A stretch of DNA of 39,660 nucleotides, taken from a virus. The notes below the pieces were generated by a model that was given only the letters and a program-made list of their open reading frames with translations, was not told the DNA's origin and did no database searches. Each line of letters begins with the position of its first letter. Positions within the stretch are counted from its first letter, which is position 1. A program made the position numbers and the translations under genes. Below, piece by piece: positions 1 through 39,660 of the stretch. The stretch is from positions 1-39,660 of IMG/VR virus record IMGVR_UViG_3300020470_000057. One strand, given 5' to 3'.

Positions 1-446
1 CCAACCATTGAAGCATCCATTAAGAATGTAAATGGTTTAGATAAATCTTCTTTTAGATTATCTGTTGATACAAATGCACAATTGTTAAGGGCGGCGTATA
101 AACCTCGTTCTTCTGTGATTGGTGTTCCCATAGCCCATAGACCTCGGCCAGGTGGCAAAAACTTCATATTGAATATTCTGTCGTACATCTCTTGTGCCGA
201 CCTTTGAGCTTGCCACGCATTCCACCCTAAATGATGTGATTCTATCCATTTCTTCTGCATGTTGTAAGTACCTTCAACAACTCGTTGAACGGTTTCCCAC
301 CACATTTCGTTTTTCCCATCATCTTTAATTCTTGAATAAGTTCTCATATAAACAAGTTCACCCAATCCATTAAAACCGAATGGTGCTCGTTTTCTTTTAT
401 ATCCGTCTATAAAATTATCTGATAAACTAAATCTTTTGTATTCCAT
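1..446 (-). CDS. nrdJ: Class II (adenosylcobalamin-dependent) ribonucleoside-triphosphate reductase, N-terminal part (cut by window edge)
   Basis: NrdJ reduces ribonucleoside triphosphates to deoxyribonucleotides for phage DNA synthesis. The frame starts with ATG at 446 and stays open to the window edge, giving 148 complete codons. A PFGFNGLGE stretch lies near residues 22-30, FLPPGRGLWAMGT at 96-108 and NNCAFVST at 121-128. These match the N-terminal region of Lactobacillus leichmannii-type RTPR, and C123 aligns with its redox-active N-terminal cysteine. The start sits 14 bases after the methyltransferase stop, behind a GGAGTGACG ribosome site, so it is probably the next gene of the same operon. 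The radical-site cysteine and C-terminal redox cysteines lie outside the window. The family call is firm; only the completeness of the gene is unknown. Confidence 0.85.
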   Translation of the reverse strand, partial: MEYKRFSLSDNFIDGYKRKRAPFGFNGLGELVYMRTYSRIKDDGKNEMWWETVQRVVEGTYNMQKKWIESHHLGWNAWQAQRSAQEMYDRIFNMKFLPPGRGLWAMGTPITEERGLYAALNNCAFVSTDNLKEDLSKPFTFLMDASMV

Positions 447-460
447 CGTCACTCCTACTC

Positions 461-1528
461 CTATTTTTTAAAAACAAAGATTGGTTCATACTTATGACCT
501 TTACCCGCTATAGAAGACAAGGTTAATTTTAAGGTCTTTTCATATTTAAGTCCCAAATCTTTACATATTTTCATTGTTGCATTTTCTATATTTTTTCCAC
601 TACTCGTGTTGGCTATATTCATTAACATATAACCATTGTCTTTTAATCCACGATAGCAATTATTTATCGTATCATATAAAAACCCACTAATCCACCCATC
701 TTCAGTAGGATACTTCAGATAGCTTTGAGTGGGTTCGTTACTATATTTTTCCGTATCAAAATACGGAGGTGATGTAAAACATAAGTCGATTGAATTTGTT
801 TCAGGTTTAAAAACTTCACTGCCCGCTTTATGTAACTCAATTTCCGTATATAAATATTTAAAATCATTTTTTATCTTCAATAAACCTTCAAAAGTTTTTG
901 AAGAAGGTTCAGTTCCTATGTATTTTTTTATTCTTTTAGATGACAATGCTCCCAACAATCTTCCACCCCATCCAGAAGACATATCCCAAGTTACACCATC
1001 ACCACCATAAGTATCATATATATATTTAGCCGCTGTTGGTCTAAAATTTGATACTGATGATATACCATTATATATCTTTAAAGATTGTCTTATCCTATTC
1101 ATTGACATTCTACCATCTTCGTGTTTCACACACCAATCATAACATTTACTTATTGTCTTTTTAAATTCATCATCATCATTAAAAACATCCATAGGTGACA
1201 TCTTTGAATTTCCACATTGTACTTCCCAAGAATGAGGAAAGTAAGACCACGCTAATCTCAATGAATGCATTGTTTGTTCTATCCTATCATCATCTTTTAA
1301 TATTTCATCAGTATCAAACTTACAAAGTTGTTTCATATGTTTATGTTTTTCATCTTCTGTTATTGTATAATATGGAAATCCATATTTTCTAAAATATTTT
1401 AAAACTACTTCGACACAATAATCTTTTTCGTGTTTACCAACATTATGAGTCACTTCAGAAAAATCTAATTCATTTTGTTCGTAATCAAAAAAGTTTCCTA
1501 ATACTTTATGGTCTACTTGTAATTTCAT
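461..1528 (-). CDS. SPPY-type DNA methyltransferase (N4-cytosine or N6-adenine)
   Basis: Predicted S-adenosylmethionine-dependent methyltransferase acting on an exocyclic amino group of DNA. In the 355-residue product starting at 1528, the SAM-binding motif I region is around residues 182-194 (DMSSGWGGRLLGA) and catalytic motif IV is SPPYFDTEKYS at 253-263. The first 170 residues could hold target recognition, since little follows motif IV. The open frame extends upstream to 1600, but that would overlap the DUF262 gene by about 70 bases. ATG 1528 lies one base past that gene's stop and suits translational coupling, although its ribosome site is weak. The target base is not predictable: SPPY is commoner in N4-cytosine enzymes. 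Possible roles are self-protection of phage DNA or half of a restriction-modification pair. Confidence 0.75.
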   Translation of the reverse strand: MKLQVDHKVLGNFFDYEQNELDFSEVTHNVGKHEKDYCVEVVLKYFRKYGFPYYTITEDEKHKHMKQLCKFDTDEILKDDDRIEQTMHSLRLAWSYFPHSWEVQCGNSKMSPMDVFNDDDEFKKTISKCYDWCVKHEDGRMSMNRIRQSLKIYNGISSVSNFRPTAAKYIYDTYGGDGVTWDMSSGWGGRLLGALSSKRIKKYIGTEPSSKTFEGLLKIKNDFKYLYTEIELHKAGSEVFKPETNSIDLCFTSPPYFDTEKYSNEPTQSYLKYPTEDGWISGFLYDTINNCYRGLKDNGYMLMNIANTSSGKNIENATMKICKDLGLKYEKTLKLTLSSIAGKGHKYEPIFVFKK

Positions 1529-1529
1529 A

Positions 1530-2930
1530 TTATACTTTATCAGATTTCCACGAATTATATTCAGGTGTTGAAAATTCTTGATTAATAAGTTCATCCGCAT
1601 TTTTATTTTTTCTTAAAGAACCAATATGTTCAATCACAGATATTCTTGAATCAATACATTCAAGTAATGATAGTGGTTCTTCTCGATATGATGTCTTTTC
1701 CAATTCTGAATCTTTCATATTATCATTCTGAAACCATTTACCTTTTATTTTACCATTCACTCTTAATTTAGGTTTATATCCATGATGTTTAAATAATGAA
1801 ACTCTATCATACCAATCCTTTTGAGTTCTTGGAGTAGCCTCATTACACACTTTACTTGGACAATAAGAATATACTTCAACTTTACATAATTCCAATATAC
1901 TTTTTTTGACACTATCTGTAGCCTTATGTCTAATCATATCAGAGAATGAATACTGATGTTTACCTTTAGTATAATAGATTGTATCATCAGACGCCATTAG
2001 ATGAAACCATTCAGTAAAATCTTTAACAAATGTTTTCCATTTATTTATTTTTATTTCTTTTCTTCTCATCCAATCCAATGTAAAAAGAACAACATAATAA
2101 AAACCTTTACCTAATTGTTTAGTCTCTCCAAGTTTATTATATTCTTTAAAAAATTTATTTATCAATGTCATATTTGATAACCAATTTTTTACATCACTTG
2201 GTTTTTCTGACCTATAATCATTGTCAAGTTTATCATCTAATTTATCACCTAAACTTTCATATTTAGTGTACGCATATGTTTTCGCAATAAGTTCATCATC
2301 TTCCATTCTTTCTAATTTAAGACCTTTTATTCTGTTGAATATGGAAAAATATTTTTCGGTTACTTCTCTAACTTTATCACTTAAATAACCATATATTCCT
2401 GTTCTTATCTCTTGTCTATTTTGTGGATTACCATAGGCCATTCTAACATAAATCTCGTGCATTGTGGCTCTATCAACACTTTCAATAATAACAATGTTTA
2501 CTCTTCTGTTACTTCTAAACATTGGAAACATTTGCCAAAATAAATAAGTAGCATCACTTCTGTTACCACCTTCGACAGTAATATATGTATATCCCTTATC
2601 GTGATAATTTTGGTAATATTCTATATCTTTTGTTAATCCTTTTTTTATACAATATTCTAAACAACTTTTAATGTGAACATATATTAAAGGATTTAAATTT
2701 AAAAAAGCTTGTATTGATTCAAACCAATGAACAATTAGGTTTTTACCCCAATTATCCCTTCGATTAAATTTCTTACACCTCACTATTTTTTTATCGTAAA
2801 TTCTATTTTTCCAATTACTAATTGTTCTACTAATAATCGGAGGTAATTTTGTTAGAGATGAATGCACATTATTCATCTGGTCTTCTATTTCAGCTCTTTT
2901 AATAATGTTATCTAAAAAATCTTTTATCAT
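1530..2930 (-). CDS. DUF262 (GmrS/SspE-like, ParB-fold) domain protein
   Basis: This 466-residue protein carries two marks of the DUF262 family. One is EGGNRSDATYLFWQ near residues 119-132, in the place of the usual DGQQR nucleotide-binding motif. The other is YVRMAYGNPQNRQEIRTGIY near 160-180, which resembles the family's conserved F-x2-LN-x-G-x-PL-x2-QE-x-R-N stretch. DUF262 proteins include the GmrS subunit of type IV restriction enzymes and SspE of phosphorothioate defence, which use NTP-dependent DNA cleavage or nicking. The motif variant (EGGNR) makes NTPase activity uncertain. I see no clear HNH or DUF1524 nuclease domain in the C-terminal half, which contains scattered Cys and His residues. 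It sits one base upstream of a DNA methyltransferase gene, so the two may work together. Its ATG overlaps the stop of the preceding small ORF (TAATG). Confidence 0.6.
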   Translation of the reverse strand: MIKDFLDNIIKRAEIEDQMNNVHSSLTKLPPIISRTISNWKNRIYDKKIVRCKKFNRRDNWGKNLIVHWFESIQAFLNLNPLIYVHIKSCLEYCIKKGLTKDIEYYQNYHDKGYTYITVEGGNRSDATYLFWQMFPMFRSNRRVNIVIIESVDRATMHEIYVRMAYGNPQNRQEIRTGIYGYLSDKVREVTEKYFSIFNRIKGLKLERMEDDELIAKTYAYTKYESLGDKLDDKLDNDYRSEKPSDVKNWLSNMTLINKFFKEYNKLGETKQLGKGFYYVVLFTLDWMRRKEIKINKWKTFVKDFTEWFHLMASDDTIYYTKGKHQYSFSDMIRHKATDSVKKSILELCKVEVYSYCPSKVCNEATPRTQKDWYDRVSLFKHHGYKPKLRVNGKIKGKWFQNDNMKDSELEKTSYREEPLSLLECIDSRISVIEHIGSLRKNKNADELINQEFSTPEYNSWKSDKV

Positions 2931-3055
2931 TAATCATCCTCTCCATTATGCCAATATTTATTTTTATCATCATTCTCACCCGCAGTAGTTGTTATTGTCC
3001 AATAACCTTCTGGTACTTCTATATGCGTTGGATAATTTGTATCCCAATAACTCAT
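2930..3055 (-). CDS. Small acidic protein, 41 residues, unknown
   Basis: A 41-codon frame starts with ATG at 3055 and ends with TAA at 2930-2932. Both ends overlap the neighbouring genes in a TAATG arrangement, so it fills the gap between the 61-residue basic protein and the DUF262 gene exactly. That tight packing is the main reason to believe it is coding. The product starts MSYWDTNYPTHIEVPEG and ends in an acidic stretch (HNGEDD). It is rich in Trp and Tyr and has no recognisable motif. Function unknown. Confidence 0.6.
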   Translation of the reverse strand: MSYWDTNYPTHIEVPEGYWTITTTAGENDDKNKYWHNGEDD

Positions 3056-3240
3056 TATTCATCCTCCCAGGCTTCGTTTATATTCGGTGTAGATTTATTA
3101 TCACCTCTATATCTACCATCTTTTGTTCTTGCTCTTTTTCTTTTCTTTGGTTTTGGTTTTTCTTCTACTCCAAAAACAAGTTCGTTAAACCATTGAACGA
3201 ACTCTTGAAATCTTTGTAATTCAGTTTTTTCTTTGGCCAT
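3055..3240 (-). CDS. Small basic protein, 61 residues, unknown
   Basis: This short gene is embedded in a run of overlapping genes: its ATG overlaps the helicase stop and its stop overlaps the next ATG, both as TAATG. Residues 1-25 look like an amphipathic helix (LQRFQEFVQWFNELVFGV). A very basic stretch follows (KPKPKKRKRARTK), and the tail is acidic (NEAWEDE). The charge pattern suggests binding to nucleic acid or to a replication protein. Its position next to the helicase would fit an accessory factor, but that is inference. Not recognised. Confidence 0.6.
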   Translation of the reverse strand: MAKEKTELQRFQEFVQWFNELVFGVEEKPKPKKRKRARTKDGRYRGDNKSTPNINEAWEDE

Positions 3241-4598
3241 TATTCGTCTCCCATTAAATCTTCATATTTACTTGATAACATTTTTTTCATTAAGTTATCT
3301 CTGTTATCTATTTTTGTTTGTGTTTCTTTACCATCAACAGTATTCGCTTCATATATTTCTACCTGACCTGTATTTGTATTTACTTTTGCTGGATAAGTTA
3401 ACCCATCAGGTCCGAATCTATTCTTAATAACATGAAATCTACCTGTGTTTCCAATCTTATCTTCCACTTTTCTACTCAATGATACTACAAAATCTGCAGT
3501 CATCACTTTCTGATATGATTCAGCAACCTTTGTAGCCTCAATCACATCTTCGTCAAGAGCACTTCTATTAGCTTGTGAAGCTGTCCATATCGGAACATCA
3601 AACTCACCGGCAAGTCCTCTCATATCTTCATAAATATTTCCAAGTGCGTGTCTTACTTCTCTACTATTACTTGTATCTCTTAATATGTCACCATAATCTA
3701 CAACCACCATATCAAAATCTTTACCCATAGTTCTCAACTTCTGTAAGTGAGCTCCCAATGTATGAACTGATGCAGTTTTTGTTGGAAAATACTTTACAAC
3801 TAACTCACCTTCAACTTTTTCAACTGCCGCTTTTACATCGTCTATATGATACTTTAAATTCTGGTTAGCTAAACCTGTTAATACAGAATCATATCTTAAA
3901 CCAACATATGATTCATTTAACTCTAATGTATAGTGAACCACATTAGTTCCCCTTTTCATCGCACCAGCTCCAAGTGCACATAATATCCAAGTCTTACCTA
4001 TACCAGCAGGTGCAACAATTACACCAAGTTCCCCACCAGCCAAACCACCTTGTGTCAAATCATTTAATACATCCCAAGGCGTTTCAACAGTATCTCTGGC
4101 CATTTCAGAATACCTCACATCTATGTCTTCTGCATATTCGTGACCTAAATCTCTTTCAGTACCCGCTTTCATAGCTTCATCCATAAGATTTTTTATAGCT
4201 TCATAATCACCATTAGACTCTAATATATCAACTGATTTTATAATTGCATTTTTTAATGTTTGATTTTTAAAGAAGTCAATACATTTATCCTGTACAAAAT
4301 CTAAATCAGGTGCTTCCATATATCTATAAACTTCTTTTAATGATTCTACCACAGTAGTTTTTAATACATCATTTGTTACTTCATTTACTTTTACTTTAAA
4401 TACATCAAGTGTAATTGGTTTTTTATATTCGTTAAAATATTTTTTACATTCCTTTACAATCCATTTCAATGAATCATTGTCATAATGACTTTCATCAAGT
4501 ATATCAATAATTTGTTCAATGAAATTAGGTTTTGTCATTAAACAAACTACTGACTTTATCTGAAAGTTATGACCAAACTCTTGTAATCTATCTGTCAC
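3240..4598 (-). CDS. gp41: DnaB-like replicative DNA helicase (T4 gp41 type)
   Basis: Hexameric 5'-3' helicase that unwinds DNA at the replication fork. The Walker A motif APAGIGKT is at residues 196-203, and a Walker B-like MVVVDYGDIL lies near 285-295. A SQANRSA sequence follows, typical of DnaB/RecA-fold helicases, with a late-motif region at FHVIKNRFGPDGL. The N-terminal 150 residues are helical, as in the DnaB family. The start codon is GTG at 4598, supported by AGGGGG six bases upstream; it overlaps the FEN-type nuclease gene by 11 bases. At 452 residues it is close to T4 gp41 (475). It lies downstream of UvsX and the nuclease, forming a replication/recombination operon. No primase gene is visible in the window. 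Confidence 0.88.
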   Translation of the reverse strand: MTDRLQEFGHNFQIKSVVCLMTKPNFIEQIIDILDESHYDNDSLKWIVKECKKYFNEYKKPITLDVFKVKVNEVTNDVLKTTVVESLKEVYRYMEAPDLDFVQDKCIDFFKNQTLKNAIIKSVDILESNGDYEAIKNLMDEAMKAGTERDLGHEYAEDIDVRYSEMARDTVETPWDVLNDLTQGGLAGGELGVIVAPAGIGKTWILCALGAGAMKRGTNVVHYTLELNESYVGLRYDSVLTGLANQNLKYHIDDVKAAVEKVEGELVVKYFPTKTASVHTLGAHLQKLRTMGKDFDMVVVDYGDILRDTSNSREVRHALGNIYEDMRGLAGEFDVPIWTASQANRSALDEDVIEATKVAESYQKVMTADFVVSLSRKVEDKIGNTGRFHVIKNRFGPDGLTYPAKVNTNTGQVEIYEANTVDGKETQTKIDNRDNLMKKMLSSKYEDLMGDE

Positions 4599-5655
4599 TT
4601 AACCCCCTAAATCTATCTAATCTTACAAACTCCATAACCCAGTTATCTAAATTAGGAATTGCAGATGTTAATTTATCCTTTAAAAACATTGTTTGAAATT
4701 TATACTTAATCAATTGTGGAACTTTACTATTAACTGCTCCTTGTATTTTCATCTTTGTATGATTTGGTATATCCACATTCTGTAGTTGCATAAGTAAATA
4801 ATTTCTTTTCAACAAGTTACTGCCTTTTTTTATATTTTCCAAGACTTTTATTTTAGAATCTGTATTATTTACAAAATCTAATAAATCTTTTGCCGTAAAA
4901 TCTTTATCTTCTGTTATTTGTGGTACATATTTTATTATAGTCTTTAAACCAGCACCTTGAATACCATTTATATTATCTGACTTATCACCGTCTAATATTC
5001 TATATGTTAATATGTTTCTTGATGGGATTCCAAACTCTTCCAAAACTTCTCTTTTGGTATATAACTTTTTCTTTGTAGGACTCCACACTTTCACTCTATC
5101 ATCTACGAGTTGAAGAAAATCTTTATCTGTTGACATTATAAATATATCACTATCTTTAAGTACTTGTTGTGATATGTAAGCCATTGTGTCGTCTGCCTCA
5201 ATCCCATCTACACAAACTAATGTTAGAGGTAATTGTTCCAAGTATTCAATCAACCTACCCATTTGTTGTTTCATAGATTGTTGTTCATCTTGAGGAGCTG
5301 TACCCCAATCGACATTACGATTTAATCTTTGTTTAACTTTACGAGTTCCTTTGTATCCTGGATATATTTTCTGTCTTCTACCACTTCCGTTCTTACCATC
5401 GAAGACAACAATTACTCGTGATGGTTTTATAATATCTGAAGTATATCTTAATGACTTTAGAAATCCCATCATACCACCAATGTGTAATCCGTCTTCATTG
5501 ATTGCAGGATTAACTGCAAACGACCTGATAAATGTATTCAGGCCGTCTACAATCAATACTCTGTCGTTCAGATGTGTAACTGATTTTCGTTCTTCATCTT
5601 TAACTTGGTCTAAAAAAGATATAAATTTTTCATTCAAACCTTTATTAGAGTTCAT
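4588..5655 (-). CDS. rnh: 5'-3' exonuclease / flap endonuclease (T4 RNase H type)
   Basis: Metal-dependent structure-specific nuclease that removes RNA primers and 5' flaps. The acidic residues of the FEN/Pol I 5'-nuclease family are visible in order: VLIVDGLNTF near residue 33, VVFDGKNGSGRR near 83, GIEADDTMAYIS near 155, STDKDFLQLVDD near 175 and GDKSDNINGIQGAG in the helix-hairpin-helix region near 225. Its 355 residues exceed T4 RNase H (305). ATG 5655 is preceded by GAGG and overlaps the end of uvsX by 11 bases, so translation of the two is probably coupled. The family is clear; whether it also has endonuclease activity cannot be read here. Confidence 0.88.
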   Translation of the reverse strand: MNSNKGLNEKFISFLDQVKDEERKSVTHLNDRVLIVDGLNTFIRSFAVNPAINEDGLHIGGMMGFLKSLRYTSDIIKPSRVIVVFDGKNGSGRRQKIYPGYKGTRKVKQRLNRNVDWGTAPQDEQQSMKQQMGRLIEYLEQLPLTLVCVDGIEADDTMAYISQQVLKDSDIFIMSTDKDFLQLVDDRVKVWSPTKKKLYTKREVLEEFGIPSRNILTYRILDGDKSDNINGIQGAGLKTIIKYVPQITEDKDFTAKDLLDFVNNTDSKIKVLENIKKGSNLLKRNYLLMQLQNVDIPNHTKMKIQGAVNSKVPQLIKYKFQTMFLKDKLTSAIPNLDNWVMEFVRLDRFRGLSDR

Positions 5656-6766
5656 CCACTACCTCATCAGTTTCATTTACATCATCAATACCTAACTCTT
5701 TAGAATCATATTTTAGAATACAAGCTTCACAGATTTGATTATAACAAAAATCTTTTAAGTCAGAATTTTCTGTTATTAATTTTTCAAAATCTTTTGATTG
5801 AAATTTGTGGTCTTTAATTAATTCACCAGTTTTAGTATCAACTTGTGATATTGTATACCAAGCACCTGATTGTTTAAGTAACTTATGTTCTTTCATTACT
5901 AACAACCAACTACCATAGTCATCTATACCTTTATCAAAATATAATGGAAACTCTGCAGTTCTCATTGGAGGACCTAAACGATTCTTAATCACTTGTCCTT
6001 TTATCTTGATACCGATGGTATTCTTTTTACTACTATCTTTGATTTGTCCCGCATTTTTGAATCTAACACGAGTTGATGAATGAAATGGAAGAGCCTTACC
6101 ACCACTTGTAGTCCAGGGGTCTCCAAACATTACACCAAGTTTTTGTCTTAACTGATTTGTGAAAACCAATGCAACTTTTTGACGAGCAATCATTTGAGTA
6201 ATCTTTCTCATCGCTTTACTTATAATAATTGCTTTTGCAGTTGCCCAACCATCTTTGTCAAAATCAGCATCCATTTCTACTTTCGTAGAAGCGGCCGCTA
6301 ATGAGTCAACCAAGATTGTTACTAACTTATCATTATCAGATTCTCTAATCTTCGTAACAATTGTTTCAATAGTATCAAATATCTCTTCAACAGTTTCAAG
6401 ATGTACATATAACATTTTAGATGTATCTACACCAATAGCTCTCAAGAACTCTTGAGATACTGCAGATTCTGTATCAATATAAACTGCTACACCATCTTTC
6501 TTTTGTGTTGAAGCTAACAAATGAGAACCTATCAAAGACTTACCACTTCCTTCTAAACCATTTAGTTCAGTAATCTTACCTACGGCAACACCACCATTTG
6601 GTCTATTAGAAATAGCAATATCTAACATCGTTGAACCTGTTGAAATAAAGTCAGTAACATCAGTTGGGTTTACATCTTCTTCAAGAAAGTATGCAACTTG
6701 TTGATGTTTAAATTGTTTATTCAGTTCATCAGCTATTACATTAGCTAAGTCGTCTTTTTTAGACAT
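5645..6766 (-). CDS. uvsX: UvsX, RecA-like strand-exchange recombinase
   Basis: ATP-dependent recombinase that forms filaments on single-stranded DNA and drives recombination-dependent replication. The Walker A motif GLEGSGKS is at residues 70-77, the Walker B region VTILVDSLAAAS is near 148-159, and FTNQLRQKLGVMFGDPWTTS (about 202-221) matches the L2 region of UvsX/RecA. The C-terminus is acidic. A strong AAGGAG ribosome site lies 6 bases before ATG 6766. At 373 residues it is close to T4 UvsX (391). It follows gp32, its natural partner on single-stranded DNA, across a 96-base gap that holds a nested hairpin. Confidence 0.93.
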   Translation of the reverse strand: MSKKDDLANVIADELNKQFKHQQVAYFLEEDVNPTDVTDFISTGSTMLDIAISNRPNGGVAVGKITELNGLEGSGKSLIGSHLLASTQKKDGVAVYIDTESAVSQEFLRAIGVDTSKMLYVHLETVEEIFDTIETIVTKIRESDNDKLVTILVDSLAAASTKVEMDADFDKDGWATAKAIIISKAMRKITQMIARQKVALVFTNQLRQKLGVMFGDPWTTSGGKALPFHSSTRVRFKNAGQIKDSSKKNTIGIKIKGQVIKNRLGPPMRTAEFPLYFDKGIDDYGSWLLVMKEHKLLKQSGAWYTISQVDTKTGELIKDHKFQSKDFEKLITENSDLKDFCYNQICEACILKYDSKELGIDDVNETDEVVDEL

Positions 6767-6787
6767 ATTGTTCTCCTTATGAAATGA

Positions 6788-6846
6788 TGAGGGGTCAGCA
6801 GTTTAATCTAATCACTGTTTGAATAAGTGATTCCAGTCACCCCTCA
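6788..6846 (-). promoter_or_regulatory. Nested hairpin between gp32 stop and uvsX start
   Basis: An outer 8-bp stem pairs TGAGGGGT (6788-6795) with ACCCCTCA (6839-6846). An inner 7-bp stem pairs AATCACT (6810-6816) with AGTGATT (6826-6832) around a 9-base loop. No U-run follows on the minus strand, so it does not look like an intrinsic terminator. It ends 21 bases before the uvsX ATG and just before its AAGGAG site, so it could protect the gp32 3' end, be an RNA processing site, or tune uvsX translation. The structure is read from sequence; its function is inference. Confidence 0.5.
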
Positions 6847-6862
6847 ACCATTGATTTATTTA

Positions 6863-7657
6863 TTAACTATTGAACAACTCATCAAATGCATCTTCTACCT
6901 TTTCAGTCGTCTTTTCAGTAGACGCTGGAGTAGTTGTTGTATTTGATGTTGGAGTTGTTGAAGCTGCTACACCATTAGATGTTGTAGTTGTTTCAGTACT
7001 ATCATCACTTGGGTTCAGATAGGTCTGAAGAGCTTCTTTCAAATCATCATAAGATGGTTCTGTATAAAGTTCCTCAAGTTTTGATTGACTATCGAAAATC
7101 TTTTCAAGAGTTTCTTTATTTTCAGTAATCGCAGTTTGATTAGGTTTAACTCTTATAGTAGTTTTACCATATTGATTACCAGCTTCAGCAGGTGTTTGTC
7201 TTTCAACAACAATATCCCTACCTGTAGTTGGGTCTGTAATATCACCATAATCAGGGTCAGCAATAACACCTAACAATTCTTGATATACAGTCTTTCCAAA
7301 TCCCCACCATTTAACACCTTCGTGTTCTTCTCCGCGAACAATTACAGGTGCAAAAGTTCTCATTTTAGGTTCAAGTCTTTTACCTTGAATCCATTCGTCT
7401 TTTACTCCAGTAGATTTTAGTTTATTCGCAAACTCTTCAACAGGGTCTGGTCTTCCGAAGGAAGCAGGTGAAAGATAAGTTTTATTATTACCAAGTTGGT
7501 AATGGAAGAATAACTCAACAAAAGGATTATCCTTATTGAATTTGTAAGGTACTATTCTTATTTGAGTTTTACCTGGTGCAGGTTTCCAAAAACTATCTTT
7601 AGTTGACGAAGTCGCCTGTAGTGTTGATAGACGACTCTTTATTTTATTAATATCCAT
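6863..7657 (-). CDS. gp32: Single-stranded DNA-binding protein, gp32 type
   Basis: Cooperative ssDNA-binding protein of the replication fork and of UvsX loading. The N-terminal KIKSRLSTLQ recalls the basic LAST-type cooperativity motif. The core carries IRIVPYKFNKDNPFVELFFHY and KWWGFGKTVYQELL, which fit the T4 gp32 OB-fold. The C-terminus is a Thr/Ser-rich linker (about residues 217-250) ending in an acidic, aromatic tip, VEDAFDELFN, as expected for partner binding. There is no cysteine in the protein, so the T4 zinc site is absent. ATG 7657 follows AGGAGAATATCA. A sigma70-like promoter lies about 80 bases upstream. Confidence 0.85.
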   Translation of the reverse strand: MDINKIKSRLSTLQATSSTKDSFWKPAPGKTQIRIVPYKFNKDNPFVELFFHYQLGNNKTYLSPASFGRPDPVEEFANKLKSTGVKDEWIQGKRLEPKMRTFAPVIVRGEEHEGVKWWGFGKTVYQELLGVIADPDYGDITDPTTGRDIVVERQTPAEAGNQYGKTTIRVKPNQTAITENKETLEKIFDSQSKLEELYTEPSYDDLKEALQTYLNPSDDSTETTTTSNGVAASTTPTSNTTTTPASTEKTTEKVEDAFDELFNS

Positions 7658-7734
7658 TGATATTCTCCTATGTATTATGTTTTATCGTTTATTATTTATG
7701 GTTTATATAAAACCATATAACCTTTATTACTTTA

Positions 7735-7764
7735 AATATATAGCTAAAATGATATATAAGTCAA
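7735..7764 (-). promoter_or_regulatory. Candidate sigma70-like promoter upstream of gp32
   Basis: On the minus strand the box TTGACT (7759-7764) is followed after 18 bases by TATATT (7735-7740); TATATA at 7737-7742 gives a 16-base spacer. It lies directly after the stop of the zinc-ribbon gene, and an A-rich tract immediately upstream could serve as an UP element. The same arrangement (A-tract, AAGCTTGACTTATATA) recurs at 9302-9340, which supports a functional element. The leader to the gp32 ATG is about 75 bases. Confidence 0.55.
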
Positions 7765-7773
7765 GCTTTTTTT

Positions 7774-8283
7774 TTATTTTTTTATTTCTTCGCATTTACC
7801 CCATTTTCCAATGGGACATTCTGCGTAAGCCCAATGGGCTTTTACATTCATAAAACACCCACACTTTAAACATCTACCATCAGCAACTCCTGTTTCTGGA
7901 TTTACTTGGTCATATTTAAAGAATGGACATTGTCTACAAATTTCTAATCTTTCATCTGCCTTATCTGCGGATACCATCCATTGATATCCTTTAGATTTGG
8001 CTCTCATACTTGTCCAAGTATCTTTAACTAAATTTCTACCCATTTGAAACATTGATGGAAATTTTGTTTTAGAAGCTTCTTCTTCCTCTAACATTCTTTC
8101 CATCGTTGTAATTCTTTGTAAATCTTGGTCGTCTAAATTATATTCAGATTTTAGAAATGATTCCATTGAAGATACTTTTGAGGAGTCTTCAAGTTTTTTG
8201 ATAAACTCCTCGTAAGTACCAACATTGTATCCATCATCTACTAAGCTTTGCCAAAGTGAAGAAAACTTTACCCCTTTTGCCAT
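7774..8283 (-). CDS. Zinc-ribbon protein, 169 residues, unknown role
   Basis: The N-terminal 100 residues are charged and helical. The C-terminal 60 residues form a Cys cluster: C116-x2-C119, C138-x2-C141-x-C143, C156 and C164, with AECPIGKW near the end. This is the pattern of a small phage zinc ribbon. ATG 8283 follows AGGAGATTGA. It is co-oriented with the thioredoxin-fold gene 8 bases upstream and precedes the gp32 promoter, so it may belong to an early unit with the thioredoxin-like protein. Candidates include a transcription or late-gene regulator or a DNA-binding adaptor, but nothing in the sequence decides this. Confidence 0.6.
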   Translation of the reverse strand: MAKGVKFSSLWQSLVDDGYNVGTYEEFIKKLEDSSKVSSMESFLKSEYNLDDQDLQRITTMERMLEEEEASKTKFPSMFQMGRNLVKDTWTSMRAKSKGYQWMVSADKADERLEICRQCPFFKYDQVNPETGVADGRCLKCGCFMNVKAHWAYAECPIGKWGKCEEIKK

Positions 8284-8291
8284 TCAATCTC

Positions 8292-9251
8292 CTAAAAGCT
8301 TTCTATGGTTTTCTTATTTGATTTACTTTTTTGTTCAGATTTTTTTTGTTTTTCTATAGATTGTTTTTTAACTTTTTCAATCTGTGACTGAACTTTCTCA
8401 TCAACTTCTTTTGTTTTTGGATGTTGTTGAGGTCTTGGTGGTTTGTGTACTGGAGGTACAGGTGATTTTTTACTAAATGATTTAGACCATTCATTATCAC
8501 CAATAACTTTAGTCATTTTACCATCTTGAGGACCTGAATCCTCTAAAACATAGTATTGAGCTACTAATTTCTGAACATAATCAGCATTAGCGAAAACTGC
8601 TACTCTCTCATTATCTTCAATAATGTAGTAATATGTTGTATTTTTATTTGAACCTCTCACATTTCCATTAGCATCTACACCAGTTCTCGGATTGTTACCT
8701 GGTGATGGATTAGGATTAGCTTGTTGATTTTTCTGTGCAGCCTGTCCAGCTTTAATCCTCTCAACCGCTTGGTCAAATGTCAAAACATTTGGTAAATGTT
8801 TATTATTCGCAGCCCATTCCTCATAACCTTTTTTAAATTCAGCTAATTCTTTTTCATCAGCATTTGCGATGTCCATTGGTGGACGAGGAGGCATTCCTTT
8901 AGGTTGAGGTGGTTTTGGAATTTCCTCACCTTTAGCCCATTTTTCAAGAACATCTTTTTCTCTGAATCCACATACTTGATTACCAGTTTCAGCATCAATG
9001 AATAATGGTGTTCCACATTGAACTTCATATTTTTGTTTTAATTCATTAGCTCGTTTACCTTCATCAGGATTCATCACATCTAATGTTGTAATGTCATAAC
9101 CATCGTCTTTTAATTGACTAACAATTGGGTCAGCTTTTTTACACCAACCACAAGAATTACTCATTATATAAACAAGGTCATGTTTTTGTGCAGTTTTTTT
9201 AGTTTTACCTGCGGGTTTTGTTTTCGTAGATGATTTTGTTGCCATAACCAT
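8292..9251 (-). CDS. Thioredoxin/glutaredoxin-fold protein with long low-complexity tail
   Basis: The N-terminal domain (about residues 24-110) has a thioredoxin-fold active site C34-G-W-C37 and a cis-proline region GTPLFID at 80-86. It could reduce disulfides and serve ribonucleotide reductase, a known role for phage thioredoxins and glutaredoxins. Residues 110-300 are unusual: a Pro-rich stretch, an Asn/Gln-rich linker, a small region with TTYYYIIEDNERVAVF and a Lys/Gln-rich tail. A typical phage glutaredoxin is about 90 residues, so this is a fusion or extended form. The frame starts ATGGTTATG; AGGAG lies 4 bases before the first and 10 before the second ATG, so either 9251 or 9245 may be used. 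A candidate promoter is just upstream. Confidence 0.65.
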   Translation of the reverse strand: MVMATKSSTKTKPAGKTKKTAQKHDLVYIMSNSCGWCKKADPIVSQLKDDGYDITTLDVMNPDEGKRANELKQKYEVQCGTPLFIDAETGNQVCGFREKDVLEKWAKGEEIPKPPQPKGMPPRPPMDIANADEKELAEFKKGYEEWAANNKHLPNVLTFDQAVERIKAGQAAQKNQQANPNPSPGNNPRTGVDANGNVRGSNKNTTYYYIIEDNERVAVFANADYVQKLVAQYYVLEDSGPQDGKMTKVIGDNEWSKSFSKKSPVPPVHKPPRPQQHPKTKEVDEKVQSQIEKVKKQSIEKQKKSEQKSKSNKKTIESF

Positions 9252-9301
9252 TTATCTCCTATATTATCATTTATAACTAACTATTTGATATACTTGTTTA
9301 C

Positions 9302-9331
9302 AATATACACATATATAAGTATATAAGTCAA
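9302..9331 (-). promoter_or_regulatory. Candidate sigma70-like promoter upstream of thioredoxin-fold gene
   Basis: TTGACT (9326-9331) and TATATT (9302-9307) are separated by 18 bases on the minus strand, directly after the stop of the 133-residue gene. The flank AAAAAGCTTGACTTATATA is nearly identical to that of the gp32 promoter. The leader is about 45 bases and contains AGGAG. Confidence 0.55.
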
Positions 9332-9336
9332 GCTTT

Positions 9337-9738
9337 TTATTCACTTATTTTTTTGATTTTATATATTCTGGTAGGTATTTTACTTAATCCCTCTGCATTT
9401 GTAACCAATATCATATTCCTAAAATTTTCCCAAGGCACTGTAAAATCTTTATCCAATACCCCATTATTTAAATTCTTTATACATTCATTTAATGCATTAA
9501 TAGTATATAATGTATTTGTATGTTTTTTTCTATGTAGTGAAATAGTTCCTTTTACATCATTAAAATCAACAGTCTTATTTGAATCTATATTATAAGTACA
9601 TATCAATTCGTCTATGTTATCTTCGTTCTGTAATACATATATTTTATCAAAAACTATTTCGTATGTCGATGATATGATTTTTACTATATCATCTAAATCT
9701 TTTTTTGTTGTAAATGTTGCTAATAATTGAGTTTTCAT
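9337..9738 (-). CDS. Conserved-looking phage protein, 133 residues, unknown
   Basis: The chosen start is ATG 9738, which overlaps the TAA of the upstream gene (TAATG) and has GGAGATTGGAAATA before it; an in-frame ATG at 9768 lies inside that gene and is less likely. The product begins MKTQLLATFTTKKDLDDIVK and alternates short beta-like and helical segments, suggesting one compact alpha/beta domain. It has no Cys cluster, signal peptide or membrane segment. It is translationally linked to the nuclease-like gene upstream and may serve it. I do not recognise the family; it does not resemble T4 RegA. Confidence 0.6.
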   Translation of the reverse strand: MKTQLLATFTTKKDLDDIVKIISSTYEIVFDKIYVLQNEDNIDELICTYNIDSNKTVDFNDVKGTISLHRKKHTNTLYTINALNECIKNLNNGVLDKDFTVPWENFRNMILVTNAEGLSKIPTRIYKIKKISE

Positions 9739-11102
9739 TATTTCCAATCTCCAAAGATAGATGACCAATCTTTTGCATGTAATTTATAATTAGATTTTGA
9801 ACCTATACCATCCATCTGTCCATTAGTGTATCTTGTAGTTACTTTTATAACGGCTATTGTCTCACCAGTAACTGAACTAGCAACTGTCAGGTTAAATATA
9901 TACCCAGAGCCAGTATTTTCTAAATCATAATCCAATGCGATATCATTAACTAAAGATTCAAATCTTTCTTCACTTGGAATAAACCAAAATGTTTTACCTG
10001 CATTTGCAGCATAGAACATATCTTTCTTACCTATACTTAATTGTCTTTGAAATAAAGTTATTAAACCTTGTTCAATATCATCTTCATTCTCTTTAAAAGC
10101 TGCACCAAATATATTATCAAATCTTTTCGTTCTTTTCTTACCCCACGCTGCCCAAGTCCTTGAAATTTTCAATTCTTGAAATTTTCTACAAAAATATCTA
10201 AATTTTAAATCTTTTGGTTTACCCATATCAACAGCTTCATATATTATTTCCGCATCTTTTTTAACCAATTTTAACTTTTGATATTTATCCCAATCATTAG
10301 CTTTACCTTGAAGTTTGGTAAATAAATCAATAGCTTTTTTTCTTTGTTTAGTATCTAAATTTTTATTTGAGTTGGTATGTTTTTTAAATTCTTTTAATAT
10401 TAAAGTATTCCAATCTGTAGTCATTCCATCAAATTCACTTTTATATGTTTTCTTGATATAATCCATATTAAAAGTCTTTAAATTTAATGCTTTTCCAAGT
10501 GTAGTAACAGTTAGATTCTTAAGTTGTCCTTGTTGATATTTTAAAGAAACACCTACATCGTCATACTTAGCAAAATTGGCTACTATATCAGCCGCCCCAT
10601 AGTCTGATGAATCGTTTGTTGGACCTGCCCACCACACAGCACCTTTAACATTACCTAAATTCTTTTTGATTTTTTTAGCTAATGCTATAGCATCTTTTTT
10701 CAATGTATCAAATTTAGCATGAGTAGAATTATCCATATACTTTTCCCACTCACCAGTTTTATACCAATCTCCAGGAACTCCAGCTTTAACTTTAGTTCCC
10801 ATATATTTTTTCATATCAACACCATTATTGACTTGACTCATATCAACACCAGAACAAGCTAATGCCGTTAATACTTCGTGATAAAATGTGGTTGGATTTT
10901 GTCCTTTATGAACAGTTAATTTTTGTTCTTCTTCTTCATTTAATAAATTACTCATTAAACCATCTATAAACTCATTAGGAAATCTTTTTTCAATTAAAAG
11001 ATTTTTAAGTTCTACTAAATGTGAAGGATTATTGTGGTTGGGTGAACCATCGTTTACTCGCCAAGACCATTCTTTGACTATATCTTTTGGTAAAAATTTC
11101 AT
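9738..11102 (-). CDS. PD-(D/E)XK nuclease-like protein (restriction-endonuclease fold)
   Basis: Of 454 residues, the segment from about 70 to 200 reads like a PD-(D/E)XK core. A helix with FYHEVLTAL (E76) comes first. WWAGPTNDSSDYGAADIV follows with D172, then a strand with VGVSLKYQQGQLKN in which S186-L187-K188 takes the place of the (D/E)XK half-motif, as in HpaII-like enzymes. The C-terminal 250 residues are charged and could recognise DNA; KTFWFIPSEE and the following strands form a second domain. The gene sits between a polymerase-like gene (4 bases upstream) and a small gene that overlaps its stop. A DNA-cutting role in host DNA breakdown, replication or defence is inference. The substitution in the catalytic motif leaves activity open. 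Confidence 0.5.
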   Translation of the reverse strand: MKFLPKDIVKEWSWRVNDGSPNHNNPSHLVELKNLLIEKRFPNEFIDGLMSNLLNEEEEQKLTVHKGQNPTTFYHEVLTALACSGVDMSQVNNGVDMKKYMGTKVKAGVPGDWYKTGEWEKYMDNSTHAKFDTLKKDAIALAKKIKKNLGNVKGAVWWAGPTNDSSDYGAADIVANFAKYDDVGVSLKYQQGQLKNLTVTTLGKALNLKTFNMDYIKKTYKSEFDGMTTDWNTLILKEFKKHTNSNKNLDTKQRKKAIDLFTKLQGKANDWDKYQKLKLVKKDAEIIYEAVDMGKPKDLKFRYFCRKFQELKISRTWAAWGKKRTKRFDNIFGAAFKENEDDIEQGLITLFQRQLSIGKKDMFYAANAGKTFWFIPSEERFESLVNDIALDYDLENTGSGYIFNLTVASSVTGETIAVIKVTTRYTNGQMDGIGSKSNYKLHAKDWSSIFGDWK

Positions 11103-11106
11103 ATCT

Positions 11107-12369
11107 TTATAACCTTTTTGTAATGTTGTCTAATTTACTATAAGTATAACCCATTTTAATTTTTGTTAAATAATTACCTTCTTCTAAAATAGTTTTTACT
11201 TCACTCAATGTATTTACTCCATCGTTTTTACTGAAATCAAACAGAAAACTATCGTAACCATACAAAATTAAATTAGTTTGTTTATCTTCTAAATATTCTT
11301 TTAACTTTAATATTTTTGTAATATTTTTTTCAGTTTCCAAAGATTGTATTAAATAATTAAATAATTTATTTTTATTCATACTATCATTATTGGATTTTGT
11401 TATTTTCCTATTATAAATATCAGTTAATATATAATTACGGTCATTAAATTCACTCCATTTTAAATTAATAAAATCTTGTACTTTATCAAAAAATGGAACT
11501 TTTTTTCTAATTTCTTCTGTTATACCACCATAAAGTAGTTTAAATGATATTTGTTTAGATTCTTCATATGTTGAACCATAAAAATCTGCAAGATGTTGAT
11601 GTACTGATTCATCGTCAAATTTATAGTCAACCAACTCACCGATAAGTCTTAAATGATAAGCATCAAAATCATATTCTACAAGAGTATCATTTTGAGGTAT
11701 AAAAACACTCCTTTTTTCAGGTGGTAGTGCTGCAAAGTTAACACTTCCAAATGAATTACTTGGACGACCAGTCGATGTCCATAGATTATATTGTGAATAT
11801 AATTTCCCATTAGATATATGTTTTCTTACTCTTTCATCAAATACATCACATACATCATCTGTAATTTTTATTCCGTGTTTTTCTATTGAAGAAAAAGCTT
11901 CTATTACATCACTATGATATTTACTATCATTTACTTGACTAAATGATTTTATCATCTCATCAAAAACTTTATCACAATACTCTTTATGTTTAGTAAATGG
12001 TATGATTTCATTAAGTTTTTTTGCATTATAATACTTACTATGGAAAAAATCATATGCATTTACTCTGATATTTTCTAAATCCAAAGGTATATTTTTGTCC
12101 CACCAATGTAAATAATTGACATCAATTAATCTCGTATTTGGAAATATATGTTTTATTTTTTTAACATCAGGTGTAATATAAAAATTATTGTGGTCATCTA
12201 CAATCTCATCAATCGATTCTTTGTCTCCACAATCAGGATGATTTATACATATCATTCTACCTTCAGAATCTCCCACATGCCTTACATATAGTAGGGATAA
12301 ATCATTATCTTTATGTAACGGATGTAAAAATGCATCCGAAAATATTGGAATTAAAATTTTCATAACCAT
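11107..12369 (-). CDS. Short family A DNA polymerase-like protein
   Basis: The 420 residues contain the polymerase motifs of the Pol I family in order. LWTSTGRPSNS is at 196-206. Motif A is YDFDAYHLRLIGEL at 233-246 with D234. Motif B is SKQISFKLLYGG at 271-282, with K272 and YG retained. A NYLIQSLETE stretch at 338-347 resembles the family's N-x2-IQG-x-A-x-D segment. Motif C is GYDSFLFDF at 371-379, where catalytic D373 remains but the usual His before it is Tyr and the Glu after it is Ser. The N-terminal 190 residues show no clear 3'-5' exonuclease motifs. T4 relatives replicate with a family B enzyme, so a repair or accessory role is likely. ATG codons at 12369 and 12363 are both possible; the promoter position favours 12363. 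Confidence 0.65.
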   Translation of the reverse strand: MVMKILIPIFSDAFLHPLHKDNDLSLLYVRHVGDSEGRMICINHPDCGDKESIDEIVDDHNNFYITPDVKKIKHIFPNTRLIDVNYLHWWDKNIPLDLENIRVNAYDFFHSKYYNAKKLNEIIPFTKHKEYCDKVFDEMIKSFSQVNDSKYHSDVIEAFSSIEKHGIKITDDVCDVFDERVRKHISNGKLYSQYNLWTSTGRPSNSFGSVNFAALPPEKRSVFIPQNDTLVEYDFDAYHLRLIGELVDYKFDDESVHQHLADFYGSTYEESKQISFKLLYGGITEEIRKKVPFFDKVQDFINLKWSEFNDRNYILTDIYNRKITKSNNDSMNKNKLFNYLIQSLETEKNITKILKLKEYLEDKQTNLILYGYDSFLFDFSKNDGVNTLSEVKTILEEGNYLTKIKMGYTYSKLDNITKRL

Positions 12370-12371
12370 TT

Positions 12372-12399
12372 AATATACAAACTTTTAATTAAAAATCAA
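12372..12399 (-). promoter_or_regulatory. Candidate sigma70-like promoter upstream of polymerase-like gene
   Basis: TTGATT (12394-12399) and TATATT (12372-12377) are separated by 16 bases on the minus strand, after an A-tract and AAGCTT that directly follow the stop of the hub-like gene. The -10 box ends 2 bases before the first ATG, so transcripts would start near the second ATG and be leaderless or nearly so. No ribosome site precedes either ATG. Confidence 0.5.
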
Positions 12400-12409
12400 A
12401 GCTTTTTTT

Positions 12410-15400
12410 TTATTCACAATAAGATGGGTTAGGTTCACAACTATCAGAACCAGACCAATCAACGAAACAAAGTTGTCTACTTCTTAAATGTGAACATTCG
12501 TTTCTACCCTCATTAGGGTCTGTAACCCAATAACCTGAAGCTCCATACTTATCAACATCGTAATATGTTTTATGTAACCTACCTACTTTATTTGATATAT
12601 TTTCTCTCATTTCGTACATATGAGTTAAAGTAGAATAGTCTTGACATACTATCTGCATTGTATCATCTGACCAAGCGTCTATCGATTTACAATATGCAGT
12701 TGTTTCTGCACAACTCGGTTTAGCACAAGGTTCTTGTACAACTTCTTGTACTTTTTCTACATAGTCTCCACCCAAATCGTCATCTTCTACTGTTGGATTA
12801 AATATAGCATTTTGTTCAGCTTCATTAGGTGGATAAGAACAAACTCTATTACCAATTTTTAACTGGTCTTCATCAAATACAACATCTAATCCATTTATCT
12901 TACCGTGATTACATCCCCATTCTCCATCGTCACCACCCATATGAATACCATATCCTCCACTTTCATTTCCTGTTATTGTGGCTGTAACTTCTTTTTTAAG
13001 AGCATAATCAGCAAATTCATAAGATACACAATATTCACAACACCAACAAGCACTACCATCTTGTACACCATCACAATCAAGTTTTGTTGTTGAATCCCAA
13101 TTGATAGCATTCGAATCATTACATCCAGGATTTACTAACATATCTGGTTGAATTGACCACCAATTTAAATCATTTTTTCTGATATCATCTATTTGAGCTT
13201 TAATATATCCCAAGTCTACCATTTTTTTGGTTGATAAATGAACTGTTGGTTTATATGAAACTGTATTTTTAAATGCATAATCACCTTTCATATGCATTTG
13301 AGCTTCAATTTTTGTTATCCAATTACCATTGTTAACTGTGTGTTGAACTTTCATAATAATAAAAAATGCAGATAACCTTTGTCTTTTAGGAAGGTAATCT
13401 ATTTTAAATCTATTACCAGGTTGTAATCCAGAGATACCATATATTTGAAATGATAATTTATATGGTAGAACAACATCCGCTATTTTATTTTCAACTTTTG
13501 AATTTGTTAATTTTAATTTAAAATAATTATCAATATCATCTACATAAACTGGATTAGGAAAATGTCCAACCATTTCAGGGTCAGTATAATCAGGTGTACT
13601 TGCCTTAACTTTATCAGTCTCACCAATAACTAAATCAGGTGGTAACATATTTTTTGTCCACTCCTTACCATCGGAATATTCCCAATTTGTCGACCTGGCA
13701 TCTTGTCCTGGAATCATAGTCATACCCTTTGAATATAACTCGAATAATTGAGTCTGTAACATTTCCTTTTCTTTACTTTTGGTAGGATTAGCATCAGGCG
13801 TTGGATAAACAGGATTTAAATAAATATCAACTGTATTTCTCATTAATTTATCACTTGATTCTTTTGTAGCTAATGGGACATGAGTATAATATTGATTCAA
13901 ATCAGTTGTAGAACTATCTTCCGCTTCTTCCCCTGCACCAGGTGCTGACTGATTTTGTCCTTTAATAGCAATATCTAATTCTGTCTGTGCGGTAACAGGA
14001 TATAACATTCTGTTAGCACCCATACCTTGAATAGCCATTCTACTAGCCAATGCATTATTAGCTAGTGTCATTTGTAAATCAACTGATGACATAATTGTGT
14101 TAGGTGAAAATACTTTAAATTCAAAAATGTCTTCGGCATTAGCAGGATTTGTAGGTGAAGAATTTGAATCTTCACTTTCTTCATTTTCTTCGTTTGCATT
14201 ATCAGCCAATCTTTTTATAGCCGCTCTATAATTTATATCTGATATAATTAATTGATTATCGGATTGTGCAGGAGTAACTTCTAAATCAAAAATACCAAGA
14301 GATTCATCATTAACCGCATTCATTACCTCTCTAAGTGCATCTTTGATATTACTTTTTTTAGAAAAAGATTGTACTACTAAATCAAATCTAATCCACATAT
14401 AGTCCAATTGAACATATGCCATATCCCATCCAGCAGTAGTAAAAGCTGCATCACCTTGTTCATCCATAGTAGATTCTTCAGAACCAGCATTACCTTCATC
14501 ATCCGTATACGACTTATACACACTAATATATTCTGATTTAGTTGGATATAAAAAATCAAGTACTTGATATAGTTCTCCACTATTCATACTTTGTCTAGCC
14601 ATCAACAACTCATCATATGTAACTCGTTCACCTTCAAAATCAAATCGAGCATCCATATCATCAAATCCATCGTATTGAGTTCCAGTCAAATCAGTTAATA
14701 TTTCCCCTAATTTTTTAAAGGTAATATATAACTCACTATTTCCAGCTTTCGTATAGTTTTTAAATTTTGCATTAGTGTCCATATCTTCATACTGATGTTT
14801 ATCATCCATCATCATATAATATACACCAGTATCATATGCAATATCAGGAATAAGTGATGTAGATACAGGTCCTCCTTTACCACCATTAAAAATTTTACTT
14901 CTTCTTTGAGTTCCAACATAAACAGGTAATGTATTTCTTACATATTGATTACCTAAAACAGTTTGAGTATTTAAGTTTTCAAATCCTTCTGGATTAGTAG
15001 CTTTGTAATCTTGTTGTAATCTTTCAAAAAGAGTTGTAGTAACCGCATCTTGAATAGCTTGGTCAATTGGAATACCCGTAGCAGAATCATAATCTACTAA
15101 TGCATAGTTACTTGAAGTAAATGTTACCGTACAATTAAAACTTCCATCCCCATTAGCTTTAGCATCAAATTTAGTAACTACACCTGATAGTACTTCCAAG
15201 TCCCCTTGAGATTCAGATATTAGTCCACCATCACCATAAATTTTTTCGTAAAAATCTTTAAATTTAAAATTTGGGTCTGTTCCTGTACCATCAATTAAAC
15301 TTTTAGGGTCATATAAAGTAGCGGTATCCCATCCAAAGTCAACAAACACTTTAGCACCTGGTACTAAAAAGTAAGGTACAATAATATTTTCATAGTCATA

Positions 15401-15985
15401 AAAATTATATACTTTAAAATTTACATTTGTTTCTTTAATAGCACCCATATAACCAGATGTTGACATTTCAATACTCGTTATACCACTACCTGGTTTTAAT
15501 AATTGATTCTGTCCTAAAAAATCTCCTTGTTTATCATCATCAAATGGATTACTTGAACCTTTCAATAAATTAATGTCTGTATCTGAATAGTCAGTAGCTC
15601 TGACATAATCGTGATAAATACTATCACCGATAGAATAAATTGAGATTTTATTTATATTTATGGCACCTGGGTCTTCTTGGTATCCGACAGGGTCTGAAAT
15701 TGCTTTTTGTTGTAATTCTGATAATGGAGGGTCTAAAGAATAATTCTGAATAGCGACCCACATTCTAGCCCATGGTTTTCTTGAAGAAAAATCACTAACA
15801 CTTCCATCAAAGTTAGATTTATTTATATCTTTATAGGGATGTTCTGATGTACTATTTGCACCGTGTGAAATAGAATCACCAAATCTTGAACTTTTTTGTA
15901 GATTCTGTCGAGCCCTTAATTTGGCCTGTATTGGTTCTGGTATATCTTCACCGAAAAATCTATCATATGTAAAACTTCTAGCCAT
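12410..15985 (-). CDS. Large baseplate hub-like structural protein with Cys-rich C-terminal region
   Basis: This 1191-residue protein follows the LysM baseplate gene and ends the tail cluster. The N-terminal half includes IEMSTSGYMGAIKETNVNF and VPGAKVFVDFGWDT. The region near 890-930 has PGNRFKIDYLPKRQRLSAFF and WITKIEAQMHMKGDYAF, a style seen in baseplate hub proteins that thread tail tube and spike. From about residue 950 the composition changes to Cys-rich: PGCNDSNAINWDSTTKLDC, then SACWCCEYC, then further Cys pairs up to the terminal NPSYCE. This recalls extracellular GC-x-D-x2-A-x-N-type modules, possibly disulfide- or metal-bonded at a tail tip. ATG 15985 is preceded by AAGG. Hub assignment rests on gene order and general character. 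A fibre-like function is an alternative. Confidence 0.5.
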   Translation of the reverse strand: MARSFTYDRFFGEDIPEPIQAKLRARQNLQKSSRFGDSISHGANSTSEHPYKDINKSNFDGSVSDFSSRKPWARMWVAIQNYSLDPPLSELQQKAISDPVGYQEDPGAININKISIYSIGDSIYHDYVRATDYSDTDINLLKGSSNPFDDDKQGDFLGQNQLLKPGSGITSIEMSTSGYMGAIKETNVNFKVYNFYDYENIIVPYFLVPGAKVFVDFGWDTATLYDPKSLIDGTGTDPNFKFKDFYEKIYGDGGLISESQGDLEVLSGVVTKFDAKANGDGSFNCTVTFTSSNYALVDYDSATGIPIDQAIQDAVTTTLFERLQQDYKATNPEGFENLNTQTVLGNQYVRNTLPVYVGTQRRSKIFNGGKGGPVSTSLIPDIAYDTGVYYMMMDDKHQYEDMDTNAKFKNYTKAGNSELYITFKKLGEILTDLTGTQYDGFDDMDARFDFEGERVTYDELLMARQSMNSGELYQVLDFLYPTKSEYISVYKSYTDDEGNAGSEESTMDEQGDAAFTTAGWDMAYVQLDYMWIRFDLVVQSFSKKSNIKDALREVMNAVNDESLGIFDLEVTPAQSDNQLIISDINYRAAIKRLADNANEENEESEDSNSSPTNPANAEDIFEFKVFSPNTIMSSVDLQMTLANNALASRMAIQGMGANRMLYPVTAQTELDIAIKGQNQSAPGAGEEAEDSSTTDLNQYYTHVPLATKESSDKLMRNTVDIYLNPVYPTPDANPTKSKEKEMLQTQLFELYSKGMTMIPGQDARSTNWEYSDGKEWTKNMLPPDLVIGETDKVKASTPDYTDPEMVGHFPNPVYVDDIDNYFKLKLTNSKVENKIADVVLPYKLSFQIYGISGLQPGNRFKIDYLPKRQRLSAFFIIMKVQHTVNNGNWITKIEAQMHMKGDYAFKNTVSYKPTVHLSTKKMVDLGYIKAQIDDIRKNDLNWWSIQPDMLVNPGCNDSNAINWDSTTKLDCDGVQDGSACWCCEYCVSYEFADYALKKEVTATITGNESGGYGIHMGGDDGEWGCNHGKINGLDVVFDEDQLKIGNRVCSYPPNEAEQNAIFNPTVEDDDLGGDYVEKVQEVVQEPCAKPSCAETTAYCKSIDAWSDDTMQIVCQDYSTLTHMYEMRENISNKVGRLHKTYYDVDKYGASGYWVTDPNEGRNECSHLRSRQLCFVDWSGSDSCEPNPSYCE

Positions 15986-16003
15986 AAAATAACCTTTTTT
16001 TCA

Positions 16004-16300
16004 TTATCCAGGACTACTAAATGCAGTTGTTGATGGAATCCTTATAGTAGTTCCCACTTCAATATTATTAAATTTCAGATTATTAGCTTTGGCTATGTAC
16101 CACCACAATTGAGAATCACCATAAAATTGTTCAGCTAATAAATCAAATCTATCACCAACCTGTGTTAATACATATATGTCATCTGGATGTTTCGGTATAT
16201 TTTTATAAAATTTTGTATCTCTTTTTTTTATACCCTTATAATATCCAGAGTTAATAATTCTAATTGGTGCTGAATCATATCTACTTTTTTTATTAGCCAT
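16004..16300 (-). CDS. LysM-domain baseplate protein (T4 gp53-like region)
   Basis: A 98-residue protein with a single LysM fold at about residues 40-92: YVLTQVGDRFDLLAEQFYGD, then LWWYIAKANNL, ending VGTTIRIP. Such short LysM proteins are common in contractile-tail baseplates between the tape measure and the hub, where they join wedge or tube to hub (T4 gp53 carries such a domain). The basic N-terminal 40 residues are probably an extension that binds a neighbour. AGGAAATATAA precedes ATG 16300. The genes on both sides are the two largest tail genes in the window, and the spacing of 9-18 bases suggests one operon. Confidence 0.7.
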   Translation of the reverse strand: MANKKSRYDSAPIRIINSGYYKGIKKRDTKFYKNIPKHPDDIYVLTQVGDRFDLLAEQFYGDSQLWWYIAKANNLKFNNIEVGTTIRIPSTTAFSSPG

Positions 16301-16309
16301 TTATATTTC

Positions 16310-19300
16310 CTATGTATTTGTTGGTGCAGGATTTACTTTAAATCCATCATCGTTATAATCTGTACCTATTCTTTCAGAATCTGTTACATTATGTACTGCT
16401 CCAAGTAATTTTTGTTGTTTACCATAAAATTTAGTTAACATATGTGGAGCACTTGTATGTATGACTTGGAAAGAAATAGCTGCAGTTACATGTTTTGGGA
16501 CTCTGTTACCTTCCGTGTGTTCCCAAGTACCTGTATCTGGATAACTATAGTTTAAACTTCTAATAAATCCGTGCATTTCATTGTCTTTCTCACCATACAA
16601 ATCACCGAGTCTAAATAAAACAAGTGGTGGTTTAAATCTAAGCTTTCCAGCATTTGGAAAATTTACTTCATCTTTTAATAATCTTGGATAAGCTAATGAT
16701 GTAAGTTTTTCCATTTTATGATATATCACTTCTAATTCGTGTCTTGATTGAGCCATTAATTTTAATGTAAATGTTATATCTCTTGTAGTCTTTTCATAAT
16801 GATAGACTGGTTCATTTCTTCCAATATATTGTTCTTCACCCCAAGTAGGTGCAACATTTTCTGTCAATCCCTCTATAAATCCTCTAAAGAATAAATATGT
16901 ATCGTCCCTTAAATCTTTAAAATAAAGTGGGTATCCGAACTTAACGGCATCAGGATGTGCATCTGGATAAGCTTCATCAACAGTTTTACCTGGTTTTATA
17001 GGTAACAATGTATGAGTGTCACCTAAATTTGCAAAATTTGTAACACCACTTAATGGGTCAGGTATATTACTTGTTAAAGTATTTTGATTAAGATTTCTAC
17101 TTATAGAACCTGTACCAGCTTCAGCTTCATAATATTCTGTATCATTCCCACCAGCACTTATATATGCACTAATCATAGAACCTAATCCGTCATCACCAGG
17201 TATATGACTATATCTTCCAACTTCATATTGGTCTGAATGTTTAATTTTATCTGATGTTACCTGACCATCTTTAGAATATTTTTCACCCCAACCGTCTAAT
17301 GAAGGTGATGCTGGTTTAGAAGCATCTGGATTTTTTCCTTTATAACTTAAGTTTCTTGGATTATTCCAGGGTGACATTCCACCCGCTTCTGTCTGTAAAA
17401 AGTCTTGAGGTAAGAATCTTAAAACTAAATTAGAAAGATTATTCATAACTAAATCTTCAAGTTTTGTAGGAGCTACATTACTTTTATCAGTAAATCCTTC
17501 TTTATTTAAAAATCCTCTTACTTGGAAAGCATTACCACCTAAAAATATAGGAGATTTTCCTTCACCATATAAAAGATTAAGAACAGAAAGTCCAGTAGCT
17601 ATTGCGTTACCAGCTATACTATCACTTGGAACACCAATACCTACAAGTCCTAATGTTGCTTCCCATAATTGCATTTGATATGAATATCTATCTGTTCCGA
17701 AAATCATTCCAGCCATTTTACCAAGAACACTATCACTACCTTGACCAGCGGCTAATGAGTAATCATACAATTCAATAGATTTTGTTATTGATTTTTTACT
17801 CCAAGTATTTTCTGGACTATCCCAATGAATCCTATTTGTAAACCAAAGATTTTGTTGATTGGCTACAAAAGTTCTACCTGCGTTTGTATCTAACCAATCA
17901 GATATTCGTGTAATATCTTCACCATACCATCCAGCAGTTCTATCTTTTGGTTCTCCTACATAAACTTTATATTTGTTTCCGTGTTCTATTCTTGTATCAT
18001 CATCAGGTACATTATAAACTCTAATTGGATGTTGTGTACCTCCACCCAAATCAGGACTTCCAAATCTAATATCAAGTCTATTATCATATATACCTACCGG
18101 ATATCCATTAGAGGTATCGTATAAACTCTCAAAAGTTAAATCACCATATCCAAGTTGTTGTCCTGTCAATGCTACTCCATTAATACTCACAGTTCTTACA
18201 GGACTATCTTCAGTACCTCCACCAGTAGCACCAAACCAAGTATGATTTGGGTCTAAAAATGGACTTGTGTTTGGAAAATGATTATTACCACCATAATACC
18301 AACTACTATTCATCAAATTTATATTATTTGGAGTATCAGAAGTATTATCTATATAACCTGGTATATCACCTGAAGTATATTGATAACTTTCATCAAGACT
18401 TCCACTAAAATCATTTACAAAAACTCCACCAGTTGCATCATAATTCGTAAGTGCAGTTTTAGTACTTACATATCCTTGTCCTATTGGGTCAGTCATATTT
18501 CCACCATCTGATATTTCTCTAAATGAGTGACTATTATTTCTAAATATAGTGTTGTATAAATTTTCACTATCATTGAATAATCCTCCACCATTAACTAAAT
18601 CTGGATTTAAAGGGTCATCAAATTTTGTCCCATTATATAAATTTACATTTTTTATTCCAGGTGATGTATGGGATGGTACATTTATTTTAGATTCTCTTGG
18701 GTCATACTTATACTCATTGTATCCATCAGGAGTTAGTCCATCATTTATTGAAGGTGCAACTTGGTCAGGTATTCCATTCACAAAAGTTGTTTGAAGTAAA
18801 GAACTATCATCACCTGAAAAATTAAAAAGTTGAAATGGAGATAATTCATCATATTGAGTACCACCATATGTATTGACATTTAAAATACCAGAAATTGTGT
18901 GAGATGGTACATTAGGTCTAGCCATTCTAAAATCAAATTTTTCTTCACTTACTTCGTTATTATCATTTTCAAAGTTACCACTTGTTGGTACTCTAACATC
19001 TAATAAATTACCTAAATGTGAACGACTTATCCCATCACCAAAAGTATTTCCTTGAACAAGTAACGAATTAAGTAATGGATTTTTTCTATTAAATCCTGGT
19101 ATAGCTGGGTCTATTTCACCAAAATAAGAGTTGATACCACTCATAAAATCAACTTCTTGACTATCTTCGGACAATGGATTACCTATATTGTCCCAATGTT
19201 TTTGAACTAATGGATTAGACGAATATCCCGTATTGTTATGTTCTATTGTTTTATTCACAAGAATACCAAATGGATTTTGATTAATAACTGATTCGTAATC

Positions 19301-20140
19301 ATTAGTAGAAGTATAATTTATTCCTTCACCTGGTAAGTCATCCAATTGACTATGATGGTCTGGATGTGGAGGTAATGAACCACCCGCAGTATCCTCAATA
19401 CCACCTTGTATACCACCAACATCTACATTGTATCCATCTGGATATTTAGGATTAGATTGAAATGATTGTTGTAATACATCATTCCCATAAATTGGAGATA
19501 AATTTTTAGCATCTGTTAAAAATGGATTATTAAAAGGTTTAATTTTATCGTTATCATATATAGGTGAGTTATTTTCTCTACCACTAAAATCTAATTTATC
19601 ATAAATAACATCAACACCTTCACTTGTTAAGTTACTAATATTTGAAAATGGTGAAATAGATTTACCTTCTTTTTCTAATTTAGCAGAATTATCAAATAAC
19701 TGAACATCTTTACCTTCTTTTTTAGGAGTAGGATTTGATAAATTTACTTCTATACCTTCCTTTTTAGGTGTTTTGTTTGTTTCTGTATTTGGTTCAATTG
19801 TCTCCTTCTTGGGAATATCTTCCATTTTATTAATGTCAGGTGTAGATTTTGTAGGAGTATCTCCCAATTGTTGTATATCAGGACTAGTTTTAAAAGGAGT
19901 ACCTTTCATCGGTTCTATTCCTTCTTGTCCTTGTTTAGTAGGAGTTTTCATTGGTGGATTTACTTCGACACCTTTTTTCGCAGGAATTTCGTTAGGCTCT
20001 ATTACAGTCTTACCTTGACGAATAGGGTCTTTCATCATATTTTCGATGTTAGGTAAATTTTTATCAGTTAGATTTTTTAAAGGTTTTCTTTTTTGTCCGG
20101 CACCTTTATTAAATCTACTTTCGTTATTTTCCTTTGACAC
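16310..20140 (-). CDS. Large repetitive tail/baseplate structural protein, 1276 residues
   Basis: The start is GTG 20140, behind TAGGAGATAAGTA. Residues about 40-160 are Pro/Lys/Thr-rich with repeated TP-x-K and KEG units (for example TPTKSTPDINK and TPKKEGIEVN). Residues 190-620 hold degenerate repeats such as NVPSHTISGILNVN near 410 and NVPSHTSPGIKNVN near 488, about 78 residues apart, plus repeated SPIY-x-ND. A central hydrophobic patch is near 800. The C-terminal 190 residues (TRDITFTLKLMAQSRHELEV, then FKPPLVLFRLGDLYG) look like a compact tail-protein domain. It lies between the tape measure and the LysM protein, so a baseplate or tube-initiator role is likely. I cannot name the family. 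The extended N-terminal part suggests fibre-like structure. Confidence 0.6.
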   Translation of the reverse strand: MSKENNESRFNKGAGQKRKPLKNLTDKNLPNIENMMKDPIRQGKTVIEPNEIPAKKGVEVNPPMKTPTKQGQEGIEPMKGTPFKTSPDIQQLGDTPTKSTPDINKMEDIPKKETIEPNTETNKTPKKEGIEVNLSNPTPKKEGKDVQLFDNSAKLEKEGKSISPFSNISNLTSEGVDVIYDKLDFSGRENNSPIYDNDKIKPFNNPFLTDAKNLSPIYGNDVLQQSFQSNPKYPDGYNVDVGGIQGGIEDTAGGSLPPHPDHHSQLDDLPGEGINYTSTNDYESVINQNPFGILVNKTIEHNNTGYSSNPLVQKHWDNIGNPLSEDSQEVDFMSGINSYFGEIDPAIPGFNRKNPLLNSLLVQGNTFGDGISRSHLGNLLDVRVPTSGNFENDNNEVSEEKFDFRMARPNVPSHTISGILNVNTYGGTQYDELSPFQLFNFSGDDSSLLQTTFVNGIPDQVAPSINDGLTPDGYNEYKYDPRESKINVPSHTSPGIKNVNLYNGTKFDDPLNPDLVNGGGLFNDSENLYNTIFRNNSHSFREISDGGNMTDPIGQGYVSTKTALTNYDATGGVFVNDFSGSLDESYQYTSGDIPGYIDNTSDTPNNINLMNSSWYYGGNNHFPNTSPFLDPNHTWFGATGGGTEDSPVRTVSINGVALTGQQLGYGDLTFESLYDTSNGYPVGIYDNRLDIRFGSPDLGGGTQHPIRVYNVPDDDTRIEHGNKYKVYVGEPKDRTAGWYGEDITRISDWLDTNAGRTFVANQQNLWFTNRIHWDSPENTWSKKSITKSIELYDYSLAAGQGSDSVLGKMAGMIFGTDRYSYQMQLWEATLGLVGIGVPSDSIAGNAIATGLSVLNLLYGEGKSPIFLGGNAFQVRGFLNKEGFTDKSNVAPTKLEDLVMNNLSNLVLRFLPQDFLQTEAGGMSPWNNPRNLSYKGKNPDASKPASPSLDGWGEKYSKDGQVTSDKIKHSDQYEVGRYSHIPGDDGLGSMISAYISAGGNDTEYYEAEAGTGSISRNLNQNTLTSNIPDPLSGVTNFANLGDTHTLLPIKPGKTVDEAYPDAHPDAVKFGYPLYFKDLRDDTYLFFRGFIEGLTENVAPTWGEEQYIGRNEPVYHYEKTTRDITFTLKLMAQSRHELEVIYHKMEKLTSLAYPRLLKDEVNFPNAGKLRFKPPLVLFRLGDLYGEKDNEMHGFIRSLNYSYPDTGTWEHTEGNRVPKHVTAAISFQVIHTSAPHMLTKFYGKQQKLLGAVHNVTDSERIGTDYNDDGFKVNPAPTNT

Positions 20141-20150
20141 TACTTATCTC

Positions 20151-22433
20151 CTAAACAGTATTTGTTTGTAATACTCTTATGTCTTCTTTCGAGACTATTG
20201 TTTTAGGTTCAGCTTTATTCAAAGCTATTAAAGTACCTTCGGTAAATACTTGTTTTAAAGCACTTAAATCTTCGGCAGTTAGACCACCACCACCAAAACC
20301 ACCACCAGTAGCACTTTGTACTGCTTGTGAATCGACTCCCATCACCAAGTCACCTTTACTAAATCTTAATGGAGGTTGTCCAGGTCTCAATACAAAGTCT
20401 TCCGCAGGTGCACCAGGTGCATTACCCCACATTCCCGCATCTCGAGCCACTATCGATGCATCCAACGCTAATGAAGCGGCAGTACCAGCTCCAGGTGCGA
20501 CAAGATTAAGTGCATTTGCACCGGCTGAAGCGAACTCCAATCCAGCACCTGCCCAATCACCTTTGATAGCTCTACCTACACCAGCAGCGACACCAACCAC
20601 ACTACCAAGAACTGGTACTTTCTTTAACCACTTACCAGCACCTTTGAACATTCCACCAATTTTACCAAATAAACCTTTACCTTTTGATAATAAACCACCT
20701 AAACCACTTTTCAAACCTTTAGCCATAGATGTAATTCCACCTTTTAGTCCTTTAGCTACATTACTCATAGTTTTTGAAAATGCTTTAGCTATACCTTTTG
20801 CTAAAAATTTAAGTTTGGAAGCCATCTTCATAAATCCAGCACCAATGAAAGGTAAGTTTTCACCAATCATAGCCAACCTTTCTCCTATTTTTGTAATTGA
20901 ACCAACTATTCCACCCTCACCATCTTCACCGGCTAACCAAGTATTCAACTTTTGAAATTCAGGAATTAATCCACTAGTTATTGTATCTTGCATATTCTTA
21001 ATAGCATTAGTAGTTTGAGTTACTCCACTTATAGCATTTTCAGCTTTGATGTCTTCAATGTTTGCTTTTGACATTTCTTCACCAGTAACTTTAGCCATAT
21101 TATTAACTTCACCTTGTTTGTTCATAAATTTGGATAATTCTGTTACTGATAATCCAATGGCACCTGCTAATGATTTTCTTTGTAATACATCTAATTTTGC
21201 AAATTCAGCTGCTCCACCTAATTGACCTACAACATCTTCTACAGCTCCACTAACATCACCTTGTAATGCTTTTTGTCTTGCAGTTTGAAAGTTAAGTTGT
21301 TTACCTATCATAACTGAAGCTTCAAATTCTTTATTAATTGAAGTTTCAATATCTAATAAACTATCAGTTATTTTTTCAACAGCGGCTAAATTAACACCAA
21401 ACTTTTTAGCATTGATAGCGGCAGTTAATATATTCTTACCACCATCTTTAGTATATTTAGCCATCATCTCTGAAGAGTTAGCTACATCTTTCATTACAAA
21501 TGAAGGAACTACTCCAGCTTGTTCTGCTAATGCGGTAGCCTGTTTTAAATAATCGTCTGTAATGTCTCTACTAACACCAGCAATTATTTCAAAATTCATT
21601 TTTAATTTAGCTGCTTCTGCACCACCGATACCTAAAGCTATTCCTAATTTTTCAGATTGAGCTGCTAAATTAATAGCCTCCATCGCACCCACACCTAACC
21701 CTTCAGCAATAGGTCCTATGTGTTGTTTAAACTTATCGTAATTTACATCAAGATGTGCACCTTCTTTATTTAATACAGAAACTCTTTCTTGAAGTTCTTT
21801 AGATTGAGTAGCCATATAACCAAAGTCTTGACCAATCATATCAGTAACTTTACTGAATCGAGTGAACATTTTAATTGCAAATGTTATCAAAGCAACAAGT
21901 ATAGTAAACGGATTCATTATAAATCCAACTATCGATTGTCCAATTCCACCCAATGCATTATCTAACGCTTTAGCATTGTCTACTTGACCTTTCAAAGCTT
22001 TTTCGGCCGCTTTCATATTATCAAGTATTTTTGCCCTTAATGGAACACCTTTTCTAATTTGATTTAATTGGTCTATCATTGATTTGGACATACTGTGGTC
22101 TTGACCTAAAAGCTTTTCTTTTATTTTTAATTTCATTTTTTGAAGTCCAAGACCTATCCTTCCTTTACCAATCATTTTTTCAGCTTCTTTTGCAAAAGCC
22201 GAATGTGATTTTTTATTTTTTTCGGAATATAGGGCACTATTAGACAATCCTTCTTCTACTTGTGCTATAGAACTGAACATAGCTTTGGCAGTAGTGTTCA
22301 TATCCTTAAACCCTTTGCCGGCTTCTGCAACTGTCTTACTGAAGTCTTGAACTTCTTTTAGTCCAGATACAGTATCCTTACCAAAAAGTTTGTGGTCTTT
22401 GGTTTGTCTACCTTTTTGTCCACCTATTTCCAC
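20151..22433 (-). CDS. Tail tape measure protein
   Basis: Predicted to set tail length and to occupy the tube lumen until DNA ejection. The 760 residues are Ala/Gly/Lys-rich and largely helical. There is a strong hydrophobic segment near 165-190 (GFIMNPFTILVALITFAIKM) and a Gly-rich stretch of small repeats near 570-670 (KGLKGGITSMAKGLKSG-type). The start is GTG 22433 with TAGGAGAACTTAA before it. Position fits: downstream of tube and gp26, upstream of baseplate genes. At roughly 1.5 angstrom per residue the length would suit a tail of about 110 nm, a family rule of thumb and not a measurement. Sequence similarity among tape measures is low, so the call rests on composition and context. Confidence 0.72.
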   Translation of the reverse strand: MEIGGQKGRQTKDHKLFGKDTVSGLKEVQDFSKTVAEAGKGFKDMNTTAKAMFSSIAQVEEGLSNSALYSEKNKKSHSAFAKEAEKMIGKGRIGLGLQKMKLKIKEKLLGQDHSMSKSMIDQLNQIRKGVPLRAKILDNMKAAEKALKGQVDNAKALDNALGGIGQSIVGFIMNPFTILVALITFAIKMFTRFSKVTDMIGQDFGYMATQSKELQERVSVLNKEGAHLDVNYDKFKQHIGPIAEGLGVGAMEAINLAAQSEKLGIALGIGGAEAAKLKMNFEIIAGVSRDITDDYLKQATALAEQAGVVPSFVMKDVANSSEMMAKYTKDGGKNILTAAINAKKFGVNLAAVEKITDSLLDIETSINKEFEASVMIGKQLNFQTARQKALQGDVSGAVEDVVGQLGGAAEFAKLDVLQRKSLAGAIGLSVTELSKFMNKQGEVNNMAKVTGEEMSKANIEDIKAENAISGVTQTTNAIKNMQDTITSGLIPEFQKLNTWLAGEDGEGGIVGSITKIGERLAMIGENLPFIGAGFMKMASKLKFLAKGIAKAFSKTMSNVAKGLKGGITSMAKGLKSGLGGLLSKGKGLFGKIGGMFKGAGKWLKKVPVLGSVVGVAAGVGRAIKGDWAGAGLEFASAGANALNLVAPGAGTAASLALDASIVARDAGMWGNAPGAPAEDFVLRPGQPPLRFSKGDLVMGVDSQAVQSATGGGFGGGGLTAEDLSALKQVFTEGTLIALNKAEPKTIVSKEDIRVLQTNTV

Positions 22434-22443
22434 TTAAGTTCTC

Positions 22444-22740
22444 CTATTTCCCACCAAATCGTTTTTCACCATAAGCTAATAAATCATCAAATGTATCACC
22501 TTTTGCAAGTTTTACACCAAATTCTTTATAAAATTTAGCGTCAAAATCTTGTCTCATTTTTTTATAATCTTTTTCTATTTTGGCTAATTTCTTTTTATCT
22601 TTGCCTATAGTTTTTTTAAGTTTGTTGTATTCTCTTTTTTTAGCAGCTGGACTATTAGGGGCAAATACAGACGCCATAAGGTCAAAAAATCCCTCATTGA
22701 GAATATTTGTTTGATTCATATATGATTTTTTCTTACGCAT
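22444..22740 (-). CDS. Small Lys-rich protein with LNE/G site, unknown
   Basis: The preferred start is ATG 22740, preceded by GGAGAAGACC; an in-frame ATG at 22770 has no ribosome site. The 98-residue product begins MRKKKSYMNQTNILNEGFFD. Residues ILNE followed by G match the T4 prohead protease rule (Leu/Ile-x-Glu, cut before Ala or Gly). The rest is a Lys-rich helix (about residues 33-70) that may form a coiled coil. It is the first gene behind a candidate late promoter and ends 11 bases before the tape measure start. It could be an internal head protein or a tape-measure partner; neither is proven. Confidence 0.6.
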   Translation of the reverse strand: MRKKKSYMNQTNILNEGFFDLMASVFAPNSPAAKKREYNKLKKTIGKDKKKLAKIEKDYKKMRQDFDAKFYKEFGVKLAKGDTFDDLLAYGEKRFGGK

Positions 22741-22765
22741 GGTCTTCTCCAAATACAAAGTTTTA

Positions 22766-22780
22766 TTCATATATAAATAT
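22766..22780 (-). promoter_or_regulatory. Candidate late promoter, tape-measure unit
   Basis: On the minus strand the element reads ATATTTATATATGAA, 25 bases before ATG 22740. It is the best match to a 15-base element found in four other gaps of the structural region. The opposite strand reads the T4 late box TATAAATA, so orientation is inferred from the genes it precedes. Confidence 0.5.
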
Positions 22781-22807
22781 AAAGTTGTTGGAAAAATGTA
22801 GGAAAGA

Positions 22808-22999
22808 TTAGTGTTTCTTTTTCATTTCCTTGTCCCAATGTTTCTTTTCTTCTTTACGAGTTTCAATCAATTCATTGATATAAAATCTTCGCAGGTAAAT
22901 GGGCATCTCATAGACATCGGTATGAGTAAACCCTTTACCATAATGTATTAAAGAAAAGATGTCTTGGTGAACTATCTTACGATGCTCTGGAGGTAGGCC
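22808..22999 (-). CDS. Out-of-frame C-terminal extension of gp26, probably made by +1 (or -2) ribosomal frameshift
   Basis: After a run of seven T in the gp26 reading (23000-23006), the +1 frame is open for 63 codons to TAA 22808-22810. In this frame a TGA lies about 12 bases before the T-run, and no ATG, GTG or TTG occurs until far into the ORF, so independent initiation of the whole segment is unlikely. The encoded segment is protein-like: it contains VYEMPIYLRRFYINELIETR and a charged helical tail. A shift at the T-run would give a 320-residue gp26 fusion instead of the 264-residue short form, whose zero-frame stop comes 8 codons later. This copies the layout of lambda G/GT-type tail assembly chaperones, which also lie between tube and tape measure genes. 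The slip itself is inference. Confidence 0.65.
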   Translation of the reverse strand, partial: GLPPEHRKIVHQDIFSLIHYGKGFTHTDVYEMPIYLRRFYINELIETRKEEKKHWDKEMKKKH

Positions 23000-23771
23000 A
23001 AAAAAAGTCTGCGGTCATTGGTATATCTACCGTGACCGCTTCTCCTTCTATTTCTACTTCTTGTTTCAATTCAATATCTGGAGTTATTTCTGACACCCTT
23101 TGACGAAGAGCCAATGAGTCCCTCGATAACATATTTTGAGCATAAGCATTTATAACCTGTTGTTCATTCGAACCATTAACAGATGTTATAAGATGTTTTA
23201 ATCGTGTTGTAACTTCTCTCGTAGTTCCAACACCGATTTTTTGCATTGATTTCAATTCATCATCTATTCTTTTTTCATCTTGACCATTTAATATTTTAAA
23301 TGTAATTTTATCTTTAGATGCAGGTAATTCTAATTCAAATTCATTTTTTGAATAATCTACCTCTGGTAATGATTTGTAATCAATAGCAGACAAATCAAAT
23401 GTATGTTCAAATCTCTCTTCAGTAGTAGGGTTAGTCAATTCAACTGAATATTCAGGTCCGTAAGCTAGTATTCTAACTGCTATCATAATAGCATTTTTAT
23501 CTCCCAAAAACAAATCATCTATATTAACTCCTGGTGTTGATATTAAAGACGAAAGTAATGTATCAACAACTACACCTTTTTTAATAAGGTTCTGTGATGT
23601 AAGGATATCCTCTTCTTTAGCAGTCATATACTTAACTTCTATCTTTCCATCTCTACAAGGATGTCCCTCTGGATATAATTTACCACCACTCGGTAAATCA
23701 ATTATCTCTGTTGGGAATTTTGCTTCTGTCTTTGGTGCACCTTGAGTGCTTTGATTTTTTGGCTCAGCCAT
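22977..23771 (-). CDS. gp26: gp26-like baseplate hub / tail assembly protein
   Basis: The 264-residue product has the T4 gp26-type start of the conserved domain: EIIDLPSGGKLYPEGHPCRD at about residues 22-41, then IEVKYMTAKEEDILTSQNLIKKG, then DDLFLGDKNAIMIAVRILAYG. In many relatives a Cys-x2-Cys follows this point; here the equivalent stretch (LTNPTTEERFEHTFDL) has no cysteine. T4 gp26 is needed for baseplate hub assembly. The position between the tube and tape measure genes, and a frameshift-ready T-run eight codons before the stop, suggest an assembly-chaperone role like lambda gpG. ATG 23771 follows GGAGG. It follows the H1-like gene in the unit that begins with the lysozyme. Confidence 0.75.
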   Translation of the reverse strand: MAEPKNQSTQGAPKTEAKFPTEIIDLPSGGKLYPEGHPCRDGKIEVKYMTAKEEDILTSQNLIKKGVVVDTLLSSLISTPGVNIDDLFLGDKNAIMIAVRILAYGPEYSVELTNPTTEERFEHTFDLSAIDYKSLPEVDYSKNEFELELPASKDKITFKILNGQDEKRIDDELKSMQKIGVGTTREVTTRLKHLITSVNGSNEQQVINAYAQNMLSRDSLALRQRVSEITPDIELKQEVEIEGEAVTVDIPMTADFFWPTSRAS

Positions 23772-23789
23772 TATAACCTCCTAAATTAA

Positions 23790-23975
23790 TTATGATTTTG
23801 ATTCAGCTACTGATGCTTGTCTGTAGGATGTAACCAATTTTTTAATTTCACCGATAGCCTTTCTTGCTCGACCACCTGCAGCTTTTGTACCTTTATTTAC
23901 AAATTTCTTATGATTTTCTTGAAAATCTTCAAAACATGCTTCTATTTGTTCGTATAATTCATTACTACTTGCCAT
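23790..23975 (-). CDS. Small histone H1-like (Hc1-type) protein
   Basis: The 61-residue product has a helical N-terminal half (LYEQIEACFEDFQENHKKF) and the stretch GTKAAGGRARKAIGEIKKLV followed by SYRQASVAESKS. It resembles short Hc1/H1-like proteins in which a helical pair carries RARK and Y-R-x2-S motifs. Such proteins bind DNA without sequence preference and could compact phage or host DNA. The net charge is only mildly positive, and the gene lies between the lysozyme and gp26 rather than near DNA-packaging genes, so a structural role is possible. ATG 23975 follows GGAGATAAGTT. Confidence 0.5.
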   Translation of the reverse strand: MASSNELYEQIEACFEDFQENHKKFVNKGTKAAGGRARKAIGEIKKLVTSYRQASVAESKS

Positions 23976-23993
23976 AACTTATCTCCTAATTTA

Positions 23994-24479
23994 TTAAACT
24001 TCTATTGCTCTACGATACCACCCTAACCAAAATTTCTCTTGATTTGGTTTATCTATTACTATGTTTGCAAATCGTAACACACGATATGCTCTCACTCTCT
24101 CTACACTCAATTTCTGTATAGAGCCCAATGTAGCTGGTCCTAAACCACCATCTACATCAATTTTGTTTCTGTTTTTAGAATTAGCAGCTTGTTGTAAAAC
24201 CTTAACAGCTCCTCTCCTACCAAAATTAACACACATATCAAAATAAATATGCCTTAATTGTGGAGGAATTTCATCACACTTACCTCGTCTCCAATAGTCT
24301 GTATGATATATTTTTTTAGCTTGTTCTTTTGTTAGATTTTTTATGTCCACATCAGGATACCATCTTTTGGCTATTCCGTATTTGGTCTCACCACCGGCAT
24401 CATCAGGGTCATTCACATAACCACCTTCGTGTTCTAAAACTATTTCTATTATTTCATTAAATGTTGTTAATTTTGACAT
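23994..24479 (-). CDS. GH108-family lysozyme (N-acetylmuramidase)
   Basis: A peptidoglycan-cleaving enzyme with the GH108 signature EHEGGYVNDPDDAGGETKYG near residues 16-35, where E18 is the likely catalytic acid. AKKIYHTDYWRRGKCDEIP follows. The C-terminal part (KIDVDGGLGPATLGSIQKLS) is the peptidoglycan-binding type 3 half that normally completes this family. Its 161 residues are a usual length. No signal peptide or membrane anchor is seen and no holin gene is recognised nearby. Its place between tube and gp26 would suit either the cytoplasmic endolysin or a virion-associated enzyme. A candidate late promoter lies 24 bases upstream, and the ribosome site is AGAGGT. Confidence 0.88.
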   Translation of the reverse strand: MSKLTTFNEIIEIVLEHEGGYVNDPDDAGGETKYGIAKRWYPDVDIKNLTKEQAKKIYHTDYWRRGKCDEIPPQLRHIYFDMCVNFGRRGAVKVLQQAANSKNRNKIDVDGGLGPATLGSIQKLSVERVRAYRVLRFANIVIDKPNQEKFWLGWYRRAIEV

Positions 24480-24502
24480 TTAAAAATACCTCTTTATAAT
24501 CA

Positions 24503-24517
24503 TTCTTATATAAATAT
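24503..24517 (-). promoter_or_regulatory. Candidate late promoter, lysozyme unit
   Basis: The minus strand reads ATATTTATATAAGAA, one base different from the element at 22766-22780. It lies just downstream of the terminator that follows gp19 and 24 bases before the lysozyme ATG. Confidence 0.5.
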
Positions 24518-24526
24518 AAAAAACAT

Positions 24527-24554
24527 AAAAAAAACCCCAAAAAATTGAGGTTTT
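24527..24554 (-). terminator. Intrinsic terminator after gp19
   Basis: On the minus strand AAAACCTC pairs with GGGGTTTT (one G-T pair) around an 8-base loop, followed by further T. Plus-strand arms are 24531-24538 and 24547-24554. It lies 37 bases past the gp19 stop. Confidence 0.75.
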
Positions 24555-24590
24555 TCTTATTGTGTGGTATGATTGTGTGGTTAAATCTTA

Positions 24591-25079
24591 TTAGAACTGA
24601 AGTATTGCGTAATCATATCTCAATGTTAATGATATTTCCACAGGGTCACTTGAAGCCATATCCAAATCACCAAAGGTAACATCTTGACACCAAGCACCTT
24701 TTAACTTCCACTCTTCTACTATATCACCAACAGGTCCTAACACTTGAAATGTTACATCTTTTTTATAGAAATCGGAATATCCGTCTCTACCTGTTACTGA
24801 TTCGTGTGATAATCTTACCCATTCCATAACTGCTTGTGAGGCTGATGGAACAACAGGGTCATATAATGTTATTCCGAGTGTTTGCCAAGCACCTTTTCCT
24901 TTTACATATCTCTTTACATTCATATGTTCAAGAGTAACTTCTTCAAATGTTATTTGTGGTCTATTTGCAGTCTTAACTAAATATGCAGGTATACCATCAA
25001 TTTGCATAAGATATCTATTCTTGAGTTTCGGCTCAAAGGGTGTAAACATTACATCATTTGCATCTACTAATTTTGCCAT
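24591..25079 (-). CDS. gp19: Tail tube protein gp19
   Basis: Inner tube subunit that stacks in hexameric rings inside the sheath. The 162-residue length matches T4 gp19 (163). The N-terminal pattern PKLKNRYLMQIDGIPAYLVK, then RPQITFEEVTLEHMNVKRYV, GAWQTLGITLYDPV, and the closing VTFGDLDMASSDPVEISLTL with LRYDYAILQF fit the tube beta-barrel family closely. GGAGAATTAAA precedes ATG 25079. It is flanked by terminators on both sides and has its own upstream late element, so it appears to be a separate one-gene transcription unit. That suits the high copy number of the protein. Confidence 0.92.
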   Translation of the reverse strand: MAKLVDANDVMFTPFEPKLKNRYLMQIDGIPAYLVKTANRPQITFEEVTLEHMNVKRYVKGKGAWQTLGITLYDPVVPSASQAVMEWVRLSHESVTGRDGYSDFYKKDVTFQVLGPVGDIVEEWKLKGAWCQDVTFGDLDMASSDPVEISLTLRYDYAILQF

Positions 25080-25144
25080 TTTAATTCTCCAATTCTTAAA
25101 CCTTTATTAAGTATATTAAAGTTTATAAAACTCATATAAAAACT

Positions 25145-25159
25145 TTCATATATAAATAG
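25145..25159 (-). promoter_or_regulatory. Candidate late promoter, gp19
   Basis: The minus strand reads CTATTTATATATGAA, 14 of 15 bases identical to the element at 22766-22780. It starts about 10 bases after the T-run of the sheath terminator and leaves a leader of about 60 bases before gp19. Confidence 0.5.
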
Positions 25160-25168
25160 TTAATTTAA

Positions 25169-25200
25169 TAAAAAAGCCCACGAATTTTGTGGGCTTTTTT
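25169..25200 (-). terminator. Intrinsic terminator after gp18
   Basis: A perfect 12-bp palindrome, AAAAAAGCCCAC with GTGGGCTTTTTT, encloses a 7- to 8-base loop and ends in six T on the minus strand. It lies 19 bases past the sheath stop. The symmetry means it could also stop transcription from the other side. Confidence 0.9.
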
Positions 25201-25218
25201 ATATTTTATTCCGATTTA

Positions 25219-28005
25219 TTATTCAGGAAATGTAGCACCTGTAGGTAATACTACAAAGTCTAGAACTATAAATTCAGCTGTTCTTGCAGGTTGAATGAAT
25301 ATCTGTCCTCTCAACTCGTTCCTATCAACAACATCAGGAGTATTGTTTGTTTCATCCATTACAACTCTAAATGCAGTTAAACCACTATTAGATTGTACAG
25401 ATTCCATATAAGGATTAACAATATTCAAGAATCTATTTCTTGTAGCTGAAGTATTTTGTTCAAATACAAGGAATCTTGAAGAAGAAGCAATAAATTTCCT
25501 TAATGCTATTAATAATCTTCTTACATTGATTCTATCAAGTGCTGATGGTTTTGCTTGGAGTGTTTTTTGACCCCATATACAAACACCCTCACCTGGGAAT
25601 GTTGCGATTGGATTAACTCTACCTTCGTAAAGTGTATCTCTTTCAGAATGAGTTAATCTATCTTTAGCCATAAGAACTTCGTTTAGTCCACCACGATTTA
25701 AACCAGCTGGTGCAAACCATGGGTGAGAGACTTTATCTGTAAAAGCGATAACACCAGGAACTACAACTGAAGGTGGCACCCATACATGTTTATTATTTTC
25801 ATCATCTACTATCTTAACCCATGGGTAATAAGTAGAAGCGAAGTTTGTATCTTCTGCCTGTACAGATGACACTGCTGTTGCTATTGTACCATTATACCCA
25901 TCAGAGTCGAATGGGAAGAATACATCACCCCTATCTTCTACTTTATCTCTTGTATAAGTATAAATCGCACCGTGTTCAGTTTTTGAAATTCCAGGAGTTA
26001 CTATCATATTGATATCAATTTCATCTGGATTTGATACTGTAGCTACCGCATTTTTAAATGCAGTTTGACCACCGGATGTCAATGGTTGTGAATGACCTAA
26101 ACCATAATTAACTCCGTCATTACTTGGACCTCCCCAAAATCTTGGGTCAAATCCATCAGTTCCGCCTTGGAAACCAAGAATAAATTTCTTATGTTCCAAT
26201 GAAGCAGTAACTGACAATCCACAATCACTTAAACTAAAGTCAGATGCTGTTACTGCTGATGTCACTGTTGATGGTAAAGCTGATAAGTAAGGTAATATGT
26301 CTTTCGCATATCCTGTTTTTTCAGTTGAACCACTATCAAAAGCTACTCCCATATGTTCTTTAGAATTATAATCACCAGCTCCACTTCCACTTTGACTAAA
26401 TTTCAATGGTATGTCTGTTGATACATCACCAGCATCACATTCAACTGGGAATGAATATTTTCCAAATCCAAATGGGACAACATCAGTACCGAGAGTTCCA
26501 TTATTTAAATTAGAATTTATCGTATCATTAGCTATTCTAATATATTTAGATTGAACTGGATAATCACCAGTAACATCAATCTTCAATGTATTAGTGTTAA
26601 ATGTTTCTTTTTGGTCACCTATTCTTCTAACCACAAAGTTAGGAGAATCAGGGTCTAAATTACAACCAGCATATGTTTCAAATGCTACTGGTCGTCTATC
26701 CGTATCATCAAATTGTCTAACAATAACATCAAATGAACCATAGTCAGAACCTGCTACATCACCAGCTTTCTTAATATTAGCAATAGCGATTTTACATTCT
26801 CTATTTGAAGCGTCTCCGTGAGATAATGTTTCAAATTTAAATAGGTTTATTTTACCTGATGTATTTCCAGAAGTTGCTCTACCTGTTCCAATAGCTCCAT
26901 CTGGTTGACTTTGAATATAAGGTGTTCTTGCATAATGTGAAGCATATCCACCATAAGCAGAAGTTTCTGTACTTAAGGTTAATGGGTCACTTGCACTTAA
27001 TTTATCAGCTGCACTTTTGAATATCATATGAACATATCCAGGATAAGAATGAGTAGGAGTTGCTCCTACACCTAATACATTACCAATATAATTTGCATCT
27101 CCACTATTCAATGACATTGATGGTGAAAAATCATTATTTTTCCATTTGATACCAAAATTACCAGCTGTAAATTCTTCACCAACTACTGTAGAAGCAAATG
27201 TTCCATCAGATGATGTTGGGAATATAGCCGCGTATACATTTTGATTTGCACCATTCACACCACCATTTACACCCAATTGACCATATAATCCACCATATAC
27301 ATAATTAGCCGCAGAAGATGCAGATAGTGTAAATCCTACCGAACCATCAAGAGAACCTGTAGTAAAACTGAATGAGCCAGTTGAACCAGCAGTTGCAGCT
27401 GAGTGTGATACGGTTAAAACATGTACGAACTGAGCATTACTGTGTTGTGCCCAATTACCAATTTCACTCGCAGCTAACGAAGATGTATTGATTGCACCTA
27501 TGAATTTTTGAGCTAAAGTTGTTGCTGCAGTTACACTTGCACCATCAACATAAAAGTCTGTATCTGTATTCGGTGATAGTGGAGCTGTATCTATTATAAA
27601 TCTATAAGTTGTTCCACTAGTTCCAGTAATAGAAATAAAATCTCCATCTGCACCTGTACCACCCAACGCTAAAGACCCAGTAGAACCTACTCCAGCTGTA
27701 CCAGAACCTTTAATTAATATAGCTTCTGTTGCTGTGTATCCTTCTGTTCCTAAAACTCTAACAATGGTAGCAGTACCGGCATTTTTTAAATAACTCTTTG
27801 CAGTATATGGTAAAAAATGTTTTGTATCTAAACCACCAAACTTTAATGTAAAATCTGAATAAGAATCCACTTTCGTTGGAACGAAAGCCGGTCCCTTATT
27901 ACATGTACCAATTAGTGCCGCACCCAGATTTGAGATGGCGGCTGGTAAAAACGACTGGTCTATCTCATTTGTAAATACACCAGGACTAACTACTCTTTCT
28001 GCCAT
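25219..28005 (-). CDS. gp18: Contractile tail sheath protein gp18
   Basis: Forms the contractile outer tail. The start VVSPGVFTNEIDQSF is typical of sheath proteins, as are RLLIALRKFIASSSRFLVFE and FNTNTLKIDV. The C-terminal third has WVPPSVVVPGVIAFTDK, then HPWFAPAGLNRGGL, FPGEGVCIWGQKTL and RNRFLNIVNPYMESV, the conserved handshake and tube-contact region. At 928 residues it is far longer than T4 gp18 (659). The extra length is in the Ser/Thr/Gly-rich region at about residues 100-300, with SAS- and GSTGS-type sequences like surface-exposed beta domains. GGAGAAATATA precedes ATG 28005. A strong terminator follows. Confidence 0.92.
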   Translation of the reverse strand: MAERVVSPGVFTNEIDQSFLPAAISNLGAALIGTCNKGPAFVPTKVDSYSDFTLKFGGLDTKHFLPYTAKSYLKNAGTATIVRVLGTEGYTATEAILIKGSGTAGVGSTGSLALGGTGADGDFISITGTSGTTYRFIIDTAPLSPNTDTDFYVDGASVTAATTLAQKFIGAINTSSLAASEIGNWAQHSNAQFVHVLTVSHSAATAGSTGSFSFTTGSLDGSVGFTLSASSAANYVYGGLYGQLGVNGGVNGANQNVYAAIFPTSSDGTFASTVVGEEFTAGNFGIKWKNNDFSPSMSLNSGDANYIGNVLGVGATPTHSYPGYVHMIFKSAADKLSASDPLTLSTETSAYGGYASHYARTPYIQSQPDGAIGTGRATSGNTSGKINLFKFETLSHGDASNRECKIAIANIKKAGDVAGSDYGSFDVIVRQFDDTDRRPVAFETYAGCNLDPDSPNFVVRRIGDQKETFNTNTLKIDVTGDYPVQSKYIRIANDTINSNLNNGTLGTDVVPFGFGKYSFPVECDAGDVSTDIPLKFSQSGSGAGDYNSKEHMGVAFDSGSTEKTGYAKDILPYLSALPSTVTSAVTASDFSLSDCGLSVTASLEHKKFILGFQGGTDGFDPRFWGGPSNDGVNYGLGHSQPLTSGGQTAFKNAVATVSNPDEIDINMIVTPGISKTEHGAIYTYTRDKVEDRGDVFFPFDSDGYNGTIATAVSSVQAEDTNFASTYYPWVKIVDDENNKHVWVPPSVVVPGVIAFTDKVSHPWFAPAGLNRGGLNEVLMAKDRLTHSERDTLYEGRVNPIATFPGEGVCIWGQKTLQAKPSALDRINVRRLLIALRKFIASSSRFLVFEQNTSATRNRFLNIVNPYMESVQSNSGLTAFRVVMDETNNTPDVVDRNELRGQIFIQPARTAEFIVLDFVVLPTGATFPE

Positions 28006-28035
28006 TATATTTCTCCAATTAATTTATATATTAAT

Positions 28036-28329
28036 TTATTTGTCTTTACTATCATTCTCTAATGGTGTAAAAACTCCAGTTGTTGGGTCTAAACTACCTT
28101 GACCATATTTCTTTGTTAGTTCTTGAACAAGTTCTTGTTCTTTTACCTGTAAATTAACAAATTCATTCTTAGCTTCAGCATCTTGTCTATCCAAGTCTTC
28201 TGCTTGTCTTTGAAAATTTAATTTAGCTATTGATAATCTCCCAAGTTTGTTCTGAACTTTCATGTATGAGTCTTGTAGTTCTTTTAATGATTTAACCTCT
28301 TCTTCTGTAAATTTTGTTTCACCTGCCAT
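28036..28329 (-). CDS. Coiled-coil virion-associated protein, 97 residues
   Basis: A heptad-rich helix runs from about residue 8 to 75 (LKELQDSYMKVQNKLGRLSI, then EFVNLQVKEQELVQELTKKY) and ends with YGQGSLDPTTGVFTPLEN. This combination, a long helix followed by KYG-x-G-x-LDP-x-TG-x-F, is a type I associate with small conserved proteins of marine T4-like phages; no function is known to me. It lies 30 bases upstream of the sheath start, behind GGAGGTTATATCAA. A neck or sheath-assembly role is possible from position only. Confidence 0.6.
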   Translation of the reverse strand: MAGETKFTEEEVKSLKELQDSYMKVQNKLGRLSIAKLNFQRQAEDLDRQDAEAKNEFVNLQVKEQELVQELTKKYGQGSLDPTTGVFTPLENDSKDK

Positions 28330-28410
28330 TTGATATAACCTCCATTTATTATACAGTATTCATCATTAATAAGTATGTATTAAATCGCTCAAACGATTGT
28401 TTTTTTTGTA

Positions 28411-29298
28411 CTAATCCTTAACTTCTGGTGTTCTTTTTTGTACATAAGGTGAATTTGATTCAAGATTTTCACTAAATGTAACTCTTCCAGCAGTTAAAGT
28501 TTTTTTAGCATTAAATTGTTGTTTTTTAACAAGGTTTGTAATTACTTCTGGAATTAGATATCCATTCAGTTGAACTGAAAAAGTTGTTCTTACAATTCTA
28601 TCAGTGCCCGCTGAAAGAGAACTTGCGTCTTGTAGTCCTCCTTGTATAGCACATAAAAATCTATAAGAAGTACTATCTCCCCAGTAAGTTTTATTTTGAT
28701 GTAAAAATTCTTCTGTAACAGTATTCATTTGTTCCATAAATGAAGTCCATATTACAAAATCATAGGTAAGATTGACATATTCAGGTGGACCTGTTACTAT
28801 GGATTCCATAACAGGTTTAACTCCTTGCTCAACAGAAAATCTTGTATATTGATTATCTTTAGACCACTTTGAAGACCTCATATGAGTTATATATTCTTTA
28901 TTTAAATCTTGTTTCCAAGAAGGTAGAAGGTCATTAAATTCTAAAGAAGTTCTTCTAAACATAATCATAGGTAATACTAAACTACCATTTTTATCTCTCA
29001 TCACTCCATTCTTTCTAACATTAGCCCATCTTTCCATATTAGCATATACTAAAGGAACTTTAATCATTTCACCATTTTCTTTTACTCTTAATTTCATAAC
29101 TTTATTGATATGATTGACAAGAGATGTATCTAAATCTTTTAATGCTATAGAAAAATTATCACTAAAATTATTACCTGGTACAAATGACTTTTCCCTATTA
29201 CCAACATCATTTCTAATAGTGTCTCCTTTATTAGATACTTGTTCTGCTCTATTAAAATCTAATGGTGGAAATGGATTAGTTATTGGTTTAACAGCCAT
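28411..29298 (-). CDS. gp15: gp15-like tail completion / sheath terminator protein
   Basis: T4 gp15 caps the tail and joins it to the neck. Parallels in order over 295 residues: MIKVPLVYANMERWANVRKN (T4: RVPITYAS), then LPMIMFRRTSLEFND, then YVNLTYDFVIWTSFMEQMNT with EEFL (T4: MIYELSIFTRYEDDMFQIVE), then TTFSVQLNGYLIPE (T4: LTFEVNGWMYPP). The gene also sits in the expected place, after gp13 and gp14 and before gp18. The first 50 residues differ from T4. Its ATG overlaps the stop of the adjacent Cys-rich gene by one base. The call rests on remembered similarity to T4 gp15, so I rate it probable rather than sure. Confidence 0.7.
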   Translation of the reverse strand: MAVKPITNPFPPLDFNRAEQVSNKGDTIRNDVGNREKSFVPGNNFSDNFSIALKDLDTSLVNHINKVMKLRVKENGEMIKVPLVYANMERWANVRKNGVMRDKNGSLVLPMIMFRRTSLEFNDLLPSWKQDLNKEYITHMRSSKWSKDNQYTRFSVEQGVKPVMESIVTGPPEYVNLTYDFVIWTSFMEQMNTVTEEFLHQNKTYWGDSTSYRFLCAIQGGLQDASSLSAGTDRIVRTTFSVQLNGYLIPEVITNLVKKQQFNAKKTLTAGRVTFSENLESNSPYVQKRTPEVKD

Positions 29299-29627
29299 TA
29301 TCTAGTTCTCCCCCTACTGTTATCCGTCAGAGAACAACATCTCTGTACTAAATTCTGGCCAGGATTGTTAAAACCATCTGTATTATATGGATACCTCATA
29401 CCACATGGAACTGTTCCTGGAGGACAAGGTGCTAAAATTTGGTCACCACCTACTGTACCAGGAACTCTCCTCATAGTACCTAATCCAGGCCTTGTACCCA
29501 ATGACCTTGTTGTTCTTCCACCTATAACATGTATATTTTGTCTAGTATTGGTTACAATATTTTTTTTTCTATTGAATTTACTGAGGTCTTTAGCATTTGT
29601 AAAAAATTGTCTTTTACCTTTAGCCAT
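29298..29627 (-). CDS. Cys-rich paralogue 3 (FTNAKDLSKF family)
   Basis: This 109-residue basic protein shares its N-terminus with two genes upstream: QFFTNAKDLSKFNRKKNIVT, then a conserved GGRTTRS. Its C-terminal half has CPPGTVPCGM and a closing CC, again like the paralogues. It is the most divergent copy. The ATG lies inside the end of the 117-residue gene (8-base overlap), and its stop overlaps the gp15 ATG. The layout suggests a small virion protein made in step with neck genes. Function unknown. Confidence 0.65.
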   Translation of the reverse strand: MAKGKRQFFTNAKDLSKFNRKKNIVTNTRQNIHVIGGRTTRSLGTRPGLGTMRRVPGTVGGDQILAPCPPGTVPCGMRYPYNTDGFNNPGQNLVQRCCSLTDNSRGRTR

Positions 29628-29973
29628 TTTTTCTTCTCCTCAAATCCCGTAATTTATCTAATTTATTATTTACTTTTCCTTTTGTAACCTCTGACTTTAC
29701 TGCGTTTTTATCAACTTTTCCAATTGCAATTTCTCTTTTTATATCCACTTCAACAGGTCCGACATTTAAAGTTTTAGATTGATTATTTTCTCCATAAATA
29801 TTTACAGGATTACTACGAATTGAATCAATTTTTTGAGACAACATATTAAATAATCTATTCATATCCAAATTATTATTTGTATTAGTATTAACAACCTGTT
29901 CTTTAACAACTTTCTTTTTTTTGTTGTCTAATGTAAAAAATTTCATTCCTGTTTTTAATGGTTTAACTGACAT
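29620..29973 (-). CDS. Basic Asn/Lys-rich protein, 117 residues, unknown
   Basis: Not part of the Cys-rich family that surrounds it: it has no cysteine. It contains a Lys run with KKKKVVKEQV, an Asn-rich linker (NTNTNNNLDMN), a short helix, a segment of small beta-like repeats (LNVGPVEVDIKREIAIGKVD) and a very basic tail (LRDLRRRKNG). A structural or scaffolding role is possible given its place between gp14 and gp15. It is preceded by GGAGATAATT and separated from the next upstream stop by two bases. Not recognised. Confidence 0.55.
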   Translation of the reverse strand: MSVKPLKTGMKFFTLDNKKKKVVKEQVVNTNTNNNLDMNRLFNMLSQKIDSIRSNPVNIYGENNQSKTLNVGPVEVDIKREIAIGKVDKNAVKSEVTKGKVNNKLDKLRDLRRRKNG

Positions 29974-29975
29974 AA

Positions 29976-30386
29976 TTATCTCCTATCCCTACCTTGTCCA
30001 CCACCACCACCGGTAGTTAGAGGCTGACACACACAATGTTGATAAGTATTCATTCCTAAATAAACCTCACCATCTGATTGGTGACCATACATCATCACAG
30101 CTTGGTGTGTAGGAGGACATTCAGTAACCATACCTCCATTAAATCGACATCCTTGCATTCTTTCAGTTCGAGTACCAAGTTGATTCATTATAAATTCAGG
30201 ACTCGCATGTTGAGCAGCTCTACCCCCACCAGGGTCGTGTTGATTCATTGGATTATTAGGATTATTAGGAATAGTTCTTCTACCGTGAACTGCATTAGAT
30301 ACATTTTTAGTATTTGTTACTCTTCTCGGTCTTCGAGTAAACTTATTTATATCTCTAGCATTGGTTATATATTGTTTTTTCGCCAT
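29976..30386 (-). CDS. Cys-rich paralogue 2 (YITNARDINKF family)
   Basis: 136 residues beginning MAKKQYITNARDINKFTRRP and continuing RRVTNTKNVSNAVHGRRTIP, nearly the same N-terminus as the next gene upstream. The middle is Asn/Pro-rich (NNPNNPMNQ). The C-terminus has MQGCRFNGGMVTECPP and QHCVCQPL, ending in a Gly run and Arg/Asp residues. With four cysteines in CPP and CVC settings it may bind metal or form disulfides in the virion. The N-terminal half is rich in Arg and could bind DNA or a partner. The three copies suggest tandem duplication; a neck, collar or decoration function is only a guess. Confidence 0.65.
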   Translation of the reverse strand: MAKKQYITNARDINKFTRRPRRVTNTKNVSNAVHGRRTIPNNPNNPMNQHDPGGGRAAQHASPEFIMNQLGTRTERMQGCRFNGGMVTECPPTHQAVMMYGHQSDGEVYLGMNTYQHCVCQPLTTGGGGGQGRDRR

Positions 30387-30396
30387 TTTATTACCC

Positions 30397-30759
30397 CTAC
30401 CTACTTCGACCTCTTTGTGACTGAGTACGAGTTACACAAACACATCGCCTCTGTCCAACAGAACCCATCCCACCACCTGCAGGTTGTTCGGAATATGAAA
30501 TTGTAGCCATATATCCAGGAGGACATCCTACGCCATACCAACCATCAGGTCCTTCACACATTTGAATCCTTATATTATCATCACCAGTGCCCGTATTCTG
30601 ACCTCTCATACTTTCTTGTCTGATGGAACGAACTCCAGTTGGATTAGTTCTTCTACCATGAACTGCATTCTGAACATCTTTAGTATTCGTTACTATCCTT
30701 TTCCTTCCTCGAAATTTGTTAATATCTCGAGCATTTGTAAAGTATTGTTTTTTTGACAT
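30397..30759 (-). CDS. Cys-rich paralogue 1 (YFTNARDINKF family)
   Basis: 120 residues beginning MSKKQYFTNARDINKFRGRK and continuing RIVTNTKDVQNAVHGRRTNP, the closest relative of paralogue 2. The C-terminal half has CEGPDGWYGVGCPPGYMATI and RRCVCVTR, so the CPPG and CVC positions are shared. It ends in an Arg/Ser-rich tail (SQRGRSR). A TAGGAGAATATAA site precedes ATG 30759. It is the first copy downstream of the gp14-like gene. Not recognised as a named family. Confidence 0.65.
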   Translation of the reverse strand: MSKKQYFTNARDINKFRGRKRIVTNTKDVQNAVHGRRTNPTGVRSIRQESMRGQNTGTGDDNIRIQMCEGPDGWYGVGCPPGYMATISYSEQPAGGGMGSVGQRRCVCVTRTQSQRGRSR

Positions 30760-30769
30760 TTATATTCTC

Positions 30770-31243
30770 CTAATGTTTTCTTTCATCAAAATTAATCGAA
30801 GATAACCTTGTTCTGTGAGCCGTAGCCCTCACTTGGTGTTTAAAGTTTTGGTGGCCACCTATCAATTGTGGTTCAGTAACACCATTTAATTCCCAATAAT
30901 AATCATTCCAATCCACAATATCACCGACTTCTGGATAAAAATTAGAACCAGATAATGAATTTCTATGGAAGTATAATTCAATAGAAGCATTAACATCATT
31001 ACCAAATTCTTCTTCTTCAACTTCAGGTTCATTAAACTGAATTAAACAATTAACTCTAAATCCCTTTTCAAATGTTTTAGCTCCACCTCCGACAGCTTCA
31101 CCATAAAGATTAGTCTCCGTATCATCAAGAGATATTTTATATATGTCAACAGTTTGACCTACAATTTCATCAATCAATTCTTCATTAAAAGAATCTATCA
31201 ATTGTATTTCTTTCTGCGGTATAAAAAATGGTTTTTCTGCCAT
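30770..31243 (-). CDS. gp14: gp14-like neck protein
   Basis: Probable head-tail joining protein. The segment ETNLYGEAVGGGAKTFEKGF, then VNCLIQFNEPEVEEEEFGND, then SIELYFHRNSLSG and PEVGDIVDWNDYYWELNGVT match the layout of T4 gp14 (YG/FGE, a DEVTLSI-type strand, then P-x-EGDLIYFP and FEI). At 157 residues it is shorter than T4 gp14 (256), lacking the C-terminal third. It lies 4 bases after gp13, the partner with which gp14 forms the neck in T4. The ribosome site is GGATAATAC. The call relies on order and this weak similarity. Confidence 0.65.
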   Translation of the reverse strand: MAEKPFFIPQKEIQLIDSFNEELIDEIVGQTVDIYKISLDDTETNLYGEAVGGGAKTFEKGFRVNCLIQFNEPEVEEEEFGNDVNASIELYFHRNSLSGSNFYPEVGDIVDWNDYYWELNGVTEPQLIGGHQNFKHQVRATAHRTRLSSINFDERKH

Positions 31244-31247
31244 AGTA

Positions 31248-32468
31248 TTATCCTAAATAGATACCAAGTGGTGATTTGTTCAATACCGCTTGGTTCGCAT
31301 CCGCTCGTTCTTGTTCTAATCTAGCTTGTTCACTTGTACTAAGACTTTCTAAAAGTTCTCTTAATTCAGTTAACAACTCTCCTTTCTCTTCCCTACCTTC
31401 ACCTTTCAATGCTTCTCCATCCATTGTCACCTCACCATTTGGAAGTGGCATTGAAGCATACTTACTTCTAATAATTCCAAGTAGTTCTTTTGCTAATGCT
31501 AAAGTATATTTTCTAATCCATTGTCTACCAGGTCCGTTTATCGTATGATATTTTATAAAGGTAAAAGGAACATTTGATGGGTCAGATACTTTATCTTCAA
31601 CATAACTTGGAGTTACATCATTTAAGTCATCTTTTATAAAATATTGAAACCATACTTTTTTACCTTCATCTCCCTCATCAGGTGATGGAAATATTTTAAC
31701 TTTGTTATTATTAATCTGAAAAGAATAATTTGATTTTCTAATATAATCACTTGATTCAATAGCCTGTGACCTCAATACATCATAATATAATGGTCTCATT
31801 ATAAATGTAGTAGATGGTGAGTATGAACCAAATCCAAATGCATCTATCATATTTCTTTGGTCATACGAACCAGCCATTGGGTCATAAAATTTTGAAATAG
31901 CTGCGGGACCTGAATTAAATACTTGTTGTACTACAATTCTTTTATTTGAAGACCCACTTAATTCTGAATGAGTAGCCACAGAAGCACTAAAAGCAGATTG
32001 TAAATCATAGTCTTGAATCCCATCAGATAATGTTATTGAAGCACTATATAAATTAGCTGTCCCACCGACACCCGCATTTTCACCATAAGTTTCTGATAAG
32101 GTAATAGTAGCACCCATACTTGGATAAACTGGATTATGTTTTTGTGAAGAACCTGAAGTAAAAACAGAACCTGATATAGAAGCACTTGTGTTAGCATATT
32201 GACTCCAATACCAATTTTTCATATTATAATTATTTACTTGAGTTGAATACTCGTGAATAGCTTCTTCAAAAACTGCATATATTGAAGCACTATTAAATTC
32301 TAATTGCATTACAGGGTGACCCAATCTTTTAGCTACCCAATTACATATACTCACACTTTCACTACAAAAAGTCAAATCATCGGTATAAGAATTTAGTGGT
32401 GTTCCTGTTAAACACGCATTAGAAGATTGGTCAGGGTCTACATATATATACTGAAATTTATCAGCCAT
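31248..32468 (-). CDS. gp13: gp13-like neck protein
   Basis: Neck protein that joins the portal end of the head to the tail. The N-terminal block WVAKRLGHPVMQLEFNSASI and VFEEAIHEYSTQVNNYN matches T4 gp13 ([28 protein letters not shown]). The C-terminal block WIRKYTLALAKELLGIIRSK, then LPNGEVTMDGEALKGEGREE, ending PLGIYLG, matches T4 (WVKDYATALAKELNGQI, MLPGGVTIDGQRL, PFGILVG). At 406 residues it is longer than T4 gp13 (309). The extra is a Ser-rich middle (residues 90-200) that looks like surface beta structure. It has a candidate late promoter about 30 bases upstream, followed by GGAGAATATTA. Confidence 0.85.
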   Translation of the reverse strand: MADKFQYIYVDPDQSSNACLTGTPLNSYTDDLTFCSESVSICNWVAKRLGHPVMQLEFNSASIYAVFEEAIHEYSTQVNNYNMKNWYWSQYANTSASISGSVFTSGSSQKHNPVYPSMGATITLSETYGENAGVGGTANLYSASITLSDGIQDYDLQSAFSASVATHSELSGSSNKRIVVQQVFNSGPAAISKFYDPMAGSYDQRNMIDAFGFGSYSPSTTFIMRPLYYDVLRSQAIESSDYIRKSNYSFQINNNKVKIFPSPDEGDEGKKVWFQYFIKDDLNDVTPSYVEDKVSDPSNVPFTFIKYHTINGPGRQWIRKYTLALAKELLGIIRSKYASMPLPNGEVTMDGEALKGEGREEKGELLTELRELLESLSTSEQARLEQERADANQAVLNKSPLGIYLG

Positions 32469-32496
32469 TAATATTCTCCAAAATTAGATATTTTCG

Positions 32497-32511
32497 TTCA
32501 TTTATAAATAT
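32497..32511 (-). promoter_or_regulatory. Candidate late promoter, neck-sheath unit
   Basis: The minus strand reads ATATTTATAAATGAA, one base from the element at 22766-22780 and close to the T4 late box on this strand as well (TATAAATG). It starts directly after the gp23 terminator and lies 29 bases before the gp13 ATG. Confidence 0.55.
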
Positions 32512-32517
32512 CAAGTA

Positions 32518-32551
32518 AAACAAAAAAGGGTGAGATATTTCCCACCCTTTT
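32518..32551 (-). terminator. Intrinsic terminator after gp23
   Basis: AAAAGGGTG pairs with CACCCTTTT (9 bp) around a 10-base loop, and the minus strand continues TTTTTTGTTTT. It begins about 30 bases past the capsid stop. Confidence 0.88.
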
Positions 32552-32581
32552 AAGTTTAAGTTGTAATTAAGTTAACCCTAA

Positions 32582-34255
32582 TTAAACTGTTTCTAGTCCA
32601 TGAACTTGAACGATACCATAGAACTCTGGTCTCACCATTTTCTTAGCATAACGAGTCATTACGCCTTTTCTTGGTGTGAAGTTATTTGGATCGTATACAA
32701 GAGGAGTCATAATCAATGGAACATATGGAGCGTAAACCGCACCTGTTTCAAGGAAGTTTGAACCTCTAAATCCTACTAGGATTTGATTTTCTGTCATATA
32801 AGGATTCTTATAAACAGTCCATCTGTTTTTCAATGAACCGATGGCTTGAACACCCATAGCAAAGTTTGCTTGAGTACCATCTGTAGCCGCTGCATATCCA
32901 GGAATAGATTCAAGAATTGTAGCAACATCAGGAGAACATACTAAGAAATTAGCACCACCTCTTAATGTTAACTGATGAATCTTATTGGATACTCTTTGGA
33001 TTTTAGTTCCAAGAGTCTGGAACCATTCACCTTGAGTATATGCAGATGAACCACTAGAAAGTTCGCTAAACGAAGTTTTCTCAGCATTAAGTCCGTGTCC
33101 AACTTTAGCAGACCAATAATCAACAGTTTGAGCATCTGATATTAACATATCAAGTATTTCTAAATCAATTTCCATTGAAATGTATTCAGATAACATTGAT
33201 GTTAATTCAGCTTCTGCATCAACACTATGATAAGCATTAAGGTCTTGAGCTAGTTCTGGAGTCCAGATTGCTTTTAACTTACGAGTTTTAGCAACTATAG
33301 TTTGAGATTTCATCTCAAGGTTAACTTCAGGTATATTCAAGTCAGCATCAACTGATGATGGTGAACCTGGATATTTACCTGCCTCAAAATCACCTCTGTC
33401 AGAAGCAGTTGGTGTTTTGAAGTATTTAATAGTCCAAGCTGAACCAGTACCATGTGAAAGAGCTGTTTTAGCCATTCCCAAAGCACCATTATTAACAACG
33501 ACTTCTAGGTCAGCACCATTAGATGCAACTTGTGTGAATCGTGGAACTACAGAACCAGAAGTGTTACTTGTAATTGTCCAAGCTCTTACAGATTGAACAT
33601 CAGCGTTAGAGCCAGTAGCTCCACCTGATATTGTGAATGTTGCAAGTTTACCTGCATTTGATGCTGAATATTCAGAATCGAAGTCAAGTATTGATAGTGA
33701 AGCGGAATTAATTCCACCAAAACCACCACCTGCAGCACCTGCAGAAGCATGTGAAGTTAATGAAGCAGTCGGCATCGTATATTCGAACTGACCTGCTCCG
33801 TATAAACCATTGTCAGGGTAACTACCTGATGAACCTAACGGAGAATTAGGACCTACTTTTCCTAACATAGATTCTGTACCATCGGTATTTCTTGCTTGTG
33901 CAAAAGAACTACCATATTTAAAATCTAGATAGAAAACAAGACCTGAAGGAAGGTTCATCGGTTGTACACTAACAAACTCTTGTGCTGATATTTCAGCAAA
34001 TATTCTTCTGACCAATGGAAGGGCAACGCCACTCCATTCTTCAGAATCAGCTGTTGTGCTTGTTTGGGAAGCTTCTTGAATAAGCTGTTTAGCTTGGTTT
34101 TCAAGTAGGATAGACATAGAAGATCTTTCATAATCTTTATCTAAACCTTCAAGAAGACCTGTTTTTTCCCATTTAGAAACTAAAGCTTTACTTTCTTCTT
34201 TAAGTTTCTTATTTGGGTTAGCTCCTAACAAAGCATCTTTAATGTAATTTGACAT
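32582..34255 (-). CDS. gp23: Major capsid protein gp23
   Basis: Main shell subunit of the head. After residues SAQEFVSVQPMNLPSGLVFY comes LDFKYGSS, the hallmark of T4 gp23 (FDICGVQPMN, GQVFALRAVYG). ALPLVRRIFAEI precedes it as in T4. The C-terminal half includes LEMKSQTIVAKTRKLKAIWT with PELAQDL, and VYKNPYMTENQILVGFRGSN, also typical. The N-terminal 61 residues form the expected propeptide: LIQE61/A62 fits the prohead protease rule, T4 gp23 being cut after residue 65. The 557 residues include a Ser/Gly-rich insert at about 160-260. GAGGAGAAATTAAA precedes ATG 34255, a strong site suited to high expression. Confidence 0.93.
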   Translation of the reverse strand: MSNYIKDALLGANPNKKLKEESKALVSKWEKTGLLEGLDKDYERSSMSILLENQAKQLIQEASQTSTTADSEEWSGVALPLVRRIFAEISAQEFVSVQPMNLPSGLVFYLDFKYGSSFAQARNTDGTESMLGKVGPNSPLGSSGSYPDNGLYGAGQFEYTMPTASLTSHASAGAAGGGFGGINSASLSILDFDSEYSASNAGKLATFTISGGATGSNADVQSVRAWTITSNTSGSVVPRFTQVASNGADLEVVVNNGALGMAKTALSHGTGSAWTIKYFKTPTASDRGDFEAGKYPGSPSSVDADLNIPEVNLEMKSQTIVAKTRKLKAIWTPELAQDLNAYHSVDAEAELTSMLSEYISMEIDLEILDMLISDAQTVDYWSAKVGHGLNAEKTSFSELSSGSSAYTQGEWFQTLGTKIQRVSNKIHQLTLRGGANFLVCSPDVATILESIPGYAAATDGTQANFAMGVQAIGSLKNRWTVYKNPYMTENQILVGFRGSNFLETGAVYAPYVPLIMTPLVYDPNNFTPRKGVMTRYAKKMVRPEFYGIVQVHGLETV

Positions 34256-34277
34256 TTTAATTTCTCCTCAAATTATG

Positions 34278-35417
34278 TTATTTGATTAAGCCGGCCAATT
34301 TCTTAAATCGGTCAGCAACTTTATTTTCTTCCGAAATGATTTTCTTTGGATTACTTGGTTTTGTTGAACCAGTACTCTTAGAAGAACCACCTACGGACTC
34401 TTTTACTATTTTTTTCTTTGAAACATTCGAATTTTCTTGTAATTGTTCAGCAATTGTAGAATAAACAAGTTTGATTTCTCTAACTGTTTGAGCTCTATCA
34501 AAGTTTTCAACAACTTTCAATTTCTGGTCATTATCAAGAATAAATTCTTTAAACAATTTGTTTGTAAACAAAAGTTTAGCATTTAAGATGTTCACTTCGT
34601 GAAGTTTGTCTTTTAAGAAACCAACAGCTTCTTTGTATTGATTTAATTCATCATATACTTCTTTAAACTCTGCCTTCTTAACGCCAGTTCCATCGATATC
34701 TTCTTCATCTTTATTAGAAGCATAATTTACTTTATTATCTCCAGAACCAATACCAGAAGTTTGAGATTGTTCATCTACTTTTTCTTCTTCGTCTGATTCT
34801 TCGTCTTCTTCTTCTGTGAATAAAGATTCGTCTATTTCATATTCTTGTTCACTATCATCTTCATTAACTGGAGAATCTTCTTCTTCTGATTCATCTTCTG
34901 TGATTTCTTCATCACCATTAGACTCTTCTTCTTCAGAAATTTCATCTTCCAATTCTTTAATAACAGCTTCTAAGTCAAGATTAGACTCATCGACTTCTTC
35001 TTCGTCTGATTCTTCTTCGTCTTCTTCTTCAGACACAACAGGTGCGTATTGCACACCATTAATTTCGATAATGCCTTCATCGACATCATCTTCGTCTTCA
35101 TCATCGCCGAAGTCATCATCACCAGCTGGTACCTCTTCATCACCACCTTCTTCGTCTCCGTGTTCGTCATCGCCGAACTCTTCGTCTTCGTAAGTGCCTT
35201 CTTCAGCAGGTACTTCTTCTTCATCATCATCTGCTTCCTCTTCTTCATCTTCTAAAACAGGCTCACCTTCTTCAAGTTCGTCCTCTTTAAGTTTAGCAGA
35301 TAACATTGACTTCAACTGAGGTGTGAACGCTTCTTCTAATGCTATTTTTGCATTTTCTAAAGCTGTCTCACGAACTGCTTTTGCATCCGCGATTGCTTCT
35401 TTTAAAATATCACCCAT
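34278..35417 (-). CDS. gp22: Prohead core scaffold protein gp22
   Basis: Assembly core protein removed by proteolysis as the head matures. Residues 1-45 are helical with several L/I-x-E followed by A or G sites (ILKEA, LEEAF, LEEGE), suited to protease digestion. Residues 48-230 are extremely acidic, long runs of Glu and Asp. The C-terminal 140 residues are helical: ELNQYKEAVGFLKDKLHEVN, then ILNAKLLFTNKLFKEFIL, then KLKVVENFDRAQTVREIKLV, which matches the core of T4-like gp22 proteins. A Lys/Ser-rich tail follows. ATG 35417 is behind GAGGAGAAAAGTATC, and gp23 starts 23 bases after the stop. Confidence 0.85.
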   Translation of the reverse strand: MGDILKEAIADAKAVRETALENAKIALEEAFTPQLKSMLSAKLKEDELEEGEPVLEDEEEEADDDEEEVPAEEGTYEDEEFGDDEHGDEEGGDEEVPAGDDDFGDDEDEDDVDEGIIEINGVQYAPVVSEEEDEEESDEEEVDESNLDLEAVIKELEDEISEEEESNGDEEITEDESEEEDSPVNEDDSEQEYEIDESLFTEEEDEESDEEEKVDEQSQTSGIGSGDNKVNYASNKDEEDIDGTGVKKAEFKEVYDELNQYKEAVGFLKDKLHEVNILNAKLLFTNKLFKEFILDNDQKLKVVENFDRAQTVREIKLVYSTIAEQLQENSNVSKKKIVKESVGGSSKSTGSTKPSNPKKIISEENKVADRFKKLAGLIK

Positions 35418-35524
35418 GATACTTTTCTCCTCAATTATGTTTTATTGGAATATAGTTATTAGGAACTATAATATAGTTATTCGGGTATTTAGACACCGTA
35501 TATAATCGACAGTGTATTATAGTT

Positions 35525-35539
35525 TGTGTATATAAATAT
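35525..35539 (-). promoter_or_regulatory. Candidate late promoter, gp22-gp23 unit
   Basis: The minus strand reads ATATTTATATACACA, sharing the ATATTTATATA core of the other late elements but not the TGAA end. It lies in the 148-base gap between bS21 and gp22, leaving a leader of about 105 bases. Apart from this AT-rich element I see nothing else in the gap. Confidence 0.45.
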
Positions 35540-35565
35540 AAGTTTTTATAAAAAATTATTAAAAA

Positions 35566-35829
35566 TTAATAACTTTTATTTTCTTTTTGATTTTTATATT
35601 TATTTCTTAATATGGCGAGATTTTTTCTTTCTCTTTTTAATTTAGATGGTTTTTCATAATAAGATTTTCTTTTTACATCTAAAAATAAATTACTTTCTTT
35701 TATTTTTTTCTTCAGTCTTTTTAATGCAAATTCTACATTATTATTAACAACCGTTACTGACAACCCAGGAGGGTCTTGTATTCTTTTTCTTTTTTTATGA
35801 AACCTTTTTTTACCTTTATTATAAGCCAT
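35566..35829 (-). CDS. rpsU: Ribosomal protein bS21 (phage-encoded)
   Basis: Homologue of the small-subunit protein that sits at the mRNA exit/anti-Shine-Dalgarno region of the 30S subunit. From about residue 24 the bS21 pattern is clear: VTVVNNNVEFALKRLKKKIK, then ESNLFLDVKRKSYYEKPSKL, then a basic helix KRERKNLAILRNKYKN. The EKP motif is at 59-61. A basic 22-residue N-terminal extension (KGKKRFHKKRKR) is not usual in bacterial bS21. Its 87 residues exceed the normal 60-75. AGGGGG precedes ATG 35829. It sits 12 bases after the RG-rich protein gene and before the gp22 promoter. It may swap into host ribosomes late in infection and favour phage mRNAs; that is inference. Confidence 0.85.
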   Translation of the reverse strand: MAYNKGKKRFHKKRKRIQDPPGLSVTVVNNNVEFALKRLKKKIKESNLFLDVKRKSYYEKPSKLKRERKNLAILRNKYKNQKENKSY

Positions 35830-35840
35830 TCAGCCCCCTA

Positions 35841-37712
35841 CTAATTTTTAGTTAATTCTTCTTTATGTTTTAGATATTCTTTTGCTAAATATCTTTCTCT
35901 TCCGTATGCCGCTTTTGACCATTTTTTAACAATTGACTTTGGCATTTGTTCATAGTCTTCAGCTAAATTATTATTTACAAACCAAGCTACTCTTCGAGCA
36001 TCAGCATGTGGTATTTTTTTGTATCTATTCTCTTCAAGAGTTTTCATCCAAACTTTAATTTCTTTTACAGTTGACCTTCTTGGTTTTACTGTTTCACTTA
36101 TGATATTGTTTCTTATCATAAGTGATTCATCTTTTTTACTTTTTTTACCTTTTTTACCTTTAGAACCTTTAGCTCTCCCCCTTCCTTTACCTCTTCCTTT
36201 TCCTTTAGCACCTCTACCTCTTCCTCTACCTCTTCCTTTACCAGAAGATTTACCTGAACCCCATCCACCTTTAGCAGATGCAGTTCCTCCTTTTGCAACA
36301 GTTTTAGGTACATCAATAGTTGCCCTTTTACCAAACGATTCTTCGTCTTTTTCTCTAGACTTTTGAAGGTCTATATCTTTAGCTGTAACCGTATCAGCAT
36401 CTTGTGTTACTTTTGATAGAGCTGAAGATTCAGCAGATTGTGCTGATGTATGTTTATCAGTATACTCTGCTTTTTTATCACTCCAATCAGACCATTCAGG
36501 ATTATCTATATTAGGATTAGTTGTATCTCCAGTCGACCATTGGTCTCTTCCTGGTTGACCTTGAGCAGTTGATAAATCTGAAGCACTACCATAACCATAA
36601 TTAGTTGCATAACTTGTCTGTTGTGTAGTTGGATTTGTAGTTGCTTTTGCTGATGTAAATTGGTCTCTACCAGATACAGTTTGAGCGGTTGAGTAATCCG
36701 AATCAGTTCCTTGTCCATATTGAGTTGCATATGAAGTTGATGTTGGATTAGTTGTTTTTTTGGGGTCTGCTAATGAACCAACTTTTGTTTTTCTATCTGG
36801 ACTTACACCACCACCTTTTTTTATTAAATCTGAAAGTTCTTGGTAACCACCCAAACCTACTATTGTTCCTTGACCAAATGTTTTTACAGCTTTACCATAA
36901 TTTACAGTAGTAGGTGCAGATTTAGATATTTGTTGACCGGGTTGTAATGTTTTTTGAGCTTTAGCATAATCTTGTGCAGAACCAACACCATATTTAGTTT
37001 TTCCTCCTTTTCCACCAGTAACAACTGACCACCCCAAAGCAGGTATCGCTGCTTTAGGACTTGGGAGATTAACTGTTTGCTTCGAAGTTGGATGTGTCCA
37101 AGATTGAGCAGTTTGTGTTCCATATTCCCAACCAAATTTTGGTTGAGTTTGACCTTTACTTAATGTTGTTGTTTGAGATGAATAAGGGTGAATCCATTTT
37201 GATGAATCAGTTGTAGTTGTAGCCTGTCTATATTGCCAACCTTTAGCAGGTTGAGTTTCACCTTGACCTAATGTTGTTGTTTGAGATGAATATGGGTGAA
37301 TCCATTTTGTTGTATCAGGAACATCTTGTGTTGTCGCCTGTCTATACGACCAAGCTTTATCAGGTTGAGTTTCACCTTGACCTAATGTTACTACATCACC
37401 AGTAATTGGATTTTTCCATCTCGTTGTATCAGGTATTTCAGATGCAGGTTCATCAGCTGTATGTCTATCAAGGGTATCTTTAGCAGTTTTTGTATCTTTT
37501 TGAGCAACTTCCCATCCTGATAAAGATTGTTGATGTTTAGTTTTTGCAATATGTAAAGCGTGTTCCGCATCTGTTGTTGCTCTACTTGCAGGAGGTTTAC
37601 CCTTTGGATTCTTTTTAGCAACTCTCGTAACTGCGCTAGTTCCGGTAGCTTCTATTAAAAATTTTCTTATTACTTTTCTTAAGGTAGACTCTTTTATAAA
37701 CATCCTTTTCAT
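35841..37712 (-). CDS. Repetitive RG/K-rich protein with prohead-protease-like leader; candidate internal head protein
   Basis: The start is ATG 37712 behind GGAGATGAGAAT; an upstream ATG at 37796 overlaps the previous gene. Of 623 residues, 1-21 form a basic leader ending FLIE21/A22, a match to the T4 capsid-targeting and protease-cut rule. Residues 99-230 hold four repeats of 36-38 residues of the form W-x-HP then about 11 residues, TLGQGETQP and GWQYRQAT. Residues 328-391 hold two 40-residue repeats (YATQYGQGTDSDYSTAQ, GRDQ). Residues 490-527 are an RG/KG tract that should bind nucleic acid or host targets. A second possible cut is IISE540/T541, before a folded C-terminal domain (residues 545-620, helical, basic). 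It resembles a DNA-binding protein packed in the head and ejected with DNA; unproven. Confidence 0.6.
   Translation of the reverse strand: MKRMFIKESTLRKVIRKFLIEATGTSAVTRVAKKNPKGKPPASRATTDAEHALHIAKTKHQQSLSGWEVAQKDTKTAKDTLDRHTADEPASEIPDTTRWKNPITGDVVTLGQGETQPDKAWSYRQATTQDVPDTTKWIHPYSSQTTTLGQGETQPAKGWQYRQATTTTDSSKWIHPYSSQTTTLSKGQTQPKFGWEYGTQTAQSWTHPTSKQTVNLPSPKAAIPALGWSVVTGGKGGKTKYGVGSAQDYAKAQKTLQPGQQISKSAPTTVNYGKAVKTFGQGTIVGLGGYQELSDLIKKGGGVSPDRKTKVGSLADPKKTTNPTSTSYATQYGQGTDSDYSTAQTVSGRDQFTSAKATTNPTTQQTSYATNYGYGSASDLSTAQGQPGRDQWSTGDTTNPNIDNPEWSDWSDKKAEYTDKHTSAQSAESSALSKVTQDADTVTAKDIDLQKSREKDEESFGKRATIDVPKTVAKGGTASAKGGWGSGKSSGKGRGRGRGRGAKGKGRGKGRGRAKGSKGKKGKKSKKDESLMIRNNIISETVKPRRSTVKEIKVWMKTLEENRYKKIPHADARRVAWFVNNNLAEDYEQMPKSIVKKWSKAAYGRERYLAKEYLKHKEELTKN
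36132..36245 (-). repeat. RG/KG low-complexity coding tract
   Basis: This stretch codes residues 490-527 of the RG-rich protein and consists of alternating Gly with Arg or Lys, in DNA a near-repeat of GGAAGAGG and GGTAAAGG type. Slippage could change its length between relatives. Confidence 0.75.
36540..36731 (-). repeat. Two 40-residue coding repeats (YATQYGQG, then AQ and GRDQ)
   Basis: Residues 328-351 and 368-391 of the RG-rich protein share YAT-x-YG-x-G, D, STAQ and GRDQ at the same spacing. A weaker relative (YGVGSAQDYAKAQ) occurs near residue 241. Confidence 0.7.
37023..37418 (-). repeat. Tandem coding repeats, about 108-114 bases each
   Basis: Four units start at Trp residues 99, 137, 173 and 205 of the RG-rich protein. 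The first to second period is 114 bases and the second to third 108. Units two and three share WIHPYSSQTTTL exactly; the fourth is the most diverged. Confidence 0.75.
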
Positions 37713-37731
37713 ATTCTCATCTCCAAAATAA

Positions 37732-38151
37732 TTATATAAATTTATTAAAAGAACTGATAGGTTTAAACTGATTTGTATCATTTTTAAAATTATCAATTTC
37801 TTTATCGGTCATTTTAACTACATCGTCATACACAATTTCGGTATCACGATAAGCTTCTCCATGTGGAGTTATTGCATCTTTAATTTTCTTTTCATATTCT
37901 TCTATAGCTTTATACAATAAATCCATTTTTGGTGTTATTTTTTTGTTGTGTGTAGTTATTTCTTCTCTCCAATCTAATTGGTATTGTAATAACTTTTTCA
38001 AATCTCCAAATTCAGGATGAAAAGGACCTGAAAATAACATATCAATTCCTTGACCCTTTGCACCAGAGTGTCCTTCAACACCACCAGAATCTTGTTCCAA
38101 TAAATTTACTAATTCTTCTAGTAAATTACTCTTCACTTGACTCTTCTTCAT
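37732..38151 (-). CDS. Small protein overlapping the actin-like gene, 139 residues
   Basis: ATG 38151 lies 26 bases inside the end of the actin-like gene and is preceded by GAGG, so the two are translationally coupled. The N-terminus is amphipathic (SNLLEELVNLLEQ) followed by a Gly-rich stretch (SGGVEGHSGAKGQG). The rest has helices (KKLLQYQLDWREEITTHNKK, YKAIEEYEKKIKDA) and an acidic middle. Gene overlap with an actin-like ATPase resembles plasmid and phage segregation pairs, where the second gene is a DNA-binding adaptor. No DNA-binding fold is recognisable, so adaptor is only one idea. It could also belong to the head. Confidence 0.6.
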   Translation of the reverse strand: MKKSQVKSNLLEELVNLLEQDSGGVEGHSGAKGQGIDMLFSGPFHPEFGDLKKLLQYQLDWREEITTHNKKITPKMDLLYKAIEEYEKKIKDAITPHGEAYRDTEIVYDDVVKMTDKEIDNFKNDTNQFKPISSFNKFI

Positions 38152-39160
38152 CTTCCTCTATGAGTTGTGCTTCACTTAAACAACCTCTTGCGACTGCTGT
38201 GTGAGCATCTTCAATTAATTTTATTTCACTAACTGGTATTGGGAAATTTTCTCCATCAAATTGTTCTTGGAATACATCCATAAATCCTGTAACTAATGAT
38301 GTTCCACCACCAATTACAATTGGAACTGCATCTGGAAAACTCGGCATATTATCTTTAGCTTCAAATTGAACTTTGAGGTTTGTTAAAAGATAATTAACCA
38401 ATGCACCATAGTAAGAACGAATAGCATGTAATACATTTGCCTCGTCACTACCTTCACCATAAATATCAGCTTCAACACCCTTACTTAAATTTAAGTTGTT
38501 TGAAGATTCTTTTGCATTTTGAACTTTAGCCGGTGACAATCCAGTATCAGCAGCTACATTTTGGTCAATCCAATCACCACCTCTTGATACTGAAAATGAT
38601 AATGCAGTCATACCTTGATACATTACTGCTATATTACACATACCAGCTCCCATAGAAATTGCTATACCAGTTAAGTCATTATCAACTAAACCTTCATATC
38701 CAATAGCAACTGCCTCTTCAATTACTTTAGTTTTATATCCATATCCATCTATAATAGTTTTTAACACATCTTCGTGATAAGAAACTTCTCTTTGTTGGTC
38801 AATAGGTTTTGAAGGTACACAATAAACACACACCTCTTTACCTTTAGCCTTACCTAACAATTCACCAACAATTGCATTTAATACAGGTAGTGCATCTTTT
38901 TCTTCTGGATTTAATAATCCACTTTTCATTGGTCTTTTTAATTCTGTTTGAGAAAATATCTGTGCGTAATTAAAAGCGTGTTGTCCAACGATATGAACTT
39001 TTCCACCCTTTTCCACGAATGGTATCTTCTGTCTTTTTAACATTCGTTTAACTTGATTTACATCACCATCTACTGTTAAGAAAGCATTTCTTTGTTTTTT
39101 AATACTATCTTCTGTAGCTGTGATATAAAAACTTGTTCCACAATCTAATCCTTTTGCCAT
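38126..39160 (-). CDS. Actin-like ATPase (ASKHA fold; MreB/ParM/Alp type)
   Basis: A filament-forming or chaperone-like ATPase is predicted. The ASKHA motifs are in order: phosphate-1 GLDCGTSFYITA (residues 4-15), connect-1 region VIEEAVAIGYEG (146-157), phosphate-2 IAISMGAGMCNIAVMYQG (166-183), the MreB/Hsp70-like RGGDWIDQNVA (193-203), adenosine motif IVIGGGTSLVTGF (281-293) and the closing AHTAVARGC (319-327). At 344 residues it is the size of MreB or ParM, not of Hsp70. The last 12 residues are strongly acidic. The start at 39160 is behind AGAGGTAAATT. Its neighbours are candidate internal head proteins, and T4 has no such gene. Polymerisation cannot be judged from sequence. Confidence 0.8.
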   Translation of the reverse strand: MAKGLDCGTSFYITATEDSIKKQRNAFLTVDGDVNQVKRMLKRQKIPFVEKGGKVHIVGQHAFNYAQIFSQTELKRPMKSGLLNPEEKDALPVLNAIVGELLGKAKGKEVCVYCVPSKPIDQQREVSYHEDVLKTIIDGYGYKTKVIEEAVAIGYEGLVDNDLTGIAISMGAGMCNIAVMYQGMTALSFSVSRGGDWIDQNVAADTGLSPAKVQNAKESSNNLNLSKGVEADIYGEGSDEANVLHAIRSYYGALVNYLLTNLKVQFEAKDNMPSFPDAVPIVIGGGTSLVTGFMDVFQEQFDGENFPIPVSEIKLIEDAHTAVARGCLSEAQLIEEDEEESSEE

Positions 39161-39170
39161 AATTTACCTC

Positions 39171-39470
39171 TTATTTTCTTTTTGTTATAACCGCTTTTTT
39201 TAATACTTTTAATAATTGTTTTTTTGATGATTTAGAAGAACCACTTGGTTTCATACCTTGTTCTTCATCTCTTATATCATCCAACAGACCATCAATTTCA
39301 CCATAATATTTTTTATCCAAATTGAGTCCATTAATTAAATCTTCTAAATCACCATACGCATCATATTTCATAGTGTCCGATATAGTTTTCATAAGTTTTG
39401 GACTAGCGCCTTCATTTAACAAATATCCACCACCAATCCTTTTTAAAGTTTCTTTTAATGTTTCTTTCAT
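39171..39470 (-). CDS. Small protein with candidate capsid-targeting leader, 99 residues
   Basis: The product starts MKETLKETLKRIGGGYLLNE and continues GASPKL. The leader ending LLNE20/G21 is basic and amphipathic and matches the T4 internal-protein pattern (about 10-20 residues, then Leu/Ile-x-Glu cut before Ala/Gly). The middle is acidic (GDLEDLINGLNLDKKYYGEI, DGLLDDIRDEEQG), and the C-terminus is Ser/Lys-rich and basic (KKQLLKVLKKAVITKRK). It lies 11 bases upstream of the actin-like gene with AGAGG before ATG 39470. Internal head protein, scaffold helper or a partner of the actin-like protein are the options. Confidence 0.6.
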   Translation of the reverse strand: MKETLKETLKRIGGGYLLNEGASPKLMKTISDTMKYDAYGDLEDLINGLNLDKKYYGEIDGLLDDIRDEEQGMKPSGSSKSSKKQLLKVLKKAVITKRK

Positions 39471-39474
39471 TGTT

Positions 39475-39654
39475 TTATCCTCTCGGGTTTAATTTATTTT
39501 GCATTGCCAATTCTATAAATTTATTATAATGTTTTGGAAGAATTGATATTACTTGGTCTCCACCTCTTGATTTTAAAGCTTTGACATCATAATCTTTATC
39601 TATTTTTAATTTTAATTGTTTAATCATTTTAGATACTTTAACTTTTGTTTTCAT
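39475..39654 (-). CDS. Small basic ORF at window edge, 59 residues (may extend beyond)
   Basis: The minus strand is open from the window edge to TAA 39475-39477. An ATG at 39654 gives 59 residues starting MKTKVKVSKMIKQLKLKIDK and ending MQNKLNPRG. The frame stays open to the edge, so the true start may lie outside. The product is Lys-rich with a helix, then a strand-like DQVISILPKHY segment. The stop lies 4 bases before the next ATG, so it is packed as an operon member. No function is recognised. Confidence 0.55.
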   Translation of the reverse strand: MKTKVKVSKMIKQLKLKIDKDYDVKALKSRGGDQVISILPKHYNKFIELAMQNKLNPRG

Positions 39655-39660
39655 ATCATT

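Follow-up and report, generated by a model that had tools for sequence, protein, structure and literature searches.

A divergent DUF262-related gene, probably not coupled to the DNA methyltransferase gene beside it, in the replication cluster of a T4-like phage

The window analyzed here, 39,660 bases in length, is the whole of IMG/VR virus record IMGVR_UViG_3300020470_000057 and probably represents a fragment of a phage genome. Its gene content (a DnaB-like helicase, an exonuclease, UvsX, a gp32-like protein and a gp23-like capsid protein) assigns the phage to distant T4-like phages, probably of marine habitat. The closest relatives of the gp23-like capsid protein are those of an uncultured 484-kb phage (54.5%), Microcystis phage Mel-JY01 (54%) and Flavobacterium phages immuto (52%). 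A 420-aa ORF at 11107-12369 resembles by eye the core of a family-A DNA polymerase (STGRPSNSFGSVNFAALP, VEYDFDAYHLRLIGEL) and is without a Pfam match. The genes studied here run in the order helicase, 61-aa ORF, 41-aa ORF, DUF262 gene, methyltransferase gene and ribonucleotide reductase gene:

3240..4598, minus strand: DnaB-like replicative helicase, the upstream border of a cargo slot
3055..3240, minus strand: small basic 61-aa ORF in the interval between helicase and cargo
2930..3055, minus strand: 41-aa ORF (VEVPEGYW type), with a TAATG overlap with the DUF262 start
1530..2930, minus strand: 466-aa divergent stand-alone DUF262-related protein with a putative ParB/Srx-type NTP-binding fold; DUF1524/HNH not found
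461..1528, minus strand: 355-aa SPPY DNA methyltransferase (N6_N4_Mtase)
1..446, minus strand: start of a ribonucleotide reductase (partial, start codon approximate), the downstream border of the slot

The stop codon of the DUF262 gene (TAA, 1532-1530) lies exactly one base from the methyltransferase start codon (ATG, 1528-1526), as reported by the first-pass annotation, which had read the two genes as coupled. Because genes are closely packed throughout this operon, with overlaps at helicase/exonuclease, exonuclease/UvsX and the 41-aa ORF/DUF262 start, this spacing says little about coupling. The ATG at 1528-1526 gives a methyltransferase of 355 aa, and an in-frame ATG further upstream would extend it to 379 aa.

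The identity of the downstream gene as an SPPY methyltransferase was upheld by a PF01555 match of 27.7 bits (cut-off 26.7) and by two motifs:

947..988, minus strand: WDMSSGWGGRLLGA, AdoMet-binding motif I, methyltransferase residues 181-194
758..778, minus strand: FTSPPYF, catalytic motif IV, methyltransferase residues 251-257

The core residues of WDMSSGWGG and FTSPPYF are invariant across six aligned proteins, and distant PDB matches include the DNA cytosine-N4 methyltransferases 8s9m/8s9n. The orphan N4-cytosine-type enzyme of Vibrio phage 2.058 (AUS02009.1) is 40% identical over 89%, with the same motif I and TSPPYF; it differs from the window enzyme in having no DUF262 neighbor, and its genome contains no PF03235 match. 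Specificity for N4-cytosine is probable, as judged solely from TSPPY and the annotation of the Vibrio phage. A UvsX-exonuclease-helicase-reductase cluster surrounds the methyltransferase gene in about half of the loci, and 11 loci, including the one designated L103, have a tight helicase-methyltransferase-reductase order. The enzyme is assigned as a resident orphan phage methyltransferase belonging to the helicase/ribonucleotide-reductase replication cluster. Two uncultured phages of ~484-485 kb (L004:4102-7791 and L005:4969-6903) encode the methyltransferase as a fusion, its long N-terminal extensions having a homing-endonuclease- or Vsr-like look. A second SPPY methyltransferase of ~540 aa, similar in its C-terminal part to the resident one, is encoded directly upstream of it at L152:3353-4978 and likewise in L140, L142, L144, L147, L153, L155 and L156.

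The 466-aa protein goes unrecognized by Pfam, PHROG, NCBIfam and PADLOC models of its kind. PF03235 (DUF262/GmrSD_N) gave no match to it at E<=10, none in a search of the genome and none at E<=5 to its homologue on contig L295; a RuBisCO_small match (17.4 bits, under the cut-off) was dismissed as chance. DUF262 proteins were represented by a reference set of our own, consisting of phage and plasmid proteins (alignments A3 and A4) and then ~70 bacterial proteins (L200-L279). Against a profile of 75 DUF262 proteins, the 466-aa protein scored 20.4 bits, compared to 8.5 for the best of ~1,800 shuffles and 5.1 for the best other protein of the window. An earlier profile gave 10.9 bits, a score that none of 1,742 scored shuffles equaled or bettered (best 10.4). 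In a profile search of 4,285 ORFs from related loci, the protein was recovered with an E value of 4.2e-5, while the best non-DUF262 ORF reached 8.3 bits (E 0.21), and hhalign against DUF262 alignments returned P values of 6.4e-4 and 1.5e-4, or 2.8e-4 with the L295 homologue added. Based on the profile, shuffle and hhalign scores, the likeness to DUF262 exceeds chance, and the relationship proposed in the first-pass annotation almost certainly holds.

Structure prediction was in line with this assignment. The pLDDT of the AlphaFold model was 35 with the single sequence and rose to 63 when the DUF262 alignment was supplied; among known structures, the guided model matched BrxU best (7p9k, Z 6.2; next 2.5). 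As DUF262 sequences guided the model, the match is partly circular and is taken as supportive of DUF262 identity. Foldseek searches of PDB and BFVD with the model returned no significant match, the top BFVD row being a Catovirus GmrSD_N protein at E 2.9.

The L295 homologue, 65% identical, is the sole relative found. The pattern VEGGNR-x6-F matched 33 loci and pointed to a true relative in one of them, L295; a further scan with the window and L295 pair returned the L295 contig again and no other relative. All 12 matches of a two-motif gapped pattern search were chance. Nothing meaningful was obtained by tblastn of phages with the 466-aa protein, whole or as its two parts, or of phages and plasmids with the L295 homologue; peptides of the window protein, scanned against IMG/VR and GTDB genomes, gave no hit, and a PDB sequence search with that protein gave nothing relevant. 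The pN/pS ratio was 0.34 for the DUF262 gene (window versus L295) and 0.35 for the methyltransferase gene. Such a ratio indicates purifying selection on the DUF262 gene; with the ORF also intact, pseudogene status was rejected.

Six segments of the protein were distinguished:

2748..2768, minus strand: FNRRDNW, residues 55-61, the DUF262 'YQR...W' motif with Q replaced by N (FQRRDNW in L295)
2715..2720, minus strand: ES, residues 71-72, the invariant 'ES' of the DUF262 FIES motif (invariant columns E71 and S72)
2559..2573, minus strand: EGGNR, residues 120-124, at the position of the DGQQR nucleotide motif
2403..2450, minus strand: YVRMAYGNPQNRQEIR, residues 161-176, the DUF262 'FxRxN...ExR' motif with N replaced by A
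2259..2309, minus strand: RMEDDELIAKTYAYTKY, residues 208-224, the 'R.E..ELvlRFFAY' segment of long DUF262 proteins
1641..1925, minus strand: extra segment, residues ~336-430, unaligned with other DUF262 proteins and conserved in L295

The DUF262 landmarks are thus in register, as F-N-R...W, E-S, V-E-G-G-N-R and Y-x-R...Q-E-x-R. Whichever of three MAFFT settings was used, 38-40 of 40 DUF262 homologues had their YQR...W, DGxQR and FxRxN motifs aligned with FNR...W, EGGNR and YVRMA; this register comes from the 40-homologue subset (A8), and EGGNR is misplaced in a 53-homologue MAFFT alignment (A7). Near-invariant polar residues are replaced (Q to N, D to E, Q to N and N to A), whereas the two arginines, W, ES and G are retained. 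The first-pass annotation had correctly read EGGNR in place of DGQQR. The exact DGQQR is absent from both the window protein and L295, with G and R alone kept. In L295, EGGNR is unchanged within TVEGGNRSDATY and the first motif is FQR, so that R and W of the QR-then-W feature are kept in both proteins and Q is N in the window and Q in L295. Since EGGNR is identical in the two, it is a fixed trait of this small subfamily. As no nuclease half was found and DGQQR is not retained exactly, the 466-aa protein is classified by its sequence as a divergent DUF262 relative and not as GmrSD, BrxU or SspE.

The genomic context of the two nearest relatives separates the two genes. The L295 locus has the same borders as the window, in the order helicase, 46-aa ORF, DUF262 gene, small ORF and reductase; no methyltransferase gene is present at the locus or in the whole 7.5-kb record. 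The L295 helicase is split by a frameshift (L295:5577-6966), probably an assembly error. L103 has the reciprocal arrangement of helicase (83% protein identity), small ORF, methyltransferase (65% identical) and reductase, with no DUF262 gene beside the methyltransferase and ~100 bp in place of 1,747 bp of the window. Small ORFs resembling the 41-aa ORF by eye occur in L103 and, on the opposite side of the DUF262 gene, in L295. Among 80 further IMG/VR methyltransferase loci, none had a DUF262 gene within the fetched flanks, many of these loci being short. Because relatives have either gene without the other, the two very probably do not form a matched restriction pair, and the DUF262 gene is likely not coupled to its neighbor; its independence rests on a single contig, as the one close relative found is on a 7.5-kb fragment.

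The interval between helicase and resident methyltransferase is occupied in some relatives by other DNA methyltransferases: an N6_N4_Mtase at L167:3565-4725 (L168 has the same arrangement), a split N6_N4-type enzyme at L175:3328-5004 and a D12 adenine methyltransferase at L176:4255-4995. For this reason, the gap is regarded as a cargo slot whose common theme is DNA modification. The DnaB-like helicases of L175 and L176 have an apparent intein interruption, the additional segments having FYANDVYSHN or a similar string at their end. One conceivable role of the DUF262 protein is that of a nucleotide-responsive regulator of phage replication or dNTP synthesis. DUF262 is an NTP-binding fold (PMC4619093), and in both the window and L295 the gene lies between those of the replicative helicase and ribonucleotide reductase, as such a role would suggest; however, it is absent from L103 and ten other tight helicase-methyltransferase-reductase loci, and unrelated cargo fills the slot in relatives, making a regulator unlikely.

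No nuclease domain was detected in the 466-aa protein by Pfam (E<=10) or PDB sequence search. DUF1524 gave no Pfam match to it at E<=10 or to the L295 homologue at E<=5, and no complete HNH motif set could be recognized in it by eye. These results weigh on the earlier proposal of a restriction-modification-like pair, with phage DNA marked by the methyltransferase and DNA whose mark is absent or different attacked by the DUF262 protein. The genes are indeed adjacent and one base apart, the slot holds other DNA methyltransferases in relatives and other DUF262 proteins read DNA modifications (PMC9646914, PMC10952713). Yet a functional pair is largely refuted by the separability of the genes in L295 and L103 and by their absence together from the 80 further loci, and rarity of co-occurrence had been named beforehand as the outcome that would speak against pairing. 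The close packing is general in the operon and no nuclease was found. Moreover, those GmrSD/BrxU-type DUF262 enzymes that have been studied cut modified DNA and not unmodified DNA (PMC10952713), which runs counter to the suggested attack on unmodified DNA. We consider the pair very improbable.

Only marginally better is the prospect that the gene is mobile ParB-like nuclease cargo that has entered between conserved genes and resembles free-standing homing endonucleases. It would account for presence or absence at one intergenic site among related phages; ParB/Srx-fold proteins include some nucleases (PMC4619093), and one phage DUF262 protein is annotated as an HNH endonuclease. In the 466-aa protein, however, no HNH, GIY-YIG or LAGLIDADG match was found, and methyltransferases also enter the slot, as expected for cargo, so that we regard a mobile nuclease as quite improbable.

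Among DUF262 proteins without DUF1524 (L200-L279), the next gene downstream encodes a MAE_28990/RiboL-PSP-type HEPN protein in 61 of 62 cases, often overlapping; the count covers only proteins with an intact adjacent downstream ORF, in a set seeded with, and biased to, the DUF262-HEPN type. The pair also occurs in the temperate phages P2_4B2 (L196) and Terrisporobacter TVCOM_ph1 (L198), and in a Vibrio phage (L195) the DUF262 gene is followed by a gene annotated as RiboL-PSP-HEPN. Linkage of RiboL-PSP-HEPN to ParB in operons has been described (PMC3710099). No HEPN partner gene is adjacent in L295 or in the window, where the neighbors are the 41-aa and 61-aa ORFs, the methyltransferase and the helicase. 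A HEPN domain within the C-terminal part of the 466-aa protein was also rejected, as neither of its R-x5-H strings (RVSLFKH and RISVIEH) is intact in L295 (DRIILYKY and SKICVIEH). The conserved segment at residues ~336-430 could contain an effector activity that escaped detection. On this basis, the protein might be a weapon aimed at rival phages or at the DNA of the host, sensing modification through DUF262 and acting through the segment as a new effector, for superinfection exclusion by one gene. The segment is conserved in L295 and absent from other DUF262 proteins, and DUF262 proteins of temperate phages adjoin HEPN RNase genes as defense-like pairs, both in keeping with a weapon; against it are the missing nuclease signature (Pfam and PDB sequence search) and the absence of an adjacent HEPN or other partner gene. 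A weapon is improbable in our view.

The best overall explanation, to which we assign a probability of roughly 38%, is that of two independent neighbors: a resident methyltransferase and a nuclease-less DUF262 cargo acting against host restriction. The methyltransferase would mark phage DNA, most likely for escape from host restriction. The DUF262 gene would be optional cargo of the helicase-reductase slot, where relatives carry other DNA methyltransferases, and its product would be made together with the replication genes. The protein, lacking a nuclease, is expected to fold like the NTP-binding N-terminal half of GmrSD/BrxU/SspE, with changes in its nucleotide pocket, and to bind nucleotide. 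It may then interfere with a host DUF262-type restriction enzyme, a target and direction of effect that we infer, for example by hetero-dimerizing with the host enzyme or by competing for modified DNA. Such interference is plausible because the HNH-less GmrS1 works jointly with GmrSD2 (PMC12373910), T4 encodes three proteins that inhibit GmrSD enzymes (PMC12373910) and BrxU forms dimers (PMC10952713). For a nuclease-less, phage-borne DUF262 protein in a DNA-modification slot, an anti-restriction gene is the simplest reading, and by analogy the 466-aa protein is tentatively viewed as an accessory decoy or anti-restriction protein against host GmrSD/BrxU-type enzymes. A more specific version, that a nuclease-less GmrS-like host sensor, its EGGNR pocket fixed, was domesticated by a lytic phage and acts on DUF262-type restriction as a dominant-negative decoy, is doubtful.

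DUF262 proteins are widespread sensors in anti-phage defense, and DUF262 genes of unknown use are present in many phages. Together with L295, the 466-aa protein defines a DUF262 subfamily that current family models do not reach; its nucleotide motif is altered yet conserved, and no nuclease could be detected in it. It shares with the type IV enzymes GmrSD/BrxU (DUF262 plus DUF1524) a homologous N-terminal DUF262 part, in which YQR..W, DGxQR and FxxxN are in register; it differs in the four replacements at these motifs, in carrying additional segments ahead of EGGNR and close to the C terminus and in having no detected DUF1524/HNH half. In SspE, YQR (Y30 and Q31) senses the phosphorothioate mark and D96GQQR100 is the NTP site, with R100 needed for GTPase activity (PMC9646914). 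FNR and EGGNR of the 466-aa protein correspond to these motifs and keep the arginine, but the motif is altered, and both the C-terminal nickase and nearby Ssp modification genes are missing. The long DUF262 proteins without DUF1524 (~380 aa) of the DUF262 plus RiboL-PSP/MAE_28990-type HEPN operons in bacteria and temperate phages give the strongest profile match; unlike the window and L295, those operons have the HEPN gene downstream. GmrS1 of the E. coli ECOR17 GmrS1/GmrSD2 system is likewise a DUF262 protein without HNH and works with a DUF262-HNH partner (PMC12373910), but it is bacterial and adjoins that partner, whereas the 466-aa protein is phage-borne and has no partner gene. The known GmrSD inhibitors Ip1-Ip3 are unrelated to the immune family, whereas a decoy of the kind considered here would be a homologue of it; should the 466-aa protein block type IV restriction by the host, it would directly exemplify a defense-protein homologue used by a phage as counter-defense.

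Follow-up and report, generated by a model that had tools for sequence, protein, structure and literature searches.

The window analyzed here, a virus record of 39,660 bases that is evidently a fragment, carries on its minus strand (12369..11107) a 420-codon open reading frame that spans the whole of positions 11107-12369 and whose product we call mini-PolA. The initial annotation had reported this ORF without its strand; the ORF is real, and the strand is minus. Tail sheath, tail tube and major head proteins were recognized in the window by PHROGs matches, and the genome appears from its sequence to be that of a T4-like myovirus, which its relatives would place among the "Far-T4" phages (PMC4360716). 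In the gene block to which mini-PolA belongs the order is fixed: mini-PolA, a small ORF, gp32, UvsX/RecA, a 5'-3' exonuclease and a DnaB helicase (Table 1). Elsewhere in the window lie a gene for an actin-like protein (38126-39160, minus strand; Pfam Volactin PF25216, E 1.8e-73, and MreB weakly) and, between head and tail genes, three adjacent minus-strand paralogues (29298-29627, 29976-30386 and 30397-30759; 37-45% identity) that have in common the N-terminus KKQYxTNARDINKF...VTNT and a conserved Cys.

Table 1. Features of the mini-PolA locus, in window coordinates unless a contig is named; residues are numbered as in mini-PolA and equated with those of Klenow.
Feature	Position	Strand	Remarks
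mini-PolA / divPolA1 gene, 420 aa	11107..12369	(-)	stop codon 11107-11109
Vestigial 3'-5' exonuclease (RNase H-like) domain, N-terminal ~118 residues (predicted)	12016..12369	(-)	VIA alignment; boundary approximate
H16, K70, D83	12322-12324, 12160-12162, 12121-12123	(-)	near-invariance in homologues
TxTGRPSN motif, R202 = Klenow R668	11752..11778	(-)	R202 217/217
Motif A, VEYDFDAYHLRL: D234 = D705, D236 = S707, H239 = E710 steric gate	11644..11685	(-)
Motif B / O helix, YEESKQISFKLLYG: Y268 = R754, K272 = K758, F276 = F762, Y280-G281 = Y766-G767	11527..11568	(-)
Motif C hairpin, LILYGYDSFLFDFS region: Y372-D373-S374 for H881-D882-E883	11233..11274	(-)
Small conserved neighbor, 133 aa from ATG	9337..9738	(-)	listed as 143-aa TTG ORF 9337-9768
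Member of the ~130-aa family	L020:1346-1801
gp32-like ssDNA-binding protein	6863..7657	(-)	PF08804 4.9e-15, phrog_1192
UvsX/RecA-like recombinase	5645..6766	(-)	PF00154 4.5e-56, phrog_97
Separate 5'-3' exonuclease, Pol I N-domain / T4 RNase H type	4588..5655	(-)	PF02739 3.9e-33, phrog_107
DnaB/gp41-like replicative helicase	3240..4598	(-)	PF03796 6.3e-16, phrog_19 1.1e-69

The window protein itself has no relevant match in Pfam, PHROGs or NCBIfam and receives no polymerase call from them, and a phmmer search of PDB sequences returned none. Relatives are encoded in at least 581 IMG/VR stretches. By tblastn, gp001 of Flavobacterium phage vB_FspM_immuto, annotated as "DNA polymerase family A", matches the protein with 34.7% identity over 91% (E 3e-57), and further matches were found in Microcystis phage Mel-JY01 and in the jumbo record LR756508. 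When 110 members, immuto-clade sequences included, were brought into one alignment, 41 of them matched PF00476 at E≤0.01 (best 7.1e-13; the window protein itself unmatched), and gp001 of immuto did so at 4.6e-11. The family B domain of the T4 gp43 replicase (PF00136) has no match in the window protein, and its matches in the relatives are separate ORFs. The family A polymerases of the divergent group divPolA1, whose type phage is immuto, were described and named by Yutin et al. in 2024; the text of that paper lists 14 phages, immuto among them (PMC11348598). The window protein belongs to divPolA1 by homology, and its kind is thus already on record. In the published text the family is described as keeping the palm residues, having a truncated thumb and an exonuclease that is no longer active, and accompanying a second, regular polymerase; its reading of the activity and of the exonuclease loss is the same as ours (PMC11348598). 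While the family had thus already been published, the uniform active-site signature and the linked small gene are the new part here: residues H239, D236 and Y268 and the linked 133-aa neighbor go unmentioned in the text of the paper, and the same text makes no mention of a steric gate or of ribonucleotides.

Conservation was counted on 218 distinct homologues (209-218 sequences per catalytic position); the residue register relative to Taq comes from a profile alignment of weak score in which the motifs are in order. All the motifs named in the initial annotation were recovered: T200-G-R202, D234 in motif A, K272 through Y280-G281 in motif B and Y372-D373-S374 in motif C. D234 is present in 218/218 and D373 in 209/209 homologues; the case that the annotation had set against itself, homologues lacking one or the other Asp, was looked for and encountered in none of these 209-218 sequences. 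Equally invariant are K272 and F276 (217/217 each), Y280 and G281 (216/216 each) and Q342 (216/216), which with N338 (215/216) makes up an Asn/Gln pair. With D234, D373, K272 and R202 all at 100%, and with a Klenow fold predicted for the protein, the description "family A polymerase-like" is well founded. The departures from Pol I are just as uniform. Ser707 is replaced by Asp (D236) and the steric-gate Glu710 by His (H239) in 218/218 homologues, Arg754 by Tyr (Y268) in 217/217 and His881 by Tyr (Y372) in 209/209; at position 374, which corresponds to Glu883, 131 of 209 sequences have Ala and 78 have Ser. E710 and R754, which are canonical Pol I traits, are absent from all homologues: the family has diverged within family A and does not conform to canonical Pol I. 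In Pol I, R754 and E710 help to bind and screen the incoming dNTP; as both are replaced in every homologue, the activity of mini-PolA could be weak or changed. The conversion of the HDE triad to YDS, to which the annotation drew attention, is real, but the loss of the acid is less telling than was implied. Tt72 polymerase, an active enzyme, naturally has Ser where Pol I has E883, so that the absence of Glu883 alone is no argument for inactivity; loss of either catalytic Asp, on the other hand, leaves this enzyme with about 4% activity (PMC9324360).

An AlphaFold2 model computed on the 110-member alignment (pLDDT 94.9, pTM 0.93) has as its best PDB match in Foldseek the Klenow fragment 1kfd (E 7.9e-18), and the top structural matches are DNA polymerases. 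VIA-align superimposed it on Taq and Bst with Z about 27, aligning 350-392 of the 420 residues from residue 1 onward, so that model residues 1..415 align with residues 302..832 of Taq and 313..876 of Bst. All three methods give a Klenow fold, and the structural comparison proposed in the annotation thus bears it out over nearly the whole length. In the model, as in Pol I, a palm strand (229-235) ends with D234, and a hairpin (366-371/374-379) has D373 in its turn. Mini-PolA is predicted to be a compact but complete Klenow fragment, made of an exonuclease remnant, a short thumb, and palm and fingers; since the whole fold is there in the model, the exonuclease domain would be present but vestigial. 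In this part of the family alignment, with the register set by eye, no conserved DxE or acidic pair was found on strand 1, and most members have Leu, Met or Ile in place of the exo II Asp. The statement that no 3'-5' exonuclease was visible therefore needs correction: the domain fold is present, but its catalytic carboxylates are gone, in agreement with the proposal of a non-proofreading enzyme. The near-invariance in the homologue alignment of H16 (203/203), K70 (206/207) and D83 (206/208) suggests that the dead exonuclease domain has been retained for another purpose. Pairs within the family give dN/dS values of 0.05-0.28, which indicate purifying selection. It is not a chance ORF, given the at least 581 IMG/VR relatives, the invariant catalytic residues, these dN/dS values and the match of the AlphaFold2 model to Klenow, Taq and Bst.

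Of 98 mini-PolA loci with more than 7 kb of downstream sequence, 97 have gp32 after mini-PolA, 93 the 5'-3' exonuclease and 89 DnaB; UvsX was scored in 67, the immuto-clade RecA being missed by the window's UvsX at the threshold used. A conserved order of downstream replication genes is a divPolA1 trait, and it is present in the window. Such a neighborhood suggests co-expression, not a shared pathway. A thioredoxin-like neighbor (8292-9251) was considered as a T7-style processivity factor and dismissed, as it occurs in only 17/98 loci. Directly downstream of mini-PolA in the window is a 454-aa ORF (9738-11102, minus strand), also found in 17/98 loci, that has no family match and contains a stretch resembling, by eye only, the cores of restriction-enzyme-type nucleases. 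In loci of the Mel-JY01 type, a gene for an S-adenosylmethionine lyase-like protein (L024:21988-23274; PF23780, 4.4e-10) lies between mini-PolA and gp32; such a gene is found in 33/98 mini-PolA loci, possibly with an anti-restriction function.

The small ORF between mini-PolA and gp32 encodes a protein of about 130 residues with no known family in Pfam, PHROGs or NCBIfam. By hhalign, the versions from the window, from immuto (gp002) and from Mel-JY01 (L024:21257-21646) prove homologous (100%, E 1e-50 and 1e-40), and H69, K71, N75, Y78, N81, N84, G93 and W103 are invariant in the family. The gene follows mini-PolA in 199 of the 200 loci with enough room, and mini-PolA is present at all 34 loci of the small gene with enough room upstream; in a set of 50,697 phage records, both genes were found in the same six and, at the sensitivity used, in no others. 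An apparent exception to this linkage (L343) arose only because the sequence compared ended there; the gene lies at G027:87754-88959. Although the neighbor is modeled with a pLDDT of 91.9, its matches to PDB folds are all weak (best Foldseek E 0.23, Z <7) and we therefore propose no function for it. It is a candidate partner of mini-PolA; a physical partnership is put forward as hypothetical, because the linkage owes something to the common descent of the block.

Mini-PolA is not the replicase. Of 24 related contigs of at least 60 kb, 15 encode a full-size family B polymerase and seven a family A polymerase, making 22 with a separate enzyme; no family A, B or C replicase was found in the other two (G009 and G015), contigs that may be incomplete. 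The family A cases are the immuto clade, whose PolA is of about 780 aa and, in immuto itself, carries an exonuclease domain. Three contigs in which mini-PolA is 53-58% identical to that of the window (G001, G005 and G010) have the family B enzyme. That a T4-like phage should encode mini-PolA as an accessory enzyme, as the annotation surmised, agrees with the presence of a separate gp43-like polymerase in these close relatives of what is, in the window, a 39.7-kb fragment. In the mini-PolA tree, the immuto clade, with its PolA replicase, falls inside the PolB-bearing group (support 0.85), so that mini-PolA was inherited vertically and the replicase exchanged around it. In G023, G026 and LR756508, two or more ORFs share the family B replicase between them (e.g. 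610 + 306 aa).

The invariant catalytic set and the dN/dS range of 0.05-0.28 make it most likely that mini-PolA is an active, non-proofreading polymerase, the first of the two options offered by the annotation. The second, a remodeled protein that no longer polymerizes and might serve as a scaffold or DNA-binding subunit, could appeal to the loss of the R754 and E710 residues and of those of the exonuclease. Pseudo-enzymes, however, normally lose their catalytic residues, and here D234 (218/218), D373 (209/209), R202, K272, F276, Y280 and Q342 are all invariant in a protein under purifying selection; we consider an inactive scaffold very unlikely. Our preferred reading, which we hold to be reasonably probable, is that of an exonuclease-dead second polymerase that works beside the replicase in short synthesis during recombination-dependent replication and repair. 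Encoded in one block with gp32, the UvsX/RecA recombinase, the 5'-3' exonuclease and the DnaB-type helicase, mini-PolA would perform short, low-processivity synthesis, extending invaded 3' ends and filling the gaps that arise from recombination or from removal of RNA primers. The 5'-3' exonuclease, encoded separately, would then supply the other half of such a "split Pol I", the one for nick translation. The replaced R754 and E710 residues and the short thumb count against this reading. That mini-PolA polymerizes, on which substrate and in what link with this exonuclease, and what its exact job may be (gap filling, D-loop extension or translesion), we infer.

The main rival reading is that of an error-prone translesion polymerase, akin to Pol theta or Pol nu, which would carry synthesis past lesions at which the gp43-type replicase stalls. 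The missing exonuclease carboxylates, the altered dNTP-binding residues kept in all members and the full-size replicase alongside would all suit such an enzyme. However, 420 residues leave scant room for inserts of the theta/nu type, no lesion-specific feature was seen, and occurrence throughout the gene block rather than in patches fits a core role better; we regard translesion synthesis as unlikely. One could also imagine a relaxed choice of sugar, with mini-PolA making or extending RNA in the manner of a primase, an RNA polymerase or a terminal transferase, since the steric-gate Glu is His (218/218) and motif C lacks its Glu (Ala or Ser after the motif C Asp in 209/209). For the other group, divPolA2, the possibility of an RNA polymerase is brought up by Yutin et al. 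in the text of their paper (PMC11348598). Yet His, being bulky, might continue to serve as the gate, F276 (F762) is retained, and the top structural matches are DNA polymerases. A primase or RNA-making role is further weakened by the existence of separate DnaG-type primases, in 6 of 13 long records tested and in immuto as well, and seems to us quite improbable. A bolder view, tentative and in our opinion rather doubtful, is that divPolA1 and its small neighbor together constitute a polymerase of two proteins, its nucleotide pocket rewired and its choice of sugar or primer altered, which serves Far-T4-type phages as a core polymerase of recombination and stays fixed while the replicase is swapped. 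The His steric gate, the Tyr in place of the triphosphate-binding Arg and the second Asp in motif A would make up this pocket, which might allow, for example, RNA primers or recombination intermediates to be extended with mixed nucleotides.

Replication of the T4 type is the textbook case of a single family B polymerase responsible for all phage-encoded synthesis. A large aquatic branch of T4-like phages appears instead to retain, within the recombination block, an additional family A enzyme that lacks proofreading, even where the replicase has changed family. If mini-PolA is active as proposed, replication and recombination synthesis would be split between two phage polymerases, as they are in cells, and a small, naturally exonuclease-free polymerase with an unusual nucleotide pocket would be at hand. 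With its uniform signature and the small gene linked to it, the family offers specific residues and a putative partner for experiment.

Mini-PolA has the whole fold and the motif order in common with Klenow, Taq and Bst, and the exonuclease domains of Taq and Bst are also dead. It is, however, smaller (420 versus ~540-600 residues), only 14-18% identical to them, and altered in all members at the E710, R754, S707, H881 and E883 positions. Rhodothermus phage RM378, considered as a possible split family A case, is no precedent: its separate polymerase and exonuclease genes are of family B. The RM378 genome yielded no match to PF00476 or divPolA1, and single-sequence hhalign comparisons with its family B polymerase and with the full PolA of immuto, insensitive without alignments, gave nothing. 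RM378 is itself a Far-T4 phage (PMC4360716). The Tt72 DNA polymerase of a Thermus phage is likewise a phage family A enzyme and, like the window protein, has Ser at the E883 position, with which it is active; it differs in that it has strong proofreading and keeps the steric-gate Glu (PMC9324360). As described in the text of PMC11348598, divPolA2 of the barbaviruses resembles divPolA1 in being a second, exonuclease-less family A polymerase beside PolB, and differs from it by an unrelated N-terminal domain and a variable gene neighborhood. The closest likeness is to divPolA1 itself as that text describes it from immuto: exonuclease residues lost, a truncated thumb, a regular second DNA polymerase (for the window, in its relatives) and replication genes downstream. 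To the 14 phages of that account, the present analysis adds hundreds of loci, with the window member among marine relatives of the PolB type.

Follow-up and report, generated by a model that had tools for sequence, protein, structure and literature searches.

The gp26 gene of a marine phage, a myovirus (IMG/VR record IMGVR_UViG_3300020470_000057), very probably codes for a tail assembly chaperone in two lengths, the longer of which would be made by a +1 ribosomal frameshift at a run of seven U (U7). The shift, its efficiency and direction, and the roles of the two products are what we infer here, from the window itself and from a comparison with related phages. The window is the whole 39,660-nt stretch of DNA that was analyzed, and all features of it described below lie on the minus strand.

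The gp26 gene and its +1-frame segment

In frame 0, gp26 (positions 22977 to 23771) encodes a protein of 264 amino acids that matches PF12322 (T4_baseplate) and phrog_150 and is the putative short chaperone (TAC-N, or "G"). The 3' end of the gene reads ATG ACC GCA GAC TTT TTT TGG CCT ACC TCC AGA GCA TCG TAA and specifies the C terminus DFFWPTSRAS*, with nine codons from the first Phe codon to the stop codon (22977 to 22979) and seven sense codons (WPTSRAS) after both Phe codons. The first-pass annotation had noted that gp26 reaches seven T at 23000 to 23006 and ends soon after, and this is the case, on the minus strand, which had not been given; the plus strand shows the run at 23006 to 23000 as AAAAAAA. 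Between two stop codons, the +1 frame is open over 68 codons (23014 to 22808) and encodes FFGLPPEHRKIVHQDIFSLIHYGKGFTHTDVYEMPIYLRRFYINELIETRKEEKKHWDKEMKKKH. Of these codons, 63 come after the T run, and together with the stop codon they form the +1-frame segment (22808 to 22999; TAC-C, the putative "T" domain). The position of the shift is bounded on one side by the frame-0 stop codon and on the other by the last upstream stop codon of the +1 frame (23015 to 23017), which does lie close to the run, at a distance of 8 bases and not of about 12 as previously given. From this upstream stop through codon +30, the +1 frame contains no ATG, GTG, or TTG, in line with the earlier remark that the segment has no start codon, and its first ATG falls midway in the conserved segment. 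When one base is skipped in translation, the predicted fusion (22811 to 23771; TAC-NC, or "GT") has 320 amino acids, exactly the length anticipated. Its junction would read DFFGLPP (...TADFFGLPPEHR) after a +1 shift and DFFFGLPP, with an extra Phe (...TADFFFGLPPEHR), after a −2 shift.

The gene order in the window is sheath, tube, gp26, T, tape measure, in agreement with the original placement of gp26 between the tube and tape measure genes. The tail sheath (25219 to 28005; phrog_23, 4.5e-74) and tail tube (24591 to 25079; phrog_4542, 2e-31) genes lie upstream and were recognized by their phrog matches. The probable tape measure protein (20151 to 22433; 760 amino acids) is assigned by its downstream position, and no informative family match of its own was found for it; the annotated tape measure gene comes after the T segment in Flavobacterium phage immuto, Bacillus phage SP-15, and Listeria phage LIS04. 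The same block contains an endolysin-like domain (23994 to 24479; phrog_315, 2e-48) between the tail tube gene and gp26, and a 108-amino-acid lysine-rich protein with no family match (22444 to 22770), which separates the T segment from the probable tape measure gene. Just upstream of gp26, a 61-amino-acid protein (23790 to 23975) matches the whole of the Pfam domain Hc1, which is histone H1-like (PF07432; E 7e-18), an unusual match within a tail gene block.

In the mechanism that we propose, most ribosomes would stay in frame 0 and end seven codons past the two Phe codons, giving the 264-amino-acid protein. At the shift site, GAC TTT TTT T(GG) (23000 to 23006), the P-site Phe codon UUU is followed in the sequence by one further U on its 3' side, and the frame-0 A-site codon is UGG (Trp; 22998 to 23000), a putative pause. 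In a minority of ribosomes, tRNA-Phe would occupy the P site on the second UUU while UGG waits in the A site, and the P-site tRNA would slip one base forward (UUU U to U UUU), with GGC being read next. The product would be the 320-amino-acid protein, extended by a mainly helical T domain of 63 residues. If the two forms act as lambda G and GT do, the short one may coat the tape measure protein, and tube subunits may be recruited by the T domain of the longer one.

Conservation of the layout and selection on both frames

A scan of IMG/VR with gp26 as the query returned 80 loci with 46 to 66% identity, and annotated phages were added, namely Microcystis phage Mel-JY01, immuto, SP-15, LIS04, Streptococcus phage GXN1, Rhodothermus phage RM378, and two uncultured jumbo phages. 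The site set consisted of 81 sequences (the window and 80 relatives) in which sites were located by motif; three loci whose frame-0 end was missing or not located were left out. Conservation of the T run and of the downstream +1 frame had been suggested as a check, and the out-of-frame +1 layout was common to all 81 sequences. The +1 segment, 62 to 106 codons long, was open in all 77 sequences in which the contig reaches the segment end, and in the 4 contig-truncated sequences it was open up to the contig end, so that the random stops that would have spoken for a chance frame were found in none of the 81. The probability of a 62-codon open stretch in composition-shuffled sequence is about 0.006, and in the third reading frame the median open stretch after the run was only 7 codons. 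Frame 0 stopped 5 to 9 codons past the first Phe codon, and conservation continued across the FFGL junction. Ten loci in bacterial and archaeal genome assemblies, which are probably phage or prophage contigs, repeat the layout. Judged by these sequences, the +1 branch appears to span marine environmental phages and phages of Microcystis, Bacillus, Listeria, Streptococcus, Flavobacterium, and Rhodothermus.

The +1 segment evolves under purifying selection. Its dN/dS ratio, which had been expected to be low among relatives, was 0.02 to 0.30 in close pairs, pN was lower than pS in 99% of 2922 pairs, and substitutions concentrated at the third positions of the +1 frame (2844 versus 1476 and 850). 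The slip codons themselves are also biased. At the two slip codons, Phe was encoded by TTT in 156 cases and by TTC in 2 (156/158), compared with 648 TTT and 156 TTC (648/804) in the body of the gp26 gene; the Fisher value for this preference (4e-11) overstates its strength because the counts take related sequences as independent, though the direction is still plain.

The shift site, its direction, and alternative explanations

The shift site was TTTTTTTGG in 62 of the 81 sequences, TTTTTTTAC in 11, and a variant in 8. TTTTTTT was present in 75 sites, the remaining variants still permit +1 re-pairing, and the codon after the two slip codons was invariably TGG, TAC, or TTC (81/81). The base preceding the run was never T (0/81), as opposed to 37% T at the third positions of the gene, and base 7 of the run was T in 81/81 sites, in part because frame 0 keeps a conserved aromatic residue there, which counts against the +1 reading. 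Re-pairing was tested by allowing Watson-Crick or G-U pairs at the first base, strict pairing at the second, and wobble at the third, and the sites of SP-15, LIS04, and RM378 were assessed by eye. Under these rules, +1 re-pairing was possible at 81/81 sites and −2 re-pairing at 78/81. Sites that re-pair for +1 and not for −2 are those of the loci L002 and L037 (TTC TTT T) and of GXN1 (TTC TTT C), as well as that of the locus L075 (TTTTTATGG; TTT TTA T), where the shift would take place at the first Phe codon. The locus L077 and immuto carry the variant site CTT TGG. For LIS04 (TTTTTTAGT), a +1 shift is compatible with the site at the first Phe codon only, and this was counted against our main reading. 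A +1 or −2 slip had initially been proposed for gp26; the off-frame layout holds, and +1 is favored over −2 since four sites (L002, L037, L075, and GXN1) allow only +1.

On the T4/cyanophage side, the corresponding sequence is T TTT TTC or T TTT TTT, both of them classic −1 heptamers. The register of the T run is offset by one base between the −1 and +1 branches. A fully supported branch (100/99) separates the two directions in a tree of G domains. Only the jumbo phage LR756511 departs from this: with T TTT TTC and a −1 segment, it sits at the base of the +1 side, together with a bacterial protein whose branch is very long. We consider it likely that sister branches of a single chaperone family use opposite shifts at the same junction, −1 (or, in T4, gene duplication) on the T4/cyanophage side and +1 in the branch of the window, and that a difference of one base in the register of the U run (bases 0 to 6 versus bases 1 to 7) determines the direction. 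The exceptional phage (locus L088; LR756511.1) has a genome of 595 kb, with its T segment in the −1 frame. In two cyanophage relatives (loci L128 and L129), the T run is replaced at the same place by A AAT TTT, another canonical −1 heptamer.

A universal stem-loop after the run was sought over the 81 sites and was not found (mean z, −0.55); no strong structure followed the run in the window, where the signal was weak, or in most relatives. Nine sequences from two lineages have in common a 7-bp stem that starts 4 nt after the run and has a 9-nt loop, which in most of them holds or touches the frame-0 stop codon. The covariation of this stem was 0.468, compared with 0.142 in shuffled sequences and at most 0.111 when the stem was slid. 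In eight other sequences, a shared 7-bp stem with a loop of 4 nt begins 6 nt past the run. Paired cells amounted to 95% in the nine-sequence stem and 100% in the eight-sequence stem, percentages that are inflated because both stems were picked from the sequences scored, and two-sided changes, which are unaffected by this choice, occurred at four and three pairs, respectively. As most relatives and the window have neither stem, the base signal would consist of the run and the A-site codon.

The same chaperone pair could also be obtained by a −2 slip, as in phage Mu, in which case the fusion gains one more Phe. A move from UUU to UUU two bases back is feasible at most sites, and the stems 4 to 6 nt past the run in some clades resemble stimulators of backward shifts; however, the four sites named above re-pair for +1 only, under the pairing rules used, and the stems begin 2 to 4 nt past the waiting A-site codon, which is also compatible with +1 sites. 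Antizyme is a +1 site whose stimulator spacing such stems would fit. We therefore regard a −2 slip as improbable. It is more doubtful by a good measure that RNA polymerase adds or drops bases in the T run and that the edited RNA is read in one frame. T homopolymers are generally known as slippage sites in bacteria, but a run of seven bases is short for this process, and transcriptional slippage is disfavored because sites with an interrupted run, namely TTCTTTTGG, TTTCTTTGG, TTTCTATTC, and TTCTTTC, retain the layout.

A slightly smaller probability still attaches to the view that the +1 segment is a separate small gene, with its own start or translated by re-initiation, in the way that cyanophage "gp51" has been annotated. 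An ATG often lies directly past the gp26 stop codon in −1-frame relatives, and gp51 is annotated apart in the S-PM2 and HTVC008M records. Relatives with a start codon of their own for the segment had been named as evidence against a frameshift, but the conserved segment has no ATG, GTG, or TTG upstream of it in the window and in 44 of its 80 relatives. Against a separate gene also speak the position of the first ATG of the window, the conservation that spans the junction, and the natural in-frame fusion of both parts in T4 gp51 and in bacterial DUF6760 proteins (loci L155 and L156). As for a one-T sequencing or assembly error, which had been raised at the outset, or a decaying gene, a seven-base homopolymer is error-prone on some platforms, but the same phase recurs in 81/81 records from independent assemblies and isolates, with the 80 other records including the isolates Mel-JY01 and immuto, and the segment is under purifying selection; this explanation is hardly credible for the window and is refuted for the family as a whole.

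The G and T domains and their relation to known tail chaperones

Residues 25 to 257 of gp26 match positions 8 to 218 of the PF12322 profile with 34.8 bits (curated cutoff, 24.5), and phrog_150 was matched by 45/45 fusions scanned. A direct hhalign comparison of the G alignment of the window family with T4 gp26 gave a weak match, and the gp26 profile of the −1 branch links both. T4 gp26 and gp51 are both full PF12322 proteins, with gp51 bearing an extra C-terminal tail in frame, and Campylobacter phage CPX has two PF12322 genes like T4, the second with an in-frame tail. The T-domain profile matches the −1-frame segment of cyanophages (hhalign probability, 94; E 1.6e-7), which in turn matches the in-frame C terminus of T4 gp51 (probability, 96; E 2e-9); the −1-frame segments compared were those of S-PM2, P-SSM2, HTVC008M, Cr30, phiM12, and KVP40. 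Comparing the profile of the +1 T segments directly with the T4 gp51 C terminus gave no significant match (probability, 6), so that the homology of the T domain to T4 gp51 runs via the −1 branch. The PHROG "baseplate hub assembly catalyst" (gp51) was matched by 7/54 T segments, with a best E value of 0.0016. Cyanophage gp51 is annotated as a separate protein of about 57 amino acids, and the absence of the first ~200 residues from cyanophage and vibriophage gp51 had been described (Sullivan et al. 2010, PMC3037559). Given the T-domain homology to the T4 gp51 C terminus, cyanophage "gp51" is most readily taken as the distal part of a frameshift product.

The G and T parts were modeled apart. The AlphaFold2 model of the G domain had a pLDDT of 90 and a pTM of 0.84, and its best PDB match was the tail assembly chaperone of HK97 (2OB9), a weak match (Z, 4.8; rmsd, 5.5 Å over 95 residues) followed by an unrelated chain at Z 3.2; this is suggestive but not proof. 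Three helices were predicted for the T segment (pLDDT, 90), a fold search with this domain among viral structures gave chance-level matches only, and a sequence search of solved structures gave no match. A further relationship is suggested by a weak profile match between T segments and DUF6760 (PF20546), which, judged by sequence, appears to be the T domain of a chaperone for contractile tails in bacteria. Unlike gp26, the proteins of two Bacteroidota genomes (L155, 859 to 1623; L156, 859 to 1623) have DUF6760 joined in frame, with no shift, behind a CxxC-pair domain ending in QSFF. In the locus L154 (G077 contig 54, minus strand), the DUF6760 segment is in another frame and shares about 16 bases with the end of the ORF upstream, a possible frameshift in a bacterial system.

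Because of the homology to T4 gp26/gp51, the gene order, and the weak best fold match to the HK97 chaperone, gp26 is most likely a chaperone of the G/GT type, as the first-pass annotation had supposed, with the fusion as a predicted product. The role is made likely by the gene order, by the absence of gp51 from T4 virions (PMC3004832), and by the published naming of gp26 and gp51 as chaperones. Lambda G/GT uses a −1 frameshift and exemplifies the general TAC-N/TAC-NC pattern (Xu, Hendrix, and Duda 2004; reviewed in PMC5009743). Like lambda G/GT, gp26 would give a short chaperone and a rarer frameshift-extended form encoded between the tube and tape measure genes; unlike it, gp26 would shift into the +1 frame, and the two have no detectable sequence relation and a weak link in fold, through the HK97 chaperone. 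With gp26/gp51 of T4-like phages, in contrast, the window shares a homologous G domain (PF12322) and T domain. Cyanophages, Pelagibacter phage HTVC008M, Cr30, phiM12, and KVP40 differ from the window in that their T domain follows T TTT TTC/T in the −1 frame, and T4 differs from the +1 branch in having two full genes.

The +1 site of RF2 (prfB) is CUU UGA. As proposed for gp26, its P-site tRNA slips one base forward onto UUU at a slow A site, and at the CTT TGG sites of L077 and immuto the P-site slip would be identical to that of RF2. Unlike RF2, the A site of gp26 holds a sense codon, not a stop codon, and no autoregulation is suggested. The +1 frame is also reached in tail genes of Mu (by −2), of the haloarchaeal myovirus HSTV-2 (very likely by +1), and of the Listeria phages PSA, A118, and A500 (by +1) (PMC5009743). 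The Listeria genes, unlike gp26, are those of the major tail protein, with the shift taking place on CCC ahead of UGA, and none of these cases is known as a U7 site in a gp26 homologue.

The G/GT principle is thus already known, as are the presence of such chaperones in T4-like phages, some of which (such as T4) make them from two genes, and the poly-T −1 sites in T4-like chaperone genes. A 2016 review still gave T4 as the exception (PMC5009743), and gp26/gp51 were identified as the chaperones of T4-like phages by Vladimirov, Gautam, and Davidson in 2022 (as cited in PMC12846349 and PMC10885494). The initial remark that such a slip is not described for T4 relatives must be narrowed accordingly: chaperone genes of T4-like phages were published in 2022, and it is the +1 direction that looks new. 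By the account of the 2022 study in these citing papers, the +1 branch and its breadth are apparently new, as are the register switch and the covarying stems.

Two lengths of chaperone are a common requirement of long-tailed phages, which usually obtain them by a −1 shift. A whole branch with +1 shifting at U7 and a sense codon in the A site would constitute a large natural data set on working +1 sites, and the one-base change in register would offer a testable switch of shift direction.

Follow-up and report, generated by a model that had tools for sequence, protein, structure and literature searches.

The virus DNA analysed here, from a sea-water phage and termed the window (39,660 nucleotides; positions 1 to 39,660 of IMG/VR record IMGVR_UViG_3300020470_000057), encodes a phage ribosomal protein bS21 with a conserved basic, probably disordered N-terminal extension shared by 30 T4-like phage bS21s. 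Its gene lies directly ahead of the scaffold and capsid genes gp22 and gp23, which are preceded by a two-hairpin leader showing covariation across related phages. Phage bS21 genes in structural blocks are already known; the conservation of the extension is among the new findings. No other ribosomal protein is carried by phages as often as bS21. It is rather likely that the window gene provides a functional late bS21 which takes the place of host bS21 on the 30S subunit or adds to it, with the basic tail favouring late mRNAs, especially the capsid mRNA.

The bS21 gene, its basic extension and its neighbours

The bS21 gene and the features surrounding it are as follows.

38126..39160, minus: volactin-like actin, syntenic upstream of bS21 (PF25216, 2e-73; about 68-81% identical in relatives)
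35841..37712, minus: 623-aa protein with a T4-like capsid-targeting N-terminus (last ~75 aa, beside bS21, conserved among clade members)
35830..35841, minus: bS21 ribosome-binding site, AGTAGGGGGCTGA-ATG (mostly AAGAGGTTAAT-ATG here in relatives)
35566..35829, minus: phage bS21 gene, 87 aa (PF01165 and TIGR00030 matches; AF2 core helices)
35764..35829, minus: 22-codon basic N-terminal extension, net charge +8 (conserved in 30 phage bS21s; dN/dS; pLDDT)
34278..35417, minus: gp22-like acidic scaffold protein, preceding gp23 (N-terminus conserved in relatives)
32582..34255, minus: gp23 major capsid protein (PF07068, 9e-80)

The open reading frame runs from ATG to TAA at exactly 35566-35829 on the minus strand and encodes an 87-aa protein (MAYNKGKKRFHKKRKRIQDPPGLSVTVVNNNVEFALKRLKKKIKESNLFLDVKRKSYYEKPSKLKRERKNLAILRNKYKNQKENKSY). 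The initial annotation had called it a phage bS21, which is confirmed by matches to the profiles Ribosomal_S21 (PF01165; 7e-12, 45.3 bits against a cut-off of 27) and TIGR00030 (NCBIfam; 3e-11, 43 against 28.95), both passing the curated cut-offs, and to phrog_21469 (7e-10), while the related PDB entries are bS21 from many bacteria and mitochondria. The AlphaFold (AF2) model, built with an input alignment of 42 window and locus sequences, contains three helical core stretches with a block-mean pLDDT of about 87-96, and a Foldseek search with this model gives mitochondrial bS21 as the top PDB matches at a modest E value (0.07; probability 0.99). The predicted structure is bS21-like, and the Y-x-KPS motif and the basic core are conserved. 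The core clearly differs from the host-type bS21 sequences examined, and it is under purifying selection (pooled dN/dS about 0.32, a rough value because synonymous sites are near saturation).

As aligned with canonical bS21 starts, the window protein has 22 extra residues (MAYNKGKKRFHKKRKRIQDPPG), comprising nine K/R, one H and one D with a net charge of +8, in agreement with the basic extension previously noted. The extended start is backed by an AGGGGG site 5 nt upstream and by the conserved Shine-Dalgarno (SD) sequence of relatives directly before it. In the clade (30 loci plus the window), 11-21 residues, mostly K/R with a net charge of +2 to +9, stand ahead of a conserved GL, MKKRKNFRKKRPKD being a typical example. 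The 30 T4-like phage bS21s with the extension are monophyletic (support 98/88) in a tree based on a short alignment which includes the extension itself. The extension is unstructured in the AlphaFold model (pLDDT 58-62) and thus probably disordered, and its pooled dN/dS is about 0.49, likewise a rough figure near synonymous saturation. It is absent from the bS21s of Pelagibacterales (SAR11), Nitrospirales and Desulfuromonadales examined and from that of phage HTVC008M. Among other phages with bS21 beside gp22, a few lineages carry different basic extensions, but most have none; the extension is therefore, as far as these sequences go, a feature of the clade and not a general one.

All genes around bS21 are on the same strand, with the 623-aa protein, a 139-aa gene and the volactin-like actin upstream, and the neck and tail genes downstream beyond gp22 and gp23. 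The location between an internal head-type protein and the gp22-gp23 unit, as initially annotated, is borne out by the PF07068 match of gp23 and by the N-terminus of the 623-aa protein (MKRMFIKESTLRKVIRKFLIE|A), which resembles the T4 capsid-targeting sequence (CTS). The listed TTG start of the latter at 37796 is probably wrong, and the ATG at 37712 is the better candidate, as it has an SD (TTTGGAG) and yields the T4-like capsid-targeting N-terminus. Conservation of this protein in relatives is limited to the last ~75 aa, and its middle consists of repeats and a GRGRG/KGKG-rich stretch. Elsewhere on the minus strand (29298-30759), three adjacent small ORFs of 109, 136 and 120 aa have similar starts (MAKGKRQFFTNA, MAKKQYITNARD and MSKKQYFTNARD) and may be tandem paralogues.

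The order actin, C-terminal domain of the 623-aa protein, bS21, gp22 and gp23 is found in ~34 IMG/VR loci as far as the contigs reach, the longest of which are 114 and 169 kb. Of 63 distinct gp22 loci outside the clade, 49 have bS21 no more than 2.5 kb upstream of gp22, in most cases immediately ahead of the leader. Microcystis phage Mel-JY01 and the Flavobacterium phages immuto are the isolates closest to the window in gp23 (52-54% identical).

The leader of the gp22-gp23 mRNA

The interval between bS21 and gp22, with a length of about 140 nt in the majority of clade members, contains the following elements; the last row also lists motif copies elsewhere in the window.

35529..35538, minus: late-promoter-like motif TATTTATATA just after bS21 (enriched against shuffles)
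35418..35525, minus: structured leader of the gp22-gp23 mRNA, ~100 nt (conserved intergenic region; covariation; model hits)
35493..35515, minus: leader hairpin 1, ACACTGT...ACGGTGT, then CTAAATA (7 pairs; 98% of alignment cells paired, 28 phages)
35451..35470, minus: leader hairpin 2, TATAGTT-CCTAAT-AACTATA, loop consensus CCNAAU (100% of cells paired; double changes in 4 of 6 core pairs)
35445..35450, minus: conserved UUCC directly 3' of hairpin 2, which could pair with the gp22 SD (UCC count)
35427-35432, minus: gp22 SD, GAGGAG
24507-24516, 25149-25158, 32501-32510 and 35529-35538, minus: TATTTATAWA motifs at the heads of late units

The clade shares the order TATTTATATA, ACACCGT/ACGGTGT hairpin, CTAAATA, TAAGTTT-CCTAAT-AAACTTA hairpin, UUCC and gp22 SD. 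The motif TATTTATATA occurs six times in the window, always on the minus strand, against a mean of 1.8 in shuffles, and 24 times on the plus strand against three on the minus strand of a related record (G001), where 18 of the 24 are intergenic. Three of the four TATTTATAWA motifs listed above follow intrinsic-terminator-like hairpins. The motif is usually placed 25-60 nt ahead of late genes, and in the case of gp22 the distance is about 121-123 nt. Since it is enriched intergenically on the coding strand, it is likely to be the late promoter of this phage group, and the hairpins after it are read as a 5' leader. bS21 is the last gene ahead of this late-promoter-like motif, and further motifs precede the bS21 block.

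Evidence for the leader is comparative, as the window leader folded by itself does no better than shuffles (z -0.76). In an alignment of 28 leaders built without reference to structure, 99.0% of cells are paired against 89.5% after shuffling, and double changes occur in 6 of 14 pairs, with 32 compensatory cells against 6.4 in shuffles. The corresponding figures for an 89-row alignment, which was fitted to the structure by the covariance model and includes a few promoter-only matches, are 14 of 14 pairs and 249 cells against 71. Hairpin 2, defined as a perfect 7-bp stem with a loop ending in AAT, is present in 87 of 99 distinct leaders, against 1.7 expected from mononucleotide shuffles. A role at the DNA level, as a palindrome, is less likely than one in RNA, because the stem of hairpin 1 is kept across very different loop lengths. 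An alternative upstream pairing of hairpin 2 (AACTATA occurs twice in the window) was dropped, as it is not kept in several relatives.

The covariance model finds one strong leader copy per related genome record and a copy ahead of gp22 at nearly every gp22 locus searched. Over ~100 related phage loci, the majority have the leader before gp22, and bS21 is its usual upstream neighbour. In two loci (L002 and L109) the gap between bS21 and gp22 is about 500 nt longer, and the leader stays beside gp22. A weaker match (E 3e-4) occurs in a 160-kb Flavobacterium phage genome which has no bS21, so the leader is independent of bS21; judged by this distribution, it belongs to gp22 and its tie to bS21 is positional only. 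Searched at the gathering score, Rfam gives no leader match in the window and 20 related loci, and a permissive search returns only T-box (14 bits against 93). No earlier description of the leader was found in the literature searched, largely outside subscription journals. The leader appears to be a widespread, undescribed cis-element, and its mRNA is probably among the most expressed phage mRNAs in water.

The median distance from hairpin 2 to the start codon is 31 nt, and 73 of 81 leaders carry a UCC no more than 14 nt after this hairpin, against 6.1 expected. By pairing with the GGA of the SD, this UCC could mask the gp22 initiation site, so that the ribosome or a phage factor would be needed to open it. 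The leaders of four loci (L244, L247, L295 and L303) lack the UCC after hairpin 2; here CUCU precedes an SD of the form AGAG or AAGGG, which would fit a change on both sides of the masking pair. Structured translational leaders of T4, such as that of gene e (PMC3014915), similarly show that a phage mRNA initiation region can be masked by structure; the passages searched in the T4 review contain no gp22/gp23 leader.

Proposed role of the phage bS21

The gene is best read as serving to modify ribosomes late in infection, a view supported indirectly by the intact core, the late-promoter-driven block and published incorporation of a phage bS21 into ribosomes. The protein would be expressed late, from the last gene of a transcription unit ending just before the gp22-gp23 late promoter, and would replace or supplement host bS21 on 30S subunits. 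With its ribosome-binding fold kept, the core would be positioned near the anti-SD helix and the mRNA exit, from where the disordered basic tail may extend over the platform and contact either rRNA or the mRNA upstream. Such contacts would favour initiation on late mRNAs that are abundant, the capsid mRNA above all.

Published systems agree with parts of this proposal. Chen 2022 (ISME Commun, PMC9723584) described phage bS21 genes in structural blocks (phage clades a-e), reported their transcription in late replication together with structural genes, and proposed virion packaging. As in the window, bS21 of those phages lies within the terminase/prohead/capsid block and is likely expressed late; however, it is on the strand opposite to the structural genes, whereas the window and related loci have it on the same strand. 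The bS21 of HTVC008M, a Pelagibacter phage and marine T4-like myovirus (Mizuno et al. 2019, PMC6375957), enters E. coli 70S ribosomes, but it is a 67-aa protein without extension, encoded beside cobS, Hsp20 and clamp genes outside the capsid block. E. coli ribosomes with this bS21 are nearly inactive in vitro (about 5%; PMC6375957), and incorporation therefore need not aid translation. Microcystis phage Mel-JY01 (PP395634; gp23 54% identical) also has bS21 a few genes before gp22-gp23 and leader hairpins before gp22, visible by eye although not reached by the covariance model; it differs in that its bS21 lacks the basic extension and two further genes separate it from gp22. In Flavobacterium, the mRNAs translated differ between ribosomes that contain bS21 and those that lack it (PMC9976891), so that, as proposed here, the state of bS21 alters which mRNAs are initiated.

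A less probable explanation, yet one carrying some weight, is that the phage merely adds bS21 once host synthesis has been shut down, so that ribosomes stay active during the late burst, with the tail a minor lineage feature. bS21 is loosely bound, exchangeable and needed for initiation (cited in PMC6375957), the SDs of this phage are ordinary and leave no mRNA class selectable by SD, and most phages with bS21 beside gp22 do without the extension. Selection on the extension in one clade, together with a core clearly unlike host-type bS21, argues against such simple supply. A further model, which is unlikely, makes bS21, leader and gp22-gp23 a single late capsid-expression cassette: the phage bS21, tailed in this clade, would change the mRNA-exit platform of the ribosome, the leader would both mask the SD and either dock on such ribosomes or be opened by them, and capsid protein would be made by phage-modified ribosomes.

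It is quite improbable that bS21 serves as an internal protein of the head, entering the cell together with the DNA and acting at the start of infection. Packaging had been raised in the initial annotation and is proposed in print (PMC9723584), the gene adjoins both a CTS-bearing internal-head-type gene and gp22-gp23, and the basic tail could bind DNA; yet what is conserved in the gene is a ribosomal protein, it has no CTS, and [LI]xE sites are present in 13 of 31 sequences at scattered places, none conserved, so that no capsid-targeting or protease site was retained as a candidate and the suggestion finds no support. Binding of bS21 to the gp22 leader RNA away from the ribosome, adjusting scaffold and capsid output, is highly improbable too: the basic tail, the adjoining of gene and leader in most loci, and the occurrence of bS21 in a non-ribosomal RNP, the OLE complex (PMC12054373), would suit it, but the leader persists in phages without bS21 and is set apart from the gene by the additional sequence in L002 and L109. 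The clade with the conserved basic tail offers a clean test case of phage bS21 function by tail deletion, and the structured capsid-mRNA leader beside bS21 a defined mRNA on which its effect can be measured.

Shine-Dalgarno sites and host type

Among 32 window genes, 25 are preceded by an SD core; in the corresponding region of Flavobacterium phage immuto this applies to 0 of 20, a contrast that speaks against a Bacteroidota host. In Bacteroidota, Tyr54 of F. johnsoniae bS21 stacks on the anti-SD, and an aromatic residue is present at this position in all phages of Chen 2022, for which Bacteroidota hosts are predicted (PMC9723584). The aligned residue of the window bS21 is leucine, and no aromatic residue occurs among the bS21s of gp22 loci where the position could be placed. 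Anti-SD sequestration of the Bacteroidota type was accordingly rejected for this SD-rich phage, which is thus probably not of the Bacteroidota type described by Chen and probably infects an SD-using host. The bS21 tree gave no resolution for host assignment. One contig in a Pelagibacter sp. MED605 MAG (L017; L206) belongs to a phage of the same group and weakly hints at a SAR11 host, or may be a binning artefact, because the MAG holds a second phage-like contig.

The strong GAGGAG sites of the neighbouring genes, considered relevant to bS21 in the initial annotation, are indeed present before gp22 and gp23, but by the standard of this phage they are of ordinary strength and their relevance is unsupported; the gp22-gp23 mRNA stands out by its structured leader and not by its SD. 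Anti-SD pairing energies in the window are -8.3 kcal/mol for gp22 and gp23 and -9.8 kcal/mol for bS21, and in two related records the SD strengths of all three rank near the median. Stronger SDs in late genes than in early ones, a comparison suggested at the same time, were rejected on these ranks and on median energies of -7.3 kcal/mol for 19 structural genes against -7.6 for six replication-side genes. Autoregulation as in Flavobacteriales rpsU (McNutt et al. 2023, PMC9976891) involves an SD of exceptional strength in a genome that otherwise lacks SDs, whereas here most genes have SDs and bS21 is mid-rank in the two related genomes; this candidate was rejected. A special GAGGT-class ribosome-binding site on bS21 and actin was likewise rejected as a regulatory class, being conserved gene-specifically but not stronger, and shared by unrelated genes. 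The type of ribosome-binding site is conserved gene by gene in L110, L112 and other clade loci, with AAGAGGTTAAT-ATG at bS21 and actin and GGAG at gp22, gp23 and the neck genes.

Follow-up and report, generated by a model that had tools for sequence, protein, structure and literature searches.

Background

What does an actin do for a phage when its gene lies among those that build the head? The question is raised by the window, that is the whole stretch of DNA analysed here, a 39.7-kb virus record in which two reading frames of the minus strand overlap by 26 nt. A preliminary description, made from the sequence alone, had noticed both frames; it read the longer one as an actin-like ATPase of the filament-forming branch and the shorter one as its partner or filament adaptor, and proposed a role in head assembly, genome positioning or takeover of the host cytoskeleton.

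38126..39160, minus strand: viral volactin (actin-like ATPase), 344 aa
37732..38151, minus strand: overlapping gene, 139 aa, inserted in the variable slot that follows the actin

To our knowledge, the cytoskeletons known from phages are the tubulins of nucleus-forming phages and the actins of a few prophages and plasmids. PhuZ forms a filament by which capsids are carried away from the membrane (PMC7950403, accessible portion), and AlpC, encoded by prophage CGP3, is a phage actin that is induced early and works with a DNA-binding adaptor (PMC4446434, accessible portion).

Identification of the actin

The long frame is under purifying selection (dN about 0.14-0.18 versus dS about 0.68-1.23 between the window and five relatives) and is therefore a gene and not a chance frame. 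Its product matches the Pfam family Volactin (PF25216) with an E-value of 1.8e-73 and 248.2 bits (cut-off 35), residues 1-331 being aligned with the complete model (1-321 of 321). The match to MreB_Mbl of Pfam is far weaker (7.9e-7, 28.7 bits, barely above the cut-off of 27) and partial, covering residues 53-202. The MreB models of NCBIfam score it at 15.6-24.3 bits, short of their cut-offs of 293-515, and the MamK model at 28 bits with a cut-off of 400; matches to FtsA are weak in both Pfam and NCBIfam, and PHROGs holds no family for the protein. A PDB search with a profile built from 67 viral relatives retrieved MamK (1.9e-10, in an entry titled 'Actin-like ATPase') and MreB (1.5e-6), and no kinase or Hsp70 below 0.01.

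Structure prediction and comparison, the check proposed at the outset, returned an actin fold. The AlphaFold2 model has a mean pLDDT of 90.5, Foldseek places MreB, Mbl, MamK and BeeR at the top, and VIA-align gives Z-scores of 27.6 for the MamK filament, 27.0 for BeeR, 26.4 for MreB (290 residues superposed at 3.3 A) and about 25-26 for F-actin. The viral fold library gave distant matches only, namely a phage G protein, a closterovirus HSP70h and a hokovirus actin-related protein. Among the Pfam, NCBIfam and PDB matches listed there was no sign of the best match that would have spoken for another kind of protein, i.e. a sugar kinase, Ppx/GppA or Hsp70: Pfam returned no family of FGGY kinases, Ppx/GppA or Hsp70 at E up to 1, and none stood among the PDB fold matches listed.

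It is near certain that the 344-aa product is a viral volactin, an actin-fold ATP-binding protein, and its placement in the filament-forming branch holds, both by family and by the folds closest to it. Judged by its full-length Pfam match, the window actin falls into the same family, PF25216, as HVO_2015 of Haloferax volcanii, a volactin that forms filaments; among 14 control genomes, that of H. volcanii alone passed the Volactin cut-off. In cells this archaeal shape protein forms dynamic filaments whose tips bind the membrane, according to the accessible portion of PMC10869688, and the viral volactin most likely polymerises too. Identity between the phage protein and the archaeal volactins fetched is about 34-39%, and the phage gene belongs to a head cluster, whereas the H. 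volcanii protein is cellular. MamK, the best solved sequence match, and MreB have the actin fold in common with the window actin, but are only 16-18% identical to it.

Genomic context of the actin gene

The uncultured T4-like phages that carry an actin like that of the window are called clade A in the following. Counts for this clade refer to loci L002-L081 plus the window, near relatives included (18 rows lie below 88% identity, two of them huge-phage records); before counting, copies (L001, L084-L089) and longer copies, mostly of the same contigs (L090-L138), were dropped. The gene order in clade A is portal, protease, variable genes, actin, slot, bS21, inferred scaffold, gp23, and the window holds the following part of it:

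32582..34255, minus strand: major capsid protein gp23 (Pfam Gp23, 8.8e-80; PHROG 138, 1e-74)
34278..35417, minus strand: acidic protein, inferred scaffold (gp22-like)
35566..35829, minus strand: bS21-like ribosomal protein (Pfam Ribosomal_S21, 7e-12; PHROG 21469)
35841..37712, minus strand: 623-aa repetitive protein ending in a TVKE domain
35847..36080, minus strand: TVKE domain (TVKEI..WMKTLEENRYKK)
39171..39470, minus strand: 99-aa gene upstream of the actin, with no Pfam or PHROG family

The acidic protein matches nothing in Pfam or PHROGs; its naming as scaffold follows from its position directly before gp23, where relatives have a similar protein. The T4 portal was found in 3/5 and the T4 head protease in 4/5 clade A records, and by these genes and its own gp23 the lineage of the window is classed with the T4-like (gp23) phages. 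The actin thus sits in a gp23-type cluster between protease and scaffold/gp23, a setting unlike that of a plasmid partition operon, as had been seen in the first place. It is also better conserved than the capsid protein in all 78 pairs formed by 13 clade A phages (mean identity 77% vs 63%). The late promoter motif TATAAATA gave 11 matches against 8.4 expected, none of them upstream of the actin.

Several observations concern the neighbouring genes. Most clade A loci have retained the phage bS21 gene at its place after the actin slot and before the scaffold, and Microcystis phage Mel-JY01 also has one close to its protease. Between protease and scaffold, many N-termini of clade A proteins share a leader of the type M-K-L-T-K-x-x-L-K-E-L-I-R, often followed by L-x-E; these are possibly capsid-targeting leaders. 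LIE/A at the end of the N-terminus of the 623-aa protein could be what we take to be a T4-type cleavage site, and LNE/G, presumably a motif of the same kind, ends a possible leader of the 99-aa protein.

The 623-aa protein belongs to no Pfam, PHROG or NCBIfam family; its C-terminus matches our TVKE model at 1.9e-40, the window being in the seed of that model. Found in 74/81 clade A records, the TVKE domain was considered as the true partner of the actin and rejected: it is not actin-specific, since it is also present in loci without actin (L399, L400, L404, L412 and L442-L444; more weakly in L449-L452, L515, L522 and L526). The domain is mobile, being attached to one or another gene of the head cluster, and long variable regions are often fused to it.

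Conserved companions of the actin

The conserved companion of the actin is a single-pass transmembrane (TM) protein, about 100 aa long and with a conserved C-terminal tail. Its gene lies upstream of the actin in 72/80 loci; in the remaining eight the upstream sequence is shorter than 1.2 kb. The distance between the two matches ranges from 5-8 nt in the main subclade up to 3.4 kb. Conversely, starting from 75 of the 80 loci with a TM-tail gene, 74 full TM loci were obtained, and actin lies near by in 71 of them, the other three being too short to tell. The two genes stand in reversed order in L372-L375. The window itself ends short of the place where the TM-tail gene is expected, which is further upstream than the 99-aa gene. 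A second protein with the same tail is present in the neck region of the window:

29620..29973, minus strand: 117-aa neck-region protein, no TM stretch
29635..29796, minus strand: shared C-terminal tail module (residues 60-113), aligned with the tail of the TM protein
28411-29298: gp15-like (T4) neighbour of the neck-region protein (Pfam, 1.8e-7)

The tail of this protein matches that of the relatives' TM protein with a profile E-value of 1.4e-9 among all reading frames. Of 57 long loci, which were not deduplicated, 48 have the neck-tail protein; in the other nine it was not found.

These genes were followed into a sister lineage. Phage L444 has, in this order, a portal-sized frame and a protease-like frame (both named by position and look), TVKE, a scaffold-like frame and gp23, and no actin. 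Searching with the gp23 of L444 yielded 80 loci; in the pooled comparison there were 82 loci with gp23, of which 48 hold at least 6 kb upstream, and neither actin nor the TM-tail protein occurs in any of these 48. The best neck-tail matches in this lineage had E-values of 4.5 with the neck model and 1.3 with the tail alone. A single branch (support 99) of a 121-row gp23 tree separates the actin-bearing phages from 62 actin-less ones; 11 rows within the actin clade are labelled 'none' there because only frames of at least 300 aa were counted, and of these L388, L410, L413 and L439 are not among the actin-less loci, and the other seven begin no more than about 0.8 kb from the TVKE domain. In the cultured phages closest by gp23 (52-54%), Microcystis phage Mel-JY01 and Flavobacterium phages immuto, there is likewise no actin between protease and gp23. 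Since the joint presence and absence of actin, TM-tail and neck-tail amounts to one evolutionary event, the link between the three is suggestive only, and their co-occurrence could be plain linkage.

A proposed filament for phage heads

An actin among the capsid genes and, beside it, a small membrane protein whose tail recurs in the neck region suggest, without proving it, that these phages handle their heads at the cell membrane by means of a filament. T4-type proheads start at the membrane. From family, fold, setting and association, we infer polymerisation, tail binding and transport, in the following way: the shared tail would be a peptide that docks onto the actin or onto an actin binder; the TM protein would hold the volactin filament to the inner membrane; the neck protein with the same tail would connect the filament to the head-neck complex; and the filament would serve to anchor, place or transport proheads between membrane and packaging sites. 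Such a system would be an actin counterpart of capsid transport by PhuZ, whose spindle in nucleus-forming jumbo phages is a possible functional likeness, with the difference that PhuZ is a tubulin.

That a volactin filament with a membrane anchor serves head assembly or positioning in T4-like phages is the reading we prefer, tentatively and at somewhat less than an even chance. More doubtful is the scheme in full, in which, in the T4-like lineage, the TM adaptor would fasten volactin filaments to the inner membrane, the neck protein with its docking tail would join them to the head-neck complex, and the filaments would carry or hold proheads during assembly and packaging, and in which two further clades of huge phages would use volactins of their own, one of them (clade C, below) with its own small upstream adaptor. 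Of the roles first proposed, the part that rested on the head-cluster setting stands, and the part that made the overlapping gene the adaptor does not. If the preferred reading is true, a filament is needed for building heads in a common type of phage, the actin being strictly kept in the capsid cluster; travel of phage heads on actin becomes a directly testable question that involves three small genes.

The tails also allow another explanation, the main rival though rather unlikely, for which T4 gp40, a membrane chaperone, provides a model: the TM-tail and neck-tail proteins would alternate on the portal or connector, with membrane docking first and the neck completed after packaging, and the actin would be a linked gene with another job. 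Tails on a membrane protein and on a neck-region protein do fit one shared connector site, and a single gain or loss is all that ties the tail genes to the actin. However, the TM match comes within a few nucleotides of the actin match in the main subclade, actin is present at every resolvable TM locus, and the actin-less sister lineage also builds gp23 heads, without such tails.

The nucleotide-binding site

39134..39151, minus strand: phosphate-1 motif GLDCGT (residues 4-9)
38633..38656, minus strand: phosphate-2 motif S-M-G-A-G-M-C-N (residues 169-176), with Ser in place of Asp

All five ASKHA motifs had been thought visible in the window actin. Phosphate-1 (GLDCGT), the connect-1 Glu, the adenosine motif GGGTS and the closing A-V-A-R-G are indeed kept, and phosphate-2 is there without its Asp. 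Both loops were located in a family alignment of 271 volactin members, 192 viral and 79 cellular. Among the sequences with a letter at that position, the phosphate-1 Asp is present in 80/80 of clade A, 30/30 of clade B and 80/80 of clade C, the latter two being the huge-phage clades described below, and in 79/79 cellular ones; the connect-1 Glu and the glycines of the adenosine motif are likewise retained. The phosphate-2 loop reads S-x-G-x-G-M/L-x-N in 271/271 aligned members, with S and N invariant; this signature was derived in the present analysis and is not a published criterion. Opposite the window loop MamK has D-I-G-A-G-T-T-D, and both MamK and MreB begin phosphate-2 with Asp and end it with an acidic residue, where the volactin family has Ser and Asn.

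By its sequence, the altered phosphate-2 site could make hydrolysis slow or absent, which bears on the possibility that the protein is a non-polymerising actin-fold ATPase acting as a head assembly chaperone, nearer to Hsp70 or FtsA in its action. The replacement of both acidic residues throughout the family and the weak FtsA matches speak for this idea. It is nevertheless unlikely, because the top structural matches are filament formers and because the altered loop need not block polymerisation, given the dynamic filaments known from the H. volcanii member of this Pfam family (PMC10869688, accessible portion); in our alignment the haloarchaea are represented by a Natronomonas member and not by the H. 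volcanii sequence itself.

Host and host cytoskeleton

The clue to the host is one phage contig found in a Pelagibacter MAG; no tRNAs offered a further one. The assignment to SAR11 is weak because its basis is this one MAG contig. In the SAR11 host family MreB is present in 71/79 genomes and volactin in 1/79, that one being the phage contig, so if SAR11 is the host, the phage would bring an actin type that is missing from the host family.

Takeover genes are usually early and variable. The actin would be such a gene if it interfered with the host MreB cytoskeleton or replaced it during infection, as the actin fold and, with a SAR11 host, the occurrence of MreB and volactin just given would allow; but it lies in the head cluster and is better conserved than the capsid protein, and we regard a takeover of this kind as quite improbable.

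The overlapping gene and DNA segregation

The adaptor role of the 139-aa gene was to be judged by the occurrence of the gene pair in relatives. The gene is absent from 78/80 clade A loci, some of which are short, and in the other two (L071 and L034; 33-41% identity) it lies 2-3 kb upstream of the actin, not adjacent to it. A single-sequence scan of viral contigs, which reaches close relatives only, gave no match. Nothing scored above cut-off in Pfam and NCBIfam, no DNA-binding family was matched there or in PHROGs, and the AlphaFold prediction (pLDDT 49.9, alignment of 3 sequences) is uninformative. Different phages have different genes in the slot after the actin, and the downstream frame begins within the actin gene in 71/80 loci; since most relatives overlap in this way but with different genes, the overlap is ordinary packing of a variable slot. 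The 139-aa gene was therefore rejected as a filament adaptor, its lack in relatives being the outcome that the preliminary description had named as refuting the pair, and it is not part of the proposed head-handling system.

This result weighs against the reading from which the supposed pair came, namely that an actin and its adaptor segregate or position the phage DNA, as in AlpC-AlpA or ParM-ParR. The overlapping gene order suits it, and AlpC-AlpA, likewise with a phage-encoded actin, is a real phage precedent (PMC4446434, accessible portion). However, AlpC has its DNA-binding adaptor, and at the window-type locus, where the actin gene stands among structural genes, no adjacent conserved DNA-binding adaptor as in ParM or AlpC systems was found; DNA segregation is very unlikely. 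Least probable of all is that the actin is an internal head protein, packaged and delivered with the genome: its neighbours have possible leader peptides for the head protease, but the actin begins directly at the phosphate-1 strand, with no leader to be removed.

Distribution and phylogeny of volactins

Actins of the window type occur in at least 123 IMG/VR stretches when searched by single-sequence patterns and in 213 by profile. The viral volactins found fall into three clades: A, with 213 stretches from T4-like phages such as that of the window; B, with 30 from huge phages resembling LR745208; and C, with 108 from huge phages resembling LR756511. Among 50,697 annotated phage records two match the actin, both of uncultured huge phages; no T4 record is among the matches, in line with the earlier remark that T4 has no actin. 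Among 84,980 species genomes, 299 relatives were detected; the 80 that scored best are the phage contig in the Pelagibacter MAG, followed by Planctomycetota, euryarchaea and one Altiarchaeales. The Planctomycetota proteins are 36-42% identical to the window actin over the whole length and have the same phosphate-2 signature; their genes differ in being chromosomal, with other neighbours. A family known from archaeal cell shape would thereby be extended to viruses and Planctomycetota. At title and abstract level, the literature on phage actins, huge phages, pelagiphages and Planctomycetes yielded no report of a phage volactin, and the accessible portion of the H. volcanii paper (PMC10869688) mentions neither 'phage' nor 'virus'.

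In a tree of 82 volactin members, clades A (100), B (97) and C (100) and the Planctomycetota (95) each form one group. Clade C is on a long branch, and the tree does not decide between Planctomycetota and clade B as the neighbour of clade A.

In clade C the actin is on the strand of gp23, 23-46 kb upstream of it, in 8/8 records, and the head protease (8/8) and the portal (6/8) lie between the two. Directly upstream of the actin is a gene for a protein of about 75 aa (e.g. L174:7750-7998) with a C-terminal peptide W-x-I-P-D/E-F...K-x-F-G-K in most of 30 representatives; it matches no database family, and the tail module of clade A gave no more than a chance-level match in clade C.

In clade B gp23 was found in 0/7 records searched, and the neighbours of the actin differ. 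A DNA-binding partner was considered for this clade and rejected: the gene upstream of the actin in L153 matches a DNA-binding PHROG, but it looks Dps-like by eye and other genes replace it in other members, so there is no AlpA-like rule.

One clade B volactin (L167:8004-10088) is interrupted by an intein inside the conserved R-G-G-D-W stretch (Intein_splicing 1.3e-7, just under the cut-off; LAGLIDADG_3), and in L163 and L168 the matches end in the same region. Volactin-type actins are widespread in Planctomycetota (L250-L307), some of the frames apparently having long N-terminal extensions.
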